This document shows positions 1 to 64,000 of a DNA stretch of 64,000 nt, in pieces. Origin of the DNA: Sphaerolaimus hirsutus (taxonomy: Eukaryota > Nematoda > Chromadorea > Monhysterida > Sphaerolaimidae); the NCBI GenBank assembly GCA_964036195.1, contig OZ038454.1, positions 21,562,315 to 21,626,314 on the forward strand. Direction: 5' to 3'. A program made the translations under genes and the position numbers. The notes beneath the pieces are model-generated. The model did no database searches. It saw nothing but the letters and a program-made list of their open reading frames with translations, and was not told the DNA's origin. The stretch's first letter is position 1. The number at the start of each line of letters is the position of its first letter.

Positions 1-36
1 TTTCCCACTGAAACAACCTTACATTGACGCTTACAG

Positions 37-2513
37 GACCTCATACAATATATTTCACCAGCATAGAGGACAAAATTGGCACAACGTTTATTTTCAAGAC
101 AATGTTTGGTCAACACACTCACCAGTGTCTCATAGGGTGCAAACAGAGCATGTTGTGCTATGCAGCCACCTTTGACAGTGGTGAGAAATTGTGTCATTTG
201 CATTCACAGATTGAAGGAGTGAAGCAAAACCTGACTGTGAACAGCGGCAGTTCAGGTGCCACTCCCAGATCCTGTAAAAGACCCTGTAAAGTGTCAAATG
301 TCATACAAAGTGTAAAATACCCTGTAAAATGTCATGTGTAATGCAAAAAGATAAAAAGCGCATAAAAAGAAAAAAAGAAAAGTATGTGACAGGACTTGGC
401 AGCCAGCCAAAATTTCGTAATCATTCTATTAACAGGTTGAAAATAGCTAAAATAGACATAAAAATTCGTCTAAATAAACACCTTCCCGGACAAGTTCACC
501 ACCCATTTTTTTATTTCACTTCAGATGCTATATCTCGGGCTATGGCAGTGGTATAATCTTTGACGGATTAGTGAGATATTGTAGGATGACTGGATTTTTT
601 TAGATTCTGAGAGGGGGTGAGCAGCTGGTGAAACTCCGCGATTAACCCCTCTCAAAATTTACCTGCGAAATAGATAAAAACCCTGGAGGTATTTCGAGGA
701 GATACGGTAATTTGCATCTTACACACACGATATTGAGCAAAGTTGTTTGACAGTTTTTACATGTCATTGTGTACGGGAACAGGTGTTTTCCGAAAGCCAG
801 AACCTTAATGTAAATAAACACCTTCCCGGACAAGTTCACCACCCATTTCTTTATTTCACTTCAGATGCTATATCTCTGGCTATGGCAGTGGTATAATACT
901 AATATTTGGTGGGAATATAGTCCTAACACCCCGCTATTACGTATCAATGGGGGATGGTGCGGCGACACACTACAGGGTGGGTTGCCCTATATGCAAACAT
1001 TTTTTGTGGCTTATTCGGTGTCCCAAACAAGTTCACCACCAACTTGATTAGCTACACTACGAGGGCCATATTATTAGCTGTGAGGGCGATAGAAAGCTGA
1101 AATTTGTGGGATGTCTTGCAAACAACCCCCTTTCACAATACACCAGTGGGTGCCCGCCAACGACCCACCACGGCATATCAAGTTGTACTTTTTTTAAACA
1201 ACCCAAGTCTCCCAAACAAGTTCGCCACCCAACTGCATTATAAAAAAATGTTATCAGAACTAGCCTGATATAAAATTGAATCAGATTTGAACCCTAGTTC
1301 TGCTCCAAAAAATTTTTTCAGGGAGGCACCCACCCTGTCCCATAAACAGCAGACTGAAAATTTCACTTTAAACCAATTATTTATTTCACACTTAAAAAGT
1401 TGGTTTACAAAGTTCACCAGGGGACGGTCTAAGGTTCAAAGTTTTGTAAACAACATAACCCCTAAAATGCCTGCATAAGCAAATTTATTTGGGGTGAATG
1501 GAAAAGTGAAAATTTTGTCTAAATTTGTTCCTGTGATGTTGTGATTATGACATCATAATATTCACCCCAAATAAATTTCCTTATGGAGGCATTTTAGAGG
1601 TCATTTTGTTTACCTAACTTTGAACGTTGGACCTCTCCCTAGTTAACTTTGTAAACTAACTTTTCAAGTGTGAAACAAAAAATTAGTTTAAAGTTAAATT
1701 TTCGGTCTGCTGTTTATGGGACAGGGTGGGTGCCCTACTGAAAAAATTTTAATGAGCAGAACTAGGGTTCAAATTTGACTCAAGTTTTTTCAGGTATGTT
1801 CTCACAACTTTCTTTATAATGCAGTTGGGTGGCTAACTTGTTTGGGACACTTGGGTTGCTTTAAAAAAATAAACAACTGTACATGCAGCAACACATACTG
1901 TAGTGGGTCACTGGCAGGCAGCCCCAATGGTGTATTGTAAGGGGGGTTGTTGGCGAGACATCCCCCAAATTTCAGCTTTATACTGGCCTCACAGCTTGTG
2001 ATACAACCCTCGTAGAGTAGCTAATCAAGTGGGTGGTGAACTTGTTTGGGACACCGAATGAGCCACTAATAATGTTTGCATATAGGGCAACCCACCCTGT
2101 AGTGGGTCGCCGCACCTTCCCCCATTGATGCAGAGTAGAGGGATGTTATAACTATATATTCACAAAGTTTCAGCTCTATAAACCCACCATAGCCATAGAT
2201 ATAGCTTCCGATTAAATAAAAAAATGGGTGGTGAACTTGTCCGGGAAGGTGTTTACATGGTGATACACCTTTTTATTATCTATTATAGTATTTTCAACCC
2301 ATTTATAGAACGATTTCGAATTTTTGGCCGGATGCCAAGTCCCGTATCATTCTGATACTTTTTATTTTATGCAATTTTTATCTTTTTGCATGACACACAT
2401 GACATTCTACAGGGTCATTTGCGTGACGTTAGACAGTTTGCATGACATTTGGCACTATACAGGGTCTTTTACAGGGTGTGGGAATGCCCCCAGTGCATTT
2501 TGTTGATTTCTAG
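37..2513 (+). CDS. Terminal exon of a PAN/Apple-like domain gene, copy A, split by an introner
   Basis: Coding segments are 37-255 and 2494-2513. The exon follows an acceptor (ttacag) at 31-36. The peptide has a PAN/Apple-like cysteine pattern: C-x3-C, then C, then Y, then K-L-C-H-L. Its last residues, V-H-F-V-D-F and a TAG stop, come from 2494-2513, beyond a 2.2-kb insertion. Splicing 256-2493 joins TCA-G to TG-CAT in frame and restores the reading frame of the uninterrupted copy at 42,685-42,923. The 5' part of the gene lies outside the window. PAN assignment is by cysteine spacing only; the protein is otherwise unrecognised. Without splicing the frame runs into the MITE and ends in unrelated residues. 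Confidence 0.6.
256..2493 (+). mobile_element. Introner-like MITE (GT...AG ends) with nested insertion, copy A
   Basis: Starts GTGCCACTCCCAGATCCTG right after CAG and ends GGGAATGCCCCCAG. The subterminal motifs are those of the family: CCTGTAAA, AGTGTCAAATGTCAT and their complements. The duplicate exon at 42,901 reads CAGTGCATTTTG without a break, so it is the empty site. The junction CAG|GTGCC and CCCCCAG|TG gives standard splice sites. The element was expanded to 2.2 kb by a second palindromic element at about 812-2257 and a fragment of the same family at about 474-811. Confidence 0.8.
812..2257. mobile_element. Palindromic DNA transposon, TIR family AACACCTTCCCGGACAAG, first copy
   Basis: The left end reads AAACACCTTCCCGGACAAG followed by TTCACCACCC. 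The right end is its complement, GGGTGGTGAACTTGTCCGGG then AAGGTGTTTAC. Internal arms mirror each other around about 1540 (for example CCAAACAAGTTCGCCACCC near 1210 against GGGTGGCTAACTTGTTTGGG near 1830). A partial left end of the same family lies at 474-560. No transposase is seen. Confidence 0.75.
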
Positions 2514-2517
2514 AATT

Positions 2518-3500
2518 AATATTTTGAGTTATTATAGCCTGATAGTGATGTCTGATTGAGCAACAAGGAGTTTGTTATGTAGGTAATCAATTTGCTTCAT
2601 TTTGTCCATTTATTTAATCCTTCTTGACATTGCATATGATTATGTGCAGGCTCACGGGAATTTCCAACGCACAACAAAATTGTGTTGCGCAGTTTTTACG
2701 CGACACAATTTTGTCGCGCAGGTAGTGATTGAATGGCGCCATTGTGCTGACACCATTTGAGGTTATTGCGGTGTTCTATCACGTGCGTTGTGTCCTGCAC
2801 AACAAAGTGTTGTTGCGCAAAAAACTGCGCGACAAAATGTGTGTCGTGCACAAGTGGTGCCATGGCACAATACCCTGGCACCCTTAGATGGCGCCAGCGC
2901 CATGGTGCCATTCCATCACTACTTGCGCGACAAAATTGTGTTGCGCAAAAACTGCGCGACACAATTTTGTTGTGCGTTGGAACTTATTTCGACCCTTATG
3001 TTCTATATTTATGTTAGTTTATTTTGAGGTATTATAGCCTGATAGTGATGTCTGATTGAGCAACAAGGAGTTTGTTATGTAGGTAATCAATTTGCTTCAT
3101 TTTGTCCATTTATTAAATCCTTCTTGACATTGCATATGATTATGTGCAGGCTCACGGGAATTTCCAACGCACCACAAAATTGTGTTGCGCAGTTTTTACG
3201 CGACACAATTTTGTCGCGCAGGTAGTGATTGAATGGCGCCATTGTGCTGACACCATTTGAGGTTATTGCGGTGTTCTATCACGTGCGTTGTGTCCTGCAC
3301 AACAAACTGTTGTTGCGCAAAAAACTGCGCGACAAAATGTGTGTCGTGCACAAGTGGTGCCATGGCACAACACCCTGGCGCCCTTAGATGGCGCCAGCGC
3401 CATGGTGCCATTCCATCACTACCTGCGCGACAAAATCGTGTCGCGCAAAAACTGCGCGACACAATTTTGTTGTGCGTTGGAACTTATTCCGACCCTTATG
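2518..3500. repeat. Tandem duplication of about 505 bp, each unit with a GTGTTGCGCAG palindrome
   Basis: 2518-3019 and 3026-3500 are near-identical direct repeats, both beginning in ATTATAGCCTGATAGTGATG. Each unit holds a palindromic insertion (about 2660-2992 and 3162-3488) with ends AACGCACAACAAAATTGTG and its complement. The homologous site near 43,050 in the duplicate segment lacks the palindrome and the tandem copy. The ORFs on both strands here are products of the palindrome. Confidence 0.8.
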
Positions 3501-4614
3501 TGCAATATGTTAGTTACTTAAACTGCAGAAAATTCATAACAATTACAAAAGTATAAAAAGGTGAAAAAATTTTTTGCTGCTACCCTGATTATTCTTGCAC
3601 CATCAGTTCATAAATATTTATCACATTACACCACAGAGCTTCTGTGCATGTTCTTTGTTGCATCCAATGTTTTGCCAGTGTAATTAATAAGGGCATGATT
3701 TGTTTTTTTTTTGTGCCAAACCCTTTTCGAAATACAAGAGCTACAGCACTTGCAGCTTGTGACAAATCTTTTTCCAGGCATTTATGGCAGATTACATTCA
3801 GACTAGTCACACTGATATTGTTATGCAGTGCCCTGATAAGTCAATAGCTACATTAATTGTTCAAACAGGGGTAATTTTGGACAAGTTAGATACAAGGACT
3901 TTTGTTCAAATATCAAATATTAAACCTATAGGCACAGCGTAGGTAGCGCTCAGAAAATCAGAGTTGTTAAAAGTACAAAACTCATAGTATTCATAAGCAT
4001 AAAGAATTTTCTTTTTATTTACCCCCGAGTACATAGAGCATAAAGTAAATTTTGTGAGTAAATAAAATAAAACTTGTGAGTAAATGAGGCGAAAATACTT
4101 TTTCCACCAGAAAGTGTTAATGCGATTACTTTTTTTCACGAAAGCATAAAAGCAAGTAAAATGACATTTTCTGTCTGGAAAATGTAGAAGAGAGCATTAT
4201 GAATATTGACCCTGGACTGGACAAAAGAAAGGTTTTTTCTTTCTATTAAGATGTATTCTTTATAAAAAGGCAGTTAATTCTTTTATGGTGTTCCAAAAAT
4301 ATGTGAAATTTAATGGAAAATGTACTTTCAGTATTCTACTATGCTGTACTCGGGTACTGTCGTGTAAAGGCAAGTACAGATACTTTTTCAAAGTATTCAT
4401 ATGCATATTTAATCGGTGCTTTTTGAGTAAAGGTATGCATTAACAACTATGCAGATAATCAGAAATTGATTTAAATGGAGCATATATTCAGCATTATTGA
4501 ACTGTGCTGTATACAGAGTAATAAAAAAACACAAATGTGTGACACACATCTTGTCATGTTATTTTTATTGATCCCATTTACTTGACCGTACCAGACTGTA
4601 CCAGAAAATATATA
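3501..4614. other. Non-coding segment shared with 43,050-43,330 and 46,354-47,080
   Basis: Similar to the duplicate segment in pieces (for example CTTTTGTTCAAATATCAAAT at 3898 and 46,362, and TTATTTTTATTGATCCCATT at 4560 and 47,024). It contains AT-rich degenerate repeats of the GTAAATACTTTT type. I see no gene in it. Confidence 0.5.
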
Positions 4615-6408
4615 CCGTATTTGCTTGAATAATTCCCCCCTTGAATAATCCCCCCTCGAATAATCCCCCCCTGTTAGACGCGTGAGGAAAAAATAATTCC
4701 CCCCCCCTCCTTGAACAATCCCCCCCCCCACGGATGGACTAAAAATACCGCATATCTTAAAAAAACAATCGATGAAGCCAGACAAAGCAGAAAAGTGTAT
4801 CTGGTTTGATTCATGAATGGAAATGCAGTACATCCGGTGTGCAGCAACGCAATGGAATGTGCCTACCATCGGAGACGGAACATATATACATGTATATGCT
4901 GTGTGTACACATTGTACACAATGAATGTACGCTGACGCTGATGTAACGATGGCAAACACTCCAAAAAAAAGTATTTAAATTTTTAAGTGTTTTTTCCTAA
5001 ATGAATTTTCGAATTTTCGAATTTTTCCTGAAATTAATTTTCGAATTTCGAATTTAATTTTTGAATTTTCGAATCTTTTTTGGCAATTTTCGAATTTTTT
5101 TTGCTATTTTTCGAATTTTTCCAAATAATTTTCGAATTTTTTTGGAAAAATATTGAATCTGAAGCTTTAAACACAGAATTTGGACTGTTTTGGAAGTGGC
5201 TATACTCGGCAGACGTGATAATCTACAAATAGATATGATTTATATCTTTGGCTGGCAGACAGCCAACTGAAAACTTGTGAACTGATTCACTGGTCTCCAC
5301 TCCATTTCATCCTGACGCCGAACCGGTTCAGTCAGCCGTAAGTTCACTGCTGACTGCAGTTATGACGTCATGATGGAGTGTTACCTCCAGAAAAATGTAG
5401 GCTGTAATGTCGCCCGAGTATAGCACACTGAGCGTACTCAGTGCATACAGTGCTAACTTCACAAAATATGGGTACTTCTCAAACCAATACTCAAAACCAC
5501 TCTTATACTCCAGCCACATTATACCTACAATGAAATATACCATATCCCATCTGAATCAAAGAACAAACATAAAAAAATTTCATCATATTTATCAAAGCAA
5601 TTTGAAGCATATGATGAAAAAAATTTATGTTTGTTCTTTTATTCAGATGGGATATGGAGTATATCTTTGACCACATCTCTTTTACTTATAAATTGCAGTT
5701 CCTATGTGCAGTTCCTGTAAAATGCCCTGTGAAATGTCAAATGTGCATTGTCTAAAGTCGTGGAAATGCTGTGGAAAATTGCAAATATGTTAGCCATTTT
5801 TCCAGGGCATTTTCATAACTTTTGACACTTTGCATGACATTTCACATTTTACAGGGCAGTTTACATTTCAATGTTTTGGACGTTTTTTTCTGTTTTGTTT
5901 CGCTTTTTCATAAGCACCTCTTCATAAGCACATCAATTGTCGTTGTATTTAGTACGTTGAACTTAAAAGTGCGTTTTGTTGCCTTGAATTGCCTGAAAAA
6001 TTTGAAAAGTATTTTCGAATTTTCAAATTTTTGAATTTTTTGAAAAATAAATCGATTTTTAAGTGTTTTTTCTAGGGGTGAAATAAAAATTCGAAAATTC
6101 CAGAAAAATTCGAAAATTTGAAAACATTTTCGAATTTTCGAATCTTTTTTTGCCATCGTTACGCAGATGCGTCAAATACGAATTCTAGGCATTTGATAAA
6201 TTTGTGTGCAATTTGAACAAAAATGTCATGGAATAACGAGGTAATAAACCGTATTTTGCTGAATGAATTGATAGAAAGATGCTTTAAAACTTTGATGAAA
6301 TTATAATTCCCCCCCCCCCTCGAATAATTCCCCCCCCTTGAATAATCCCCCCTCCAAAAAGTCTGACAAAAAAATAATCCCCCAGGGGGATTATTCAAGC
6401 AAATACGG
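4615..6408. mobile_element. TA-TSD MITE, CCGTATTTGCTTGAATAAT family
   Basis: The ends are CCGTATTTGCTTGAATAATT and its complement AATTATTCAAGCAAATACGG, flanked by TA on both sides. The duplicate segment at about 47,090 lacks it. Runs of CCCCCC sit next to both ends. A hAT-like element at 4944-6161 lies inside. The TA target and terminal CCGTAT suggest a Tc1/mariner-type MITE. Confidence 0.8.
4944..6161. mobile_element. hAT-like element, TAACGATGGCAAA family
   Basis: The TIRs are TAACGATGGCAAA and TTTGCCATCGTTA. The flanks CGCTGATG and CGCAGATG form an 8-bp TSD with one mismatch. The subterminal DNA is packed with TTTTCGAATTTT motifs. Its interior (5200-5900) matches the copy at 45,100-46,345, including an introner-family fragment at about 5705-5885. 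Confidence 0.8.
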
Positions 6409-7000
6409 TATACAATATATTCGGCAAACACATTATATACAATATATTTACACTTTACAACATGATTATTTTTAAAAAACTGAGTGTTATACAATACTTA
6501 CTAGGTATTTACAATCGGTTTAGCTACCTCATCGCAATTCACAAAACAGTCAAAAATTGATCACCATCTCGATCATTCAAGTTTCTACTCACAATAACAA
6601 AATCGCTATTTCTCAACGCTCTGCCGTGAGGCAGCACGCAGCCGGTTTGGCCGTTTGCCAACACTCTGCCACACTGAGAGGAGTCATTTCTTCGCCGCTG
6701 CGGCTGCTCGTGGGGTTCGCCGTGCGTCGCGCCAATTCTGCGCCACGGCGCGTTGGTTTCGCTGGCGCGCGGCGGCAAGTTGAAGTAGTCCGGCGCCTGG
6801 CGGCAGTTTGGCCCGGCCGCTCGGCTGTTGGCGACACGCCAGGGGGAAGTGCCGCTTGCGCCAGTGTCTGCGGCGGGTTTGGAGGGAAAATGGAAAAATC
6901 TACGCGGTGGCAATCACCGCGTCACTTCACTGGCACTTTTTTTCTCACTGGCGGGGTGTAAATCAGTATGATTGAATAAATGATTTTTTTCTGCGATTGC
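6409..7000. other. GC-rich block, diverged third copy
   Basis: 6535-6960 is a diverged relative of the GC-rich blocks at about 9955-10,390 and 47,205-47,640 (shared CTCTGCCGTG, CGCCAATTCTGCGCCACGG). The ORFs here are on both strands and differ in frame between the copies, so coding is not supported. Being CpG-rich in an AT-rich region, it may be an old promoter or untranslated region. Confidence 0.45.
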
Positions 7001-8430
7001 GGTGCGTGATGACAGTTTCTTGTAATTATTAGGCCGGAATTAGAGCTCAGCGTCGATTCGACGTGAAATGATGACGTGAAATGACGTCGTGAAATTAATT
7101 ACACGAGTGTGGATCATGCTACGGGTCTACAATTTTCTAAGGATAATATATGAATCAATACCTTAATCGTGTCCAATACTGAGTGTTATCAGCCACAACT
7201 AGAGCGAATTGAAAAATTCAATTTTTATCATTTCACGTCATCATCATTTCACGTCACAGTGTCAGGGAACAACTTGACATTTCACGTCAGACTGCTGCTT
7301 GCAATAATTCCCGCTTTATACAGCGATTCACCAACGTGCTGACATGTAGAAACAAGTTGGGGACAACTTAGACACCATACGTAGAAACAACGTGTTGACA
7401 AAATTGTCAGCGTGGGGACAACAACGTGCCAGCACATTGGAATTTGTGCCCGGAAGTGGGACGCACGTTGGGGCCAACGTGGAGACAACCCGATGCCTAG
7501 CTGTGCGGCAGATTTTACCGCACGCAGTGATGTTTACGAATAAACTATTGATTTATTTTTGGTTGACATCACACTTAGTATGGAAACCATCTGAATAATG
7601 AACAAAAAATTATAGTTTTTTTCATCAAAATATTTCGTTTTTACTATGGAATAATTAATTTCAAAATTTATCACAAGATTCTATTCATTAAATTATGGTA
7701 GGAAACTGCACATTGCGTTCCGCCAAGCATACATCGAAAACAAATATTTCACATGATGCACGCATTCCACATTCTGTACAAGCGTTAAAATGTGAATGCA
7801 AAAGTTCAAAATGTACATCCGGTTTTTTTTAAATTCACGTCTGCTGCCGCACACCAACCCACCCTCCGCACACCAACCCACCCTGGGGCCAACGTGATGA
7901 CCAGCCACATACCCCAGCGTCAAAACAACTTAATGACGCATCGAAACAACGCAGGTGACGCTTTTGAAAATGACATCGCCAAGCGCCAATGGCGCCACCG
8001 GAAAATGGCGCCAAGCGCCAAAAGCGCCATGGCGCTTTTCGGAAGCACGGCGCCAAGCGCCAATGGCGCCAGAGCATTTTAGCGCCAAGCGCCAAAAGCG
8101 CCATGGCGCTTTTTGCTTTGGCGCTAGCGCCAAGCGCCAGCGCCATGGCGCTTTTACATCACTAGTCACGGCCAACGATGGCAAAAACACACATATTAAA
8201 TACGGAAACTCAATGAGTTTCTGTGTTTTTGTTTAACACGGAAACACGGAAACTCAGCAATTTTGAAAAACACGGAAAGTGGACGCTGCAGCCAAACATC
8301 TGTATGCTTTTGAATGCACAAAAGTGATATATCATATACCATGCCATTTTCTAATTGAGCTATCAAAAGATGTATATCAAGGGAAATGTATATTAAATAC
8401 GGAAACGGAAAATAATATTTCCAACACATT
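7001..8430. other. Degenerate transposon fragments
   Basis: Contains an ACGTGAAATGATGACGTGAA motif region (7050-7290) related to the palindrome at 55,790-56,208. A GCGCCAAGCGCC-rich hAT fragment lies at about 7950-8164 and ends ACATCACTA. A left-end fragment of the ACGATGGCAAAA family begins at 8172. No gene seen. Confidence 0.5.
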
Positions 8431-9878
8431 ATATAAACACCTTCCCGGACAAGTTCACCACCCATTTTTTATTTCACTTCGGATGTAATATGGGGGTGTT
8501 ATAATGCTGAAACGTTGTATACATAAAGTTGTAAGACCCCCTTACTCCCCAACAATGGGGGGAGGTGCGGCGACTCACTACAGGGTGGGTCGCCCTGTAT
8601 GCAACAATTTTTTTTGGCGTTTTTGGTGTCCCAAACAAGTTCACCACCCACTTGATTGGCTACACTATGAGAGCCGTATCTCCAGCTGTGATGGCGGTAT
8701 AAAGCTGAAATTTGGGGGATGTCTTGCCAACAACCCCCCTCACAATACACCAGTGGGGCGGCTGCCAACAACCCACTAAAGCATGGGTCACTGCATATGA
8801 AGTTGACCATTTTCTAAAAACAGCCCAAGTGTCCCAAAACAAGTTCATCACCCAACTGCATTAAAAAAATGTTGCATAAACATACCTCATATAAAACTGT
8901 ATCGGGTTGGAACCCTAGTTCAGCCAAAAAAAATGTTTCAGTAGGGCACCCACCCTGTCCCATAAATGGTAGACAGAAAATTCCACTTAAAACCAATTTT
9001 TTTGTTTCACACTAAAAAAGTTGGTTTACAAAGTTCACTAGAGAATGGCTTAAGGTTCAAAGTTAAGTAAACAACAAAACCTCTAAAATGCCTCCATAAG
9101 GAAATTTACTTGGGGTGAATTCTATGATGTCAAAATGATGTCATTGCAGGAACAAAATTTGACAAAATTTTCACTTTTTCATTCACCTCAAATAAATTTC
9201 CTTATGGACGCATTTTAGAGGTTATGTTGTTTACATAACTTTGAATTTTAGACCATTCTCTAGTGAATCTTGTAAACCAACTTTTTAAGTGTGAAACAAA
9301 AAATTGGGTTAAAGTGTAATTTTCAGTCTACCGTTTATGGGACAGGGTAAGTGCCCTACTGAAAAAAATTTTTTGGCTGAACTAGGGTTCCAACCCGATT
9401 CAGTTTTATATTAGGTATGTTGTTGCAACATATTTTTAATGCAGTTGGGTGATGAACTTGTTTTGGGACACTTGGGTTGTTTTTAGAAAATATTCAACTT
9501 TATATGCAGTGACCCATGCTTTAGTCGGTCGTCGGAAGCCGCCCCACTGGTGTATTGTGAGGGGGATTGTTGGCAAGACATCCCCCAAATTTCAGCTTTA
9601 TACCGCCATCACAGCTGGAGATACGGCTATCATAATGTAGCCAATCAAGTGGGTGGTGAACTTGTTTGGGACACCAAAAACGCCAAAAAAATGGTTGCAT
9701 ATAGGGCGACCCACCCTGTAGTGGGTCGCCGCACCTCCCCGATTGTTGGAGAGTAGAGGGGTCTTACCACTTTATATATATACAAAGTTTCAGCTTTATA
9801 ACACCCCCATGGACGGCGATATTGCATTCGAAGTTAAATAAAAAAATGGGTGGTGAACTTGTCCGGTAAGGTGTTTAC
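8431..9878. mobile_element. Palindromic DNA transposon, TIR family AACACCTTCCCGGACAAG, second copy
   Basis: The ends are AAACACCTTCCCGGACAAG and the complement CTTGTCCGGTAAGGTGTTT. The internal arms mirror each other around about 9150, as in the copy at 812-2257. The duplicate segment at about 47,110 reads straight through this position. Confidence 0.75.
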
Positions 9879-9949
9879 ATTATATTTACACTTTACAACA
9901 TAACCATATTTAAAAAAAACAGAATATAATACTAGGTATTTACCATCAG

Positions 9950-10390
9950 TTCAGCTACCTCATTGCAATTCACAAAGCAGTCAAAAATTGATCACCGTCT
10001 CGATCATTCAAATTTCTACTCACAATCACAAAATCGCTATTTCTCAACGCTCTGCCGTGGGGCGGCACACACCCGGTTTGGCCGTTTGCCAACACTCTGC
10101 CGCAATGAGAGTCATTTCTCCGCCGCTGCGGCTGCGCGTCGGCTTCGCTGTGCGTCGCGCCAATTCTGCGCCACGGCGCGTCATTTTCGCCGGCGTGCGG
10201 CGGCACGTTGCAGTAGTCTGGTGCTGGGCGACAGTTTGGCGCGGCGGCGGGTGGGCTGGCGCCCGGCCGCTCGGCTGCCGGCGACACGTTCGGCTGCAGT
10301 GCCGCTGGCGCCTGTGTCTGCGAGGGGATAGACGGAAAATGGGAAAATATAGGCGGTGACAGTCACCGCGTCACTGGCGGGTGAATAGGT
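9950..10390. other. GC-rich conserved block, copy A
   Basis: Nearly identical to 47,205-47,640 and related to 6535-6960. It is clearly more GC-rich than its surroundings, with many CGs. Long overlapping ORFs exist on both strands, which is expected of GC-rich DNA. It lies beyond the 3' end of the channel gene exons and just before the small secreted-peptide ORF, so it could be that ORF's promoter or first exon (inference). Confidence 0.45.
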
Positions 10391-10402
10391 CTTGATTGAA
10401 AA

Positions 10403-10615
10403 ATGATTCCAGCTGCGATTGCGTTATTGCACTTCCTTGTAATTATCAGCATTTGTTCACTGATGCAGGCCATGCCAGTACTTTGTAAAAATGTCGAATA
10501 CTTTACTTCGAGAAAAGGCCTGCGAAGGCTCTCGTCATATTTTCATGATGTACGCTTACTCAAGTCTAAATCGAATTCCTTCTTTCATTCGAAGATTTTT
10601 ATGTTCCAATCTTGA
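10403..10615 (+). CDS. Candidate small secreted peptide, copy A
   Basis: This ORF of 70 codons begins with a typical signal peptide: M-I-P, then a run of A/L/I/V residues ending M-Q-A. A polar, basic remainder follows with one cysteine and the dibasic sites R-K and R-R. The copy at 47,650-47,862 has the same protein; the one base difference seen, in codon 13, is silent. A second frame (10,491-10,754) is also open, and there changes in the copy alter residues. I do not recognise the peptide, and chance is possible at this length. Confidence 0.3.
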   Translation: MIPAAIALLHFLVIISICSLMQAMPVLCKNVEYFTSRKGLRRLSSYFHDVRLLKSKSNSFFHSKIFMFQS

Positions 10616-10726
10616 CCCTTGGAACAGTTGTTTCGCACATACTTATCGACCCTGCCTAAAAACAGACAAAAATGCAAAATCAGCTGTGAACAATAAATCC
10701 ACAGAAAACAAGCTAAAAAAAACCCT

Positions 10727-10920
10727 TCACCCCAAACACACAGCATTATGGTAAAGAGACTGCGGGGGCTCGCGCGGCGTGTGGGCGGAGCCAAGGGAAG
10801 GGGGCGGCGGCACGTTTGCGCTGACGCCCTGGTTGCGCGACTGCGGCCGGCTGTGCGACGAGACCGATGCGCTGCTCAGCGTCGTTCCGCCCGTGTTGTC
10901 CAGCACCTCGCAGCTGGGCG
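10727..10920 (-). pseudogene. DEG/ENaC last exon, truncated duplicate copy A
   Basis: The peptide, rich in P, S and Q and ending L-Y-H-N-A-V-C-L-G and a stop, is identical in sense to 47,974-48,167. The acceptor CCCTCAG is kept. Together with 11,349-11,559 it forms the C-terminal third of a channel. No upstream channel exon is found between 12.5 and 42 kb, so on present evidence this copy cannot make a channel. It could still be spliced into a chimeric transcript. Confidence 0.7.
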
Positions 10921-11348
10921 CTGAGGGTTTTTGCAACTTGGGGTAATTGGGGTTTTTGAGATGGTTTTTGAGAAAAATGGAAAAAAGTGTAGATTTGAGG
11001 TTAATGAAATTGATTACCTATAGTTGCAGTGACGTTTACTCGTGTATTTTGTGAAAATATCCTAAATGTAGTGGCGGTTTTACAATCTTCAGTTTTTATC
11101 TTATATTTCGGAATAAATTACATAATTAAATTAATAATAAAATATTTAAAAATGTTTCAAAAACTCGGACATCTAGCGATGCAAGAATACTAAGTTACGG
11201 TAATCTACACACATAGGTAACTCAAAATTGTAATTCAAAAGCTATCAAAAAGCTCTTCAATCGGCAAAACCATTCTGCAAATACCACGAACAACAAAAAG
11301 GTAACGCACTCCGCTGGTTCCCCAAAGTGAGCAGGGTCCTCCTAGCAC

Positions 11349-11559
11349 CAGAGGGCTGTTCCCCAGCGCCAACGCCAACGCCAACGCCAACGCCAGTGTC
11401 CCCATTGGCGCCACTATCATCGTCGCTCTTAGCGGGTCCAAACAACAGGCGCTGCCAACATCCGTGCCAGGCGGCCAGATACGACGCGTAGGTCAGCTGC
11501 GCCACGAAGAACGCCACTTGCACCATGGTGAGCATGGATGCGCCCACCCACAGCGACAC
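11349..11559 (-). pseudogene. DEG/ENaC TM2 exon, truncated duplicate copy A
   Basis: Encodes the second transmembrane segment with the G-A-S selectivity filter and a following run of G-V dipeptides. It keeps the acceptor (GTCGCAG) and the donor (CTG|GTGCTA). It is six bases, one hexanucleotide unit, shorter than the exon at 48,843-49,059. The open frame with intact splice sites and few differences implies recent duplication. Confidence 0.75.
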
Positions 11560-11695
11560 CTGCGACGGACCCGCACAGCTGTGAGTGAGCGGGGGGGGCG
11601 GCAGAGTGGGGAGTGATGAGGGGTTGGGAGTGGGTGAGTTGAGTGATGGGGTGAATTGACAGGGTAATAATGGTTACACTCGTAGAGCCTGGAGC

Positions 11696-12302
11696 CAGAG
11701 TTGTTAAAAGGTATGTACGTTTACTCGAAAAATACGCGTACGCGAGTACGCGGTTAATACATTTACATATACTTTTCAAAAAAGTACCGTACGCACTTGT
11801 ACGCGTACACTTTCAAAGCGTATGCGTACGGAAAATGTATTTATGAAAGTTCAATGTGGGACATATTTATAAAATAACTACACTGCTATGTATTTACAGA
11901 AGTGGTTCCATTGAATATTTTAGATATGCGGGGGTAGTGCCTTTAAAAATTTAAAAATTCGCAACCAAGTCGAAATGGTTGTGGAAACAATGGATGTGGT
12001 AAACGAGTCGGGAGAACAATGATTTTTATCTCCTAGAAAAAAGAGACCTTGAAAACTATATAATCTGTCATTTGCTTATAGAAAAACATACGTTGTGATG
12101 TACACGTATGAAAAAGTGCCCACTTTTACACATTCTATGAAGAAAAGTAGTCGTTTTTACACCCACAAAAAAGTACCCACATTTACGCGTACGTACGAGT
12201 AAAAAAAAAGTAATTTACGTTTTCTATACTTTGTGGTGAGTAAAAAAAAACCCTTACGTTTACATATACTTTTAAAAAAGTTCAGTAATTCTAACAACTC
12301 TG
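11696..12302. mobile_element. hAT-like MITE, CAGAGTTGTTAAAA family, with proven empty site
   Basis: The ends are CAGAGTTGTTAAAA and TTCTAACAACTCTG. The 8-bp TSD CCTGGAGC lies at 11,688-11,695 and 12,303-12,310. The duplicate segment has one uninterrupted CCTGGAGC at 49,193-49,200, so this insertion came after the duplication. The body is AT-rich with ACGCGTACG and ACGTTTAC motifs. Confidence 0.9.
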
Positions 12303-13508
12303 CCTGGAGCGTGTCGATTGGCGCTGCGCTATTGACTACCTACTTTACTGTCGGATTTTGGTGAACTCATAAATCGGCTTTGAACGCGTTTGAGTTTACC
12401 AGAATGAGGCGTCTGTCAACTGCGGCTGATAAGAATAACTCATTACAGTAAGTACAAATGCGTCCAAAGCCGTTTTACTATGGAATAATTAACTATGAAA
12501 TTGATCACAAGATTTTATCCATAAAACTAGGTATACTCGGCGGACTTTTTGCTATACAATGATCGCATGACGTCATTTCGCTGGAATTCAGACAAGAACA
12601 AAGAATGTAAAATACAGTAAACGATAAAATGCGCAATCTAAATGACGCGATTTTCGCACGTTCTAAAGCCTACGACCATTTCGCTATACAATTTTGTTCA
12701 GTCTAGGTATGATTGATAATGTATTGATTTTAACTTTGAATGGATATATTCCATTCAGTTTTGGGGCGATTTGATTCCGTCCAAACTTTTAACGGGACAA
12801 ATCTCTTTTTGGATCAGTGCCAAAAATGTGTGTGGCGCGTGTTCATGAATACTCCGGTTATACGTCGGGACAATAAATTGCGATGGTTAAGCACAGCGGA
12901 ATAGCAATCCGCTGAACAGCTAACAACCATGAGATGCATTTCATTTGATGTTATCCTGTCACTCAAAATTCCGTTCCTGGCCTGGAAACTCATAAAAATC
13001 ATATCGGCCAAGCACATAAAAGCAAAAATTTGTACTCACCGATTATTTTCTTGTTCTGTTCTGATGGAGTTTGAATATTTGACAAAGTGAATTTGTCTTT
13101 CACTAAAATGGGTAATGTTACTCCTTAAAAAGCAGAAACGCAACCGTAAAAACGCTTGGATGTCACATTTAAGTGTTTTCAGGATTTTAAAACACTTCGC
13201 CCAATAAAAATAAGGGTTTTGATAAAATATTAGAAATTATGAGGAAATTAGTCATTTGCGATTAGCTAATTCAATAGAATATTCTGCTCAAGCAAAATCA
13301 GCGTCACAGCTTGCGGAAATGCCATACTCCGCTTAGTCCAGACCAGCAAACGCTTTTTCTATTTTTATTTTGTTTTAAATAGGCAGTCGGCGAATGTAAG
13401 TTTCACCTCGCCGACGCTCAGTGAAGGGAAACATAAGTGGAACAAACTTGTAGAATATCATGTCTGCCGAGTTTAGGTGGTAGGTTTTCAAACTAGGTGT
13501 GCTGTCCG

Positions 13509-14776
13509 TAACGATGGCAAACCTCCCAGAAAAAGTATTTAAATTTTCAAGTGTTTTTTCTAAAATGAATTTTCGAATTTTTTCCCAAATTAATTTTTGA
13601 ATTTCAAATTTAATTGTCGAATTTTCGAATCTTTTTTGGCAATTTTCGAATTTTTTCAAAAAAAAATTGAATTTGAAGCTTAAAACACAGTATTTGGACT
13701 GTTTTCATGTTTGGAGCCCCTTTTAACCTTAATTTCACAGTAAGTGGAGGATGACATGACAATTTCATATCACTTTAACATGACAAATAGTAGAAACACT
13801 TATGTGGATCAGTTTGCACCATTTTCGCTGGGGCAGAATGCCTTCCAAAAATGTTTGTGTGACTGCCCCTCGGAAGACCCTGCGAGCGATTTTTTTGATG
13901 GACCGGAGTCTCTATCCGCGGAAGTAGAGCGCCGCGGTTCTAATTGTTTGGGCGGCTCCCTGCATTCCTAAATAGACGTCATAAGTAGGTGGAGTCCGCG
14001 GCTGCCCCCGCGGATGCCATTTCAATGTTTTTTAATGTTCGTTATTTCGTTACATGAGATTTTTTCAGACCCACCACATATCAATTGTTGCTTTATTTAG
14101 CACGCTGAACTTAAGTTCGCTTTTTGTCACCTTGAATTCCCTGAAAAATTCGAAAACTATTTTTGAATTTTTGAATTTTCGAATTTTTTAAAAAATAAAT
14201 CGATTTTTAAGTGTTTTTTTCCAGGAGTGGAATAAAAATTCGAAAATTATGAAAAAAATTGAAAATTCGAAAATATTTTCGAATTTTCGAATCTTTTTTG
14301 CCATCGTTAGCGGCTATTTACACAGGTCCCGGCCGGGGACCGGGACCCGGCAAAAATAATTTTTTTCAAAAATGAATAATTGGCATGTATGGGTTGTTTG
14401 CATGTTAATTAGGTGAATTATCACCAAATTAGCATGCACAAAATTATTGCGAGACGGTCACATGCGCTGATGCAAATTTTTTTTTGGCGGTGTATAGTTT
14501 TTTTCGATTTGTCTGAATTTTGGCATGTGTACTCAGTAAACGAAGGAGTACACACATGCCAAAATTCAGACAAATCAAAAAAAACTATACACCGCCAAAA
14601 AAAAATTTGCATCAGCGCATGTGACCGTCTCGCAAAAATTTTGTGCATGCTAATTTGGTGATAATTCACCTAATTAACATGCAAACAACCCATACACGCC
14701 AATCATTCATTTTTGAAAAAAAATTTTTTGCCGGGTCCCGGTCCCCGGCCGGGACCTGTGTAAATAGCCATCGTTA
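13509..14776. mobile_element. hAT-like element, TAACGATGGCAAA family
   Basis: TIRs TAACGATGGCAAA and GCCATCGTTA with an exact 8-bp TSD, GCTGTCCG, at 13,501-13,508 and 14,777-14,784. Both subterminal regions are dense in TTCGAATTTT. The interior 13,740-14,040 is unique and has a short ORF of 75 codons that I do not recognise. Confidence 0.85.
14312..14769. mobile_element. Foldback element, almost entirely inverted repeat, 9-bp TSD
   Basis: The two arms, of roughly 220 bases each, are nearly exact complements, so the two strands encode almost the same 82-residue ORF. The ends are GGCTATTTACACAGGTCCCG and its complement. The flanks ATCGTTAGC at 14,303-14,311 and 14,770-14,778 form a 9-bp TSD, which fits a Mutator-like foldback better than hAT. 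The loop is about 14,531-14,551. Confidence 0.8.
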
Positions 14777-14793
14777 GCTGTCCGCCGAGTATA

Positions 14794-15200
14794 TCCATAT
14801 GTACTTAAAAATCAAATTTTTCATCACTCCTATTTGACCCACCCTGCTAAATATGGCATGAATGTGACAGGATTGGCAGGATGCATAGTAGATGAATGCG
14901 CATAAACAAAAACACTCATTGGCCAGCGAAAATGACCATAACTTTTAATCAACCCTTTTTTCCCCCAACCAAGGCCCCAAGAACTGTGAAACATATTTTT
15001 TGCAGGGTTCATTTTGGCGCACAGTTTTTACTTTAGAATGTTTGGGTAAAAACCAGTGGCAAACTACAACATTTATTAATCCAAAACACACAGAAAATTT
15101 CAAAGTGCTTGAAACATCGTTGTTAATAGTGGCAGTATTTCAATGGCATTCACAGGAGGCCAATAAAGTGAAACTGTTAAATTCTCGTTGCCTGGTTACA
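14794..15200. other. Unassigned segment
   Basis: There is an acceptor-like TTTTTTGCAG at 14,996-15,005 followed by an open plus-strand frame to 15,200. I do not recognise the peptide, and no donor or partner exon is evident. It may be a true exon of the neighbouring plus-strand gene or chance. Confidence 0.2.
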
Positions 15201-15219
15201 AAACGACCAAGGCTCATTC

Positions 15220-15535
15220 CAAATGTATACCCGCCCCGAATGTATACCCGCACCGAATGGAAGCATACCCGCTCCGAACGTAAGCCCGGTTTGTAACGTA
15301 ACTTTGTGTTTGCCGCACCGCGCCGATGGGTGCACACGCGCCGCCAGTCGTGCCCCCCCCCTCCGCTTATCTCCAACCCGGCCCGAATGAATACCCGCTC
15401 CGATGGTATACCCGCTCCAAAGGTAAGCCCGGCCCGAAGGTAGCATCAGTTACCTTCGGGCCGGGCTTACCTTCGGAGCGGGTATGCTTCCATTCGGGGC
15501 GGGTATACATTCGGGGCGGGTTTACATTCGGAGAG
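15220..15535. repeat. Inverted cluster of CCCGCTCCGAA-type repeats
   Basis: The left half has repeated TACCCGC(C/T)CCGAATG units. After about 15,445 the complementary units CATTCGG(G/A)GCGGGTA follow. This forms a fold-back array about 315 bp long. It is probably a MITE with amplified subterminal motifs; no TSD was found. Confidence 0.55.
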
Positions 15536-16434
15536 GCACAGGCTCTTACAAAACAGTTGCAAGCTCAATTTGGCAGACATCTCTGCAGTTGAGTGAACAA
15601 CTTTTTCTAAGTTGCTCTGGCACTTTGTCTCAAGTGCACCGAATCTGACCATCTATGTATCTCACAGAACCTTCCAAGAGAAAACTGGAATCTGAACACT
15701 TTCAGGAGAAAACTGGAATCAAGTGCACCCATATATCTGGCATCCATTTTGGCTGATGAAAGGCAGCTACATGCATTGTGTTCAATTTAATCAAATCAAT
15801 ATTGAGCATCTTTATGATAATTGGCAGCAAACCAATTTTTTCCAAATGTGACTGGTAATACATACATAATAATCACTACATAATAAATCAGATCTATCTG
15901 AACTAATTTTAACTAACCAATTGGAGGAATGTGTCTGAATTACAACTACACCAAAAAACTGGAAGTTGTATTCACAACACTCCTTGAAAGATTAAACTGT
16001 GGGGAATTTTGCGAGTATTTTCGTATAAATATTGAGTGCGGGTTCAGATTTGGATAGTAGAGTCTCGTTTGGGTATCGGGTTTCGGTTCCAAAAAATGTG
16101 TGGGTATCGGGTTCGGTTCGGGACGGGTTCCCAACCCCAATGTAAATATTAATGTCCAAAGTTCAGACTAGTTGAGAGCACGATTTTCAATAAATGTAAT
16201 TGCGTTTATATCAGATCGAATAATCATTTCTAAAACTCATGTCATAACAATATCAAACTTCGCTTGACAACGCCCCCTGGTTTCTGTATATGTATATCGG
16301 CTCTAATAATAAACGAATAATAATTTCAATTCGTAGCACTCTACTTTTGAAACAAAAAACTGTTTTTGTGGAAAACAGGTTTTAAATTGTTTGAAAGACC
16401 TCCCTAAAATGGTGATAGTGGGCAGAGCTTAGAC
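15536..16434. other. Unassigned non-coding stretch
   Basis: The only structure I see is a fragment near 16,070-16,140 with GGTTCGG and GGGTATCGG repeats, likely the end of another MITE. No open frame with coding character. Confidence 0.35.
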
Positions 16435-17196
16435 CAGAATGGTTAAAATACTGGTATTTTTGGAAAGTGTAAGTGTAAGCGTAAATACACTTTCCAAATT
16501 TTAAGTATGGATACCAAAAGTGTAAGGTATTTTTAAAATAGCCAGGAAAGTGTAATAAAAGTGTAAGTGTAAATTTTTATAAGAAAGCGCTCTCACTGTT
16601 GAGCATTAGAAAACGTTTTCACCTTTAGATTAATTTATCTATCGTTTTCATTCATTTTTTCACATTTTACTGCCAATTTTGAAACATTTCAGACTGTAAC
16701 AAATTTAGTGGTATGAAGTTGCCTAATAATGGAACTTATTCAGTGTTGATATTTTACTGATTAAACAATGTGATACACACTGTTTAAATGCAAGAATGTA
16801 CATGCAGCTTTGTGTCTAGCTGGTGAATTTCAATTGATCTTGTCCTTTTTACAAAAGTATGATGAAACTGTTGAATACCATGAGTACTGTTCCAAAGGTC
16901 AAAGATAGTGCTAGTTTGCACATTTGCCATATTTTCTACATTCAATGCATAACTGCTGCACTGCATATGTGCACCGTGCAGTTATTTTTTGTACATGAAC
17001 CTGTTTTATTCCTTCTCAAAAGCATAAAACAGGGCCATCTGAATGAAAAAATACACTTTCTGTACCCGGGTATTTTACCCAGGAAAGTGTAAAAAAAGTG
17101 TACGGGTATTTTATGAAAGTGTAAGTGTAAGTGTAAATCTAAATACCCATTTACCCTGGTATTTCGGGTAAGTGTAAATACACTTTCGCAACTCTG
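16435..17196. mobile_element. hAT-like MITE, CAGAGTTG family, AAGTGTAAGTGTAA-rich
   Basis: The left end is CAGAATGGTTAAAATAC and the right end TTTCGCAACTCTG. The flanks (GCTTAGAC and roughly GCCTTAGAC) resemble an 8-bp TSD with a mismatch. The subterminal regions are built of GAAAGTGTAAGTGTAA units, as in 39,567-40,345. Confidence 0.7.
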
Positions 17197-17888
17197 GGCC
17201 TTAGACATTAGACTACCATTTGTAAATTTTGAGTTTTTTATTGTTGTCGAACAATGTGTTTAATTTTAGGAACAAATATTTTTTTTTTATCTGCGATTAA
17301 GAAAAACTGTATATTTTGTTTATGTAAAATTGTATAGGTAGTTTGTTTGAGTAAAACTGTATATTTTGTATATGTAAAACTCATATACTCCAGTGACACC
17401 TTGGATTCGCGGTTCACGCTGGCACCGTGCGAACGATTTTTATAATGCCGTTTTCATAAAAAGATGAGAAAAACTATTGTTGGGCTAACGTCTGACGGCA
17501 ACATAATCACAACAATAAAGTTTTCATCTTTCCACAAAAACTCATGCTGTATTCTGATTGTATGCTCATCTTCATTGGCGCGTTTCCAATGATAGACATA
17601 AAATGCCAGAGATTTCATTGACTTCCATTGACTATTCAAGAGGGAGAAATTTTTGAAGCGGGAATTATTCATGCTAAATTGCTAATGCAGTATATTTTAT
17701 TGGGGTTAACAGTGGATTATATTCAGTTAGTTGTTTCAATGGGAAGGTAGATTCTGACTGAATTTAATCAAGTTCATAGTATAAATAAGTTGCATATAAA
17801 ATTTTTTCTGCCATCAACAAATGATGATTCATGCCTCATGGTCAACCAACAAATTAACATTTGCAAACAACACTAAAATTACTTAGTA
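17197..17888. other. Unassigned AT-rich segment
   Basis: Contains TGTATATTTTGTTTATGTAAAA direct repeats near 17,305 and 17,355. No gene or element ends recognised. Confidence 0.3.
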
Positions 17889-19412
17889 CCGTATTACCTC
17901 GAAACATCCCCAGGGGGTTGATGATTTCGCCAGCAAAATTTTAGGGGGGGGGATAATTCGAGGGGGTCTATTATTTCGCCAGAAAATTTCGGAAATAATC
18001 CATACTCAGACGTAGAAAAAACAAACAATTACATGGATGTATATGTGTTTATAGGCATTTATAGCTGTATATACACAGTAACCCTTCCCTAACGTCACTT
18101 TATCATCAGTTTTAACGTGTGTTCTGCATTGTACGTATCACCAACGATGGGTAAGTTCTCAAATAAAAAACACTTTCTGTGTTTTGAGTTTTTCAAAATT
18201 GAATACCTGTGTTTTGAGTTTTTTTTCATGAAAAAAACTTGAGTTTCTGTGTTTTATTTCAGTGTTTTTTGAAAAAACTCAAGTTTTCCTGTAAAAACTC
18301 AAGTTTTTTTGGTAAAAACTCAAGTTTTTTAGTAAAGACTCAAGTTTTTTTGGTAAAAACTCAAGTTTTCTTACAAAAAGTTGCATTTTACAGTATTTTG
18401 ATGTGAAAACAGGGGTTTTCTTATCATATATAGGTTTTGCTATAGGTTTTGCTGATATAGATGTTCCACATATTGAGGATCTGCATATTTGTTCATGTGT
18501 CAACAAGTCCACAAAAATGTCCACTACAGTCCACAAAATAAAAAAATAAGCATGTCCACTCCACAGCATAAGCATCAACAAAATATCAAAGAAGCGACAA
18601 TTCACACTGTACAATAAAATACTTCAATGGATGTGCACTGTGTGATTTAACTGCAACTATACTTGAACATGCACATCCATTGAAGCCTTCAACGTATCTG
18701 AACTACTTACCCGTCCCAAAACACCTCATATTAAATTTCAACAAAAAATCACATTCAAGAGAAAATGGGTTCATATGGAGATGCTTAGCGCCCAATATCC
18801 TGGGCACTGGCTTAAGAGACTCTCCACACTGTCAGTGGACACTGGCATGCTACATACACTGCCTTGTCTCCAAAACCACACCAAAACTTGACAGCAGCAA
18901 AATCTTTTTCTTCATCAAATCATCACATCTTTTGCAAAAACCATGTCAGCTCATCAGAAACATGTTTATTGAGAGCCTGATTAATTGACTCATGTAAATA
19001 CATATAAAAATACTATACACACATACATTGTGTATGTTCATACTCACATTGTTCAGTTCAAATCATGTGCCTGAAAAAAAACTCAAAAAACATTTCCATA
19101 TTTTCTGTGTTTCCGTGTTTCCGTGTTCTCTGAAAAAAAACTCATTTGAGTTTCCGTGTTTTTCAAAATTGCTGAGTTTCCGTGTTTCCGTGTTAAACAA
19201 AAACACGGAAACTCATTGAGTTTCCGTATTTAATATGTGTGTTTTTGCCATCGTTGCATATCACAAACTGCGGTATTTGTCATGTACGTTATCTTTAAAC
19301 TAATTTTAGGGGGTATTTCGAGGGGGGTTTATTATTTCCTCAGCCGAATTTTAGGGGGGTATTTCGAGGGGGGGGGGGTTAATTCAAGGGGGGTTAATTC
19401 GTGGTAATACGG
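17889..19412. mobile_element. TA-TSD MITE, CCGTATTACCTCGAA family, with nested hAT
   Basis: The ends CCGTATTACCTCGAAA and GTGGTAATACGG are flanked by TA. C-rich and G-rich runs lie inside each end. The interior matches the MITE at 38,717-40,684 (for example AAACTGCGGTATTTGTCATG). Confidence 0.75.
18145..19256. mobile_element. hAT-like element, AACGATGG family rich in GAGTTTCCGTGTT
   Basis: The ends are AACGATGGGTAAG and TTTTTGCCATCGTT. The flanks GTATCAC and ATATCAC agree with an 8-bp TSD, and the related MITE at 38,966 has a single uninterrupted site (GTACAGATCGCAAACTGCGG). Subterminal motifs are CTCAAGTTTT and GAGTTTCCGTGTT. The unique core (18,400-19,020) has a 102-codon plus-strand ORF of unknown nature. 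Confidence 0.7.
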
Positions 19413-20245
19413 TATTCAGAAACTCTATACACAGAAAAACCTGGCCAACGGAATTGATAAAAACGGAAATAAAATGGAACAGTTTCGAAACTATTCACAT
19501 TGGTCTATCAATTGTCTAATCCCCATTTCGCTGGCAGCAGCTTTGGCATTGTGCCAAGGGGCATCACGTAGTGCCAATGGAGACATTTGCCCACCCAGTC
19601 CACACAGTGCTGCGGGGCCTATGATGCATGTGATGCTTTGGTGCAAATGATGTCAGATTTCTTTGCAGGGGCTTTCCTACAAGCCATATTATCAACAATG
19701 ACAAAAATTTCGTGTTTTGGTTTTACACAAACATTTCCAGAGTTTTTGGAAACACAATAATTTTGGAAAACTCAAAACTCCAATGAGTTTTATTGAAGCA
19801 CACAGGAACACAGAAATAAAACGAATGTTTGTTGTGGTTTTTGGCTTCAAGGTGTAGTATTTGATTGAATTACTACAATATATTCAATCAAATACTACAG
19901 AAGCATCCTAAATGTGTTGCAACTGGTTAAATAAGGAACCTTATATCCTCGAATAAGTCCTTAGGATCCCTAAGACTTAATTTTTACTTTACTTTTGTTT
20001 TCATTTGTCCACTTGGAATTGAACTGCAATAATGTGGGAATATTTCATTCCTTAAGAGATTGAACAATAAGTAATCACCCATTTTATTTAAAAAAGCCAT
20101 CATAATTGTAGTGATAAAACTTATCAAATCATGGTCAATCAATTCTGATTCATTTGCATCATTGTTGGCGGATTTTGTTTTACAAAAATGGATTTAATGA
20201 TGACACATGATCAGGTATTTTAATGTTTCTGTATGCTCGTGCTTG
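19413..20245. other. Unassigned segment
   Basis: AT-rich with a short palindrome near 19,865-19,905 (TATTTGATTGAATTACTACA and its complement). No coding region recognised. Confidence 0.3.
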
Positions 20246-20871
20246 CAGAGTTGCAAAAACGTATTTATGTTTACCCAAAATACCTGGTTATTCGGGTATT
20301 TATACTTATGTTTACGTTTACGCTTTCCAAAAATAACGTTACACTTAGTTACATTTACCCAGGTACCAGAGAAAACGTAAAAATATGCTGCACTGAACTG
20401 TATTGTTTGACAAATGTAGTGTATTATGATGAGCTCAACATGTTCTAATGTTGAGGAGTTCTAATTCCGCAATTGGAGAACTCAAACACAAATTTGTAAG
20501 TGAAAAGTAAAAAGGATGAAGAAAAGTATTTTTTGTGAGGGAGAACTGAAATGCCAATCAAAAGTCAAAGACATTTTTAGTGTTTGCTCATGATGGCCAT
20601 TTGTCTTTTAACTTGCCATTTCACTTACAAATTTACTTTTCTTTCAATTTTGACTTGCCATTCAACTTGCCATTACTTTGTCAGATATTTTACGTTTTTT
20701 ACTAATTTACTTATTTCCATTTTTTTCCTTCCCAATTACACCACTCGTCAGATTTACAGCAGCGGAAAATCAGCGTTCACGGTCCTTAAGCGCAGATGCA
20801 TGCTAATTTGCTAATGAGTTGTTTTTGAGGTACGCGGAGTTTGACACACAATTCAGGAACAGCACCAGAAC

Positions 20872-21465
20872 TAGGGTTCAAACGGGATTGACTTTTCGGG
20901 ATCGGGATCGGGATCGGGATTCACTTTTTGAGATTTCGGGATCGGGATCGGGATCGGGATTGGGGTGTCGGGATCGGGATCGGGATCGGGATTGGTTTTT
21001 TGAGATTTCGGGATCGGGATCGGGATCGGGATTGGCCGGGATTGGGGTCACGGGATCAGGATCGGGATTGGGATTGGCATTTTTCCGGGATCGGGATTGG
21101 GTTCTAGTGATAGAGATTTTGGCCATTTTTCTGGCATTCACAGTTGTTCATAAAGGTCTCAAAACACTGTTGGATGCCAGAAAAGTGGCATAAAATTGAC
21201 ACTGGGGGTTTGCATCCACTTTTTTGCATGCAAAAACGTCATTATTTCACTTTTTATAATTTCCACTAATTTTTCCGGGATCGGGATCCCGGACTTGGGA
21301 GTTTCTCGGGATCGGGATCGGGATTTGAAAATTTTCGGGATCGGGATCGGGATCGGGATCGGGATTGGTATTTTTGGATTTCGGGATCGGGATCGGGATC
21401 GGGACTGGTAAATCCCGGAATTTCACGGGATCCGGGATCGGGATCGGGATCCCGTTTGAACCCTA
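20872..21465. mobile_element. hAT-like MITE made largely of GGGATC hexamers
   Basis: TIRs TAGGGTTCAAACGGGA and TCCCGTTTGAACCCTA with the exact 8-bp TSD ACCAGAAC at 20,864-20,871 and 21,466-21,473. Most of the body is (GGGATC)n in two blocks around a short unique core (21,110-21,280). Confidence 0.9.
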
Positions 21466-21680
21466 ACCAGAACCCCATGAGGTCCTGGCTAGTGATGTAA
21501 AGGCACCAGGGCACCAGTGCCCCGGTGCTGGGCACCGAAGGGCACCAGCACTGGCGCTGGTGAGGTGCCATTGCTATCTTCAGGGGTGCCATGTTGGTGC
21601 TGGTGCCATTTTTTTCAGAGTAGAACCGGTGCCGGTGCGGTGCGGTGCCATTTTTTTGCCGGTGCCAAAGGTGCTAGCAC

Positions 21681-23030
21681 TAGTGATGGAAAAGCGCCAG
21701 AAAAAAGGGCGCCAGGCGCCAATGGCGCCATGGCGCCATTTAGAAACTGGGCGCCAAGCGCCAAGGGCGCCGCAGAAAAAGGGCGCCAAGCGCCAAGGGC
21801 GCCATGGCGCCATTCAGAAAGTGGGCGCCAGGCGCCAAGGGCGCCACAGAAACAGGGCGCCAAGCGCCAAGGGCGCCATGGCGCCATTTGAAAATTAGGG
21901 CGCCAGGCGCCAATGGCGCCAGAATAAATAAGTGCATACGATACCCTGTGTGTGCTGAAAATGTTGCTATAACACTGTATTGCACACATTCACCTTTTTA
22001 TTCACATTCTCTAGGATGTAATCAGTACAAAAAAAAACTAGCAACAAATTTTTTTGCATTAAATCATACACACACACATTCACCTAAAACGCAATGGAAA
22101 TTGTCATTTGACAAAACGATGCATCCACTTCAAACAGATTTTTCCAATGGATGTTTTCTTGAAGTGGCTGACAACGAAATTACGATGATTTGAATGTGTT
22201 GATTTATGAGTTTGCAAGTTCAAAGGTCCATAATTCTCAGCTTCTGATCCATGAGACGCGTCTGCTGAATCATTGGATGAAACATTTCCATCCACTGGGA
22301 CCACTTCGTCCATTTTTCTAGTGAATTTCGATTACCGTATTTCTCCATTTATAGCACCCCCCCGTGCATAACACCCGGGGTGTTATATAGTTTTATAGCA
22401 CCCCGGGGGTGCTATACAAATTTTCAAAAATGGCTCAAATTGAATGGTTTGAATAGTATATCTGGCGCCACTCATTGTAATTCCGCGGCACAGCACGTGC
22501 ACCACACATATTTTTTCCATTGAATTAGCTGCGCTGCGAACCAAAACAATATGATGGGTGTTTGTATTTAGAAAATGAAAGAATACGGTAATTTTTATGC
22601 TCTTTTTGCTGTTTTGTTTGGTTGAATGTAAATTCCATGTATAGCACCCCATTGACCTAACACCCGGGTGTTATACAAGTTTTTAAAAAGTTTGTTGAAA
22701 ATTGCTCCGATTTTGTATAACCCCCGGGTGTTATAAACGGAGAAATACGGTAACCACGGACGCTTTTTTAATTTTTTGCCGTTTACGCAGCCTTCACCTT
22801 GAAACCCTGCTGGCGCCATTTTGGCGCCCTTTTTGGGCAGGGCGCCGGACGCCAGGGGCGCCACAGAGAAAGGGCGCCAAGCGCCAAGGACGCCATGGCG
22901 CCTTTCAGAAAGTGGGCGCCAGGCGCCAAGGGCGCCACAGAAAAAGGGCGCCAAGCGCCAATGGCGCCATGGCGCGGCGGTCTTTGGCGCCCTCAAATGG
23001 CGCCAGCGCCATGGCGCCATTCCATCACTA
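21681..23030. mobile_element. hAT-like GGCGCC-hexamer element nested in the GGCACC element
   Basis: Ends TAGTGATGGAAAAGCGCC and ATTCCATCACTA; exact TSD GCTAGCAC at 21,673-21,680 and 23,031-23,038. The subterminal regions are GGCGCCAAGCGCC repeats. The core resembles that of 24,635-25,524 in inverse order, including a short minus-strand ORF (22,104-22,313) that could be a transposase remnant. Confidence 0.9.
22335..22750. mobile_element. TA-TSD MITE, CCGTATTTCTCC family, at nesting level four
   Basis: Ends CCGTATTTCTCCATTTATAG and CTATAAACGGAGAAATACGG-type complement, flanked by TA. It lies inside 21,681-23,030. TATAGCACCCC and GGGTGTTATA repeats mark both arms. Confidence 0.8.
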
Positions 23031-23166
23031 GCTAGCACCAGGGCCAAAGTAAAAGGCACCGGGAAAGCACCGGCCAAGGCTTCATATGCTGTGCAATTTT
23101 GTCCATAGTATGTGCTTATTCATATTTCAAAAAACAGCGATATATTTACCCAACCGTTTTTGCCTA

Positions 23167-23580
23167 CCGTATTACCTCGAATTATCCCCCCCTTGAATTA
23201 ACCCCCCTCGAATTAACCCCCCCTCAAAATGGGCTGGGGAAATAATAACCCCCCCCCCCCTCGAAATACCCCCCCTCCGGAATGATGTACATCATGTATG
23301 CAATGTACATGATGTATTTAATACTACTTATTTGCATCGCAGCTACACTTATACGCTCATTTGTGTACAGATGTACATCGATAGCCCCAATATAACCTAT
23401 TTTCTCACATTTAGTACCGTTTTTGTGTAGGAAAAAGCATGATCTTTAGTATGAATTTCACGAAATTTTCTGGCGAAATAATAAAAAAACCCTCGAATAA
23501 ACCCCCCCTCGAATTAACCCCCCCTCAAATTTTGCTGGCGAAATAATAAACCCCCATGGGGGTATTTCGAGGTAATACGG
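23167..23580. mobile_element. TA-TSD MITE, CCGTATTACCTCGAATTA family, with proven empty site
   Basis: Ends CCGTATTACCTCGAATTA and CGAGGTAATACGG inserted at TA. The homologous GGCACC core at about 61,697 (complement strand) reads TTTTTGCCTATTTTGTAAAC without the insertion, which proves a TA duplication. Confidence 0.9.
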
Positions 23581-24334
23581 TATTTTGTAAACCTCCCATC
23601 AAATAAATATAGTACCTATTGTGAAATCCATTATACCCGATACGTGATCTGATGGGCGAATATAAAATTTTGTTGAACTTTAAATCATTTTTATATTTTA
23701 TATTTATCTTACTTGTTTGTTCAAAATTTGTTGTCAGTTTATGACAGAGATAGTTCCATTATCTGTACAGCAACGACTCCGATCAGTAAACAATAGTGGC
23801 TATGGACATTGCAGTGAATTAAATATTTTATCTTTCATTTGTAATCATTGTAATTGCTTCATAAAAGTGATTGCCACATCATTCTGATCATTTTAAGTGC
23901 TCAACCATCAAAATCGTTTGAAAATTCATGGAAATATGCACTTCCAAAGGTGAGACCACTGAGAAACTGCCCGATATTTACTTCAGAAATTCCAGCCCAG
24001 TGCGGTGCCTTTCGGTGCTAGCACCGGCAACCCGCCGGTGCCCTTCCGTGCCGGTGCCATTTTTTCCAAAAGGCACCGGTGCCAGTGCGGTGCGGTGCCA
24101 TTTTCTGGCCAGTGCCCCAGGGTGCCAGGTGCCCTTTTCATGTGTTGGCAAAGGTGCCGGTGCAGTGCGGTGCCATTTTTCCCGATGCCCGCTAACATCA
24201 CTAGTCCTGGCTAGTTCCCAAGGACGAACACGTCAACTTACCAGCCGTTTCGTATCTGCCGACGGTTTACTTTGGTTAATTGTCAGAAATTAAAATAATT
24301 AAAACACTCCAGTTAGCCTTCAAGCAGTTAGTAG

Positions 24335-26456
24335 TAGTGATGCGAAAAGCGCCAGACTTTTAGCGCCAAGCGCCAAAAGCGCCATGGCGCTTTTCAAACT
24401 TTAGCACCAAGCGCCAAAGCCGCCACAGCAATTTGGCGCCAAGCGCCAAAAGCGCCATGGCGCTTTTCCGAACCTTAGAGCCAAGCGCCAAAGGCGCCAG
24501 GAGCTTATGGCGCCAAGCGCCAATGGCGCCAGCGCCAAAATCATTTTGCTTTTAATGGTACAGGTGAGACACACAGTACCATTTTTTCAATTTCGATAAC
24601 TTGTGTTTTTTACTTGTGACATTGAAGTCATGGTTAGTGATGGAATGGCGCCATGGCGCTGGCGCCATTTGAGGGCGCCAAAGGGCGCCGCGCCATGGCG
24701 CCATTGGCGCTTGGCGCCCTTTTTCTGTGGCGCCCTTGGCGCCTGGCGCCCACATTCTGAAAGGCGCCATGGCGCCCTTGACGCTTGGCGCCCTTTTTCC
24801 GTGGCGCCCTTGGCGCCTGGCGCCCCGCTTTAGAAGGGCGCCAAAAAGGCGCCAGCAGGGTTTCACGGTGAGTGCTGTGTAAACGAAAAAAAATATGAAA
24901 AACGCATCACTGGATGATCTGAATTCGCCAGAAAAATGGACGGAGTGGTGTGAGTGGGTGGAAATCTTTCGTCCAACGGTTCATCAGATCTGTCTGACGG
25001 ATCAGAAGACAAGAATGATGGACCGTCTAACTTGCAAAATCATAAACAAACAGATTTAAATCGTTGCAATTAGGAAACATTGTTTAGAAAGGTCTATTTG
25101 TAATGAATGGATTGTTGTCAAATGACAATTTCCATTGCGTTTGGATTCGTCATGTGGATTTTATTCAAAAAAAACTTGTTGCAAGCCTTGTTTTTGTTCA
25201 TTACATCCTGAGAACGCGAATTAAGAAGTGAATGCGCGTACAATGGTGCTGTAGAAACATTTTTAGCACACGCATGGTGTTGTAGGCACTTTTTTATCTT
25301 GGCGCCCTTGGCGCCTGGCGCCCTATTTTCCAAATGGCGCCATGGCGCCCTTGGCGCTTGGCGCCCTCTTTCCGTGGCGCCCCTGGCGCCTGGCGCCCAC
25401 TTTCTGAATGGCGCCATGGCGCCCTTTTTCTGTGGCGCCCTTGGCGCTTGGCGCCCACTTTCTGAATGGCGCCATGGCGCCCTTGGCGCCTGGCGCCATT
25501 TTTTCTGGCGCTTTTCCATCACTAGTCATGGTCAACTCAATAAGTGAAAAATTAACAATGTTCAATGTTGTAACAAGGATATGTAACGAATCAACATAAA
25601 AATGCTAGAAACCACAACTTATTTTTCATCCCAAGTTGATTCAGATACTGATATAATACCCCTCACCACACCACAACATCAACACACAAGGGGCACTAAG
25701 ACTGGTTCAAATAGATATCAAAAAGCTCCTCTGCAGTGATAGAAGCTGACAGATTGTCTGGGGGTTTGGGGGTTGCAGAGGTTCAGTCTATGGGCTATTT
25801 CAAGATTTAGAGTGCAAAAAAAAGAAAATATTCTTGATAACAGGAGAAAAATAGATAAAATACATATCTGAGTAAATAACTATGTAAAATAAGTGCACAA
25901 AAAGCCAAAAATTGCTGAAAATAGGTAATAATGCACATGAATAGGTAAGCTATTTTGAAGGTCTAAATGGCATAAAGATATGAAAATGAGTGATTTTGAG
26001 TGAAAATTAGAGCAAATTTGCTCAAAATATGTTCCAATTAGACAGCTGGCCTATTGGGGGGGGGGGTGTTTCAGGCAATAGAAGGAAGACATTTTTATAC
26101 AGAAAATTCAAAGTAGAACTTGATTTTGTAGTAAGTGAAACCAACTATTACAAAAGGAAATAAAGCAGTTACTGAGGAAGAATTGATTTAAAATGTCACA
26201 TCCCCCTTACCGATCACCGCGGCGTCATTATCTCTCTGGCGCTTTTTTGGCGCTTTAAAAAATGGTAGCACCAAGCGCCAATGGCGTCACTGGAAAGTAG
26301 CGCCAAGCGCCAAAAGCGCCATGGCGCTTTTCGGAAACACGGCGCCAAGCGCATATGGCGCCACAGCATTTGAGCGCCAAGCACCAAAAGCGCCATGGCG
26401 CTTTTTGCTTAGGCGCTAGCGCCAGGCGCCAGCGCCATGGCGCTTTCATCTCACTA
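24335..26456. mobile_element. hAT-like GCGCCAAGCGCC element with a second one nested
   Basis: Ends TAGTGATGCGAAAAGCGCC and GGCGCTTTCATCTCACTA; exact TSD GTTAGTAG at 24,327-24,334 and 26,457-26,464. Its unique core (25,540-26,210) has no recognised coding region. The nested element is at 24,635-25,524. Confidence 0.85.
24635..25524. mobile_element. hAT-like GGCGCC-hexamer element, nested
   Basis: Ends TAGTGATGGAATGGCGCC and GGCGCTTTTCCATCACTA; exact TSD GTCATGGT at 24,627-24,634 and 25,525-25,532. The core 24,880-25,280 is the inverted relative of 21,940-22,330. Confidence 0.9.
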
Positions 26457-26464
26457 GTTAGTAG

Positions 26465-27940
26465 CACTTCAGGGGGATCAATTTGGTTTGCACCGGGAAA
26501 TTTATTTAGCCAAGTAATCGGAGTCAAATTCACAGTAGGACAAAATGAGTCGTAAAACCTCTGGTGGGTGCAAAAACTGCAAAAACAGCAAGTTTTATAA
26601 TTATGGCTAAATTACCATAACACTGATGAATACTAAATTTAAGACACAATGGAATACAGTAATTAAATGAATTCAAAGGCAAAAATGGTGATCGTGTGAA
26701 AAGCACAAAAATACAAAACGTAATATTTTGGCGAATGAATTACATGATAACGTATCAAAACAATTTTCATGAGCAGCATAAACTTATAAACATGGGGAGT
26801 GTAAATACAAGGAAAAATATTTTTTAACTATTTCACTTATTATCACTTACGAAGTGTCACAAAGTGGGCTTTTTATTTTTTGGAACATGGTATCCACTTG
26901 AACAGGTGGTGTGTCGCTATGTTATCACCCTGCGCCGCTAGGCAAAATATTTCACTTGCCCGCCCAACCAAGGTTATTGAAAATATGTTTCATGGGTTTT
27001 TTTTCAAGGTTATATCATTGCCAGGTAATGGGTGGGTACTTGAGTATGCACTGCAACAACACTAGCACTTCTGAGTTCACCAGATCACCCTAGGTGATGG
27101 GAATTTTGATTGGCACTGCTGTGCCCTTCACTATATGCTGTGCTCTGCACGTGTTGTGCGCACGTAATTTGTAGTGATTAATTAAATTTTGCCACTTCCC
27201 CGCCCATTACTCATTCCTAAATAAAATGCACTTGGTCAGGGGGATACAAAGGTTATCTCAGGGTGCTATAACGTGCTAACAAAGCGAACACCTTTCTTAC
27301 ATGATAAAATTTTCATACTTTTCAAGCCCATTTCTAGACACAACACTTTCAATGGTTATATTTATGTAAATGGAAAATCAAAATTCTGGCAACTAGTAAA
27401 ATCTTTTTAGAATTATACTCCAAACATCCCTAATATAATAAAAACGCAGGGGTAATTCACATATAATTAACGGGGAAAAATAAAAAATGTTTCATGGCTG
27501 CTGCAAGTTCCAGTCGGGCGTGCCACTGTGGGGCTGCGGCTTGGGTGGTGGCGTGGCGGTGCACAGTGAACTTCGCGTTTTCTGTGACTTCCCTGTGCAC
27601 CACAAGTCTTCATTTGGCCACACATGGTCATTTTCAAGTCGTCGGGTTGTCTGCGCGTAGTGGTCATTTACATTTCATGCATGGTTTACTAGCCATATTT
27701 TCACCCACAACTTCTCACTCATAATTTTTTTTAGTTCTCCTGTTAGGGAATTGGCACCTTATATTTGACACCCACTAGTTGACAACGACGCAAAATGTGA
27801 ACTCAAATCCCAATTCAATATCCCAATCCCATCATTCTAAATATATAAACAAATACAGGTAAGCAGAAAATGTCAATGGAGATCATATGAACATCAATAA
27901 TGTTGTTTAAAAACCCATTGTGTTTTTGTATTCTCTGATA
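26465..27940. other. Remaining interior of the 20,246-28,100 element
   Basis: No repeat ends recognised apart from a CACTAGTTGACAACGACGC fragment near 27,773. 27,490-27,720 is GC-richer and open on both strands, but it shows no recognisable protein. Confidence 0.35.
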
Positions 27941-28354
27941 GTGTGAGCACTGAATATAATTTATACATTTACATTTTATTTTACTCTTTCCCCGGTATTT
28001 TCAAAATACCTTACATTTTAGTATTTATACTTTTGATTTTGAAAAGGTATTTACGTTTACATTTACGTTTTCCAAAAATACCAGTATTTGTACAACTCTG
28101 CGTGCTTGAAATGAATATTTTCATCAATCCATCAATATAGACAAAACAGACAAACGTGTCTACTGAACACATGACCCACATCAGGTTGACTTATGAAATT
28201 TTATGAGATTATAATTGATCATAAATTCTCAAAATAACTTTTTAATGCTATCCACTATTATACTATTGCATTTCTAATTTTCCACACACAGAAAACCACT
28301 TTGAAGTAGTTTTTACTTCTCTTGAGGTTAAACTAATTCTCTCTCTCTCTTCAG

Positions 28355-28684
28355 GCAGCAACAAACAATTACAGAGAATACACCCCTGTGGGATTTAAAG
28401 GGCAGTTGGCAGTGCCCAGTGACCCTGCTGTGCTCCAGGTGCCACTCCCTGACCCTGTAAAAAGCTCCGTAAAATGTCAAATGTCATGCAAAGTGTCAAA
28501 AATCATGTAAAATGCCCTGTTGCGTAAACTGTACGTTTGCCATTTTGCAGGGCATTTTCCATGACTTTTGACACTTTGCATTACATTACATTACATTGAC
28601 ATTTTACAGGGCTTTTACAGGGTCTTGGAGTGCCCGCCCCCAGTACCTTGCCACATCAGACCAAGTCAGTCACAATTTGTTTAT
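28355..28684 (+). CDS. Unrecognised exon interrupted by an introner
   Basis: A strong polypyrimidine tract and acceptor (CTCTCTCTCTCTTCAG) precede 28,355. The frame starting at 28,355 is open to CTCCAG at 28,438. There it meets an introner (28,439-28,643), and it resumes in frame with TAC-CTT-GCC to a donor GTAAAA at 28,685. The joined piece (125 nt) encodes A-A-T-N-N-Y-R-E-Y-T-P-V... ending S-H-N-L-F. I do not know the gene. It could belong to the plus-strand PAN gene whose end lies at 42.9 kb (inference). Confidence 0.5.
28439..28643 (+). mobile_element. Introner-like MITE, 205 bp, sense orientation
   Basis: Starts GTGCCACTCCCTGACCCTG after CTCCAG and ends GAGTGCCCGCCCCCAG before TACC. Its mirrored arms carry CCTGTAAA, AATGTCAAATGTCATG, CAAAGTGTC and GTTTGCCATTTTGC. 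Donor and acceptor are supplied by the element. Confidence 0.8.
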
Positions 28685-28925
28685 GTAAAAATCGAGGTTT
28701 AGCATTACCTCAGTTCTTTCATTACGCTGTATACTGTATAGACTTTTTATACTGATCCAAACACTTGCCCAATGAAAGGAACATAGGGTATGTTATGTTA
28801 CCAAATTTTTCGAATGAAATCATGTGATAAGTTATGCCCCAGATTTGATGACAGTGAAATAAGTGTGATACAATGATAATTGTAAATATTTGTCCAGACC
28901 AAAAAGCATCAGTTGGGATAAAGTA

Positions 28926-29018
28926 TTAGGTTGGAAAGAAAGTTCTGTCAGTTTCTGCTTTTATGCTCCGCTACTCCTACGGAAAGCAGGAACTGACAGA
29001 ACTTTCTTTTCAACCTAA
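28926..29018. mobile_element. Short mariner-type MITE
   Basis: The palindromic ends TTAGGTTGGAAAGAAAGTTC and GAACTTTCTTTTCAACCTAA are flanked by TA. The TTAGGTTG terminus and TA target are typical of mariner elements. The length of 93 bp leaves no coding capacity. Confidence 0.8.
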
Positions 29019-29036
29019 TAGAAACGACAGTAATAT

Positions 29037-29431
29037 GTGCCATACCACCAACTAGTGCCAATGCTGTGTGTGACAAGGCACAGGAATATAATGAGTGATA
29101 GTTGTGGTATTTTGGCAAGTAATCATTGCAAAATTTGCCTAAAAAGTTCGCCTAATTTTTCTTCTAATAGAATGGCACACTTCTCTTTCTTCATCAATTT
29201 TTTTGCCCACCCTTACCTTTCTTTTGGAGGCACATCTATTGGAAGATACCTTTTATTTTTTGCCACTCCTAAGGAATTGTTTTCGAGTTCTGCCAACGGT
29301 TTTCAAAGTGTTATGTCACAAACAATCCAAAGGTTTCATTCAACATTTGATCTTATAATAACACTGAATCAACGGATAAAAGCCACTCAAGAACAGCATC
29401 TGCTGACATTTTTATTTTTCTGCATTTCGTG
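29037..29431 (+). other. Open frame of unknown meaning
   Basis: A plus-strand ORF of 153 codons runs from 29,037 to 29,498, its end inside the next element. The residues suggest no family I know and the composition is AT-biased. Probably non-coding. Confidence 0.15.
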
Positions 29432-30473
29432 CAGGGTTGGCAAAATCTCAAAAAAAAATAAAAATAAAAATAAAATGGAAAATTTAAGAATAAAATAAAA
29501 TACAATAAAATGGAAAATTTAAGAATAACAATAAAAATTGTATAAAAATTCAGATTTTTGTAAAGTTTTTGTCAAATTGTATAAAAATTTGTATTTTTTG
29601 TAAAATTGTATAAAAATTTATATTTTTGTAAAATTTTTATATCATTGCTTCAGTTTCTACCCATTTATTCATTGATCTGGGGGGCAGTCCCAAGCTTTGT
29701 AAAGTGTAAAATGTCATGTAAAATGTCATGCAAAGTGTCAATTGTCATGGCAAATGTAAAGTAAAGTGTAAATTGTCTTGACATATAAAAATAAAAGTAT
29801 CAATTGTCAAGCAAATTGTATCCACATCTTATGTTTTATTTCTGAATCCTATGATTTGTATCCAACTTACATTGTTGTTGAATCCAAATCATATGTGAGC
29901 ATTTGGATACAAAAACATAAGATTTGGATACAAAACATACAATGGATACATACTATAGAAAGATTTATTTACACAATTTACACTTTGCATGACATTTGTC
30001 AAGACAATTCCACTTTGCTTGAAATTTACATGACACTTGACATTTTGCATGGCAATTGACACTTTACTTTACATTTGTCTTGACAATTGACATTTTGCAT
30101 GATATTTTACAAATGTGTCCAGCACACTCCAGTAGTCCTTCTACTGAAAATGCAAACCATTCTTATCAATAATTGTAACTTTACACTTGCAGCTAGCTAA
30201 CAATACCTACTGCATGCAACTTTTGAAAAGTAAGGGGAAAATTTGTCACCAGTTTTTCATGTAAAGGTCTAATTATAACATTTTTGGGACCTTGCATGCA
30301 TGATTCCGATTTTTTGTAAACTTTTTGTAAAAACGTGTCATTTTATTTTATTAATGACTTTTGGGAATAAAAAAATAAAAATAAAATGAAACAAGAATAA
30401 AATACTAAATTAAAAAAAATTTATACACCTTTTATACAATTTTACTAAAATGAATTTTTTTAAACCAACCCTG
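29432..30473. mobile_element. hAT-like element, CAGGGTTGGCAAAA ends, AAAATAAAA-rich
   Basis: Ends CAGGGTTGGCAAAA and TTTAAACCAACCCTG; flanks ATTTCGTG and ATTTTGTG form an 8-bp TSD with one mismatch. Subterminal motifs are AAAAATAAAA and TGTATAAAAATT. Inside are TGTCAAATGTCATG-type arms (about 29,695-30,115) of the introner family. Confidence 0.7.
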
Positions 30474-30702
30474 ATTTTGTGCAATTCCAGCAGTTTTTGA
30501 CCCTCCTTTTGTATACACCGCCTTTTCTAAACCCGCCATTCTATAAGGAGAAATGAGGTACCATGGTCTAGTGTGTAAATATATCATACGCACAATCCCC
30601 TATTTCACTCTCAGTTTATAAATTACTAACACATTATTATTATTAAAACGCAACAATAAACGATTCCAGGTAAATATCCCCCCATCCCATGGATGTCATA
30701 CC

Positions 30703-31345
30703 TAGGGTGTCAAAAAAAAATTTTTACGGAAAACGGAAACGGAAACGGAAAAAATTTTTCAGTGGCCGGAAAACGGAACGGAAATTAATTTGCACTTGGC
30801 GGAAAACGGAAACGGAAACGGAAAAAAATTTTCAGCAGCCGGAAAACGGAAAAAGAGGCCGGAAAAACGGAAACGGAAAAATCAAATTTGCACGGAAATG
30901 GGAAAAACTTGCTGGAATTTTGCTGGAAATCGAATAAAATTTGCTGAATTTTTGCTGGAAGTGGAAAAAATTTGCAGTAATTTTGCTGGAAACAGAAATT
31001 TTTTTACATCATTGACAATCTGCATGAATTTTTGCCAGTTTGGCTGATCAGAAGACCAAAAGTTGAGCCAGAAAAAGGTAAAATGAGGTGGAAAAATGGA
31101 AAATTGAGGCGGAAAATGGAAAAAAGGCAGAAAAACTGGAAATTGAGGCGGAAAACGGAAAAAAGGCGGAAAAACTGAAAATTTAGCCGGAAAACGGAAA
31201 ATGAGCCGGAAAAACGGAAACGGAAAAAAATGTTGCCGGAAAACGGAACGGAAAACGGAAAAAAAATTTCAGCAGCCGGAAAACGGAAAAAATTTGCCTG
31301 CGGAAAACGGAAACGGAAAACGGAAAACGGAAATTTGACACCCTA
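30703..31345. mobile_element. hAT-like MITE made of GGAAAACGGAAAC repeats
   Basis: TIRs TAGGGTGTCAAAA and TTTGACACCCTA with the exact 8-bp TSD GTCATACC at 30,695-30,702 and 31,346-31,353. The body consists of GGAAAACGGAAAC units in the same direction throughout. The terminus resembles that of the GGGATC family at 20,872. Confidence 0.9.
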
Positions 31346-31898
31346 GTCATACCCCCAAGATAAAGTCCTCGAGGACTATTTCCGCCCAAGGACTACTTCG
31401 GCCCGACTTTTATAGGAAGTAGTCCTCCATAAAAAATAGTATTAAATAGTGCATTGAGTAGGACTATTCCCCCCGCCTGCTCTAATTACACAATTGGGGC
31501 ATCTGTTCATCCACAGGAATGTGTGCTTAGTGTTTGATCTTTCCTTTTATCTATTGCGATGCAAGAACACTGCTTGCATCAGATCACAAAAATTTATTGA
31601 CGCGTGGCACGCCACAATAATGCACGCGTCTGTTAGGCCTATTGGAATCGATTATCGATTGCGGGGGTAAATGAAAAACAATGCATGCAACTTCAAAACT
31701 CTATTTCTTGGCCATTTCTCAGCCGATTTTCACCAATGAACACTTAAAATGATCAGAATCACATGGAGATTGCATTGTTATGTTCAGATTATTGAGAATT
31801 TGGTCAACTCATAGTAATCATGACAGACAAATTGCCAATATACTACAGACAAAATGCCAATGCAACACAGACAAAACCCCAATGGATCACAGACAAAA

Positions 31899-32049
31899 TG
31901 TTTAGAGCGCAGTTCTATTTTTATGCTTTATTTGAGTCCTCACAACAGCTGCTCCCTGTACTCATTTTGGAGCTAAAATACCAGAATCACAGGATCCCAT
32001 TTACATCATACTTACAGGAAAGCACTTATATGATCACAACATCATATCA
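31899..32049 (-). repeat. LTR (3' LTR on the minus strand), 151 bp
   Basis: Starts TGTTTAGAGCGCAG and ends ACATCATATCA. Uninterrupted, unlike its partner. On the minus strand it is preceded by AGGTGGAATG, a weak polypurine-tract candidate. Confidence 0.8.
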
Positions 32050-32101
32050 CATTCCACCTATAAAACAAATGAGACAAGAATTTTGTAGGGTTGTAGGGTT
32101 A

Positions 32102-34004
32102 TCACTCTGTGGACCCTCCAGTAGACGTAGATGGTTGGTCGGAAGCCACGGTGGCGTTTTCCAATTTGGCGGGCAGCTGCTGATCCATCTGTGATATTGA
32201 AAATTTGCAATTTGATTTTAGAGTTTTTTATCAAAATAGTTTTGATTAATCTTGACCTACATTATTACAGTTAAGTAGCCAAATTTCATCTTCTGGGGTA
32301 ACCCTAGGACCCACATATGGATCACAAATTTGTAGGAATTTGCTTTCTTCAGACAAAGAGGAGTATGCATAGTAGTTATTCGGAGCAATTCTCATTACCT
32401 GCAATAGATTCCATTTAACTTATCAATATATGGAGATTGGTGAAATCAGTAAACTTAAATACCATTTTTATAAAAAAAAACTTTCAAATTAAAAACTTTA
32501 ATTGATCTCCCCATTACAAACTGGTTTTTCATTTTCCTTCTCCACAGTGGGCTGCACAGTGGGGAGCATGTTTTCCTGCACATTCACTTGAGTAGTCATC
32601 ACTGGTTGTGCATGATATTTGGGCGGCTGAAACACTGAGTTCTTGATAGCCATTTGTGCCATTTGACCCGCTGTAGTGCTCATGCCAGAGACACTCGCAT
32701 TTGTCATTGGCAGTCCAGCCGAATTGAATGCCGCCATTGTGCCCATTCTGGGGTTGTTGTCATTTTGGTAAACCACCACCACATTTGGCTGGGGCTCATC
32801 CCAATTTGACTGCAAATTATAAATGCGATAGTTTAAATATGTTGCAAAAATATTACTGTTGTTGCGTTGGAGTTTATTTATTTATTTTACATTTTTACTG
32901 TATTTTACATTTTTACATTTTTACTGTATATTGTACCCAAATAAATATTTTTAATTTTTATTTTTTTTTATTTTTTTATATAAGAATTTCAAATTTCAAT
33001 TTAAACTTTTAGAAATTCAATTTCCATTTTTAGGACCTGATCATAAGAATGATGGTCATATGGTGTGGGACGGTTGTGATAACCCCCGCGTCCCCTGCTG
33101 CGGTAGGAACCCCTGCGACCCATTCGCCTCCTTCCTCCGCCGCGCGAGATTCCACCCCTACCATAATTCATCGGCAGTGGCCAGAAATCAGCAGGGTTGG
33201 GGTTATTGCCCAATAGATGTTCCAGTCTGGGAAAAAATGGAGTGCATGCAAAACAAGAATACTCTGGATTTTTTAGTGTTATTATTTTTTGTTTTATGGT
33301 ATTAAAAACATTTTATCAAATTACTTTGTTTTATTTTACTTGATTTTGAAATGTTTTAAATTTTTGTTTATTTTGGTTTAATTATTTATTTTTATTTTTT
33401 ATTTCATTGAATCAAATTTAATTCAAATTAAAAGCCCTGTTTTTTCTAGTTTTACCGTTCTGGGTGTTCCATGGCATGTCCACTCAATAAGTTATCCAAC
33501 CCGATGGGTTCTTTGTGTCCCTGTGGCACCATTGGGGTTTTGAATGTGGTCAACAGATTTGGATACGCCATCTTAATGTGTTTCAATTCGGCACTGGCAT
33601 TGCCACATTTTGCATGTTCAATTTGCAATTTTGACAATTCGGTTTTAGTTTGAATCAAAGCCCTAGCCAATTCAGCGTTATTCGCCTCCCTTCCAACCAC
33701 CTTGCCGGAGATCATTTGAATGAATGGTCCACACCTAAGTATGTTTTTTAAAATTTGTTTTTCAATTTCAATTCAATGATTCAACTTCAATTTCGATTTC
33801 AATTACAATTTCAAATTACAATTTAAATTTAAATTTAAATTTTTGAGTTTTTAATTTTTCTACGTTTGAAATTGATGCAAAAAGTTATTCAAACCTTCTG
33901 CATGTCTGGATGTGCGTTTTGTTGGTAAAACAAAAGCCATTGACCAATTTCTGCTGTAACGATTTTTGATTGTTGCTGAACTGTCCAGCCTGAAACTGAG
34001 ACAT
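32102..34004 (-). CDS. Six-exon cargo gene on the minus strand, RGG-rich protein of about 363 residues
   Basis: Exons are 34,004-33,895, 33,734-33,456, 33,226-33,037, 32,809-32,522, 32,398-32,261 and 32,188-32,102. The phases agree at every junction and the frame ends in TGA. Exon 3 could instead end at 33,007, adding ten residues. The start is M-S-Q-F-Q-A-G-Q-F. A central R/G-rich block (G-R-G-G-I-S-R-G-G-G-R-R-R, then R-S-R-G-R-G-G-Y) resembles RGG boxes of RNA-binding proteins. The N-terminal part has a C-R-R-C motif and a helical, coiled-coil-like stretch. The tail is S/T-rich. No known domain is recognised. It occupies the env position of the element in sense orientation, but its introns would be lost if the spliced RNA were copied. 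Confidence 0.65.
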
Positions 34005-34225
34005 GTTGCTCTGTTGCGTTTTCGCTCTGGTTTTTCAGCTTGATTTTTCAGCGCCCTTTGAGCTTTTGTGCACTTATTTATCATTTAAATTTCATGTCGT
34101 TGGATGTATCTTTTGGAGTGTTTCCAGCATTATTACTGTGTGCGTATCCAAATCTTATTTTTTATAAAAAAGAAAATTTTTGCTGGCGTTCGTTTTTCAT
34201 CATTTTTGGCCAAATCTTCTGAAAG
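34005..34225. promoter_or_regulatory. Likely bidirectional promoter between the two cargo genes
   Basis: 221 bases separate the two divergent start codons. They contain an AT-rich stretch (TTTATAAAAAAG near 34,161). Inferred from arrangement only. Confidence 0.35.
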
Positions 34226-36057
34226 ATGTCGAGCTCAAGTGAGACTACAGGTATTTTCATTGTTATTTTCTATGTCAGTGTAAATTTTATTCAAAATAAA
34301 TTGAATTTGTGAAATTTTCAGGCACGTTGGAAAAGTTGGCGCGTTTAGAAGTGGCTCGCAAATATCATCCTGGCCACGCGCAATTTTGGTCCGATGGCCA
34401 GCGCCGCCGGACCCCCGCAAAATGGCTATTCAATGGCACAAATGCATCGGACATGCACCTGAACGACGCAGCCAAATTGCTGTTGAGCCATCACGAAAAT
34501 ACCCAAATTGGTAAGTTGTTAATTTGCCATTTTGAATTTTCATCTTGCGATTTCGAAAGTGTTTTAATATTTGGAACGGGTATTTAAAGTTAGAAAGGTA
34601 AATTTAAATACATTTCAACCATGCCAATTTTGGCACATATTCAACCGCATCGTTTTGGCATAGTTCCAACTACTGTTTTCACGTAGTAAGTGCTCTTGGC
34701 ATATTCCCAACTATAGTGTTCATGCAGTAAATGCTTTTGGCATATTTCCAACTATGATTTTCACGCAGTCAGCGCGCGCCTCAGTGGCCAGGTCGATTTA
34801 GTTGAAATCAAATTTGTCGACTTTTCAGCCAAAGAGCATGAAGACAGGAAAAGTGTTGGCCGGCAGCATTTTGCTAGTACCAATCAAAGGCATATTCAAG
34901 GCACCAAGTCCATTTCTGTGCCAACATCGTGCGATGTGGATGTGAGTTTTTTGTTTTTGTATTTTGAAATGTTTTAAATGTGTTTTAAATGTTCTTAATT
35001 TGTTATTGATAGAATAGAAAATCGTGATAAGAAATAATAATAATGTTAATCCCAATTTTAGGTGTTATTCCACCACCATCGCACTGACGCGCCCATTGTG
35101 CTTGAAAATGGGTGCTATTTGCCGGCGCGCGTCTTGCTGATTCGACTATGCACATTCGAGGATTGTGAAAAGCGGCACACACAGCAGCTGCATGATTTGG
35201 ATATTTGTGAAATTTATCCAAATGCTGCTTTGGGACTGCCGGTTTGTTTGGATAAATTTTGTTTGTGTTTTGATATGGTCGATAATTATATTATTTGGCT
35301 AAGTGCCAAAGTGTTGAATTCAATTTTAAATTGGCTAAGTGCCGAAGTGTTGAATTCGTTTTTAAAATATTTACAAGATTATTCAAAAGTATTCAATCCA
35401 AATAAATGTTTTAGTTTAAAATGTTGATTAATTAGAAGAGTATTTACAAATTTTATTTGTAATTAATTATTTTTTTTTTCTAGGTGCATATCTACAGCAT
35501 TTACAAAGGCAATTTTTTGCACGATTGTGTGGGTGATTCTTTGCGATATGTGGGTTTCCAATTGAGGATGATTGAGAAATGCTGCCTGATTGGATTTGGT
35601 GATTACAAGAAAATTTTCAGATTTTTGGTGAGCTTTATCTTTATAATTCTTTATTTTCAGTTTTCTGTTTCTAGTTTTCTGGGATTTTTAGGAAATCCTC
35701 AAATCAACAAATTGTTAGATTTTAGTAAATTTTTGAATTAAATTTCAGAAAATTAGCGATCCATTCAACTGGAATCGCGCGCAGTTTGCAAGGTTGTTTG
35801 ACGCTGGCATGCTGCACATTCATGCAGCTATAATGGATACCCCGTCCAATGTTAAGGATCACCTGTGTTATCAGTGTTTCAGTGATCGATTTGGAAGTGA
35901 TAACTTTGCCCCTGGCCCCAATAACATCATGGAAGATACGGGCAAACACCTTCCCAAGAAATTTGAGGGTAGCAAGTATGTTAAGCCGGTTTTTGGTGGC
36001 TTGCATGTGCCAGTGCCCTGGTATAACCGACAGGTGCATTTCAATGTCCACAAATGA
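34226..36057 (+). CDS. Six-exon cargo gene on the plus strand, 339 residues, unknown function
   Basis: Exons are 34,226-34,250, 34,322-34,510, 34,769-34,941, 35,062-35,241, 35,484-35,627 and 35,749-36,057. All five introns have GT-AG ends (for example G|GTAAGT at 34,511 and TTTTAG|G at 35,061). The frame is continuous over 1020 nt to a TGA stop. The start is M-S-S-S-S-E-T-T-G. The protein is basic and rich in H and C, with clusters such as F-H-H-H-R-T-D-A, L-C-Y-Q-C-F and P-G-P-N-N-I-M-E-D-T-G. No signal peptide or membrane segment is seen, and I know no family for it. It runs antisense to the retroelement, so its introns would survive in the element's RNA. It shares a 221-bp divergent upstream region with the gene at 34,004. 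Intact splice sites and frame argue that it is, or recently was, functional. Confidence 0.7.
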
Positions 36058-36323
36058 ATTACTCGGCGGATCGCAAAGTATGTTTTGTTAATTGGATTTT
36101 TGTTTGTTTTGCTTTTTACTCAGCGGATTGCAAAGTATGTGCCATTTCTGTAGGTCAATTTAATGGGCTTAAATTCATTCAGACTCTTGAATCGAATTAC
36201 AGTAAATTAAAAGTGTTTTAATTTTATTTAAATGATATTTGGCCCATTATTTTGAATTTGCGATGAAAATTTTTGGACTTTTGGTTTTTTATTGGAGATA
36301 TAGAAATAAATTCAACGTATATA

Positions 36324-37415
36324 TTAAAATTGTGGAATTTTATAGAGTGAATCTAGTCGTGCTGTTTCTATATCTCCAATTTGGTTTTTTAGTGTTGCTA
36401 GCTTATTAGCGATTTTGATTATTTCAAATGGGCCACTGTATCGCAGTGCCAATTTATTGGGTCCCGATAAAGCGGTTTGTTTTACTAGTACAGAATTTCC
36501 CACAGCCATTTTTTCTACAATTTTGTAGCGCCTTTGTTGGTTGAACCAATTTTGATATTTCTTTTTTGCATTTTCTGTTGCAAATTTAATTGACCTCCAA
36601 GATTTTTGTGGATTTTCAGAAAGAAAAACAGAGCTGGACAAATGGTTAAATTTTGGCATCCGTCCAAAAACTAGGAGGAATGGTGCCATTCTCGTGTAGA
36701 CATTGGCTGCTAAATTGTATTTCAAAATGGCCAGTGGGAGATTAGTGATCCAATCACTGTCCTTTTCATTCATGATTCTCAATTGTGTGCAAATGGTTTG
36801 AATGGACCTTTCAGCTAAACCATTGGTTTGTGGATGGTAGGTTTGTCCGGTTTTATGGACAATATTCGATTTTTTGATGAATTGTTTAAATTGTGTTGAA
36901 AAAAATTCTGGAGCATTATCAGAAATGAGATTTGTTGGTGGTCCATAAATGGTACAAAAATTTTTTTCCAAAGCATTTGTTAGTGTTTTCGATTTTCTGT
37001 TTCTCAAAGGGAATGCTATCATGTATCTTGTTAAGGCGCATACCAAGACAGCCATATATTGATATCCGCACTTCTTTGGTAATTCCACTAGATCTAAATG
37101 TATTGAATGGAAGGGTTGATCTGGTGTTGGTGTGTTCAACAATGGGGCTTTTCCATGTTTATGACTTTTGAATTTTTGGCAAGTGGTACACTTTTCACAA
37201 AAATGTAGGATGTCTTGATGGATTTTTGGCCATGTTCCAAATATTGTCAGCAATGCTAGCGTTTTTTCTGGGCTTCCATGATTGGCATATAATCCCATAT
37301 GAGCTTGCTCTAAAAATGCTTGTTGCCAGTGTGCTGGTATCCATTTCACAAATAATTGGGGGCGATATGGTGACCTGACATGTACTATATTCTGAATCAA
37401 TGTGAAATTTTCCAT
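36324..37415 (-). CDS. Ty3/gypsy-type integrase, 363 codons
   Basis: A retroelement integrase, which joins element cDNA to host DNA. The zinc-binding domain has H39, H46, C76 and C79. The catalytic core has D108 (H-L-D-L-V), D166 (I-S-D-N-A-P-E-F) and E202 (G-L-A-E-R-S), with 35 residues between the last two, hence D,D35E. A GPY/F-type motif (Y-S-G-P-F-E-I) lies near residue 330. The upstream frame is interrupted near 37,445 by a stop, while 37,460-37,650 still reads as polyprotein linker ending D-S-L-N-N-E-Q-V-D-L-W. The ORF itself is unbroken. The rest of pol is missing, so mobility would need help in trans. Confidence 0.85.
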   Translation of the reverse strand: MENFTLIQNIVHVRSPYRPQLFVKWIPAHWQQAFLEQAHMGLYANHGSPEKTLALLTIFGTWPKIHQDILHFCEKCTTCQKFKSHKHGKAPLLNTPTPDQPFHSIHLDLVELPKKCGYQYMAVLVCALTRYMIAFPLRNRKSKTLTNALEKNFCTIYGPPTNLISDNAPEFFSTQFKQFIKKSNIVHKTGQTYHPQTNGLAERSIQTICTQLRIMNEKDSDWITNLPLAILKYNLAANVYTRMAPFLLVFGRMPKFNHLSSSVFLSENPQKSWRSIKFATENAKKKYQNWFNQQRRYKIVEKMAVGNSVLVKQTALSGPNKLALRYSGPFEIIKIANKLATLKNQIGDIETARLDSLYKIPQF

Positions 37416-37758
37416 GATTTCTCCGGACTTTAATTTGTGGAAGACCTTACTGATGCATGAGTCTTCTGATTGTTTTTTTTTGCCATAAATCTACTTGTTC
37501 ATTGTTAAGTGAGTCACTGGTCAATTCAGTATGATCACTGGTCATTTCAACATTATCATTTGGTTCCATATTTTCCGCTAGCATTGCTACATCACTCAAA
37601 TTCTGTGTGGAAAGATCTATTTCAGTGCCTTTTGGCAGTGTTGACGATCAGTCCAGACAAATTGAATGACATCAATTTATTGTCCCTTGGACAATTGTTT
37701 AGCTTGTTGTGGGAGTCCCTACCCCGCCCGAATAGCGTAGAAGTGCTCGTCCACCAAG

Positions 37759-38076
37759 TGTTTAGACTGCAGTTCTATTTTTATGCTTTATTTGAGTCCT
37801 CACAACAGCTGCTCCACATCACTTGGTTCTGGTGGCATGAGGGAAGGAATGACATCAATTAACTTGGCTGAATCATGAAGTAATTGGTCATCTGTTGGGT
37901 CATGGACTTCAATTGGATTTCTACTTAGTTGATCGGCTAGCTTGTTGAAATTAGCTGGTCTATGTTCAATTCTAGTAGCTCCCTGTACCCGTTTTGGAGC
38001 TTAAATACCAGAATCACAGGATCCCATTTACATCATATTTACAGGAAAGCACTTATATGATCACAACATTATATCA
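37759..38076 (-). repeat. LTR (5' LTR on the minus strand) with a 167-bp insertion
   Basis: The LTR sequence is split at GCTCC: 37,759-37,815 and 37,983-38,076. The 167 inserted bases (37,816-37,982) encode, on the minus strand, the end of a Ty3/gypsy RNase H domain. GCTCC is present at both edges of the insertion. Confidence 0.75.
37816..37982 (-). pseudogene. RNase H C-terminal fragment lodged within the LTR
   Basis: The minus-strand frame shows the hallmark end of the Ty3/gypsy RNase H domain, R-P-A-N-F-N-K-L-A-D-Q-L-S-R-N-P. In an intact element this would lie directly before the integrase linker. Here the LTR end and the leader come between, so this piece is displaced. Confidence 0.7.
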
Positions 38077-39004
38077 CAAAACATCAATGCAACATGCGTC
38101 TGTGTTGCATTGATGTTTTGTCTGTGATCCATTGGGGTTTTGTCTGTGTTGCATTGATGTTGTAGTATATTGGCGATTTGTCTGTCATGATTACCATGAG
38201 TTTACCAAATTCTCAATAATCTAAACATAAAAATGCAATCTCCATGTGATTCTGATCATTTTAAGTGTTCATTGGTGAAAATCGGCTGAGAAATGGCCGA
38301 GAAATAGAGTTTTGAAGTTGCATGCATTGTTCTTCATTTACCCACGCAATGCCAATAGGCCTAACAGACGTGTGCATAATTGTTGCGTGCCACGCGTCAA
38401 TAAATATTTTTGATCTGATGCAAGCAGTGTTCTTGCATCGCAATAAATAAAAGTAAAAATCAAACATATAGCACACATTCCCGCCAATCAATAATCGATG
38501 CAGCCTAACAGATGCCTCTGTGAGTGGTATTCCAGTTATATTACGTATACAATAGGGAGGATATAGTCCTCACCAGGGAGGACTATTTACTCCCAGTCGG
38601 GGGATATAGTCCTTGAGGACTTTATCTACCTGGGGGGACGATGTCCATGGGGGGATAGTGTAAGTAACCCACAATAAACGACATGTATAAGGATCTACTA
38701 TAGAGTTAAATATATACCGTATTACTTCGAAATACCCCCAGAGGTTTATTATTTCGCCAGCAAAATGTGAGGGGATGGTAATTCGATGGGGGGGGTCTAT
38801 TATTTCGCCAGAAATATTCGGAAATTCCCCATACTCAGACGTAGAAAAATCAAACAACTACATAGATGTATATGTGTTTTTAGGCATATATTACTGTATA
38901 TACACAAAAACCCTTCCCTAACATCACTCAATCATCAGTTTTAACGTGTGTTCTGCTTTGTACAGATCGCAAACTGCGGTATTTGTCATGTACGTTCTCT
39001 TTAC

Positions 39005-40598
39005 TAGTGATGTAAAAGCGCCAGGATTTTAGCGCCAGGCGCCAAAAGCGCCATGGCGCTTTTCATAGTCCAGCGCCAAGCGCCAATGGCGCCACGACAA
39101 AATAGCGCCAAGCGCCAAAAGCGCCATGGCGCTTTTCCAGAACATGGCGCCAAGCGCCAATGGCGCCAGGAGGCTATGGCGTCAAGCGCCAATGGCGCCA
39201 GCGCCAAAATATTTTCCTTTTATGACGCAGGCACAGTTCACCTATCAGTTTCATCACCTTATGACTTCCATCGTCTCCCAGAACGTAATAATAGCCAAAG
39301 AAAGCCAAAAAGCTTTCTTGCTTAACACTAAAGGTGGAAATTCTACCTGGGGACACTCCCAGACTTTGTAAAACTCTGTTAAGTGTCAAATTACCAGTAA
39401 AATGCCAAAAGTTTTGTAAAAAAACCTGTAAAATGTCAAATGTCATGTAAAATATTCTGTAAAATGTCATTTGAAAGACCCCGTAGAATGTCAAATTTCA
39501 ATATGTTTCACATTTTACAGGGCATTTTACATGACTTTTAAGACTTTTACGACAGGTAGTACGATGCAGAGTTGCGAAAGTGTATTTACACTTACCCAAA
39601 ATACCCGGGTAAATGGGTATTTATATTTACACTTACACTTACACTTTCATAAAATACCCATACACTTTTTTTACACTTTCCTGAGCAAAATACCCGAGTA
39701 CAGAAAGTGTATTTTTTTCTTTCAGATGGCCCTGTTTTATGCTTTTGAGAAAGCATAAAATAGGGTCATGTACAAAAAATAACTGCACAGTGCACACATG
39801 CAGTCATGCATTGAATGTAGAAAATTTGGCAAATGTACAAACTAGTCTTTGATCAGTACTCATGGTATTCTACAGTTTCATCATACTTTTGTAAAAAGGA
39901 CAAGATCAATGGAAATTCACCAGCTGGACACAAAGTCAACTGGCTCTTGCATTGACATTTGCTGCATGTCCATTCTTGCATTTAAACAGTGTGTATCGCA
40001 TTGCTTAATCAGTAAAATATCAACACTGAAAAGGTGCCATTATTAGGGAACTTCATACCACTACAGTATTTGTTACAGTCTGAAATGTTTCATAAAAGGC
40101 AGTAAAATGTGAAATAATGCATGAAAATGACAAATAAATTGATCTAAAGGTAAAAATAGTGGTGTTTTCTAATGCTCAACAGTGAGAGCTCTTTCTAAAA
40201 AAAAATTTACACTTACACTTTTTTTTACACTTTCCTAGGTATTTTTAAAATACCTTACACTTTTTGTATCCATACTCAAAATTTGGAAAGTGTATTTACA
40301 CTTACACTTACACTTTCCAAAAATACCGGTATTTTAACAACTCTGGTACGATGCACACTTCATTCATAAGAATAAAAATAGCCATAAAATGAATTGGCCA
40401 TCGAGCTTACGCAATTCGCAGTCAGTTATCGCAGCGTAAATTTTTCATTCTCTGGCGCTTTTTTGGCGCTTTTTTAAATGCTAGCGCCAAGCGCCAATGG
40501 CGCCACCGGAAAATAGCGCCAAGCGCCAAAAGCGCCATGGCGCTTTTTGCTTTGGCGCTAGCGCCAGGCGCCAGCGCCATGGCGCTTTTACATCACTA
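39005..40598. mobile_element. hAT-like GCGCCAAGCGCC element hosting a second hAT
   Basis: Ends TAGTGATGTAAAAGCGCC and GGCGCTTTTACATCACTA; exact TSD CTCTTTAC at 38,997-39,004 and 40,599-40,606. An introner-family unit (about 39,353-39,550) and the hAT at 39,567-40,345 are inside. Confidence 0.9.
39567..40345. mobile_element. hAT-like CAGAGTTG MITE, AAGTGTAAGTGTAA-rich
   Basis: Ends CAGAGTTGCGAAAGTG and TTTTAACAACTCTG; exact TSD GTACGATG at 39,559-39,566 and 40,346-40,353. The core shares sequence with 16,750-17,000 in opposite orientation (TTGAATGTAGAAAAT, CATGCATTG). Confidence 0.9.
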
Positions 40599-40684
40599 CT
40601 CTTTACACACAATTTAGGGGGGGGGGGTAAATATTTCGAGCCGGGGTTAATTCAAGAGGGGGGGGTTAATTCGAGGTAATACGG

Positions 40685-41233
40685 TAAGTTAAAGATGATA
40701 GGTATAAGTTTTTTCCTAAAATAAATGGGTCATTGTTTTTTACATGTGTTCTGCATTACACATAATCAGAAACTGCAGTTTTTGCCAACTACATTCTCTA
40801 GACTCATTTTGGGCGAGGGTATTAGAGGGGGGTATTTTTTAGAGTGCTGATTTTGCGGGGGGTGTTGTCTGTTGTCCATTGCGAAGAAATATGGTAGTTT
40901 GTTGATACAGGCACGACTTTGGCATCATATTGGTCTTGAAAGGAATCTAACGCACATTGACACTGGTGCTTACGGTTAGCGTCAGATGTGTTACTAGCAT
41001 TAAAAAAAATGATTGATATTGAGACACTGAATTTCAAGACATCCCTGAAAAAACTCTCAAAAATCAAATATAGGTAATCAACTGTCCGATACTCCATAGA
41101 CATTTCAGAAAATGTCATTTACTTGCCGAAAAAATAACTCAAAGCTCTTACCGTATTTCTCCGATCAAAGCACCCCTGGTGCTTTACAAAATTGGAACTA
41201 TTTTGAAACTACTTTTGAAGTGCCATGTATAGC
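40685..41233. other. Unassigned segment with a MITE end
   Basis: 41,153 begins a CCGTATTTCTCCGATCAAAG end without a visible partner; the following GCACCCCTGGTGC links it to the family at 22,335. No gene seen. Confidence 0.35.
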
Positions 41234-42169
41234 TAGTGATGTAAAGGCACCGGGGCACCGGTGCCCCGGTGCTGGGCACCGAAGGGCACCAGCACCGGTG
41301 CTGGTGCGGTGCCATTGCAATCTTCAGGGGTGCCATGCCGGTGCCGGTGCCATTTTTTTCAGAATAGCACCGGTGCCGGTGCGGTGCGGTGCAATTTTTT
41401 TGCCGGTGCCAAAGGTGCTAGCACCAGGGCAAAGTGAAAGGCACCGGGAAAGGCACCGGCCAAGGCTTCATGTGCTGTGAAATTTTGTCAATAGTATGTG
41501 CTTATTCATATTTAAAAAAACAGCGATATATTTACCCAACCGTTTTTGCCCATTTTGTAAACCTCCCATCAAATAAATATACCTACTGTAAAATCCATTA
41601 TACCCGATACGTGATCTGATGAGCGGATCTAAAATTTTGTTGAATTTTAAATCATTTTTATATTTTATATTTATCTTACTTTTTTGTTCAAAATTTGTTG
41701 TCAGTTTATGACAGAGATAGTTCCATTCTCTCTACAGCAATGACTCCGATCAGTAGACAATAGTGGCTATGGACATTGTAACGAATTAAATATTTTATCT
41801 TTCATTTTTAATCATTGTAATTGCTTCATAAAAGTGATTGCCACATCATTCTGATCATTTTAAGTGCTCAACCATCAAAATCGGTTGAAAATTCATGGAA
41901 ATGTGCACTTCCAAAGGTGAGACCACTGAGAAACTGCCCGATATTTACTTCAGAAATTACAGCCCGGTGCGGTGCCTTTCGGTGCTAGCACCGGCAACCC
42001 GCCGGTGCCCTTCGGTGCCGGTGCCATTTTTTCCAAAAGGCACCGGTGCCGGTGCGGTGCGGTGCCATTTTCTGGCCGGTGCCCCAGGGTGCCAGGTCCC
42101 CTTTTCTTGCATTGGCAAAGGTGCCGGTGCGGTGCGGTGCCATTTTTCCCGGTGCCTTTAACATCACTA
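41234..42169. mobile_element. hAT-like GGCACC-hexamer element, uninterrupted copy
   Basis: Ends TAGTGATGTAAAGGCACC and GGTGCCTTTAACATCACTA. At 936 bp it is the shortest, uninterrupted version of the elements at 21,490 and 60,674, and it serves as the empty-site reference for both. I could not find a matching TSD. Confidence 0.85.
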
Positions 42170-42245
42170 AGTGTGACATTAAAAATGGTAGTTAATCCAT
42201 CATGCCTTTCATCTATGCAACAACATTTTTAAAACTGAACTTTAG

Positions 42246-42646
42246 GTTGGCAGTGGAAAGATTACATCAACGATGAAGTGGCTGCACTGAGTTTTTTCCA
42301 TAGAGATCCGGATAATAGTGGTGTATTCACAGTGGCCAGATTCTATGCTGCCGTCTCGGTACCAGGGAGCAGTCTCACACCCTGTAAAAAGCCCTGTAAA
42401 ATGTCAAATGTCATGTGAAATGCCCGGTAAAATGGCAAACACGTTTGTGTTTGCCATTTTGCATGGCATTTTCAATGGCTTTTGACACTTTGCATGACAT
42501 TTGACATTTTACAGGGCATTTTGCAGTGTCTGGGACTGGCACCAGGTGGCACACTTGGAGTGGACCCACCTGGGGCACAGCGCACCATAAATTCATCATA
42601 CAGTACAGTTCGTCCATTCAACTATTAACAAAACTGAACAATTAAG
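42246..42646 (+). CDS. Upstream exon of the PAN-like gene, broken by a reversed introner-family MITE
   Basis: An acceptor (ACTTTAG) precedes 42,246. The frame encodes W-Q-W-K-D-Y-I-N-D-E, then an EF-hand-like D-P-D-N-S-G-V-F segment, then F-Y-A-A-V-S-V-P-G. Removing the MITE (42,366-42,545) restores an open frame G-T-L-G-V-D-P-P-G-A-Q-R-T-I-N-S-S-Y up to a possible donor near 42,600 whose phase fits the next exon at 42,685. The exon end is uncertain. The MITE here is antisense, so it does not offer its GT and AG to this gene. Confidence 0.45.
42366..42545 (-). mobile_element. Introner-family MITE in antisense orientation
   Basis: Arms with CACCCTGTAAAA and TTTACAGGGC, and GTTTGCCATTTTGC at the centre. 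CAG flanks both sides (42,363-42,365 and 42,543-42,545). In this orientation the first bases after CAG are GGAGCAGTC, so there is no donor. Confidence 0.7.
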
Positions 42647-42684
42647 TTTTTCCCGCTGAAACAACCTTACATTGACACTTACAG

Positions 42685-42923
42685 GACCTCATACAATATA
42701 TTTCACCAGCATAGAGAATAAAATTGGCACAACATTTATTTTCAAGACGATGTCTGGTCAACACACTCACCAGTGTCTCGGAGGGTGCAAACGGAGCATG
42801 TTGTGCTATGCAGCCACCTATGACAGTGGTGAGAAATTGTGTCATTTGCATTCACAGATTGAGGGAGTGAAACAAAACTTGACTGTGAAAATTGGCAGTT
42901 CAGTGCATTTTGTTGATTTCTAG
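42685..42923 (+). CDS. Terminal exon of a PAN/Apple-like domain gene, copy B (uninterrupted)
   Basis: Follows the acceptor ACACTTACAG and ends with TAG at 42,921. The peptide has C-L-G-G-C, then S-M-L-C-Y-A-A-T-Y and K-L-C-H-L, spacing reminiscent of PAN/Apple domains (extracellular adhesion or carbohydrate-binding modules). It differs from copy A by a few residues only, which is consistent with selection on the protein. This is the empty site for the introner in copy A. Downstream sequence to about 43,330 parallels copy A. Confidence 0.6.
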
Positions 42924-43347
42924 AAGTAAGTAATATATCTAGACTGATATTGATGCCTGATTGAGAAACAAGGAGTTTGTTATGTAGGTGATTAATATTC
43001 CTTCATTTTGTCCATTCATTTTATCCTTCTTGACATTGCATGTGATTATGTAGAATATGTTACTTTAACTGCAGAAAAGTAATAACAATTACAAAATAAG
43101 AAAAAAAGAGAAAAAAATCATGCTTGCGCCTCGATGGTTTTTTTGCAACATGTGTTCATATTTATCACATTATTTACATCACAGTGCGTTTATGCATGTT
43201 CTTTTGTTGCATTCAATGTTTTGCCAGTGTAATAAGGGCATGATTTGTTTTTTTTGTGCCTCACCCTTTTCGAAATACAAGACATTTATGGCTAACGGCA
43301 TTGAAAGACAGTATTTCAGTGAATTATAACTCGTGATTGGACTTGAG

Positions 43348-44889
43348 CAGCGTTGCAGCAGAATTCACACATTTTCACATTCACAAATCACACACATGAA
43401 TGCTACCGACAATGACAGCTATTTTTTGATCGCGCACTGTTTGTTTATTCTACCTAGGAGGTCAAATCACACACAAAAAAATAACACACAAATGGTTTTC
43501 GGTAGTAAAAAATGGTTTCTCACTAACACAGAACAGGCGCGCCGTAAAAAATTATTGTGTGAATGTAATTTACACTTAAGCGATTGTGATTTGTCGGGGA
43601 AAGAATTCACACACTGGGCGAATTTGAGATTTTCGGCAAAATGCGATTTTCACACCATAACATAGAAAAGTGAAAACGTGTGAATTTTATATTTTTCGGC
43701 ATAAGAAACGTATTTTGCAGCAGGTGATAAGTCAGAGAATAAGAAAAGGAGTGAGTTCATTCAAGTAAAAATCAAATGCATTCAAAACCGATTTTTGAGT
43801 TTCCATATTATGACAGCATATGACTGTGTTTTGACAACTGAGAAAATGAGAAAAAATGAATTGTCACACATTTCACTAATCAAAACATGCTTTAATTGTG
43901 AATACGCTGCATGTAACAACTTAATTACATTTGCAACCTATCAAAAACACACTTCTAATTAATTACTAATTGAGAGTGAATGAATTAATTAACTAATTAA
44001 TTATGACTATCAAAAAGTTGTACTAATTATCTTATGTTTAGTACATAAGTTATTATCTAATGTGTGAATGGGACTACTAAGGGTTAATCAATCAATTAAC
44101 TAATTAATAAAGAGTACAAATGGTTAACTTGAGGTCAATAATTAATTTAGAACAATTACCTATATGAATAGATCGGCGCTTTAGGCACTGATTTTTGCAC
44201 CTTAATCCCTCATATTTTTGTGTACTTATCACCCTCTTTGATCACATTTTCCTGCCGCTAATCCTACTCAAAAATAACCGTTTTCCTGCCGCACTTATGT
44301 AACATAAAAAATGCCGATCCCATTATGGCACAATGAAATGCCATGTGCCCCAATTTCCCGAGTGAAAAGAAAATGGTGATCCCATGAGGAAAATACTTTT
44401 TGGTCACAAATGGCATAACAGATGGCATTAATCCTGATTGTATAAGAGTCTATAGATGTGTAGGTATGTAGATCGTGTTCTAACATAGCACAGTCATTGT
44501 TTTTATGTGTGTTCTCCAGCGCCCAAATCACACACTTTATTCTACACAACTTCAAACTGAATGGAAAATATTTAGGTAGTTTTCACACATTCACACAAGA
44601 AAAACCCCCTAAAATTGATGGGGCAATTCACACATAATTTGTTAACACGCTGTTGATGCGCCCGCCATTCACACAAGCAATTCGATGCCTATTTATGCAT
44701 CTGTGCATTTTTTCGGCCCCTATGCGAACCCGGTTTTTCACACGTGCAATATGCACCGTTATTTATATGTGTGTGAATTCTGGACATTGTAAATTAATAC
44801 ATTCAATCGTGCCCGACAAAAGTGAGAATCTCACACGCTCCTAAATTCACACAATTTTTCACACACCGAAAACGGGAGCTGCAAGCCTG
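43348..44889. mobile_element. hAT-like element rich in TTCACAC motifs
   Basis: Imperfect ends CAGCGTTGCAGC and GCTGCAAGCCTG with the exact 8-bp TSD GACTTGAG at 43,340-43,347 and 44,890-44,897. AATTCACACA and TTCACACATT recur in both subterminal regions. The core has tandem AATTAATTA stretches and no transposase. Confidence 0.75.
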
Positions 44890-45099
44890 GACTTGAGTGA
44901 TCAGCAAAAAAATGTATAAAAAAAGTGTGGGCCGTTACCACGGCCCGCGGGGGTTACAGCGGGGGGTGCCCATATACTTTTTTAGACAAATGTTTAAAAA
45001 AAAATTTCATGTAACACACCCAGACAACCGATAAGTTCTAGATCGGGGTGGCGAACTTTTCAAAAAAAAAATCGCTCGTGGTTGGAGGTGAGTGATCAG

Positions 45100-46345
45100 T
45101 AACGATGGCAAACCCTCCAAAAAAAAGTATTTAAATTTTTAAGTGTTTTTTATAAAATGAATTTTCGAATTTTCGAATTTTTCCTGGAATTAATTTTCGA
45201 ATTTCGAATTTAATTTTCGAATTTTTGAATTTTCAAATCTTTTTTGGCAATTTTTGAATTTTTTTGGCCATTTTTCGAATTTTTTCAAATAATTTTCGAA
45301 TTTTTTTTGGAAAAATATTGAATCTGAAGCTTTAAACACAGAATTTGGACTGTTTTGGTAGTGGCTATACTCGGCAGACATGCTAATCTACAAATAGATA
45401 TGATTTATATCTTTGGCTGACAGACATCCAACTGAAAACTTGTGAACTGATTCACCACTGCACTCCATTTCATCCTGACTCCGAACCAGTTCAGTCAGCC
45501 GTAAGTTCAGTGCGGACTGCGGTTATGACGTCATGATGGAGTGTTACCACCAGAAAAATGTAGGGTGTAATTTCGCCTGAGTATAGCACACTGAGCGTAC
45601 TCAGTGCATACAGTGCTAACTGCACAAAATATGGGTACTTCTCAAACCAATACTCAAAACCACTCTTATACTCCAGCGACATTACGCCTAAATACAATGA
45701 AATCTACCATGAATAAAAGAACAAACAAAAAAAATTTCATCATATTTATCAAAGCAATTTGATTAATATGATGAAATTTTTTTATGTTTGTTCTTTTATT
45801 CAGATGGGATATGGTAGGTTTCATTATAAAGTGTAATGTCGCTGGAGTATATCTTTGATCACATCTCTTTTACTTATAAATATGTGCAGTTCCTATGTGC
45901 AGTCCCAGACACCTGTAAAATGCTCTGTGAAATGTCAAGTGTTATGCAAAGTGTCTAAAGTCATGGAAATGCTGTGGAAAATGGCAAATATGTTTGCCAT
46001 TTTTCCAGGGCATTTTCATAACTTTTGACACTTTGCATGACACTTCACATTTTACAGGGCAGTTTACATTTCAACGTTTTTGGACCTTTTTTCTGTTTTG
46101 TTTCGCTTTTTCATAAGCACCGCGTATCAATTTTCGTTGTATTTAGTACGTTGAACTTAAGAGTGCCTTGAATTGCCTGAAAAATTCGAAAAGTATTTTC
46201 GAATTTTCGAATTTTCGACTTTTTTGAAAAATAAATCGATTTTTAAGTGTTTTTTCTAGGGGTGAATTAAAAATTCGAAAATTCCGGAAAAATTCGAAAA
46301 TTCGAAAATGTTTTCGAATTTTCGAATCTTTTTTTGCCATCGTTA
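45100..46345. mobile_element. hAT-like element, TAACGATGGCAAA family
   Basis: TIRs TAACGATGGCAAA and GCCATCGTTA with the exact 8-bp TSD GTGATCAG at 45,092-45,099 and 46,346-46,353. Its interior is nearly the same as 4944-6161. It includes a palindrome near 45,705-45,805 and an introner-family unit at about 45,905-46,085. Confidence 0.9.
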
Positions 46346-46353
46346 GTGATCAG

Positions 46354-47204
46354 TGGTGTACTTTTGTTCAAATATCAAATTTCTTTAGACAGATTCCATT
46401 CCTTCCAATGCCAAAACTTTTATATTTGACTTTTGATATTGTAGTTTTACAATATCACATACCTACATCGATTTTGCGCAATTTGGGAATGAGATATTTC
46501 GAGAAAATTGTTACTATTGATGCTTTTTTGTACTCTTGATCGAGAGAAACACAACACAGAAATGATTAGATCGATATCTGTTTCTATTCAAAAGTTAATA
46601 TCCCGAGTATAGAAAGTGTAAAGTAAAATTTTTTACTTTTACTCGCGGGTAAATGATATTAAAATACTTTTTCCCCTGAAAGTATTAATGTGAGTACTTT
46701 TTATCAGGACAGCGAGTAAAAGCGAGTAAAATTACATTTTCTCCAATATTTACCCTGGTCAAAAGAAAGGTTTTATCTTTCTATTAAGAAGTATTGTTAA
46801 TGAAGGCAGTTTATTCATGGTTAGTGTTCCAAAAATAGGTGAAATGTATTGAAAAATACTCCTTCTGTACCCAGAAAAATTACTCTAGTGTACTCGAGTA
46901 CTCTCAAAAAGTAAGCGTAAAGGCAAGTACAGATACTTTTTTCAAAGTATGCTTATGTGTATTTATTCGGTACTCTGACTACTGAAAAAACACAAATGTG
47001 TGATGATCCCACTTTATCATATTATTTTTATTGATCCCATTTAGGTAAATTTGTTTGTAACCATAGCCAAACTGTCGCGGAAAAATATATTTACAATATA
47101 TTCAGGCCAACACATTATATACATTATATTTACACTTTACAACATAACTATATTTAAAAAAAAAAACAGAATATAATACTAGGTATTTACCATCAGTTCA
47201 GCTA
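46354..47204. other. Non-coding part of the duplicated segment, copy B
   Basis: Parallels 3880-4614 and 6409-6530 of copy A. It has degenerate AAGTACTTTT repeats and no gene. Confidence 0.45.
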
Positions 47205-47640
47205 CCTCATTGCAATTCACAAAGCAGTCAAAAATTGATCACCGTCTCGATCATTCAAATTTCTACTCACAATCACAAAATCGCTATTTCTCAACGCTCT
47301 GCCGTGGGGCGGCACGCACCCGGTTTGGCCGTTTGCCAACACTCTGCCGCAATGAGAGTCATTTCTCCGCCGCTGCGGCTGCGCGTCGGCTTCGCTGTGC
47401 GTCGCGCCAATTCTGCGCCACGGCGCGTCATTTTCGCCGGCGTGCGGCGGCACGTTGCAGTAGTCTGGTGCTGGGCGACAGTTTGGCGCGGCGGCGGGTG
47501 GGCTGGCGCCCGGCCGCTCGGCTGCCGGCGACACGTTCGGCTGCAGTGCCGCTGGCGCCTGTGTCTGCGAGGGGATAGACGGAAAATGGGAAAATATAGG
47601 CGGTGACAGTCACCGCGTCACTGGCGGGTGAATAGGTCTT
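47205..47640. other. GC-rich conserved block, copy B
   Basis: Almost base for base the same as 9950-10,390. It lies between the PAN gene end and the secreted-peptide ORF. See the copy A entry for interpretation. Confidence 0.45.
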
Positions 47641-47649
47641 GATTGAAAA

Positions 47650-47862
47650 ATGATTCCAGCTGCGATTGCGTTATTGCACTTCCTTGTCATTATCAGCATT
47701 TGTTCACTGATGCAGGCCATGCCAGTACTTTGTAAAAATGTCGAATACTTTACTTCGAGAAAAGGCCTGCGAAGGCTCTCGTCATATTTTCATGATGTAC
47801 GCTTACTCAAGTCTAAATCGAATTCCTTCTTTCATTCGAAGATTTTTATGTTCCAATCTTGA
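47650..47862 (+). CDS. Candidate small secreted peptide, copy B
   Basis: Same 70-codon ORF as at 10,403 with a signal-peptide-like start (M-I-P-A-A-I-A-L-L-H-F-L-V-I-I-S) and probable cleavage after M-Q-A. It ends 110 bases before the channel gene's stop codon on the other strand, so the two are tail to tail. Function unknown. Confidence 0.3.
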   Translation: MIPAAIALLHFLVIISICSLMQAMPVLCKNVEYFTSRKGLRRLSSYFHDVRLLKSKSNSFFHSKIFMFQS

Positions 47863-47973
47863 CCCTTGGAACAGTTGTTTCGCACATACTTATCGAACCT
47901 GCCTAAAAACAGACGAAAATGCAAAATCAGCTGTGAACAATAAATCCACAGAAAACAAGCTAAAAAAAACCCT

Positions 47974-48167
47974 TCACCCCAAACACACAGCATTATGGTA
48001 AAGAGACTGCGGGGGCTCGCGCGGCGTGTGGGCGGAGCCAAGGGAAGGGGGCGGCGGCACGTTTGCGCTGACGCCCTGGTTGCGCGACTGCGGCCGGCTG
48101 TGCGACGAGACCGATGCGCTGCTCAGCGTCGTTCCGCCCGTGTTGTCCAGCACCTCGCAGCTGGGCG
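47974..48167 (-). CDS. DEG/ENaC last coding exon
   Basis: Acceptor ACCCTCAG in phase with the previous donor. The cytosolic tail is S/T/P-rich (P-P-P-P-S-L-G-S-A) and ends L-Y-H-N-A-V-C-L-G before TGA. The same exon exists at 10,727-10,920. Confidence 0.75.
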
Positions 48168-51100
48168 CTGAGGGTTTGTGCAACTTGGGGTAATTGGGGT
48201 TTTTGGGATGGTTTTTGAGAAAAATTGAAAAAAGTGTAGATTTGAGGTTAATGAAATTGATTACCTATAGTTGCAGTGACGTTTACTGGTGTATTTTGTG
48301 AAAATATCCTAAATGTAGTGGCGGTTTTACAATCTTCAGTTTTTATCTTATATTTCGGAATAAATTACATAATTAAATTGATAATAAAATATTTAAAAAT
48401 GTTTCAAAAACTCGGACATCTAGCGATGCAAGAATACTAAGTGACGGTAATTTACACACATACCGTATTTCCTCTTAATACCCCCCCCCCCCCTCAAAAT
48501 GGGCACTATGAATTTGTGGTCCGGGAAATGCATAACAGACGTTCAAAACACTTACTGTGTTACGTTAGAACATGGTTTATACCATCTACATCCTTAGTTA
48601 AGGCTGTAAAAACTTATAAAGGGTGGTTATTGTTGCATTTTTCACGTTTTTCTCTCAAAATTTTCACTCTGAAAAAATAAACCCTTGGGGGGGTAATTCG
48701 AGGAAATACGGTAACTCAAAATTGGAATTCAAAAGCTATCAAAAAGCTCTTCAATCGGCAAAACCATTCTTCAAATACCACGAACAACAAAAAGGTAACA
48801 CACTCCGCTGGTTCCCCACAGTGAGCAGGGTCCTCCTAGCACCAGAGGGCTGTTCCCCAACGCCAACGCCAACGCCAACGCCAACGCCAACGCCAGAGTC
48901 TCCATTGGCGCCACTATCATCGTCGCTCTTAGCGGGTCCAAACAGCAGGCGCTGCCAGCAGCCGTGCCAGGCGGCCAGATACGACGCGTAGGTCAGCTGC
49001 GCCACGAAGAACGCCACTTGCACCATGGTGAGCATGGACGCGCCCACCCACAGCGACACCTGCAACGCGCCCGCACAGCTGTGAGTGAGCGGGGGGGGGG
49101 GGCAGCAGAGTGCGAGTGATGAGAGGGGTTGGGGGTGGCTGAGTTGAGTGATGGGGTGAATTGACAGGGAAATAATGGTTACACTCGTAAAGCCTGGAGC
49201 GTGTCGATTGGCGCTGCGCTATTTACTACCTAGTTTACTGACGGATTGTGGTGAACTCATAAATCGGCTTTGAACGCGTTTGAGTTTACCAGAATGAGGC
49301 GTCTGTCAACTGCGGCTGATAAGAATAACTCATTACAGTAAGTAAAGTCGGCAGACGTATCGCCCTACAAACATTTGCGTCAGTCTCTCCAGTGGAGAGT
49401 GCATGACGGCATTAGGAACGTGACGCAATATTTTAACGATTGGAATAGATCGGGTCACATATGAAAACTTGGCCCTTATCCCAGTTATCTTTCGTGTAGT
49501 TCCTTGCATGGCCCTGAACCAATGAACTTATTCATTCATTCACCAGTTGCGTATCATACAAATGAGAGTGAAAACTGAAAGTTAGCTGAAAATCGTTAAC
49601 ATTTGAGTCGCTTTGCCAATTTCCACCCTCATAATCGCTATTTTTGTTTATATACATGGTTATATAGCTATTGTGAGCCTATTTTATTCATATTAATAGC
49701 GGATTTCGAAATTTTGGCCGGCTGCCAAGTTCTCTTCTGTTGGAATGGAGCCAACAAATGAAAAATAAAATAAAAACAAAAACGGTAGTTTGAACGTTAA
49801 AACAGTAGTTTGAACGGTCAAATTCTTTACGAGCAACGTTGAAAATGTAGATAACTGGGGCGTGGCACGCACGGACCCAGCGAAACGTCCATTTTTCTTT
49901 TAATATGATTTTCTTTTTCAATTTCTAGCGTCCGCGTGGGACACAAGTTTTGTTGTTCGCTCTATTCACGAGCAAATTCTAACTCTCCGATTTTGTAGGG
50001 TGAAATGTCTGCCGACTTTACAAATGCGTCCAAAGCCGTTTTATGAGTTTACTAAAATATGGCAGTATACTATGTAATACGCGTACGAGCGTACGCGGTA
50101 AATACATTTACATATACTTTTTTTAAATACCATACGCACTCGTACGCGTACATTTTTAAAGCATACATACGCGTACGGAAAATGTATTTCAGAATTCTAG
50201 TGATTTACCGGATTTGGATGAATTAGTGTTGTATTTTTGTTGCCGCTATTGACCCCGCACACACTAGTTGACATCGACACCAAATGTCAACTGGTGCCGA
50301 TCCCGATTCAAAGCTTGCTGACGAGCCGACGAATGACCTTCAAACGCAAGCTTTGAATTGGGAACAGAACCAGTTGACATTTGGTGTCGATGTCAACTAG
50401 CGAGTGTAGGGCCAATCTTGCTATTTTTATGTCCTAGAAAAAAGAGACCCTGGAAACTATGCTATCTATCATTTTCTTAAACAAAAACATACGTTGTGCT
50501 GTACACGTATGGAAAGTGCCCACTTGACACCCACTTGAAAAAGTATTGACGCCTCACAAAAGGTGTAACGTCAGGAATGACGAAAAGTATATAGTCGTTT
50601 CTACACTCGCAAGAAAAGTACCCAAATTTACGCGTACGTACAAGTAAAAAACGTATTTTACGTTTTCGATACATTGTTGTGAGTAAAAAAAACTTTACGT
50701 TTACATATACTTTTAAAAAAGTTCAGTAATTCTAACAACTCTGCATATTTCACGTAAAATGCCCTGTAAATTGCCAAATTTTCTTTCGTTTTTTTACCAG
50801 TCATTTGAAATTTTACATGGGCATTTTACATGACTTTGTCTTCTTTGACACTTTGTATGACATTTGACATTTGACAGGGCATTCTACATGACGTTGTCTT
50901 ATTTGACACTATGCATGACATTTGACATCTCACAGGCTCTGCGAGTGGCCGCCGGCACTTATAAGCTCCCCATTCCCTTCTCACTCGACTTAGCACTCGC
51001 AACTTTTCTCATCACTTATCACTTTGCTGGCGAGTTGCCAACTCGAGGAATGTTCACCTGTCCGCCGATCTGCGCGATAAACGAGAACGGCGTCATGGAC

Positions 51101-54100
51101 ACCACGTGACGGATGGTGGTGTACTCGAGCTTCTCGAAGTACACGCTGATGACGATCTGCGACTCTGGGTGGTGAGAGTTGGGGTTGGGAAGTGTGTAGA
51201 TTTATTGGTATTGCATGTACTCATATGACTTACCATATTTCTTCTAATAGAAGAGCGCCGTTCTATTTTTTCATCAACTGTTTTACGTACCTGCTGTTCT
51301 ATTAGAGGTGCCCTTTTATTGGAGGTATGCCGTTCTATCAGAAGAAATATTGTAAATGATTGCACTGCAGATGAGTGTGTTCGCTCCCAAAATGTCAGGA
51401 GCCGGATAAATTTATCAAGTGTCATGTAAAAATATATACCGTATTGCCTCGAATTGTCCCCCCTCGAATTAACCCCCCCCCCTCAAAATGGGCTGGGGAA
51501 CTAATAACCCCCCCCCTCGAAATACCCCCCCCCTTCGGAATGATGTACGTCATGTACAAATAAATACGTCATGTATGCAATGTACATGATGTATATTACT
51601 GATAATTTGCATTGCAGCTACACATAGACTAGTTTGTGTAGCTACCCACGTTTTTTTGTCCAAATATATCCTGTTTCGATACATTTGTTACCTGTTTTGG
51701 GTACGCAAATGCCTACTATTTACTACGATCCTTATGAAAATCTCTGACGAAATAACGAACTCCCCCTCGAATAAACCCCCCTCGAATTAACCCCGCCTCA
51801 AATTTTGCTGGCGAATGAATAAACCCCCATGGGGGTATTTCGAGGTAATACGGTAAATAAAAAAGTCCGGTACAACAGATGTGAGATTTTAGAGGCAGGC
51901 CATTAGTGATGGAAAAAGCGCCACGAATTTGGCGCCAAACGCCAAAAGCGCCATGGCGCTTTTCCGAACCACAGCGCCAATGGCGCCACAGCAAGCGCCA
52001 GCGCCAGCCATTTTGTTCCTGGCGCCAGGCAAAAATAGCGCCAAGCGCCAAAAGCGCCATGGCGTTTTTCCGAACCGCAGCGCCAAGCGCCAATGGCGCC
52101 ACAGCAAAAGGGCGCCAAGAGCCGAAAGCTTTTTGCTTTGGCACTAGCGCCAGGCGCCAGCGCCATGGCGCATTTCCATCACTATACGCCACTTTTACCA
52201 TGATCTTTGACAATTTTTTCTTACCGTTTACGTGACATTCTACTGGTGGCTGCGGGATTGGGCCCAAATATTGCCTACATCAAATATCCCTGTCCCAAAA
52301 ATCTGACCGACTCAAGCTGGCTTTTTCAGCATCCCTCAGCGCGTCATCGTTGGGTAAAAATGACACGATTTCAGGCGGCGGGAATTTGCCGTATGACATC
52401 TGCGCGTCGTATTTCCATTGGTGACCTGAAAGTTGAATGAAAAATTTGTTAATTGATCGCATGAAAAACCGGCCGTTTGACGATTGTTCTACTGACATAA
52501 ATACACAAATATTTAACTTTTTGAGAAAACGTTAACCAAATTTCGTGAAAGTAATTTAGTCAAGGGCAAATGATCAAAATCTCACATTTCCAAAAAAAAT
52601 TGCACGGCGGTGTAATAAATACAGCGATGCAACGTCTGAGTAGAAGTAAAAAAAGTTGGAAGTACCTGGCCGTGGGTTGGGTGCATCAACGAACCCTTAC
52701 TTGTGATGGAAAAGCGAAAAGAAAAAAAACGCCTGGCGCCATGGCGCCATTCAAACAATTCGACTTGAATATATTTTGATACTATTCTTTTCTTTTTCCC
52801 CGTTGATTCTTTCTTGGTATATACATATATGCCCGTGACTTGTAGAGCCAGTAGCGGTATGAGTGTTAAATAAATAAATAAATAAACAATTGGCGCCGGG
52901 AGCCAAAACGGCGCCAGAGGAAATGGCGCCATTAAATGGCGCCAGCACCATGGCGCCATGTCATCACTACTTGACTGACTATAGTCACTAGACTGACCCA
53001 AAATAAATACTTCTTAATCACTTTCCAACACTTTCCAGCCGAATTGACCCCGCACCAAAAACGAAACAACCCACGTACTTACAAAGTTCCCCCAAACTGA
53101 CACGGCGGCAAACACTTCTCCCTGCACATTTGCATGTGATCGGGCTGCAGGGCGGCGCCCAAGTGCGTGAAGTAGCACTTCAAAATCGTGCTCGCCAAAC
53201 ACACGTCATACAAGGGCCGCTCCTTGGCCACGATGCTGCAGTTGCACATGCGCTCCGCGTGGTCCACCATGCACGCCTCGTGGCACCGCATGGGCGAGTA
53301 GGAGGGCTGGGGGCAGTCCCGCACACTGTAAAGTGCGTTGGAAAGTGTCAAGTGTCATGCGAAGTGCCGGAAGTCATGGAGAATGCCCTGGGAAATGGCA
53401 AACGTGCGTTTGCCATTTTGCAGGGCATTTTCCAAGACCTTTGACCGTTTGCATGACATTTGACACTTTACAGGGCAGTTTACAGGGCTTGGGACTGGCA
53501 CCAGGGCGGCGGGGTCACACGTGTAGCGAGGCGGGTCGTTCATGAACTCGAGACGGGTCGACTGTGGTGAAGGGGTGGGGGGGGTTGTCAGGTGGTTTTT
53601 TGTGTGCTGCGACTTTTTCAATTTATTTAATGTCCATCTCCATGGTGCGTGGATCGCATTCCAGAATATTTATGTTTCGCACATCCATCTAACTATCAAG
53701 GTTCCTTTACTTTAAATGCCTGTAATGCCCCTCGAAATAAGTTTTCTGTACGCGCGTACTTTCTAACCGTATTTTAGAGGTACACAAGTACAGTAACTAA
53801 ATCGTACGCGTAAAGATATGAGTACCGGCATATTTCTCTGCAGGACACGTAAATGTATTTACTGAGTACTCGAGTATACGTATTTTTCGAGTAAACGTAA
53901 ATTCGTTTTAACAACTAGGTGCCAACAACCCTTAAACGCACCGACAAAGACACAATCGCATTAACCCCGCTGGGCAAGTACAGCAAACTGGTGTCGACGC
54001 CCTTGCCCGGCTCGCTGAGCTTCATGGCGATGCCGTCGGACAGAATCTGGTTGGCGCCCAGGTTGTAGAAGTGCCGCGGCAGGTTGACCACGATCAGCGT

Positions 54101-57100
54101 GCCTAGGCCGTAGCCGCCGCCGTACTGCTCCTTGCCGTGGATCCGGTAGCAGTGGCCTGTGGGGGGGGCAGGGTTGGAAAGATTGGTGGGGGTTTGTGTT
54201 TTTTTAAATGTCAAAAATATCACTTAGATTTTTGCTGTATTTTTAAGAGGGTCTAAATTATAATTTCTTTTTGACTTATTCTCTAAGATATATAAATAAC
54301 GATAAAATATCAGAACATATAAAAATATCGCACTTAACAATAAGCACTCGAAAAGTCTATGGGAGAATTGTATTTTTAAAATCTCAGAAAATATAAAAAA
54401 TCTTATATTTAGGTATTTATATACCGTATCGAAATACCCCCCCCCCCGCCTCGAAATACCCCCTCAAACTTTTCACTCTGAAAAAATAAACCCCCTGGGG
54501 GTATTTCGAGGAAATACGGTAGGTATTCTCCTGGAATTTCCAGAGAGATTGAATTATATTTTTTTGCGAGAAAGCTATACAAATTCTCATTTATATATTT
54601 TTTAAATATAATTATCATTTATATTTATATTTTCTCGGCATTTTTATGAGAGATTTAATTTTATTTTATTGTTTGAAAGATTTTCTGAGATTATATTTAA
54701 CTATACTCGGCGGACCGCATGCTATGCATTTTACTGAAGGAAACACTCCATCATGACGTCATAATTAATAAAACAAAAATAATTCCAGCAACAAAAAAAA
54801 CATTTCCGGAAAAAACATTCCTCGTTTGTACGCGACTCCACCTTTTTCTTGTTTTAATATTTTTCTTTTTGTGAATGTACCGTATTTGCCTCGAATAATC
54901 CCCCTGGGGGAATTATTATATCATCAGACATTTTTGAGGGGGGAACTATTCGAGGAGGGAATTATTCAAGGGGGGGGGGGAATTATTATTTCTTCAAAAT
55001 ATTCAAGCATGTTGCCATCAACTCATTTCACGAAATATGCTTCATAAACACAATAACGTGCCATTTTTGTTAAAATTAGGTATAACAAATTAATCAAATC
55101 TTTAAAGGGGGGGATTATTCGAGGGGGGGGGATTATTTTTTTCTCACTCGTCTTACAGGGGGGGGGGATTATTCGAGGGGGGGGGAGAATTATTCAAAGG
55201 GGGAACTATTCAAGCAAATACGGTACATACTAAGTATCCAGCTCGCGCGTTATCGACCAAGACATAAATAATTTTGGGCGCATACTTTGCGGTCCGCCGA
55301 GTATACCTAGGTATATTTTCAGAAAAACAGCCATTTTTGAACACTATTCACGATCACATTGCCACAAACCTGCGGACGTGGTCATGGTGGACACCTCGGA
55401 GCAGTTGGTCATGGGCAGCACCTGGTCGCATCTGAGCGGCGCGTCCTCCAACATGAACTGCGTGTACGTCCGGTTGCGCAGCGACAGGCGCCGGACGATT
55501 TCCGCTTCCATCTCCTCCAGATAACTCATGTTTTGGATTATTCTGAAATGTGTTTTGAATTTTGATGGTTGATTTCAGTCTTTGCATGGGATGTTTCAGC
55601 CTTTTCGGTGTCTATTCAAGGCATTGTTCGCGTGGCGCCCTTTGACACTGGCTCCATTTTTCGATGTAATTTGGCTCCACTGACATTGGAACTGACTCAA
55701 TAACTTGTTCTCTGGCGCATTTCCACAATTATTAGCAAAATTTATTGACGTATCGAGCCAATGACAGCAAAAGCTTCAGTAAAGCCGGAATTACAGCTCA
55801 GCGGCGTTTGACGTGAAATGATTACGTCGTACAATTGATTACATCAAAATGGACAAAGGTACAGCATTGAAATTTCAGAATTAGATAGTTCTAGTAATTG
55901 GGTGTAATGTCCCAAAAAAATTTATCAAATAATCATTATTTTAGTAGTTATTAATTTACCGTCAAAATTTTTTGGTGACGTAAAATGTTTGACGTGAAAT
56001 GTTGACGTAGAATGTGTAAATTTCGACGGTAAATTAATAACTACTTAAATAATGATTATTTGATAAAATTTGTTTGGGACATTACACACAATTACTAGAA
56101 CTATCTAATTCTGAAATTTCAATGCTGTACCTTTGTCCATTTTGATGTAATCAATTTTACGACGTAATCATTTCACGTCAAACGCCGCTGAGCTGTAATT
56201 CCGGCTTAAAAGGATGCAAAAATCCAATGCTGTGAAAATAAGATTTGGATAAACAATTGACACTTTGCATGACAATTGACATTTGACTTTGCATTTTACT
56301 TTACATTTGACATTTTTCATTACATTTGACTTTACATTTGACACTTTGCATGACAATTGACATTTGACTTTACCTTTGACTTTACATTTGACTTTACATT
56401 TGACACTTTACTTTGCACTTTACAGGGCTTGGGACCGCCCCCAGTGCGATACTGGCTTCGATTTACTTGTCAACCCAAAAGAAACAAGCACCGCACATTT
56501 ACTTACCTCTGTATTATATTGTTTGCAGGTGCATAAATCGATTCAAATCCCATGAAACTCAATTCCATCGCTGTGGCCATATCGGACGTGAAGTTATACT
56601 CCCTCAGTACGGACGCGTTGATGCGGTTGAATGGGCAAATAATGACGTCTGAAAATCGGAATTTTTTTGGTATTTCTGCGTTAGTAAAGAAACCTCCAGA
56701 CACTGGTGCCGGTCTCAAACGCGGTAAAATTCTTTGTAAAATGTCAATTTTCATGCAGTGTCCTGTAAAATTCCCTGCAAAATGGCAAACGGATTTTTTA
56801 GTAATTTTGAATGGAATTTTTCCTTCTTCATCACAAAACCTCAAATTCGCTATATGATTGCCATTTCGTTTAGTGTTCAATTGATGCTCTAATATTTACA
56901 AAAAAAATTTCTTCAATCACAACAATAAATCAACAGTAAACCCTCTAAAAAACGGACCCGGCAGCGTTAAATTGGGCGCGGCCTGGACAAAGTAGGACAC
57001 GACAACGGGACTGTGATGGAAGTCTCTGAAGATGGCGTAGCAGCCGTAGACGGCGCCCGTGCACGCCAGCACCATGATCGTCGCCCACAGACACTTGGAC

Positions 57101-58878
57101 GCCGCGCCGCCTGCCAAAGGGTATGGGTAAGTGTTAAGTGGAAAAGTGTTGCAACTTTAAAGGGTTTTTATTACCTATTTTTTCTTTGTCAAATTTCTAA
57201 ATCATACTTTTTCATTCAAACTAAAAAAATTAAAAATAAGTTGAACACACCATATTCCTCGAAATACTCCCGGGGGGGGGGCTTTTTTCAGATTGCAAAT
57301 TTTGAGGGGGTATTTTAGGGGTTTAATGTTTAATAGAGGGGGTATTTCGAGGAAATACGGATATATCCTTTTGGATAAATTTTTAGTTTTAGACACGCAT
57401 TTTAAACAATCAATTGACAAAGTTCTGACTTTTAATTTTTCCTTTCAACCTTTATTTCACGCCAAATTGTAATTACCGTATTTCTTCTAATAGAACGGCG
57501 TACCTCCAATAGTCCGGCACATCTAATAGAACGGCAGGTAAAAAAAGTAGACAAAAAAATAGAACGGCGCTCTTCTATTAGAAGAAATACGGTAAACCCT
57601 GAACCCATCCAAAACACAACAACCACCCACCAGCCCTGTGCCAGTCGCTAACTCCATGCAACGTGCTGTACTCGTAGAACTCATCCAACAAGTTGGACCG
57701 CTTCGCCTTGGCCCACTGCACGTCGGTGTGCCGGCGCCGCCGCCGCGCCACGCTCAGTTTGCCCCGCATCAGGCCAATGGCGGTCATCCGCGGCGACTGC
57801 ACGCTCGGCTCACGTTGGAGAGTGTGACTGTTGTTTGCTGGGGGGGGGGGGGTAGATTACCAGTCAACTGAAAAGTTGGTGAACTTGTTAATTGGCGAAT
57901 TGGGTGGCATTTGAGTTGCCAAAGTATGTAAAATGTCATGTAAGATGGTAATAAAAACAAAGCAAAACTTTGCATGACAAATGACATTTTGCATGATATT
58001 TGATACTTTACTTTACACTTTACAGGATTTTCTGAGATTTTTATTTTTTCACGATTTTTAGAGAGATTTAAATATATTTTCGTTTTGAGAGATTTTCTGA
58101 AGGATTTTCCAGGGTTTTTAGAGGGATTTAATTATTATTTTTTTCTTGAAAGATTGTCTGAGATTATATTTATGTGAATAGGTATATTTTCCAAAAACTG
58201 ACGATTTTTTCAATGCTATATGTGATGCCAAAACCCAAACCAAAGCCAACACGCAGCGCTGGGCAGCTCATCCCGCTTGACGTCCCGCTTGGACGCCTCG
58301 CCGCCCGTAACATTGTAGAAGGCGGTCGCCAGCGCCGCGTTCGCCGCCATAGTCCCCAACGACTGCGGCGCCAGCAGCTGCTGCGCGCCGCTCTCACTAG
58401 CCTCCATGTCGGCGTCGTGCAGCTTCTCGCGCATGATGTGCAGCCGGCGGTTACGCCGCCGAGACTCGGGGGCAGTTCCAGACTCTGTGGAGGGCCCTGG
58501 AAGATGGAAAATGTCACGCAAAGTGTCAAAAGTCACGTAAAATGGCCGGTAAAATGGCAAACGGTACGTTTGCCATTTTACCGGCCATTTTACGTGACTT
58601 TTGACACTTTGCGTGACATTTTCCATCTTCCAGGGCTCTTTACAGGGTCTGGGACTGGCACTTGGGCGACTGCGGCTGGGGGCACGCGTGGTTGCCTGCG
58701 GATAAGTGACGCGCGCTGTCGGTGGTGCGGCGGCGGCAGGATTTGACGCCGCCGGGTTTGTTGGAAGAGACTTTTTGCCGCTTCGGGCGGGCGTCGCCGG
58801 CGCTCGCGCTGAGTTAATTGACTGGGTTAGCGGGTTTGTTTTCGCATTTTCTGATTTTGAACTTTCAAAACTTGCCAT
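47974..58878 (-). CDS. DEG/ENaC-family sodium channel subunit (complete gene, 12 coding segments)
   Basis: Segments: 58,878-58,253, 57,827-57,631, 57,110-56,958, 56,648-56,507, 55,542-55,370, 54,156-53,942, 53,561-53,502, 53,306-53,102, 52,425-52,312, 51,164-51,058, 49,059-48,843 and 48,167-47,974. The sum is 2403 nt, about 800 residues, with matching phases at each junction. Family hallmarks in order: the cytosolic H-G gating motif (S-T-L-H-G-V), TM1 (C-L-W-A-T-I-M-V-L), post-TM1 V-I-I-C-P-F-N-R, the cysteine-rich ectodomain (G-H-C-Y; Y-S-P-M-R-C; M-C-N-C; C-L-P-P-C), V-Y-F-E-K-L-E-Y, I-G-G-Q, and the G-A-S filter in TM2. These channels are trimeric, amiloride-sensitive cation channels of the plasma membrane. 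The first segment is the least certain; M at 58,437 is an alternative start. The tail has a G-V repeat and an S/P-rich end. Confidence 0.85.
48463..48711. mobile_element. TA-TSD MITE, CCGTATTTCCTC family, in the last DEG/ENaC intron
   Basis: Ends CCGTATTTCCTCTTAATACC and TTCGAGGAAATACGG. Copy A at about 11,213 reads ACACATAGGTAACTC with no insertion, so it arrived after the duplication. Confidence 0.85.
48843..49059 (-). CDS. DEG/ENaC TM2 exon
   Basis: Acceptor CGTTGCAG, donor CTG|GTGCTA. Begins V-S-L-W-V-G-A-S-M-L-T-M-V-Q: the pore with the G-A-S selectivity filter near residue 670. After TM2 it has acidic S-D-D-D-S-G and a (G-V)n run from a GCCAAC hexanucleotide array. Confidence 0.9.
49345..50018. 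mobile_element. TA-TSD MITE, AAGTCGGCAGAC family, in a DEG/ENaC intron
   Basis: Ends AAGTCGGCAGACG and GTCTGCCGACTT between two TAs. Copy A reads CAGTAAGTACAAATGCG at 12,446-12,462, which is the empty site. Confidence 0.85.
50060..50743. mobile_element. hAT-like CAGAGTTG-family fragment with a nested palindrome
   Basis: The right end TTCTAACAACTCTG matches 11,696-12,302 and the ACGCGTACG motifs agree; the left end is degraded. A palindrome (about 50,258-50,412, ends CACACTAGTTGACATCGACA and its complement) is nested inside. Confidence 0.55.
50745..50960. mobile_element. Introner-family MITE, degraded, in a DEG/ENaC intron
   Basis: TGCCCTGTAAATTGCC and CATGACATTTGACAT arms without clear GTGCC or CCCCCAG ends. 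Confidence 0.5.
51058..51164 (-). CDS. DEG/ENaC pre-TM2 exon
   Basis: Acceptor CACCACCCAG, donor CAG|GTGAAC. Encodes V-Y-F-E-K-L-E-Y and ends Q-I-G-G-Q just before TM2. Confidence 0.9.
51232..51853. mobile_element. Two CCGTATT-type MITEs in a DEG/ENaC intron
   Basis: 51,232-51,352 has TTTCTTCTAATAGAAGAGCG-type arms, as at 57,475-57,592. 51,439-51,853 has ends CCGTATTGCCTCGAATTG and CGAGGTAATACGG next to TA; it is a sister of 23,167-23,580 and 61,172-61,590. Confidence 0.75.
51904..52184. mobile_element. hAT-like GCGCCAAGCGCC MITE
   Basis: Ends TAGTGATGGAAAAAGCGCC and GGCGCATTTCCATCACTA. No TSD recognised. A related, more eroded copy lies at about 52,695-52,974. Confidence 0.75.
52312..52425 (-). 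CDS. DEG/ENaC exon after the last C-L-P-P-C
   Basis: Acceptor AACTTTCAG; the codon joined across the intron is TGT, completing C-L-P-P-C. Encodes W-K-Y-D-A-Q-M-S-Y-G-K-F-P-P. The 3' end was chosen at A|GTCGGT for phase and is less certain. Confidence 0.7.
53102..53561 (-). CDS. DEG/ENaC cysteine-rich exon split by an introner (two segments)
   Basis: Segments 53,561-53,502 and 53,306-53,102. The join gives Y-T-C-D-P-A-A-L then P-S-Y-S-P-M-R-C-H-E-A-C in phase 0. The second part has M-C-N-C, Y-D-V-C, L-K-C-Y, M-C-R-E-K-C-L-P-P and ends at donor T|GTCAGT. A second, more consensus-like donor (TT|GTAAGT) 20 bases downstream would not fit the next exon. Confidence 0.85.
53307..53501 (-). mobile_element. 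Introner-like MITE acting as an intron of the DEG/ENaC gene
   Basis: 195 bp. On the minus strand it starts GTGCCAGTCCCAAGCCCTG and ends GCGGGACTGCCCCCAG. Arms carry AGTGTCAAATGTCATGC and GTTTGCCATTTTGC (mirror symmetric). Its own GT and AG are the only plausible splice sites, and removal keeps the frame. Confidence 0.85.
53700..53925. repeat. Degenerate ACGTTT-type hAT fragment
   Basis: TACGCGTA and GAGTAAACGTAAATTCG motifs ending TTTTAACAACTAGG; the same family as 11,696-12,302, within a channel intron. Confidence 0.4.
53942..54156 (-). CDS. DEG/ENaC ectodomain exon (G-x-C-Y)
   Basis: Acceptor CCCCCACAG, donor TCG|GTGCG. Joined to the previous exon it gives A-G-H-C-Y-R-I-H-G, the conserved G-x-C-Y, then Y-G-L-G-T-L-I-V-V-N, typical of the palm domain. 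Confidence 0.85.
54424..54520. mobile_element. Short TA-TSD MITE (97 bp)
   Basis: CCGTATCGAAATACCCC to TTTCGAGGAAATACGG between TAs. Confidence 0.7.
54702..55305. mobile_element. MITE TATACTCGGCGGAC with nested CCGTATTTGCC MITE
   Basis: Outer ends TATACTCGGCGGACCGCA and TGCGGTCCGCCGAGTATA. The inner element at 54,880-55,223 has ends CCGTATTTGCCTCGAATAAT and TCAAGCAAATACGG flanked by TA. Both are within a channel intron. Confidence 0.8.
55370..55542 (-). CDS. DEG/ENaC ectodomain exon
   Basis: Acceptor CATTTCAG, donor GCAG|GTTTGT. Encodes E-E-M-E-A-E-I-V-R-R-L and L-R-C-D-Q-V-L-P-M-T-N-C-S with two cysteines of the ectodomain. Confidence 0.8.
55790..56208. mobile_element. Palindromic MITE, AGCCGGAATTACAGCTCAGC ends
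   Basis: The two arms are almost exact complements over about 200 bases each (ends AGCCGGAATTACAGCTCAGC and complement). The ACGTGAAATG motifs are shared with 7050-7290. Confidence 0.8.
56253..56444 (+). mobile_element. Introner-family MITE, antisense to the channel gene, within an intron
   Basis: CATTTGACTTTACATTTGAC arrays ending TTTACAGGGCTTGGGACCGC then CCCCAG. The left end is unclear. Confidence 0.55.
56507..56648 (-). CDS. DEG/ENaC post-TM1 exon
   Basis: Acceptor GATTTTCAG, donor AG|GTAAGT (near-perfect). Starts D-V-I-I-C-P-F-N-R-I-N, the conserved segment after TM1. Confidence 0.85.
56958..57110 (-). CDS. DEG/ENaC TM1 exon
   Basis: Acceptor TTTGGCAG, donor CGG|GTCCG. Encodes the first membrane segment, about residues 281-302, followed by A-I-F-R-D-F-H-H-S-P and A-P-N-L-T-L. 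Confidence 0.85.
57475..57592. mobile_element. Short TA-TSD MITE (118 bp)
   Basis: CCGTATTTCTTCTAATAGAA and TTCTATTAGAAGAAATACGG between TAs. A different CCGTATT-like remnant (57,250-57,360) lies nearby. Confidence 0.75.
57631..57827 (-). CDS. DEG/ENaC exon with the H-G gating motif
   Basis: Acceptor ACAACAG, donor GCTG|GTGGGT. Encodes an R-rich cytosolic stretch (A-R-R-R-R-R-H-T-D) and E-Y-S-T-L-H-G-V at about residue 266 of the model. Confidence 0.75.
58253..58878 (-). CDS. DEG/ENaC exon 1 (N-terminus, start uncertain)
   Basis: Open for 208 codons from M-A-S-F-E-S-S-K-S-E through an introner-family MITE (58,465-58,661) to a weak donor, GC|GTGTTG. The part after the MITE (R-R-R-N-R-R-L-H-I-M-R-E-K) fits a channel N-terminus. 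If the MITE is spliced at its own GT and AG, the frame does not match, so either it is translated or the start is M at 58,437. Confidence 0.5.
58465..58661 (-). mobile_element. Introner-family MITE in DEG/ENaC exon 1
   Basis: On the minus strand it starts GTGCCAGTCCCAGACCCTG and ends GGAACTGCCCCCGAG. The arms are almost perfect complements (CGCAAAGTGTCAAAAGTCACG and its mirror), so it looks young. It is open in the gene's frame for its whole length. Confidence 0.75.
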
Positions 58879-58884
58879 CGTTAT

Positions 58885-59075
58885 CCAGGCTGTTTTCCCA
58901 GACCATGTAAAGTGTCAAATATCGTGTAAAATGTAATGCAATGTCAATTGTCATTACAAATGTAACATAAAAAGTGAAGTTGTCTTGCAAAGTTCAGTAA
59001 TAAAATTTTTTATTTTTTGTTTTGATTTACATTTGACAATTTTATTTACACTTTACAGGGTCTGGCACTGCCCCC
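58885..59075. mobile_element. Introner-family MITE upstream of the channel gene
   Basis: CCCAGACCATGTAAAGTGTC at the left and TTTACAGGGTCTGGCACTGC then CCCC at the right. It lies directly before the first ATG and so may be in the 5' untranslated region. Confidence 0.55.
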
Positions 59076-60511
59076 ATGTCTCAGGAACCCAGAATGAGGG
59101 GTTTCACCCACTCAACAAATCGTCTCAAATCAATAGTCAATAGACGCCGGCAGGCCCGAATTTGACACCAAAAATGGAAATAAAAATGAGTCAAAAATTA
59201 CCTGTGGCATAAGTCGTTGGGAGTCGAAGGAAGCCTCGAATCATTTTTCTGCAGCGGTTGCGTTTTATTTCTGGAACGCCTAGAGAATTCGTCCATTTCA
59301 CAATGCCGGTTGGAAACAAACTCAAATTAGTAGTTTATATTCGGGCATTGGTCAGCCTGGGATAGGTTGTGATTTTGTTTCGTGGCTATTTTTAGATAAA
59401 TATATTATTATTATCATTATTTTAGAGTCAATAGATCAATTGTTTTACAATTTAAGAGCCTTGAATTTGTGAAGACAAGATTTGGTTGGCACTGTGCCAG
59501 ATGGGTGTACTGAATACGAGCCGCTAAGTGAGTGCAGATATAGAAAAATAATAACTTACAAAATTGGCTGCATTATCAGTTTGATGAAGTAATTTTTGAA
59601 AGTTATTTTCGCATAACCATCATGAGATTCACAAAAAAAGCGCCGCTTTACTGTTTTCGAGCTTTGCCATCAGTAATTGCCGTAAATGCAATTATAATTC
59701 AGATATTGCAAATTTCATGACACTTAATTGTCACATCCAGATAACACTACAGTACTCAAGTATTCAGAATTATTATTAGATATTTCAAGTATTCAGAACA
59801 CACAATTATTATTTACCTATTGGTCTGTCCGGAACGTTTTGAAAGCCATTTCCGGATTTACTCCCATTGGATTGTCCCGGACTATCCCAGTGAAGTGTCC
59901 CTGGGAAACGATCCGGAAACGGCAAAAACTTTCGCGACATACCAATATTATACGGGATTATATTGATACTACCCTGCTATCACAATAAGCAATTAAAACT
60001 GAAATAATTACCTAGGTATTGTATTTGGAACACACTGCATTCACATCCGGAAATGTGACACCCCTCTTTTAAATAGCCCTGAAATAAATACCCGTAGTGT
60101 TTCTTTTTGCGAGTGCGCGGTATCGGTTGTACGTACTGTATTGCATCTGGGGCCAGTTCCGCAAGAAACAAAAAGTTTTACTTTCAACTTTACTTTTAAC
60201 TCTTAACTTTCGATTTATCATTTTACTCTACTTGTCGCTGTACTTATCTTATCTTTACTCTTGACTTTCAATCTTTCTCTTAACTTTTAACTTAACTCTT
60301 AACTTTTAATATTTCTCTTAACATTGCCACTTTCGGAACCGGCACCAGGTGCACATGGACGCGCAGAAAATGCACTTCAAACTGTTTCAGCCGTTTAACA
60401 CACGAGTAGTGGCAATTTTCTGCACCACTGCTGATGCAACTTCAGGCTTGCGTAATTCTTGAATAAAAATTAGGTTTTTTAGGTGCCAAGAAATTTTTAA
60501 CAGTGAAAAAA
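59076..60511. other. Unassigned upstream region
   Basis: No recognisable protein. A stretch at 60,170-60,330 has repeated ACTTTTAACTCTTAACTTT motifs. It may hold the channel gene promoter and 5' exons, but nothing specific can be supported. Confidence 0.3.
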
Positions 60512-60673
60512 CCGTATTTCCTCGAAATACCCACCTCAAAATGGCCACAATGAATTTATAACCCTCCCGCCCGAAATACCCCCCCCCCCCCAATTGAGTG
60601 TAAATGATAAAAGCTGTGGTTTGTGGTCCGGGCAACGCAGAACACACGTTAAAAACAATGACTGTGTTAGGTT

Positions 60674-62025
60674 TAGTGATGTTAAAGGCACCGGGAAAAA
60701 TGGCACCGCACCGCACCGGCACCTTTGCCAACACATGACAAGGGCACCTGGCACCCTGGGGCACCGGCCAGAAAATGGCACCGCACCGCACCGGCACCGG
60801 TGCCTTTTGGAAAAAATGGCACCGGCACCGAAGGGCACCGGCGGGTTGCCGGTGCTAGCACCGAAAGGCACCGCACCGGGCTGGAATTTCTGAAGTAAAT
60901 ATCGGGCAGTTTCTCAGTGGTCTCACCTTTGTAGGTGCATATTTCCATGAATTTTCAACCGATTTTGATGGTTGAGCACTTAAAATGATCAGAATGATGT
61001 GGCAATCACTTTTATGAAGCAATTACAATGATTACAAATGAAAGATAAAATATTTAATTCACTACAATGTCCATAGCCACTATTGTCTACTGATCGGAGT
61101 CGTTGCTGTACAGAGAATGGAACTATCTCTGTCATAAAATGACAACAAATTTTGAACAAAAAATTAAGATACCGTATTACCTCGAATTATCCCCCCCCTT
61201 GAATTAACCCCCCCCCCCTCGAATTAACCCCCCCTCAAAATGGGCTGGGGAAATAATAAACCCCCCCCTCGAAATACCCCCCCCCCTCAAACGATGTGCA
61301 TCATGTGTGCAATGTATATGATGTATTTATTACTGCTAATTTGCATTGCAACTACACATAGACTAGTTTGTGTGGCTATCTACGTTTTTATGTCCAAATA
61401 TATCCTGTTTGGACACATTTATTACCTGTTTTGGGTACGAAAATGCCTACTTTTTACTATGATCCTTACGAAAATTTCTGACGAAATAATAACCCCCCCC
61501 CTCGAATAAACCCCCCCCTCGAATTAACCCCCCCTCAAATTTTGCTGGCGAAATAATAAACCCCCATGGGGGTATTTCGAGGTAATACGGTAAATATAAA
61601 ATATAAAAATGATTTAAAATTCAACAAAATTTTAGATTCGCTGATCAGATCACGTATCGGGTATAATGGATTTCACAGTATTTGATGGGAGGTTTACAAA
61701 ATAGGCAAAAACGGTTGGGTAAATACCTATATCGCTGTTTTTTGAAATATGAATATACACATACTATGGACAAAATTGCACAGCACATCAAGCCTTGGCC
61801 GGTGCCTTTCCCGGTGCCTTTTATTTTGGCCCTGGTGCTAGCACCTTTGGCACCGGCAAAAAAATGGCACCGCACCGCACTGGCACCGGTGCTATTCTGA
61901 AAAAAATGGCACCGGCACCGGCATGGCACCCCTGAAGATTGCAATGGCACCGCACCAGCACCGGTGCTGGTGCCCTTCGGTGCCTAGCACCGGGGCACCG
62001 GTGCCCCGGTGCATTTACATCACTA
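60674..62025. mobile_element. hAT-like GGCACC-hexamer element with nested TA-MITE
   Basis: Ends TAGTGATGTTAAAGGCACC and GTGCATTTACATCACTA; exact 8-bp TSD GTTAGGTT at 60,666-60,673 and 62,026-62,033. A MITE is nested at 61,172-61,590 (TA target proven by the uninterrupted core near 41,670). Confidence 0.9.
61172..61590. mobile_element. TA-TSD MITE, CCGTATTACCTCGAATTA family
   Basis: Ends CCGTATTACCTCGAATTA and CGAGGTAATACGG. The empty-site sequence is AAGATAAATATAAAATAT-like in the other GGCACC elements. Confidence 0.85.
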
Positions 62026-62427
62026 GTTAGGTTAGAACCTGTTTTCTAACATTCTGTCATTCTGTCAAGGGTTGGCCAAAGGCATTTGTAGAGAAATGTT
62101 TGAGCTTGCTTTTGATACAACCCAAAACATTTAGGGTTTACCTGTTCCAGTGGAATTTATGTTTGAATGAAAAATTTTTAAGTGTCCGAACCCATATGAG
62201 CATGGGTGTACCATCTACATAAATACTTATGTAAGTCTGTAGACTCTTATACATGGTGCTTATTGTTGCATTTTTCCACGTCTGCGTAGGTACGTTACAA
62301 ACAACTAATTAGCACTGGCTGCTCAAATCATTTCTGGCAAATTAATGAACCCCCTTCGTTCACCCCCCCCCTCAAAATTCTCACTCTGAAAAAATAAACC
62401 CCCGGGGTAACTTTGAGGAAATACGGT

Positions 62428-63181
62428 ATAATAGGTAGAAACGTCGCGCTGCGGCGACCATACTCACACCGCTGTGAATCTGTCTGGTGGAGTGAGAACT
62501 GAATTTCTAGCTGTGAAACACAGTGGTGGGAAACTCTATGATGCAAAATGTATAAAATAAAAAAAAGTTGTGTTTTAAAAGTGCCTTTTTTAGAAATAAG
62601 CCGAATTTTGAATTGTTCCTAATACCATAAATAGTTTTATCAAATTTTATAAAAAAAACTGCCAAATTTTGAACTTTTTACAATTTTTCAAACATTTTTA
62701 AGTGTTTTTCTAACCGTGAAATAAAACTTCAAAAACTACAAAAATCGAAAACTTTTTCGAATATCTGTTTGCCATCATCAGTGCAACAAGTGTTAAAGTG
62801 CCTCAGCTGCGTGAAATGGGTTGAAATTGCGACTCAGACAATGCCCGAATAAGACTTTCGCGTGCCAATTTCCGTCGCGTGTTACTGTGGCATTTTGGAG
62901 CGACAGAAAATGTCATTGATTTTTGCTTATTTGACACTTCGACTTGTGACGCTTCAAAAATACGATAATTGGCTAAATTGTCGAGTTGCGAATCCAAGAA
63001 GAAATTACTCGTCGACAAAGAAATGACCAACGGTCACTAGGATAAAATAACAGTTAAAGATAGCATTTTAATCACTGTGCAAAGCAGGAAATGCCTATGT
63101 TTAAACAAATTATTGTTCAATTTGTATAGTATTGGGTCATATTTATGTCGTTGACGTTTGAGCTCGTAATCTTTTTTACTA
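62428..63181. other. Unassigned segment
   Basis: Contains a partial ATTTTT/TTCGAA-type hAT fragment (about 62,690-62,780, ending TTTGCCATCATCA). The minus-strand ORF at 62,803-63,030 is unrecognised. Confidence 0.3.
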
Positions 63182-63971
63182 CCGTATTACCTCAAATTAA
63201 CCCCCCCCCCTGAAACCCCCCTCCCTAAAATTTGGCTGAGGAAATAAGAAACCCCCCCTCGAAATACCCCCTAAAATGAGAAACAAAAGACATTTTCATA
63301 ATAAATACTTAGCAGGAGAGAAAAACACATCTTTTTTGTGTATCAGAGTAAAAATTCGAAAAATACTGACTTTTTTTCTGATAAAAAAACTAACTTTTAC
63401 GTATTCTGTGAGAAAAAATACCCGTTTTTACGTTTTCTCCAGCAAAAATCTCGTTTTTACGTTTTTTTCTGAAAAAACGTATTTTACTCATGTTTTACGC
63501 AGTTTAAAAGTATTTTAAAAATACTTTACGTTTGCCGTACTCAGGGTTGAGTAAAAGAAAAATACTTTAAGTTTACGTTTACTTTTAAAAAGTTCAGTAC
63601 TTTTAACAACTCTGGATGGAAAAAGCGCCAGGACTTTGGCGCCAAGTGCCTAAAGCGACATGGCCCTTTTTCGAACCCCAGCGCCAAGCGCCAATGGCGC
63701 CAGAGCAATAAAGTGCCAAGCGCCGAAAGCGCCATGCCATGGCGCTTTTTGCTTTAGCGCTAGCGCCAGGCGCCAGCGCCATGGCGCTTTTCCATCACTA
63801 ATGCAGAACACACGTCAATTGTTTGATTTTTCTACGTCTGAGTATGGGGAATTTCCAAAAATTTCTGGCGAAAAACATAGACCCCCCTCGAATACCCCCG
63901 CCTCGAATTATCCCCCTTAAATTTTGCTGGCGAAATAATAAACCCCCTGGGGGTATTTCGAGGTAATACGG
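63182..63971. mobile_element. TA-TSD MITE CCGTATTACCTCAAATTA with nested hAT pieces
   Basis: Ends CCGTATTACCTCAAATTAAC and TTTCGAGGTAATACGG between TAs. A GCGCCAAGCGCC unit (about 63,616-63,799, right end CCATCACTA) abuts an ACAACTCTGG end of the CAGAGTTG family. Confidence 0.7.
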
Positions 63972-64000
63972 TAGGTCGATTCTTAATAGGTAGATAAACT

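Follow-up and report, generated by a model that had tools for sequence, protein, structure and literature searches.

A long-kept pair of divergent, intron-containing genes in an LTR retrotransposon lineage of the nematode Sphaerolaimus hirsutus

An LTR element with two genes after the integrase

We analysed a 64,000-nucleotide stretch of the S. hirsutus genome (contig OZ038454.1; hereafter the window), in which positions 31899-38076 are an LTR element. The mitochondrial COX1 has 14 TGA codons in frame and gives a plausible reading under translation table 5, with AGA as Ser, which fits a bilaterian invertebrate. A first-pass annotation had described here TG..CA LTRs, a 5-bp target-site duplication (TSD) CAAAA, a candidate primer site and a D,D35E integrase, followed before the 3' LTR by two open, five-intron genes placed head-to-head with starts 221 bp apart, and all of this was borne out. 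That one gene is sense and one antisense also stood, but the strands needed correction: the element reads along the minus strand, which makes gene 1 sense and gene 2 antisense and puts the 3' LTR on the left. The features are as follows.

31894-31898, no strand: target-site duplication CAAAA, left copy, read from the sequence
31899-32049, minus: 3' LTR in element sense (the left one), 151 bp, TG..CA
32102-34004, minus: gene 1, sense, 363 aa, exons 34004-33895, 33734-33456, 33226-33037, 32809-32522, 32398-32261 and 32188-32102
34005-34225, no strand: 221-bp spacer between the start codons, presumed divergent promoter
34226-36057, plus: gene 2, antisense, 339 aa, exons 34226-34250, 34322-34510, 34769-34941, 35062-35241, 35484-35627 and 35749-36057
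36324-37490, minus: integrase frame with H2C2 zinc domain, rve core and D,D35E; stop codon at 36324-36326
37596-37758, minus: leader remnant adjoining the 5' LTR, from similarity to the C2 and C4 relatives
37744-37756, minus: primer-binding site, tRNA-Ala(TGC), 13/13 nt match to the tRNA gene 3' end plus CCA
37759-38076, minus: 5' LTR in element sense (the right one), in two pieces, 37759-37815 and 37978-38076
38077-38081, no strand: target-site duplication CAAAA, right copy, read from the sequence

The TG..CA terminal direct repeats, the short TSD and the tRNA primer site by the 5' LTR (compared with a tRNA-Ala(TGC) gene from the same genome) are those of an LTR retrotransposon. On its sense strand the 3' LTR carries TATAA, beginning the count at the LTR start, at position 20 and AATAAA at position 118. 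Aligned over 151 positions, the two LTRs show 7 mismatches, with 5 gap positions besides. The right one is interrupted by a 162-bp segment derived from pol (37816-37977); over 148 bp this segment shares 82% identity with the DNA that immediately precedes the integrase in relative C14. The leader remnant, together with the first bases of the LTR, is 92-95% identical to its counterparts in C2 and C4.

A domain search of the integrase (36327-37490, minus strand) matched an H2C2 zinc domain (E 7.4e-13) and an rve core (E 6.2e-15); the D-35 residues-E spacing was taken from the translation. Gag, protease and RT are missing from the window copy, as had been noticed at first pass, and its pol consists of the integrase and scraps only. 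Relatives possess all three, and in them protease-like and RT domains precede the integrase, as in the Ty3/gypsy (Metaviridae) pol order protease-RT-RNase H-integrase. It is on this order of predicted domains in relatives, whose protease and zinc-knuckle matches fall slightly under curated cut-offs, that the Ty3/gypsy-type assignment rests. The window copy is an internally deleted member of an LTR retrotransposon lineage, the fuller members of which are organized as LTR - tRNA-Ala primer site - gag - protease - RT - RNase H - integrase - gene 2 (antisense) - gene 1 (sense) - LTR.

Each of the two genes has five predicted introns, and neither translation contains an internal stop; when the bases of the gene 2 coding sequence were shuffled 2000 times, no shuffle was stop-free. 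The start of gene 2 exon 3 and the frame of the last gene 1 exon were set by conservation across copies. Gene 1, which ends 52 bp from the 3' LTR, encodes a Cys motif (C25/C35/C38), a coiled-coil-like stretch and an Arg/Gly-rich segment (11 Arg and 11 Gly in the 35 residues 150-184). As for a membrane-anchored envelope protein after pol, there was neither a Pfam env match nor a membrane-spanning stretch, the highest 19-residue Kyte-Doolittle mean being 1.26 for gene 2 and 0.59 for gene 1.

Conservation of the pair and of its introns

The gene pair recurs throughout the genome. Gene 1 or gene 2 lies within 7 kb at 25 of the 27 integrase loci with at least 51% identity, and both do so at 23. Antisense exons were found at the expected place at all five loci inspected at 37-50% integrase identity; sequence search gave no cargo match at 26 of the 36 tabulated integrase loci of 42-50% identity, three of these 26 having been inspected directly. 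The order pol, antisense gene 2, sense gene 1 is common to loci L029-L033, and antisense followed by sense exons are present in L036, L038, L039 and L040. Matching 5-bp TSDs lie outside the outer LTRs at five further loci. The proposal of a gene-carrying Ty3/gypsy-type element with two open, intron-bearing, head-to-head genes is supported. Its alternative, a non-retro module inserted into a single element, is not, the architecture being common to a deep lineage.

The introns of the window copy recur in related copies, and exon stretches are mostly 62-82% identical between the window and these copies, as against mostly 44-66% for intron stretches; together these observations place the gene models beyond chance. 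All five gene 2 introns occupy the same residue and phase in 8/8 models. For gene 1, all five are shared by 5/7 models and three of five by the remaining 2/7. An intron of L039 was considered to share the position of gene 1 intron 1, but this identity is not claimed, as the two are three codons apart in the Cys-aligned register.

Introns of a sense gene should disappear from an element that replicates through RNA, and the first-pass annotation had expected this of the sense gene here. We found, however, that two relatives, C14 and C4, each with 0/150 LTR mismatches and with TSDs, keep all five gene 1 introns, which, judged from the sequences, indicates that unspliced RNA was reverse transcribed. 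Since, in addition, Cer1 and retroviral genomic RNA are exported unspliced (PMC10309623), the rule is too strong. Intron loss does occur: one sense intron is cleanly absent from some relatives and present in others, while other relatives keep all five, so that loss in the sense and the antisense gene of the same element is directly comparable. Sense-gene introns in an element that replicates through RNA need explanation, and here they persist in a large lineage as well as in two copies with identical LTRs. The family, thus, offers a natural test of how non-retroviral retroelements keep genomic RNA unspliced.

On substitution patterns, purifying selection acts on both genes as it does on the integrase, and the three diverge together. 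For gene 2, dN/dS was 0.08-0.17 in the 4 of 15 pairs where it could be computed; for gene 1 it was 0.06-0.22, from 8 of 10 pairs. When the same copies were compared, pN/pS of both genes resembled the integrase value, and the gene distances tracked integrase distance (r 0.88 for gene 2, 0.92 for gene 1; permutation p 2e-4). These data show that selection kept two intron-bearing genes through a long transposition history. The intron-containing pair, with its genes in opposite directions, is the element's own and long kept, which is unusual for an element that copies itself through RNA; that both are integral, selected genes of the element is almost certain.

Not every pair is intact. C4 is without most of gene 2 and C2 has only its first exons; C3a is without part of gene 1 and C3b has a stop in gene 2. 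At about ten loci gene 2 occurs without gene 1. Two of these, L027 and L028, have integrase scraps beside gene 2, the one in L027 (weak, E 0.009) being the only trace of a pol gene recognised there. Profile comparison of gene 2 between the near and the far clade was not significant (E 0.15).

What the two genes may do

Neither protein had a match at the curated cut-off in Pfam HMM searches, nor a homologue of known function in Pfam and PDB profile searches. Against PDB profiles, gene 2 had no match, the gene 1 N-terminus had five (E 0.11-0.89), some of them coiled-coil proteins, and the far gene 2 group had one (E 0.45). An AlphaFold model of gene 2 exon 6 alone had a mean pLDDT of 35 and was discarded. 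In a set of 5.8 billion proteins neither gene had a match at E 1e-3; the window integrase, used as control, had none at 1e-20, so these negatives mean little, eukaryotic elements of this sort being apparently sparse in the set. The pair adds two protein families without a recognised domain to the known cargo of LTR elements.

The composition of the gene 1 protein, and the need to keep genomic RNA unspliced, suggest a role for it in RNA export or splicing, a role we put forward with reserve. Although it contains the five sense introns of gene 1, the full-length genomic RNA has to stay unspliced; gene 1 protein might bind the element's RNA and either shield it from splicing or export it from the nucleus. 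The 221-bp spacer is the probable start site for the spliced mRNAs of both genes. Gene 2, at a weak guess, may act in the nucleus to regulate the element or host silencing; any one role for it is improbable. By analogy, the two could form a regulatory pair like those of complex retroviruses, with gene 1 helping intron-bearing genomic RNA to evade splicing or leave the nucleus, a possibility we regard as real though short of probable. More tentative still is the full evolutionary reading: that an ancient invertebrate Ty3/gypsy lineage independently evolved complex-retrovirus-like control, with a divergent multi-intron pair in the env position whose sense product would export unspliced genomic RNA, so that reverse transcription preserves the introns. 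Against the regulatory-pair explanation, a cis-acting RNA export element could suffice without any protein, neither protein gave a homologue of known function, several copies have a damaged pair, and gene 2 of the near and the far clade did not match significantly by profile; the gene 2-only loci and the 26 integrase loci without a cargo match likewise speak against it.

It is about as likely as not that the genes are integral but act outside splicing and export of genomic RNA, for example in anti-silencing, as particle components or in cell-to-cell transfer, with unspliced RNA exiting by a cis element or by default. The slot between integrase and 3' LTR is the position of env and of numerous accessory ORFs (PMC6431247 and PMC5408684), gene 2 is without a recognisable domain, and selection and co-divergence are compatible with any function. 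Yet the lack of a membrane-spanning stretch in either protein argues against an env role, and the composition of gene 1 suggests RNA binding.

Two readings that would make the pair foreign to the element are both very improbable. LTR elements do take host ORFs after pol (PMC6431247), and one or both genes are lost in some relatives, as a recently captured host pair, a passenger useless to the element, might be. However, the pair keeps its place and orientation in elements that share no more than 37-60% integrase identity, its purifying selection and its divergence in step with the integrase point the other way, and no host source locus was recognised among the genome matches, part of which were inspected. 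A mobile module in its own right, inserting into these elements again and again or travelling with them, might account for the gene 2-only loci, above all L027 with its near-absence of pol. But position and orientation after the integrase are fixed, distances track the integrase, and the integrase scraps in L027 and L028 are what derivatives would show. That LTRs landed separately on either side of two single-copy host genes whose locus is conserved is effectively excluded: the pair is present in many dispersed copies in the same order, after the integrase and with matching TSDs outside the outer LTR ends, and no supporting point was found.

Likeness to known retroelements

Searches of open-licence PMC papers brought up no LTR element carrying a divergent pair of multi-intron genes. 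The proposed control of genomic RNA by gene 1 has a precedent in Cer1 of Caenorhabditis, likewise an invertebrate LTR retrotransposon with an extra protein from a spliced mRNA, in that case of five exons. This protein, CERV, contains a leucine zipper, is without relatives outside its own group, and is needed if unspliced genomic RNA is to be exported. CERV exons 1-3 share the gag frame, whereas the gene 1 model, six exons with an ATG of its own, is confined to the region beyond the integrase; a further transcript that joins gene 1 to gag exons may exist. The available text on Cer1 and CERV mentions no antisense gene, which the element here has (PMC10309623).

Plant Retand elements, like the element here, have antisense ORFs between pol and the 3' LTR that are kept across a lineage, and their author proposed these as regulatory like Tat or Rev. 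Their ORFs, however, encode a TRP28 domain (PF04195), for which the proteins of our element, including that of the antisense gene, gave no match up to E 1, and introns go unmentioned in the available part of the account, unlike the five in each gene here (PMC11963269). LTR elements of bdelloid rotifers share an invertebrate host and non-env genes after pol; theirs are single ORF3 types with known domains (GDSL, DEDDy, env-like and others), again with introns unmentioned in the part at hand (PMC5408684).

In complex retroviruses, Rev is a spliced sense regulator of unspliced RNA (PMC10309623), parallel to the proposed role of gene 1, and antisense genes occur in retroviruses (PMC10186651). We found no sequence relation between complex retroviruses and the element here, and no envelope-like membrane segment in the latter. 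HTLV-1 has an antisense gene, which gene 2 parallels; gene 2, however, seems to start inside the element, beside gene 1, rather than in the 3' LTR.

Structure of the window copy and its relatives

The orientation of the integrase and primer site places the sense of the element on the minus strand. Read in that sense, the window copy runs 5' LTR, primer site, leader remnant, integrase, gene 2 (antisense), gene 1 (sense) and 3' LTR, with these coordinates:

31899-38076, sense minus: whole element, TSD CAAAA outside both LTRs
38076-37759, minus: 5' LTR, interrupted at 37977-37816 by 162 bp of pol-derived sequence
37756-37744, minus: primer site, tRNA-Ala(TGC)

The window copy lacks gag, protease and RT. 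Its LTRs are 151 bp long and differ at 7 of 151 positions, indicating that the copy is not young; the 3' LTR begins 52 bp past the gene 1 stop and has AATAAA on its sense strand. The element sits at the middle of a long foldback-type palindrome (window 31358-31898 and 38116-38627), the inverted arms of which are up to 96-100% complementary, with the TSD at the inward-facing end of the left arm. Arrays of GGCGCCAAGCGCCAA-like and GGAAAACGGAAA units occupy 39030-39211, 40471-40548 and 30714-31342.

The LTR with its inner flank had 24 matches in the genome (E 0.001). Matching 5-bp TSDs were found outside the LTRs at loci on C2, C14, C4, C15 and C3, and the LTRs of a copy mismatched at 0/150 (C14), 0/150 (C4), 2/151 (C2) and 2/150 (C3) positions. 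Both the C15 and the C3 locus are composite; the one on C3 (G000:C3:27528945-27559575, loci L017-L020) has about 31 kb between its outer LTRs, the TSD AATGT, and contains two cargo gene sets and integrase. The C14 relative has an open frame of 1231 codons with RT (E 3.9e-22) and matches to a zinc knuckle and a retroviral protease, both slightly under the curated cut-offs. A distant C4 element, made up of two loci that were read apart (L035 and L033), is bounded by LTRs of some 144 bp (98.7% across a 152-bp match) with the TSD AGCAG, and its integrase lies within a 1909-codon open frame.

Matches resembling the LTR form a cluster of seven on C9 (G000:C9:24.95-25.75 Mb). Among the LTR-like loci on C9 and C591 (L021, L022, L023 and L025), L021-L023 share a left flank and had no match in the cargo comparison, which suggests that an old LTR fragment was amplified along with its flank.

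Reach of the gene pair across integrase lineages

Matches to gene 2, to gene 1 and to the gene 1 of L031, a more distant locus, were intersected with integrase matches, 106 loci scored among 2014 candidates being a lower bound; 63 of the 64 loci at ≥42% identity were tabulated, and 42 loci at <42% lie outside the table. Gene 1 or gene 2 lay within 7 kb downstream of 25 of the 27 integrase loci at ≥51% identity, and both did in 23. At 42-50% the figures were 10/36 and 7/36, the former becoming 10/37 with a partial locus outside the table (C3:31698431, 45%) that had no cargo match nearby. RT and integrase adjoin the gene pair in unchanged order in L029 (integrase 61%), L030 (57%) and L031-L033 (about 51-52%).

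Three of the 26 tabulated 42-50% loci without a cargo match were read. Past the integrase, L036 and L038 have five conserved antisense blocks, followed by a sense exon that carries the gene 1 Cys motif; in L037, nearly a copy of L036, three antisense blocks remain and the sense exon is missing. Two loci with integrase at 40% and 37% identity (L039 and L040) likewise have antisense blocks followed by sense blocks. Residues C25, C35, C38 and E53 are common to the gene 1 N-termini of 11/11 elements, and profile comparison matched near-clade gene 1 to L036/L038 (E 7.8e-8) and L039/L040 (E 2.1e-4). For gene 2, the near and far clades did not match significantly by profile comparison (E 0.15); they are likely homologous, because place, strand and exon pattern agree.

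About ten loci (C6, C9, C14, C15, C16) hold gene 2 relatives, with 60-64% identity in the last exon and no gene 1 match near. Those with gene 2 alone look like derivatives that multiplied, as the two read (L027, L028) hold only integrase scraps. In L028 a 900-bp direct repeat (171-1064 and 6912-7814, 96% identical) surrounds gene 2 and an integrase end; these termini are LTR-like, but longer than the LTRs of the window family.

Conservation of the two genes and their introns

A splice-aware protein-to-genome aligner built the gene models with the window proteins as guide. The five gene 2 introns fall at identical residues and phases in 8/8 modelled copies, two models having a doubtful sixth intron; in gene 1 all five agree in 5/7 models, and 3/5 in the two most distant copies. 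No internal stop occurs in 7/8 gene 2 and 7/7 gene 1 models, although the gene 1 model of C13a has no stop at its end. Identity to the window is mostly 62-82% in cargo exon stretches and mostly 44-66% in intron stretches. Decay is seen in C4 (most of gene 2 missing), C2 (just the first gene 2 exons left, no integrase match), C3a (part of gene 1 missing) and C3b (a stop inside gene 2); gene 2 of C14 has CTG at the position of the window ATG, and an ATG in the same frame lies four codons further upstream.

dN/dS was 0.08-0.17 for gene 2 (4/15 pairs computable, dS being infinite in the others) and 0.06-0.22 for gene 1 (8/10 pairs computable, dS > 1.3 in 6/8), ratios that are rough because dS is high or infinite. 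Between the window and C14, C15 and C232, pN/pS was 0.22, 0.23 and 0.34 for integrase, 0.23, 0.21 and 0.31 for gene 2, and 0.15, 0.18 and 0.40 for gene 1. Pairwise distances of integrase correlated with those of gene 2 (0.88, nine elements) and of the gene 1 N-terminus (0.92, eight elements), each with p 2e-4, the lowest value attainable with 5000 permutations; C14, C15 and C3a are close kin and not independent. The gene pair moves with pol and is maintained by selection on the element; that the genes are integral and their introns conserved is shown as well.

Sense introns are retained in copies with identical LTRs; the RNA reverse-transcribed there was therefore unspliced. Intron 1 of window-clade gene 1 is cleanly missing in L031-L033, and a 138-nt intron close to the Cys motif is present in L039 and absent from L040; gain is a possible alternative to loss for such differences. 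Gene 2 introns 2-5 are matched in L031-L033 and intron 1 has no counterpart, as modelled from a hand-built L031 model that guided those of L032 and L033. Gains and losses were too few for a test of sense against antisense.

Predicted expression and priming

The 221-bp spacer would serve as a divergent promoter for both genes, and gene 1 transcripts would be polyadenylated within the 3' LTR. The gene 1 product may be an RNA-binding regulator, given the 11 Arg and 11 Gly among residues 150-184 (with comparable stretches in C14, C232, C13a and L031) and weak profile matches to coiled-coil proteins. The protein set searched was blind to such elements in a control. A hydropathy scan of both proteins found no membrane-like segment. 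Among the papers covered by a literature search on limited terms, the closest tested precedent for this predicted role is CERV of Cer1 (PMC10309623).

In the C14 relative (L012 3938-3982) the primer site spans the greater part of the tRNA-Ala 3' half, reaching as far as the anticodon, and exceeds the usual 18 nt. Priming by a tRNA half, or RT read-through beyond the usual stop, could possibly account for it. A 21-nt piece of tRNA-Ala had 13 genomic matches, and three outside the element were read (L042 and L043 among the loci examined): one is a tRNA gene, and the other two are 3' halves of tRNAs that end in CCA and received no tRNA call.
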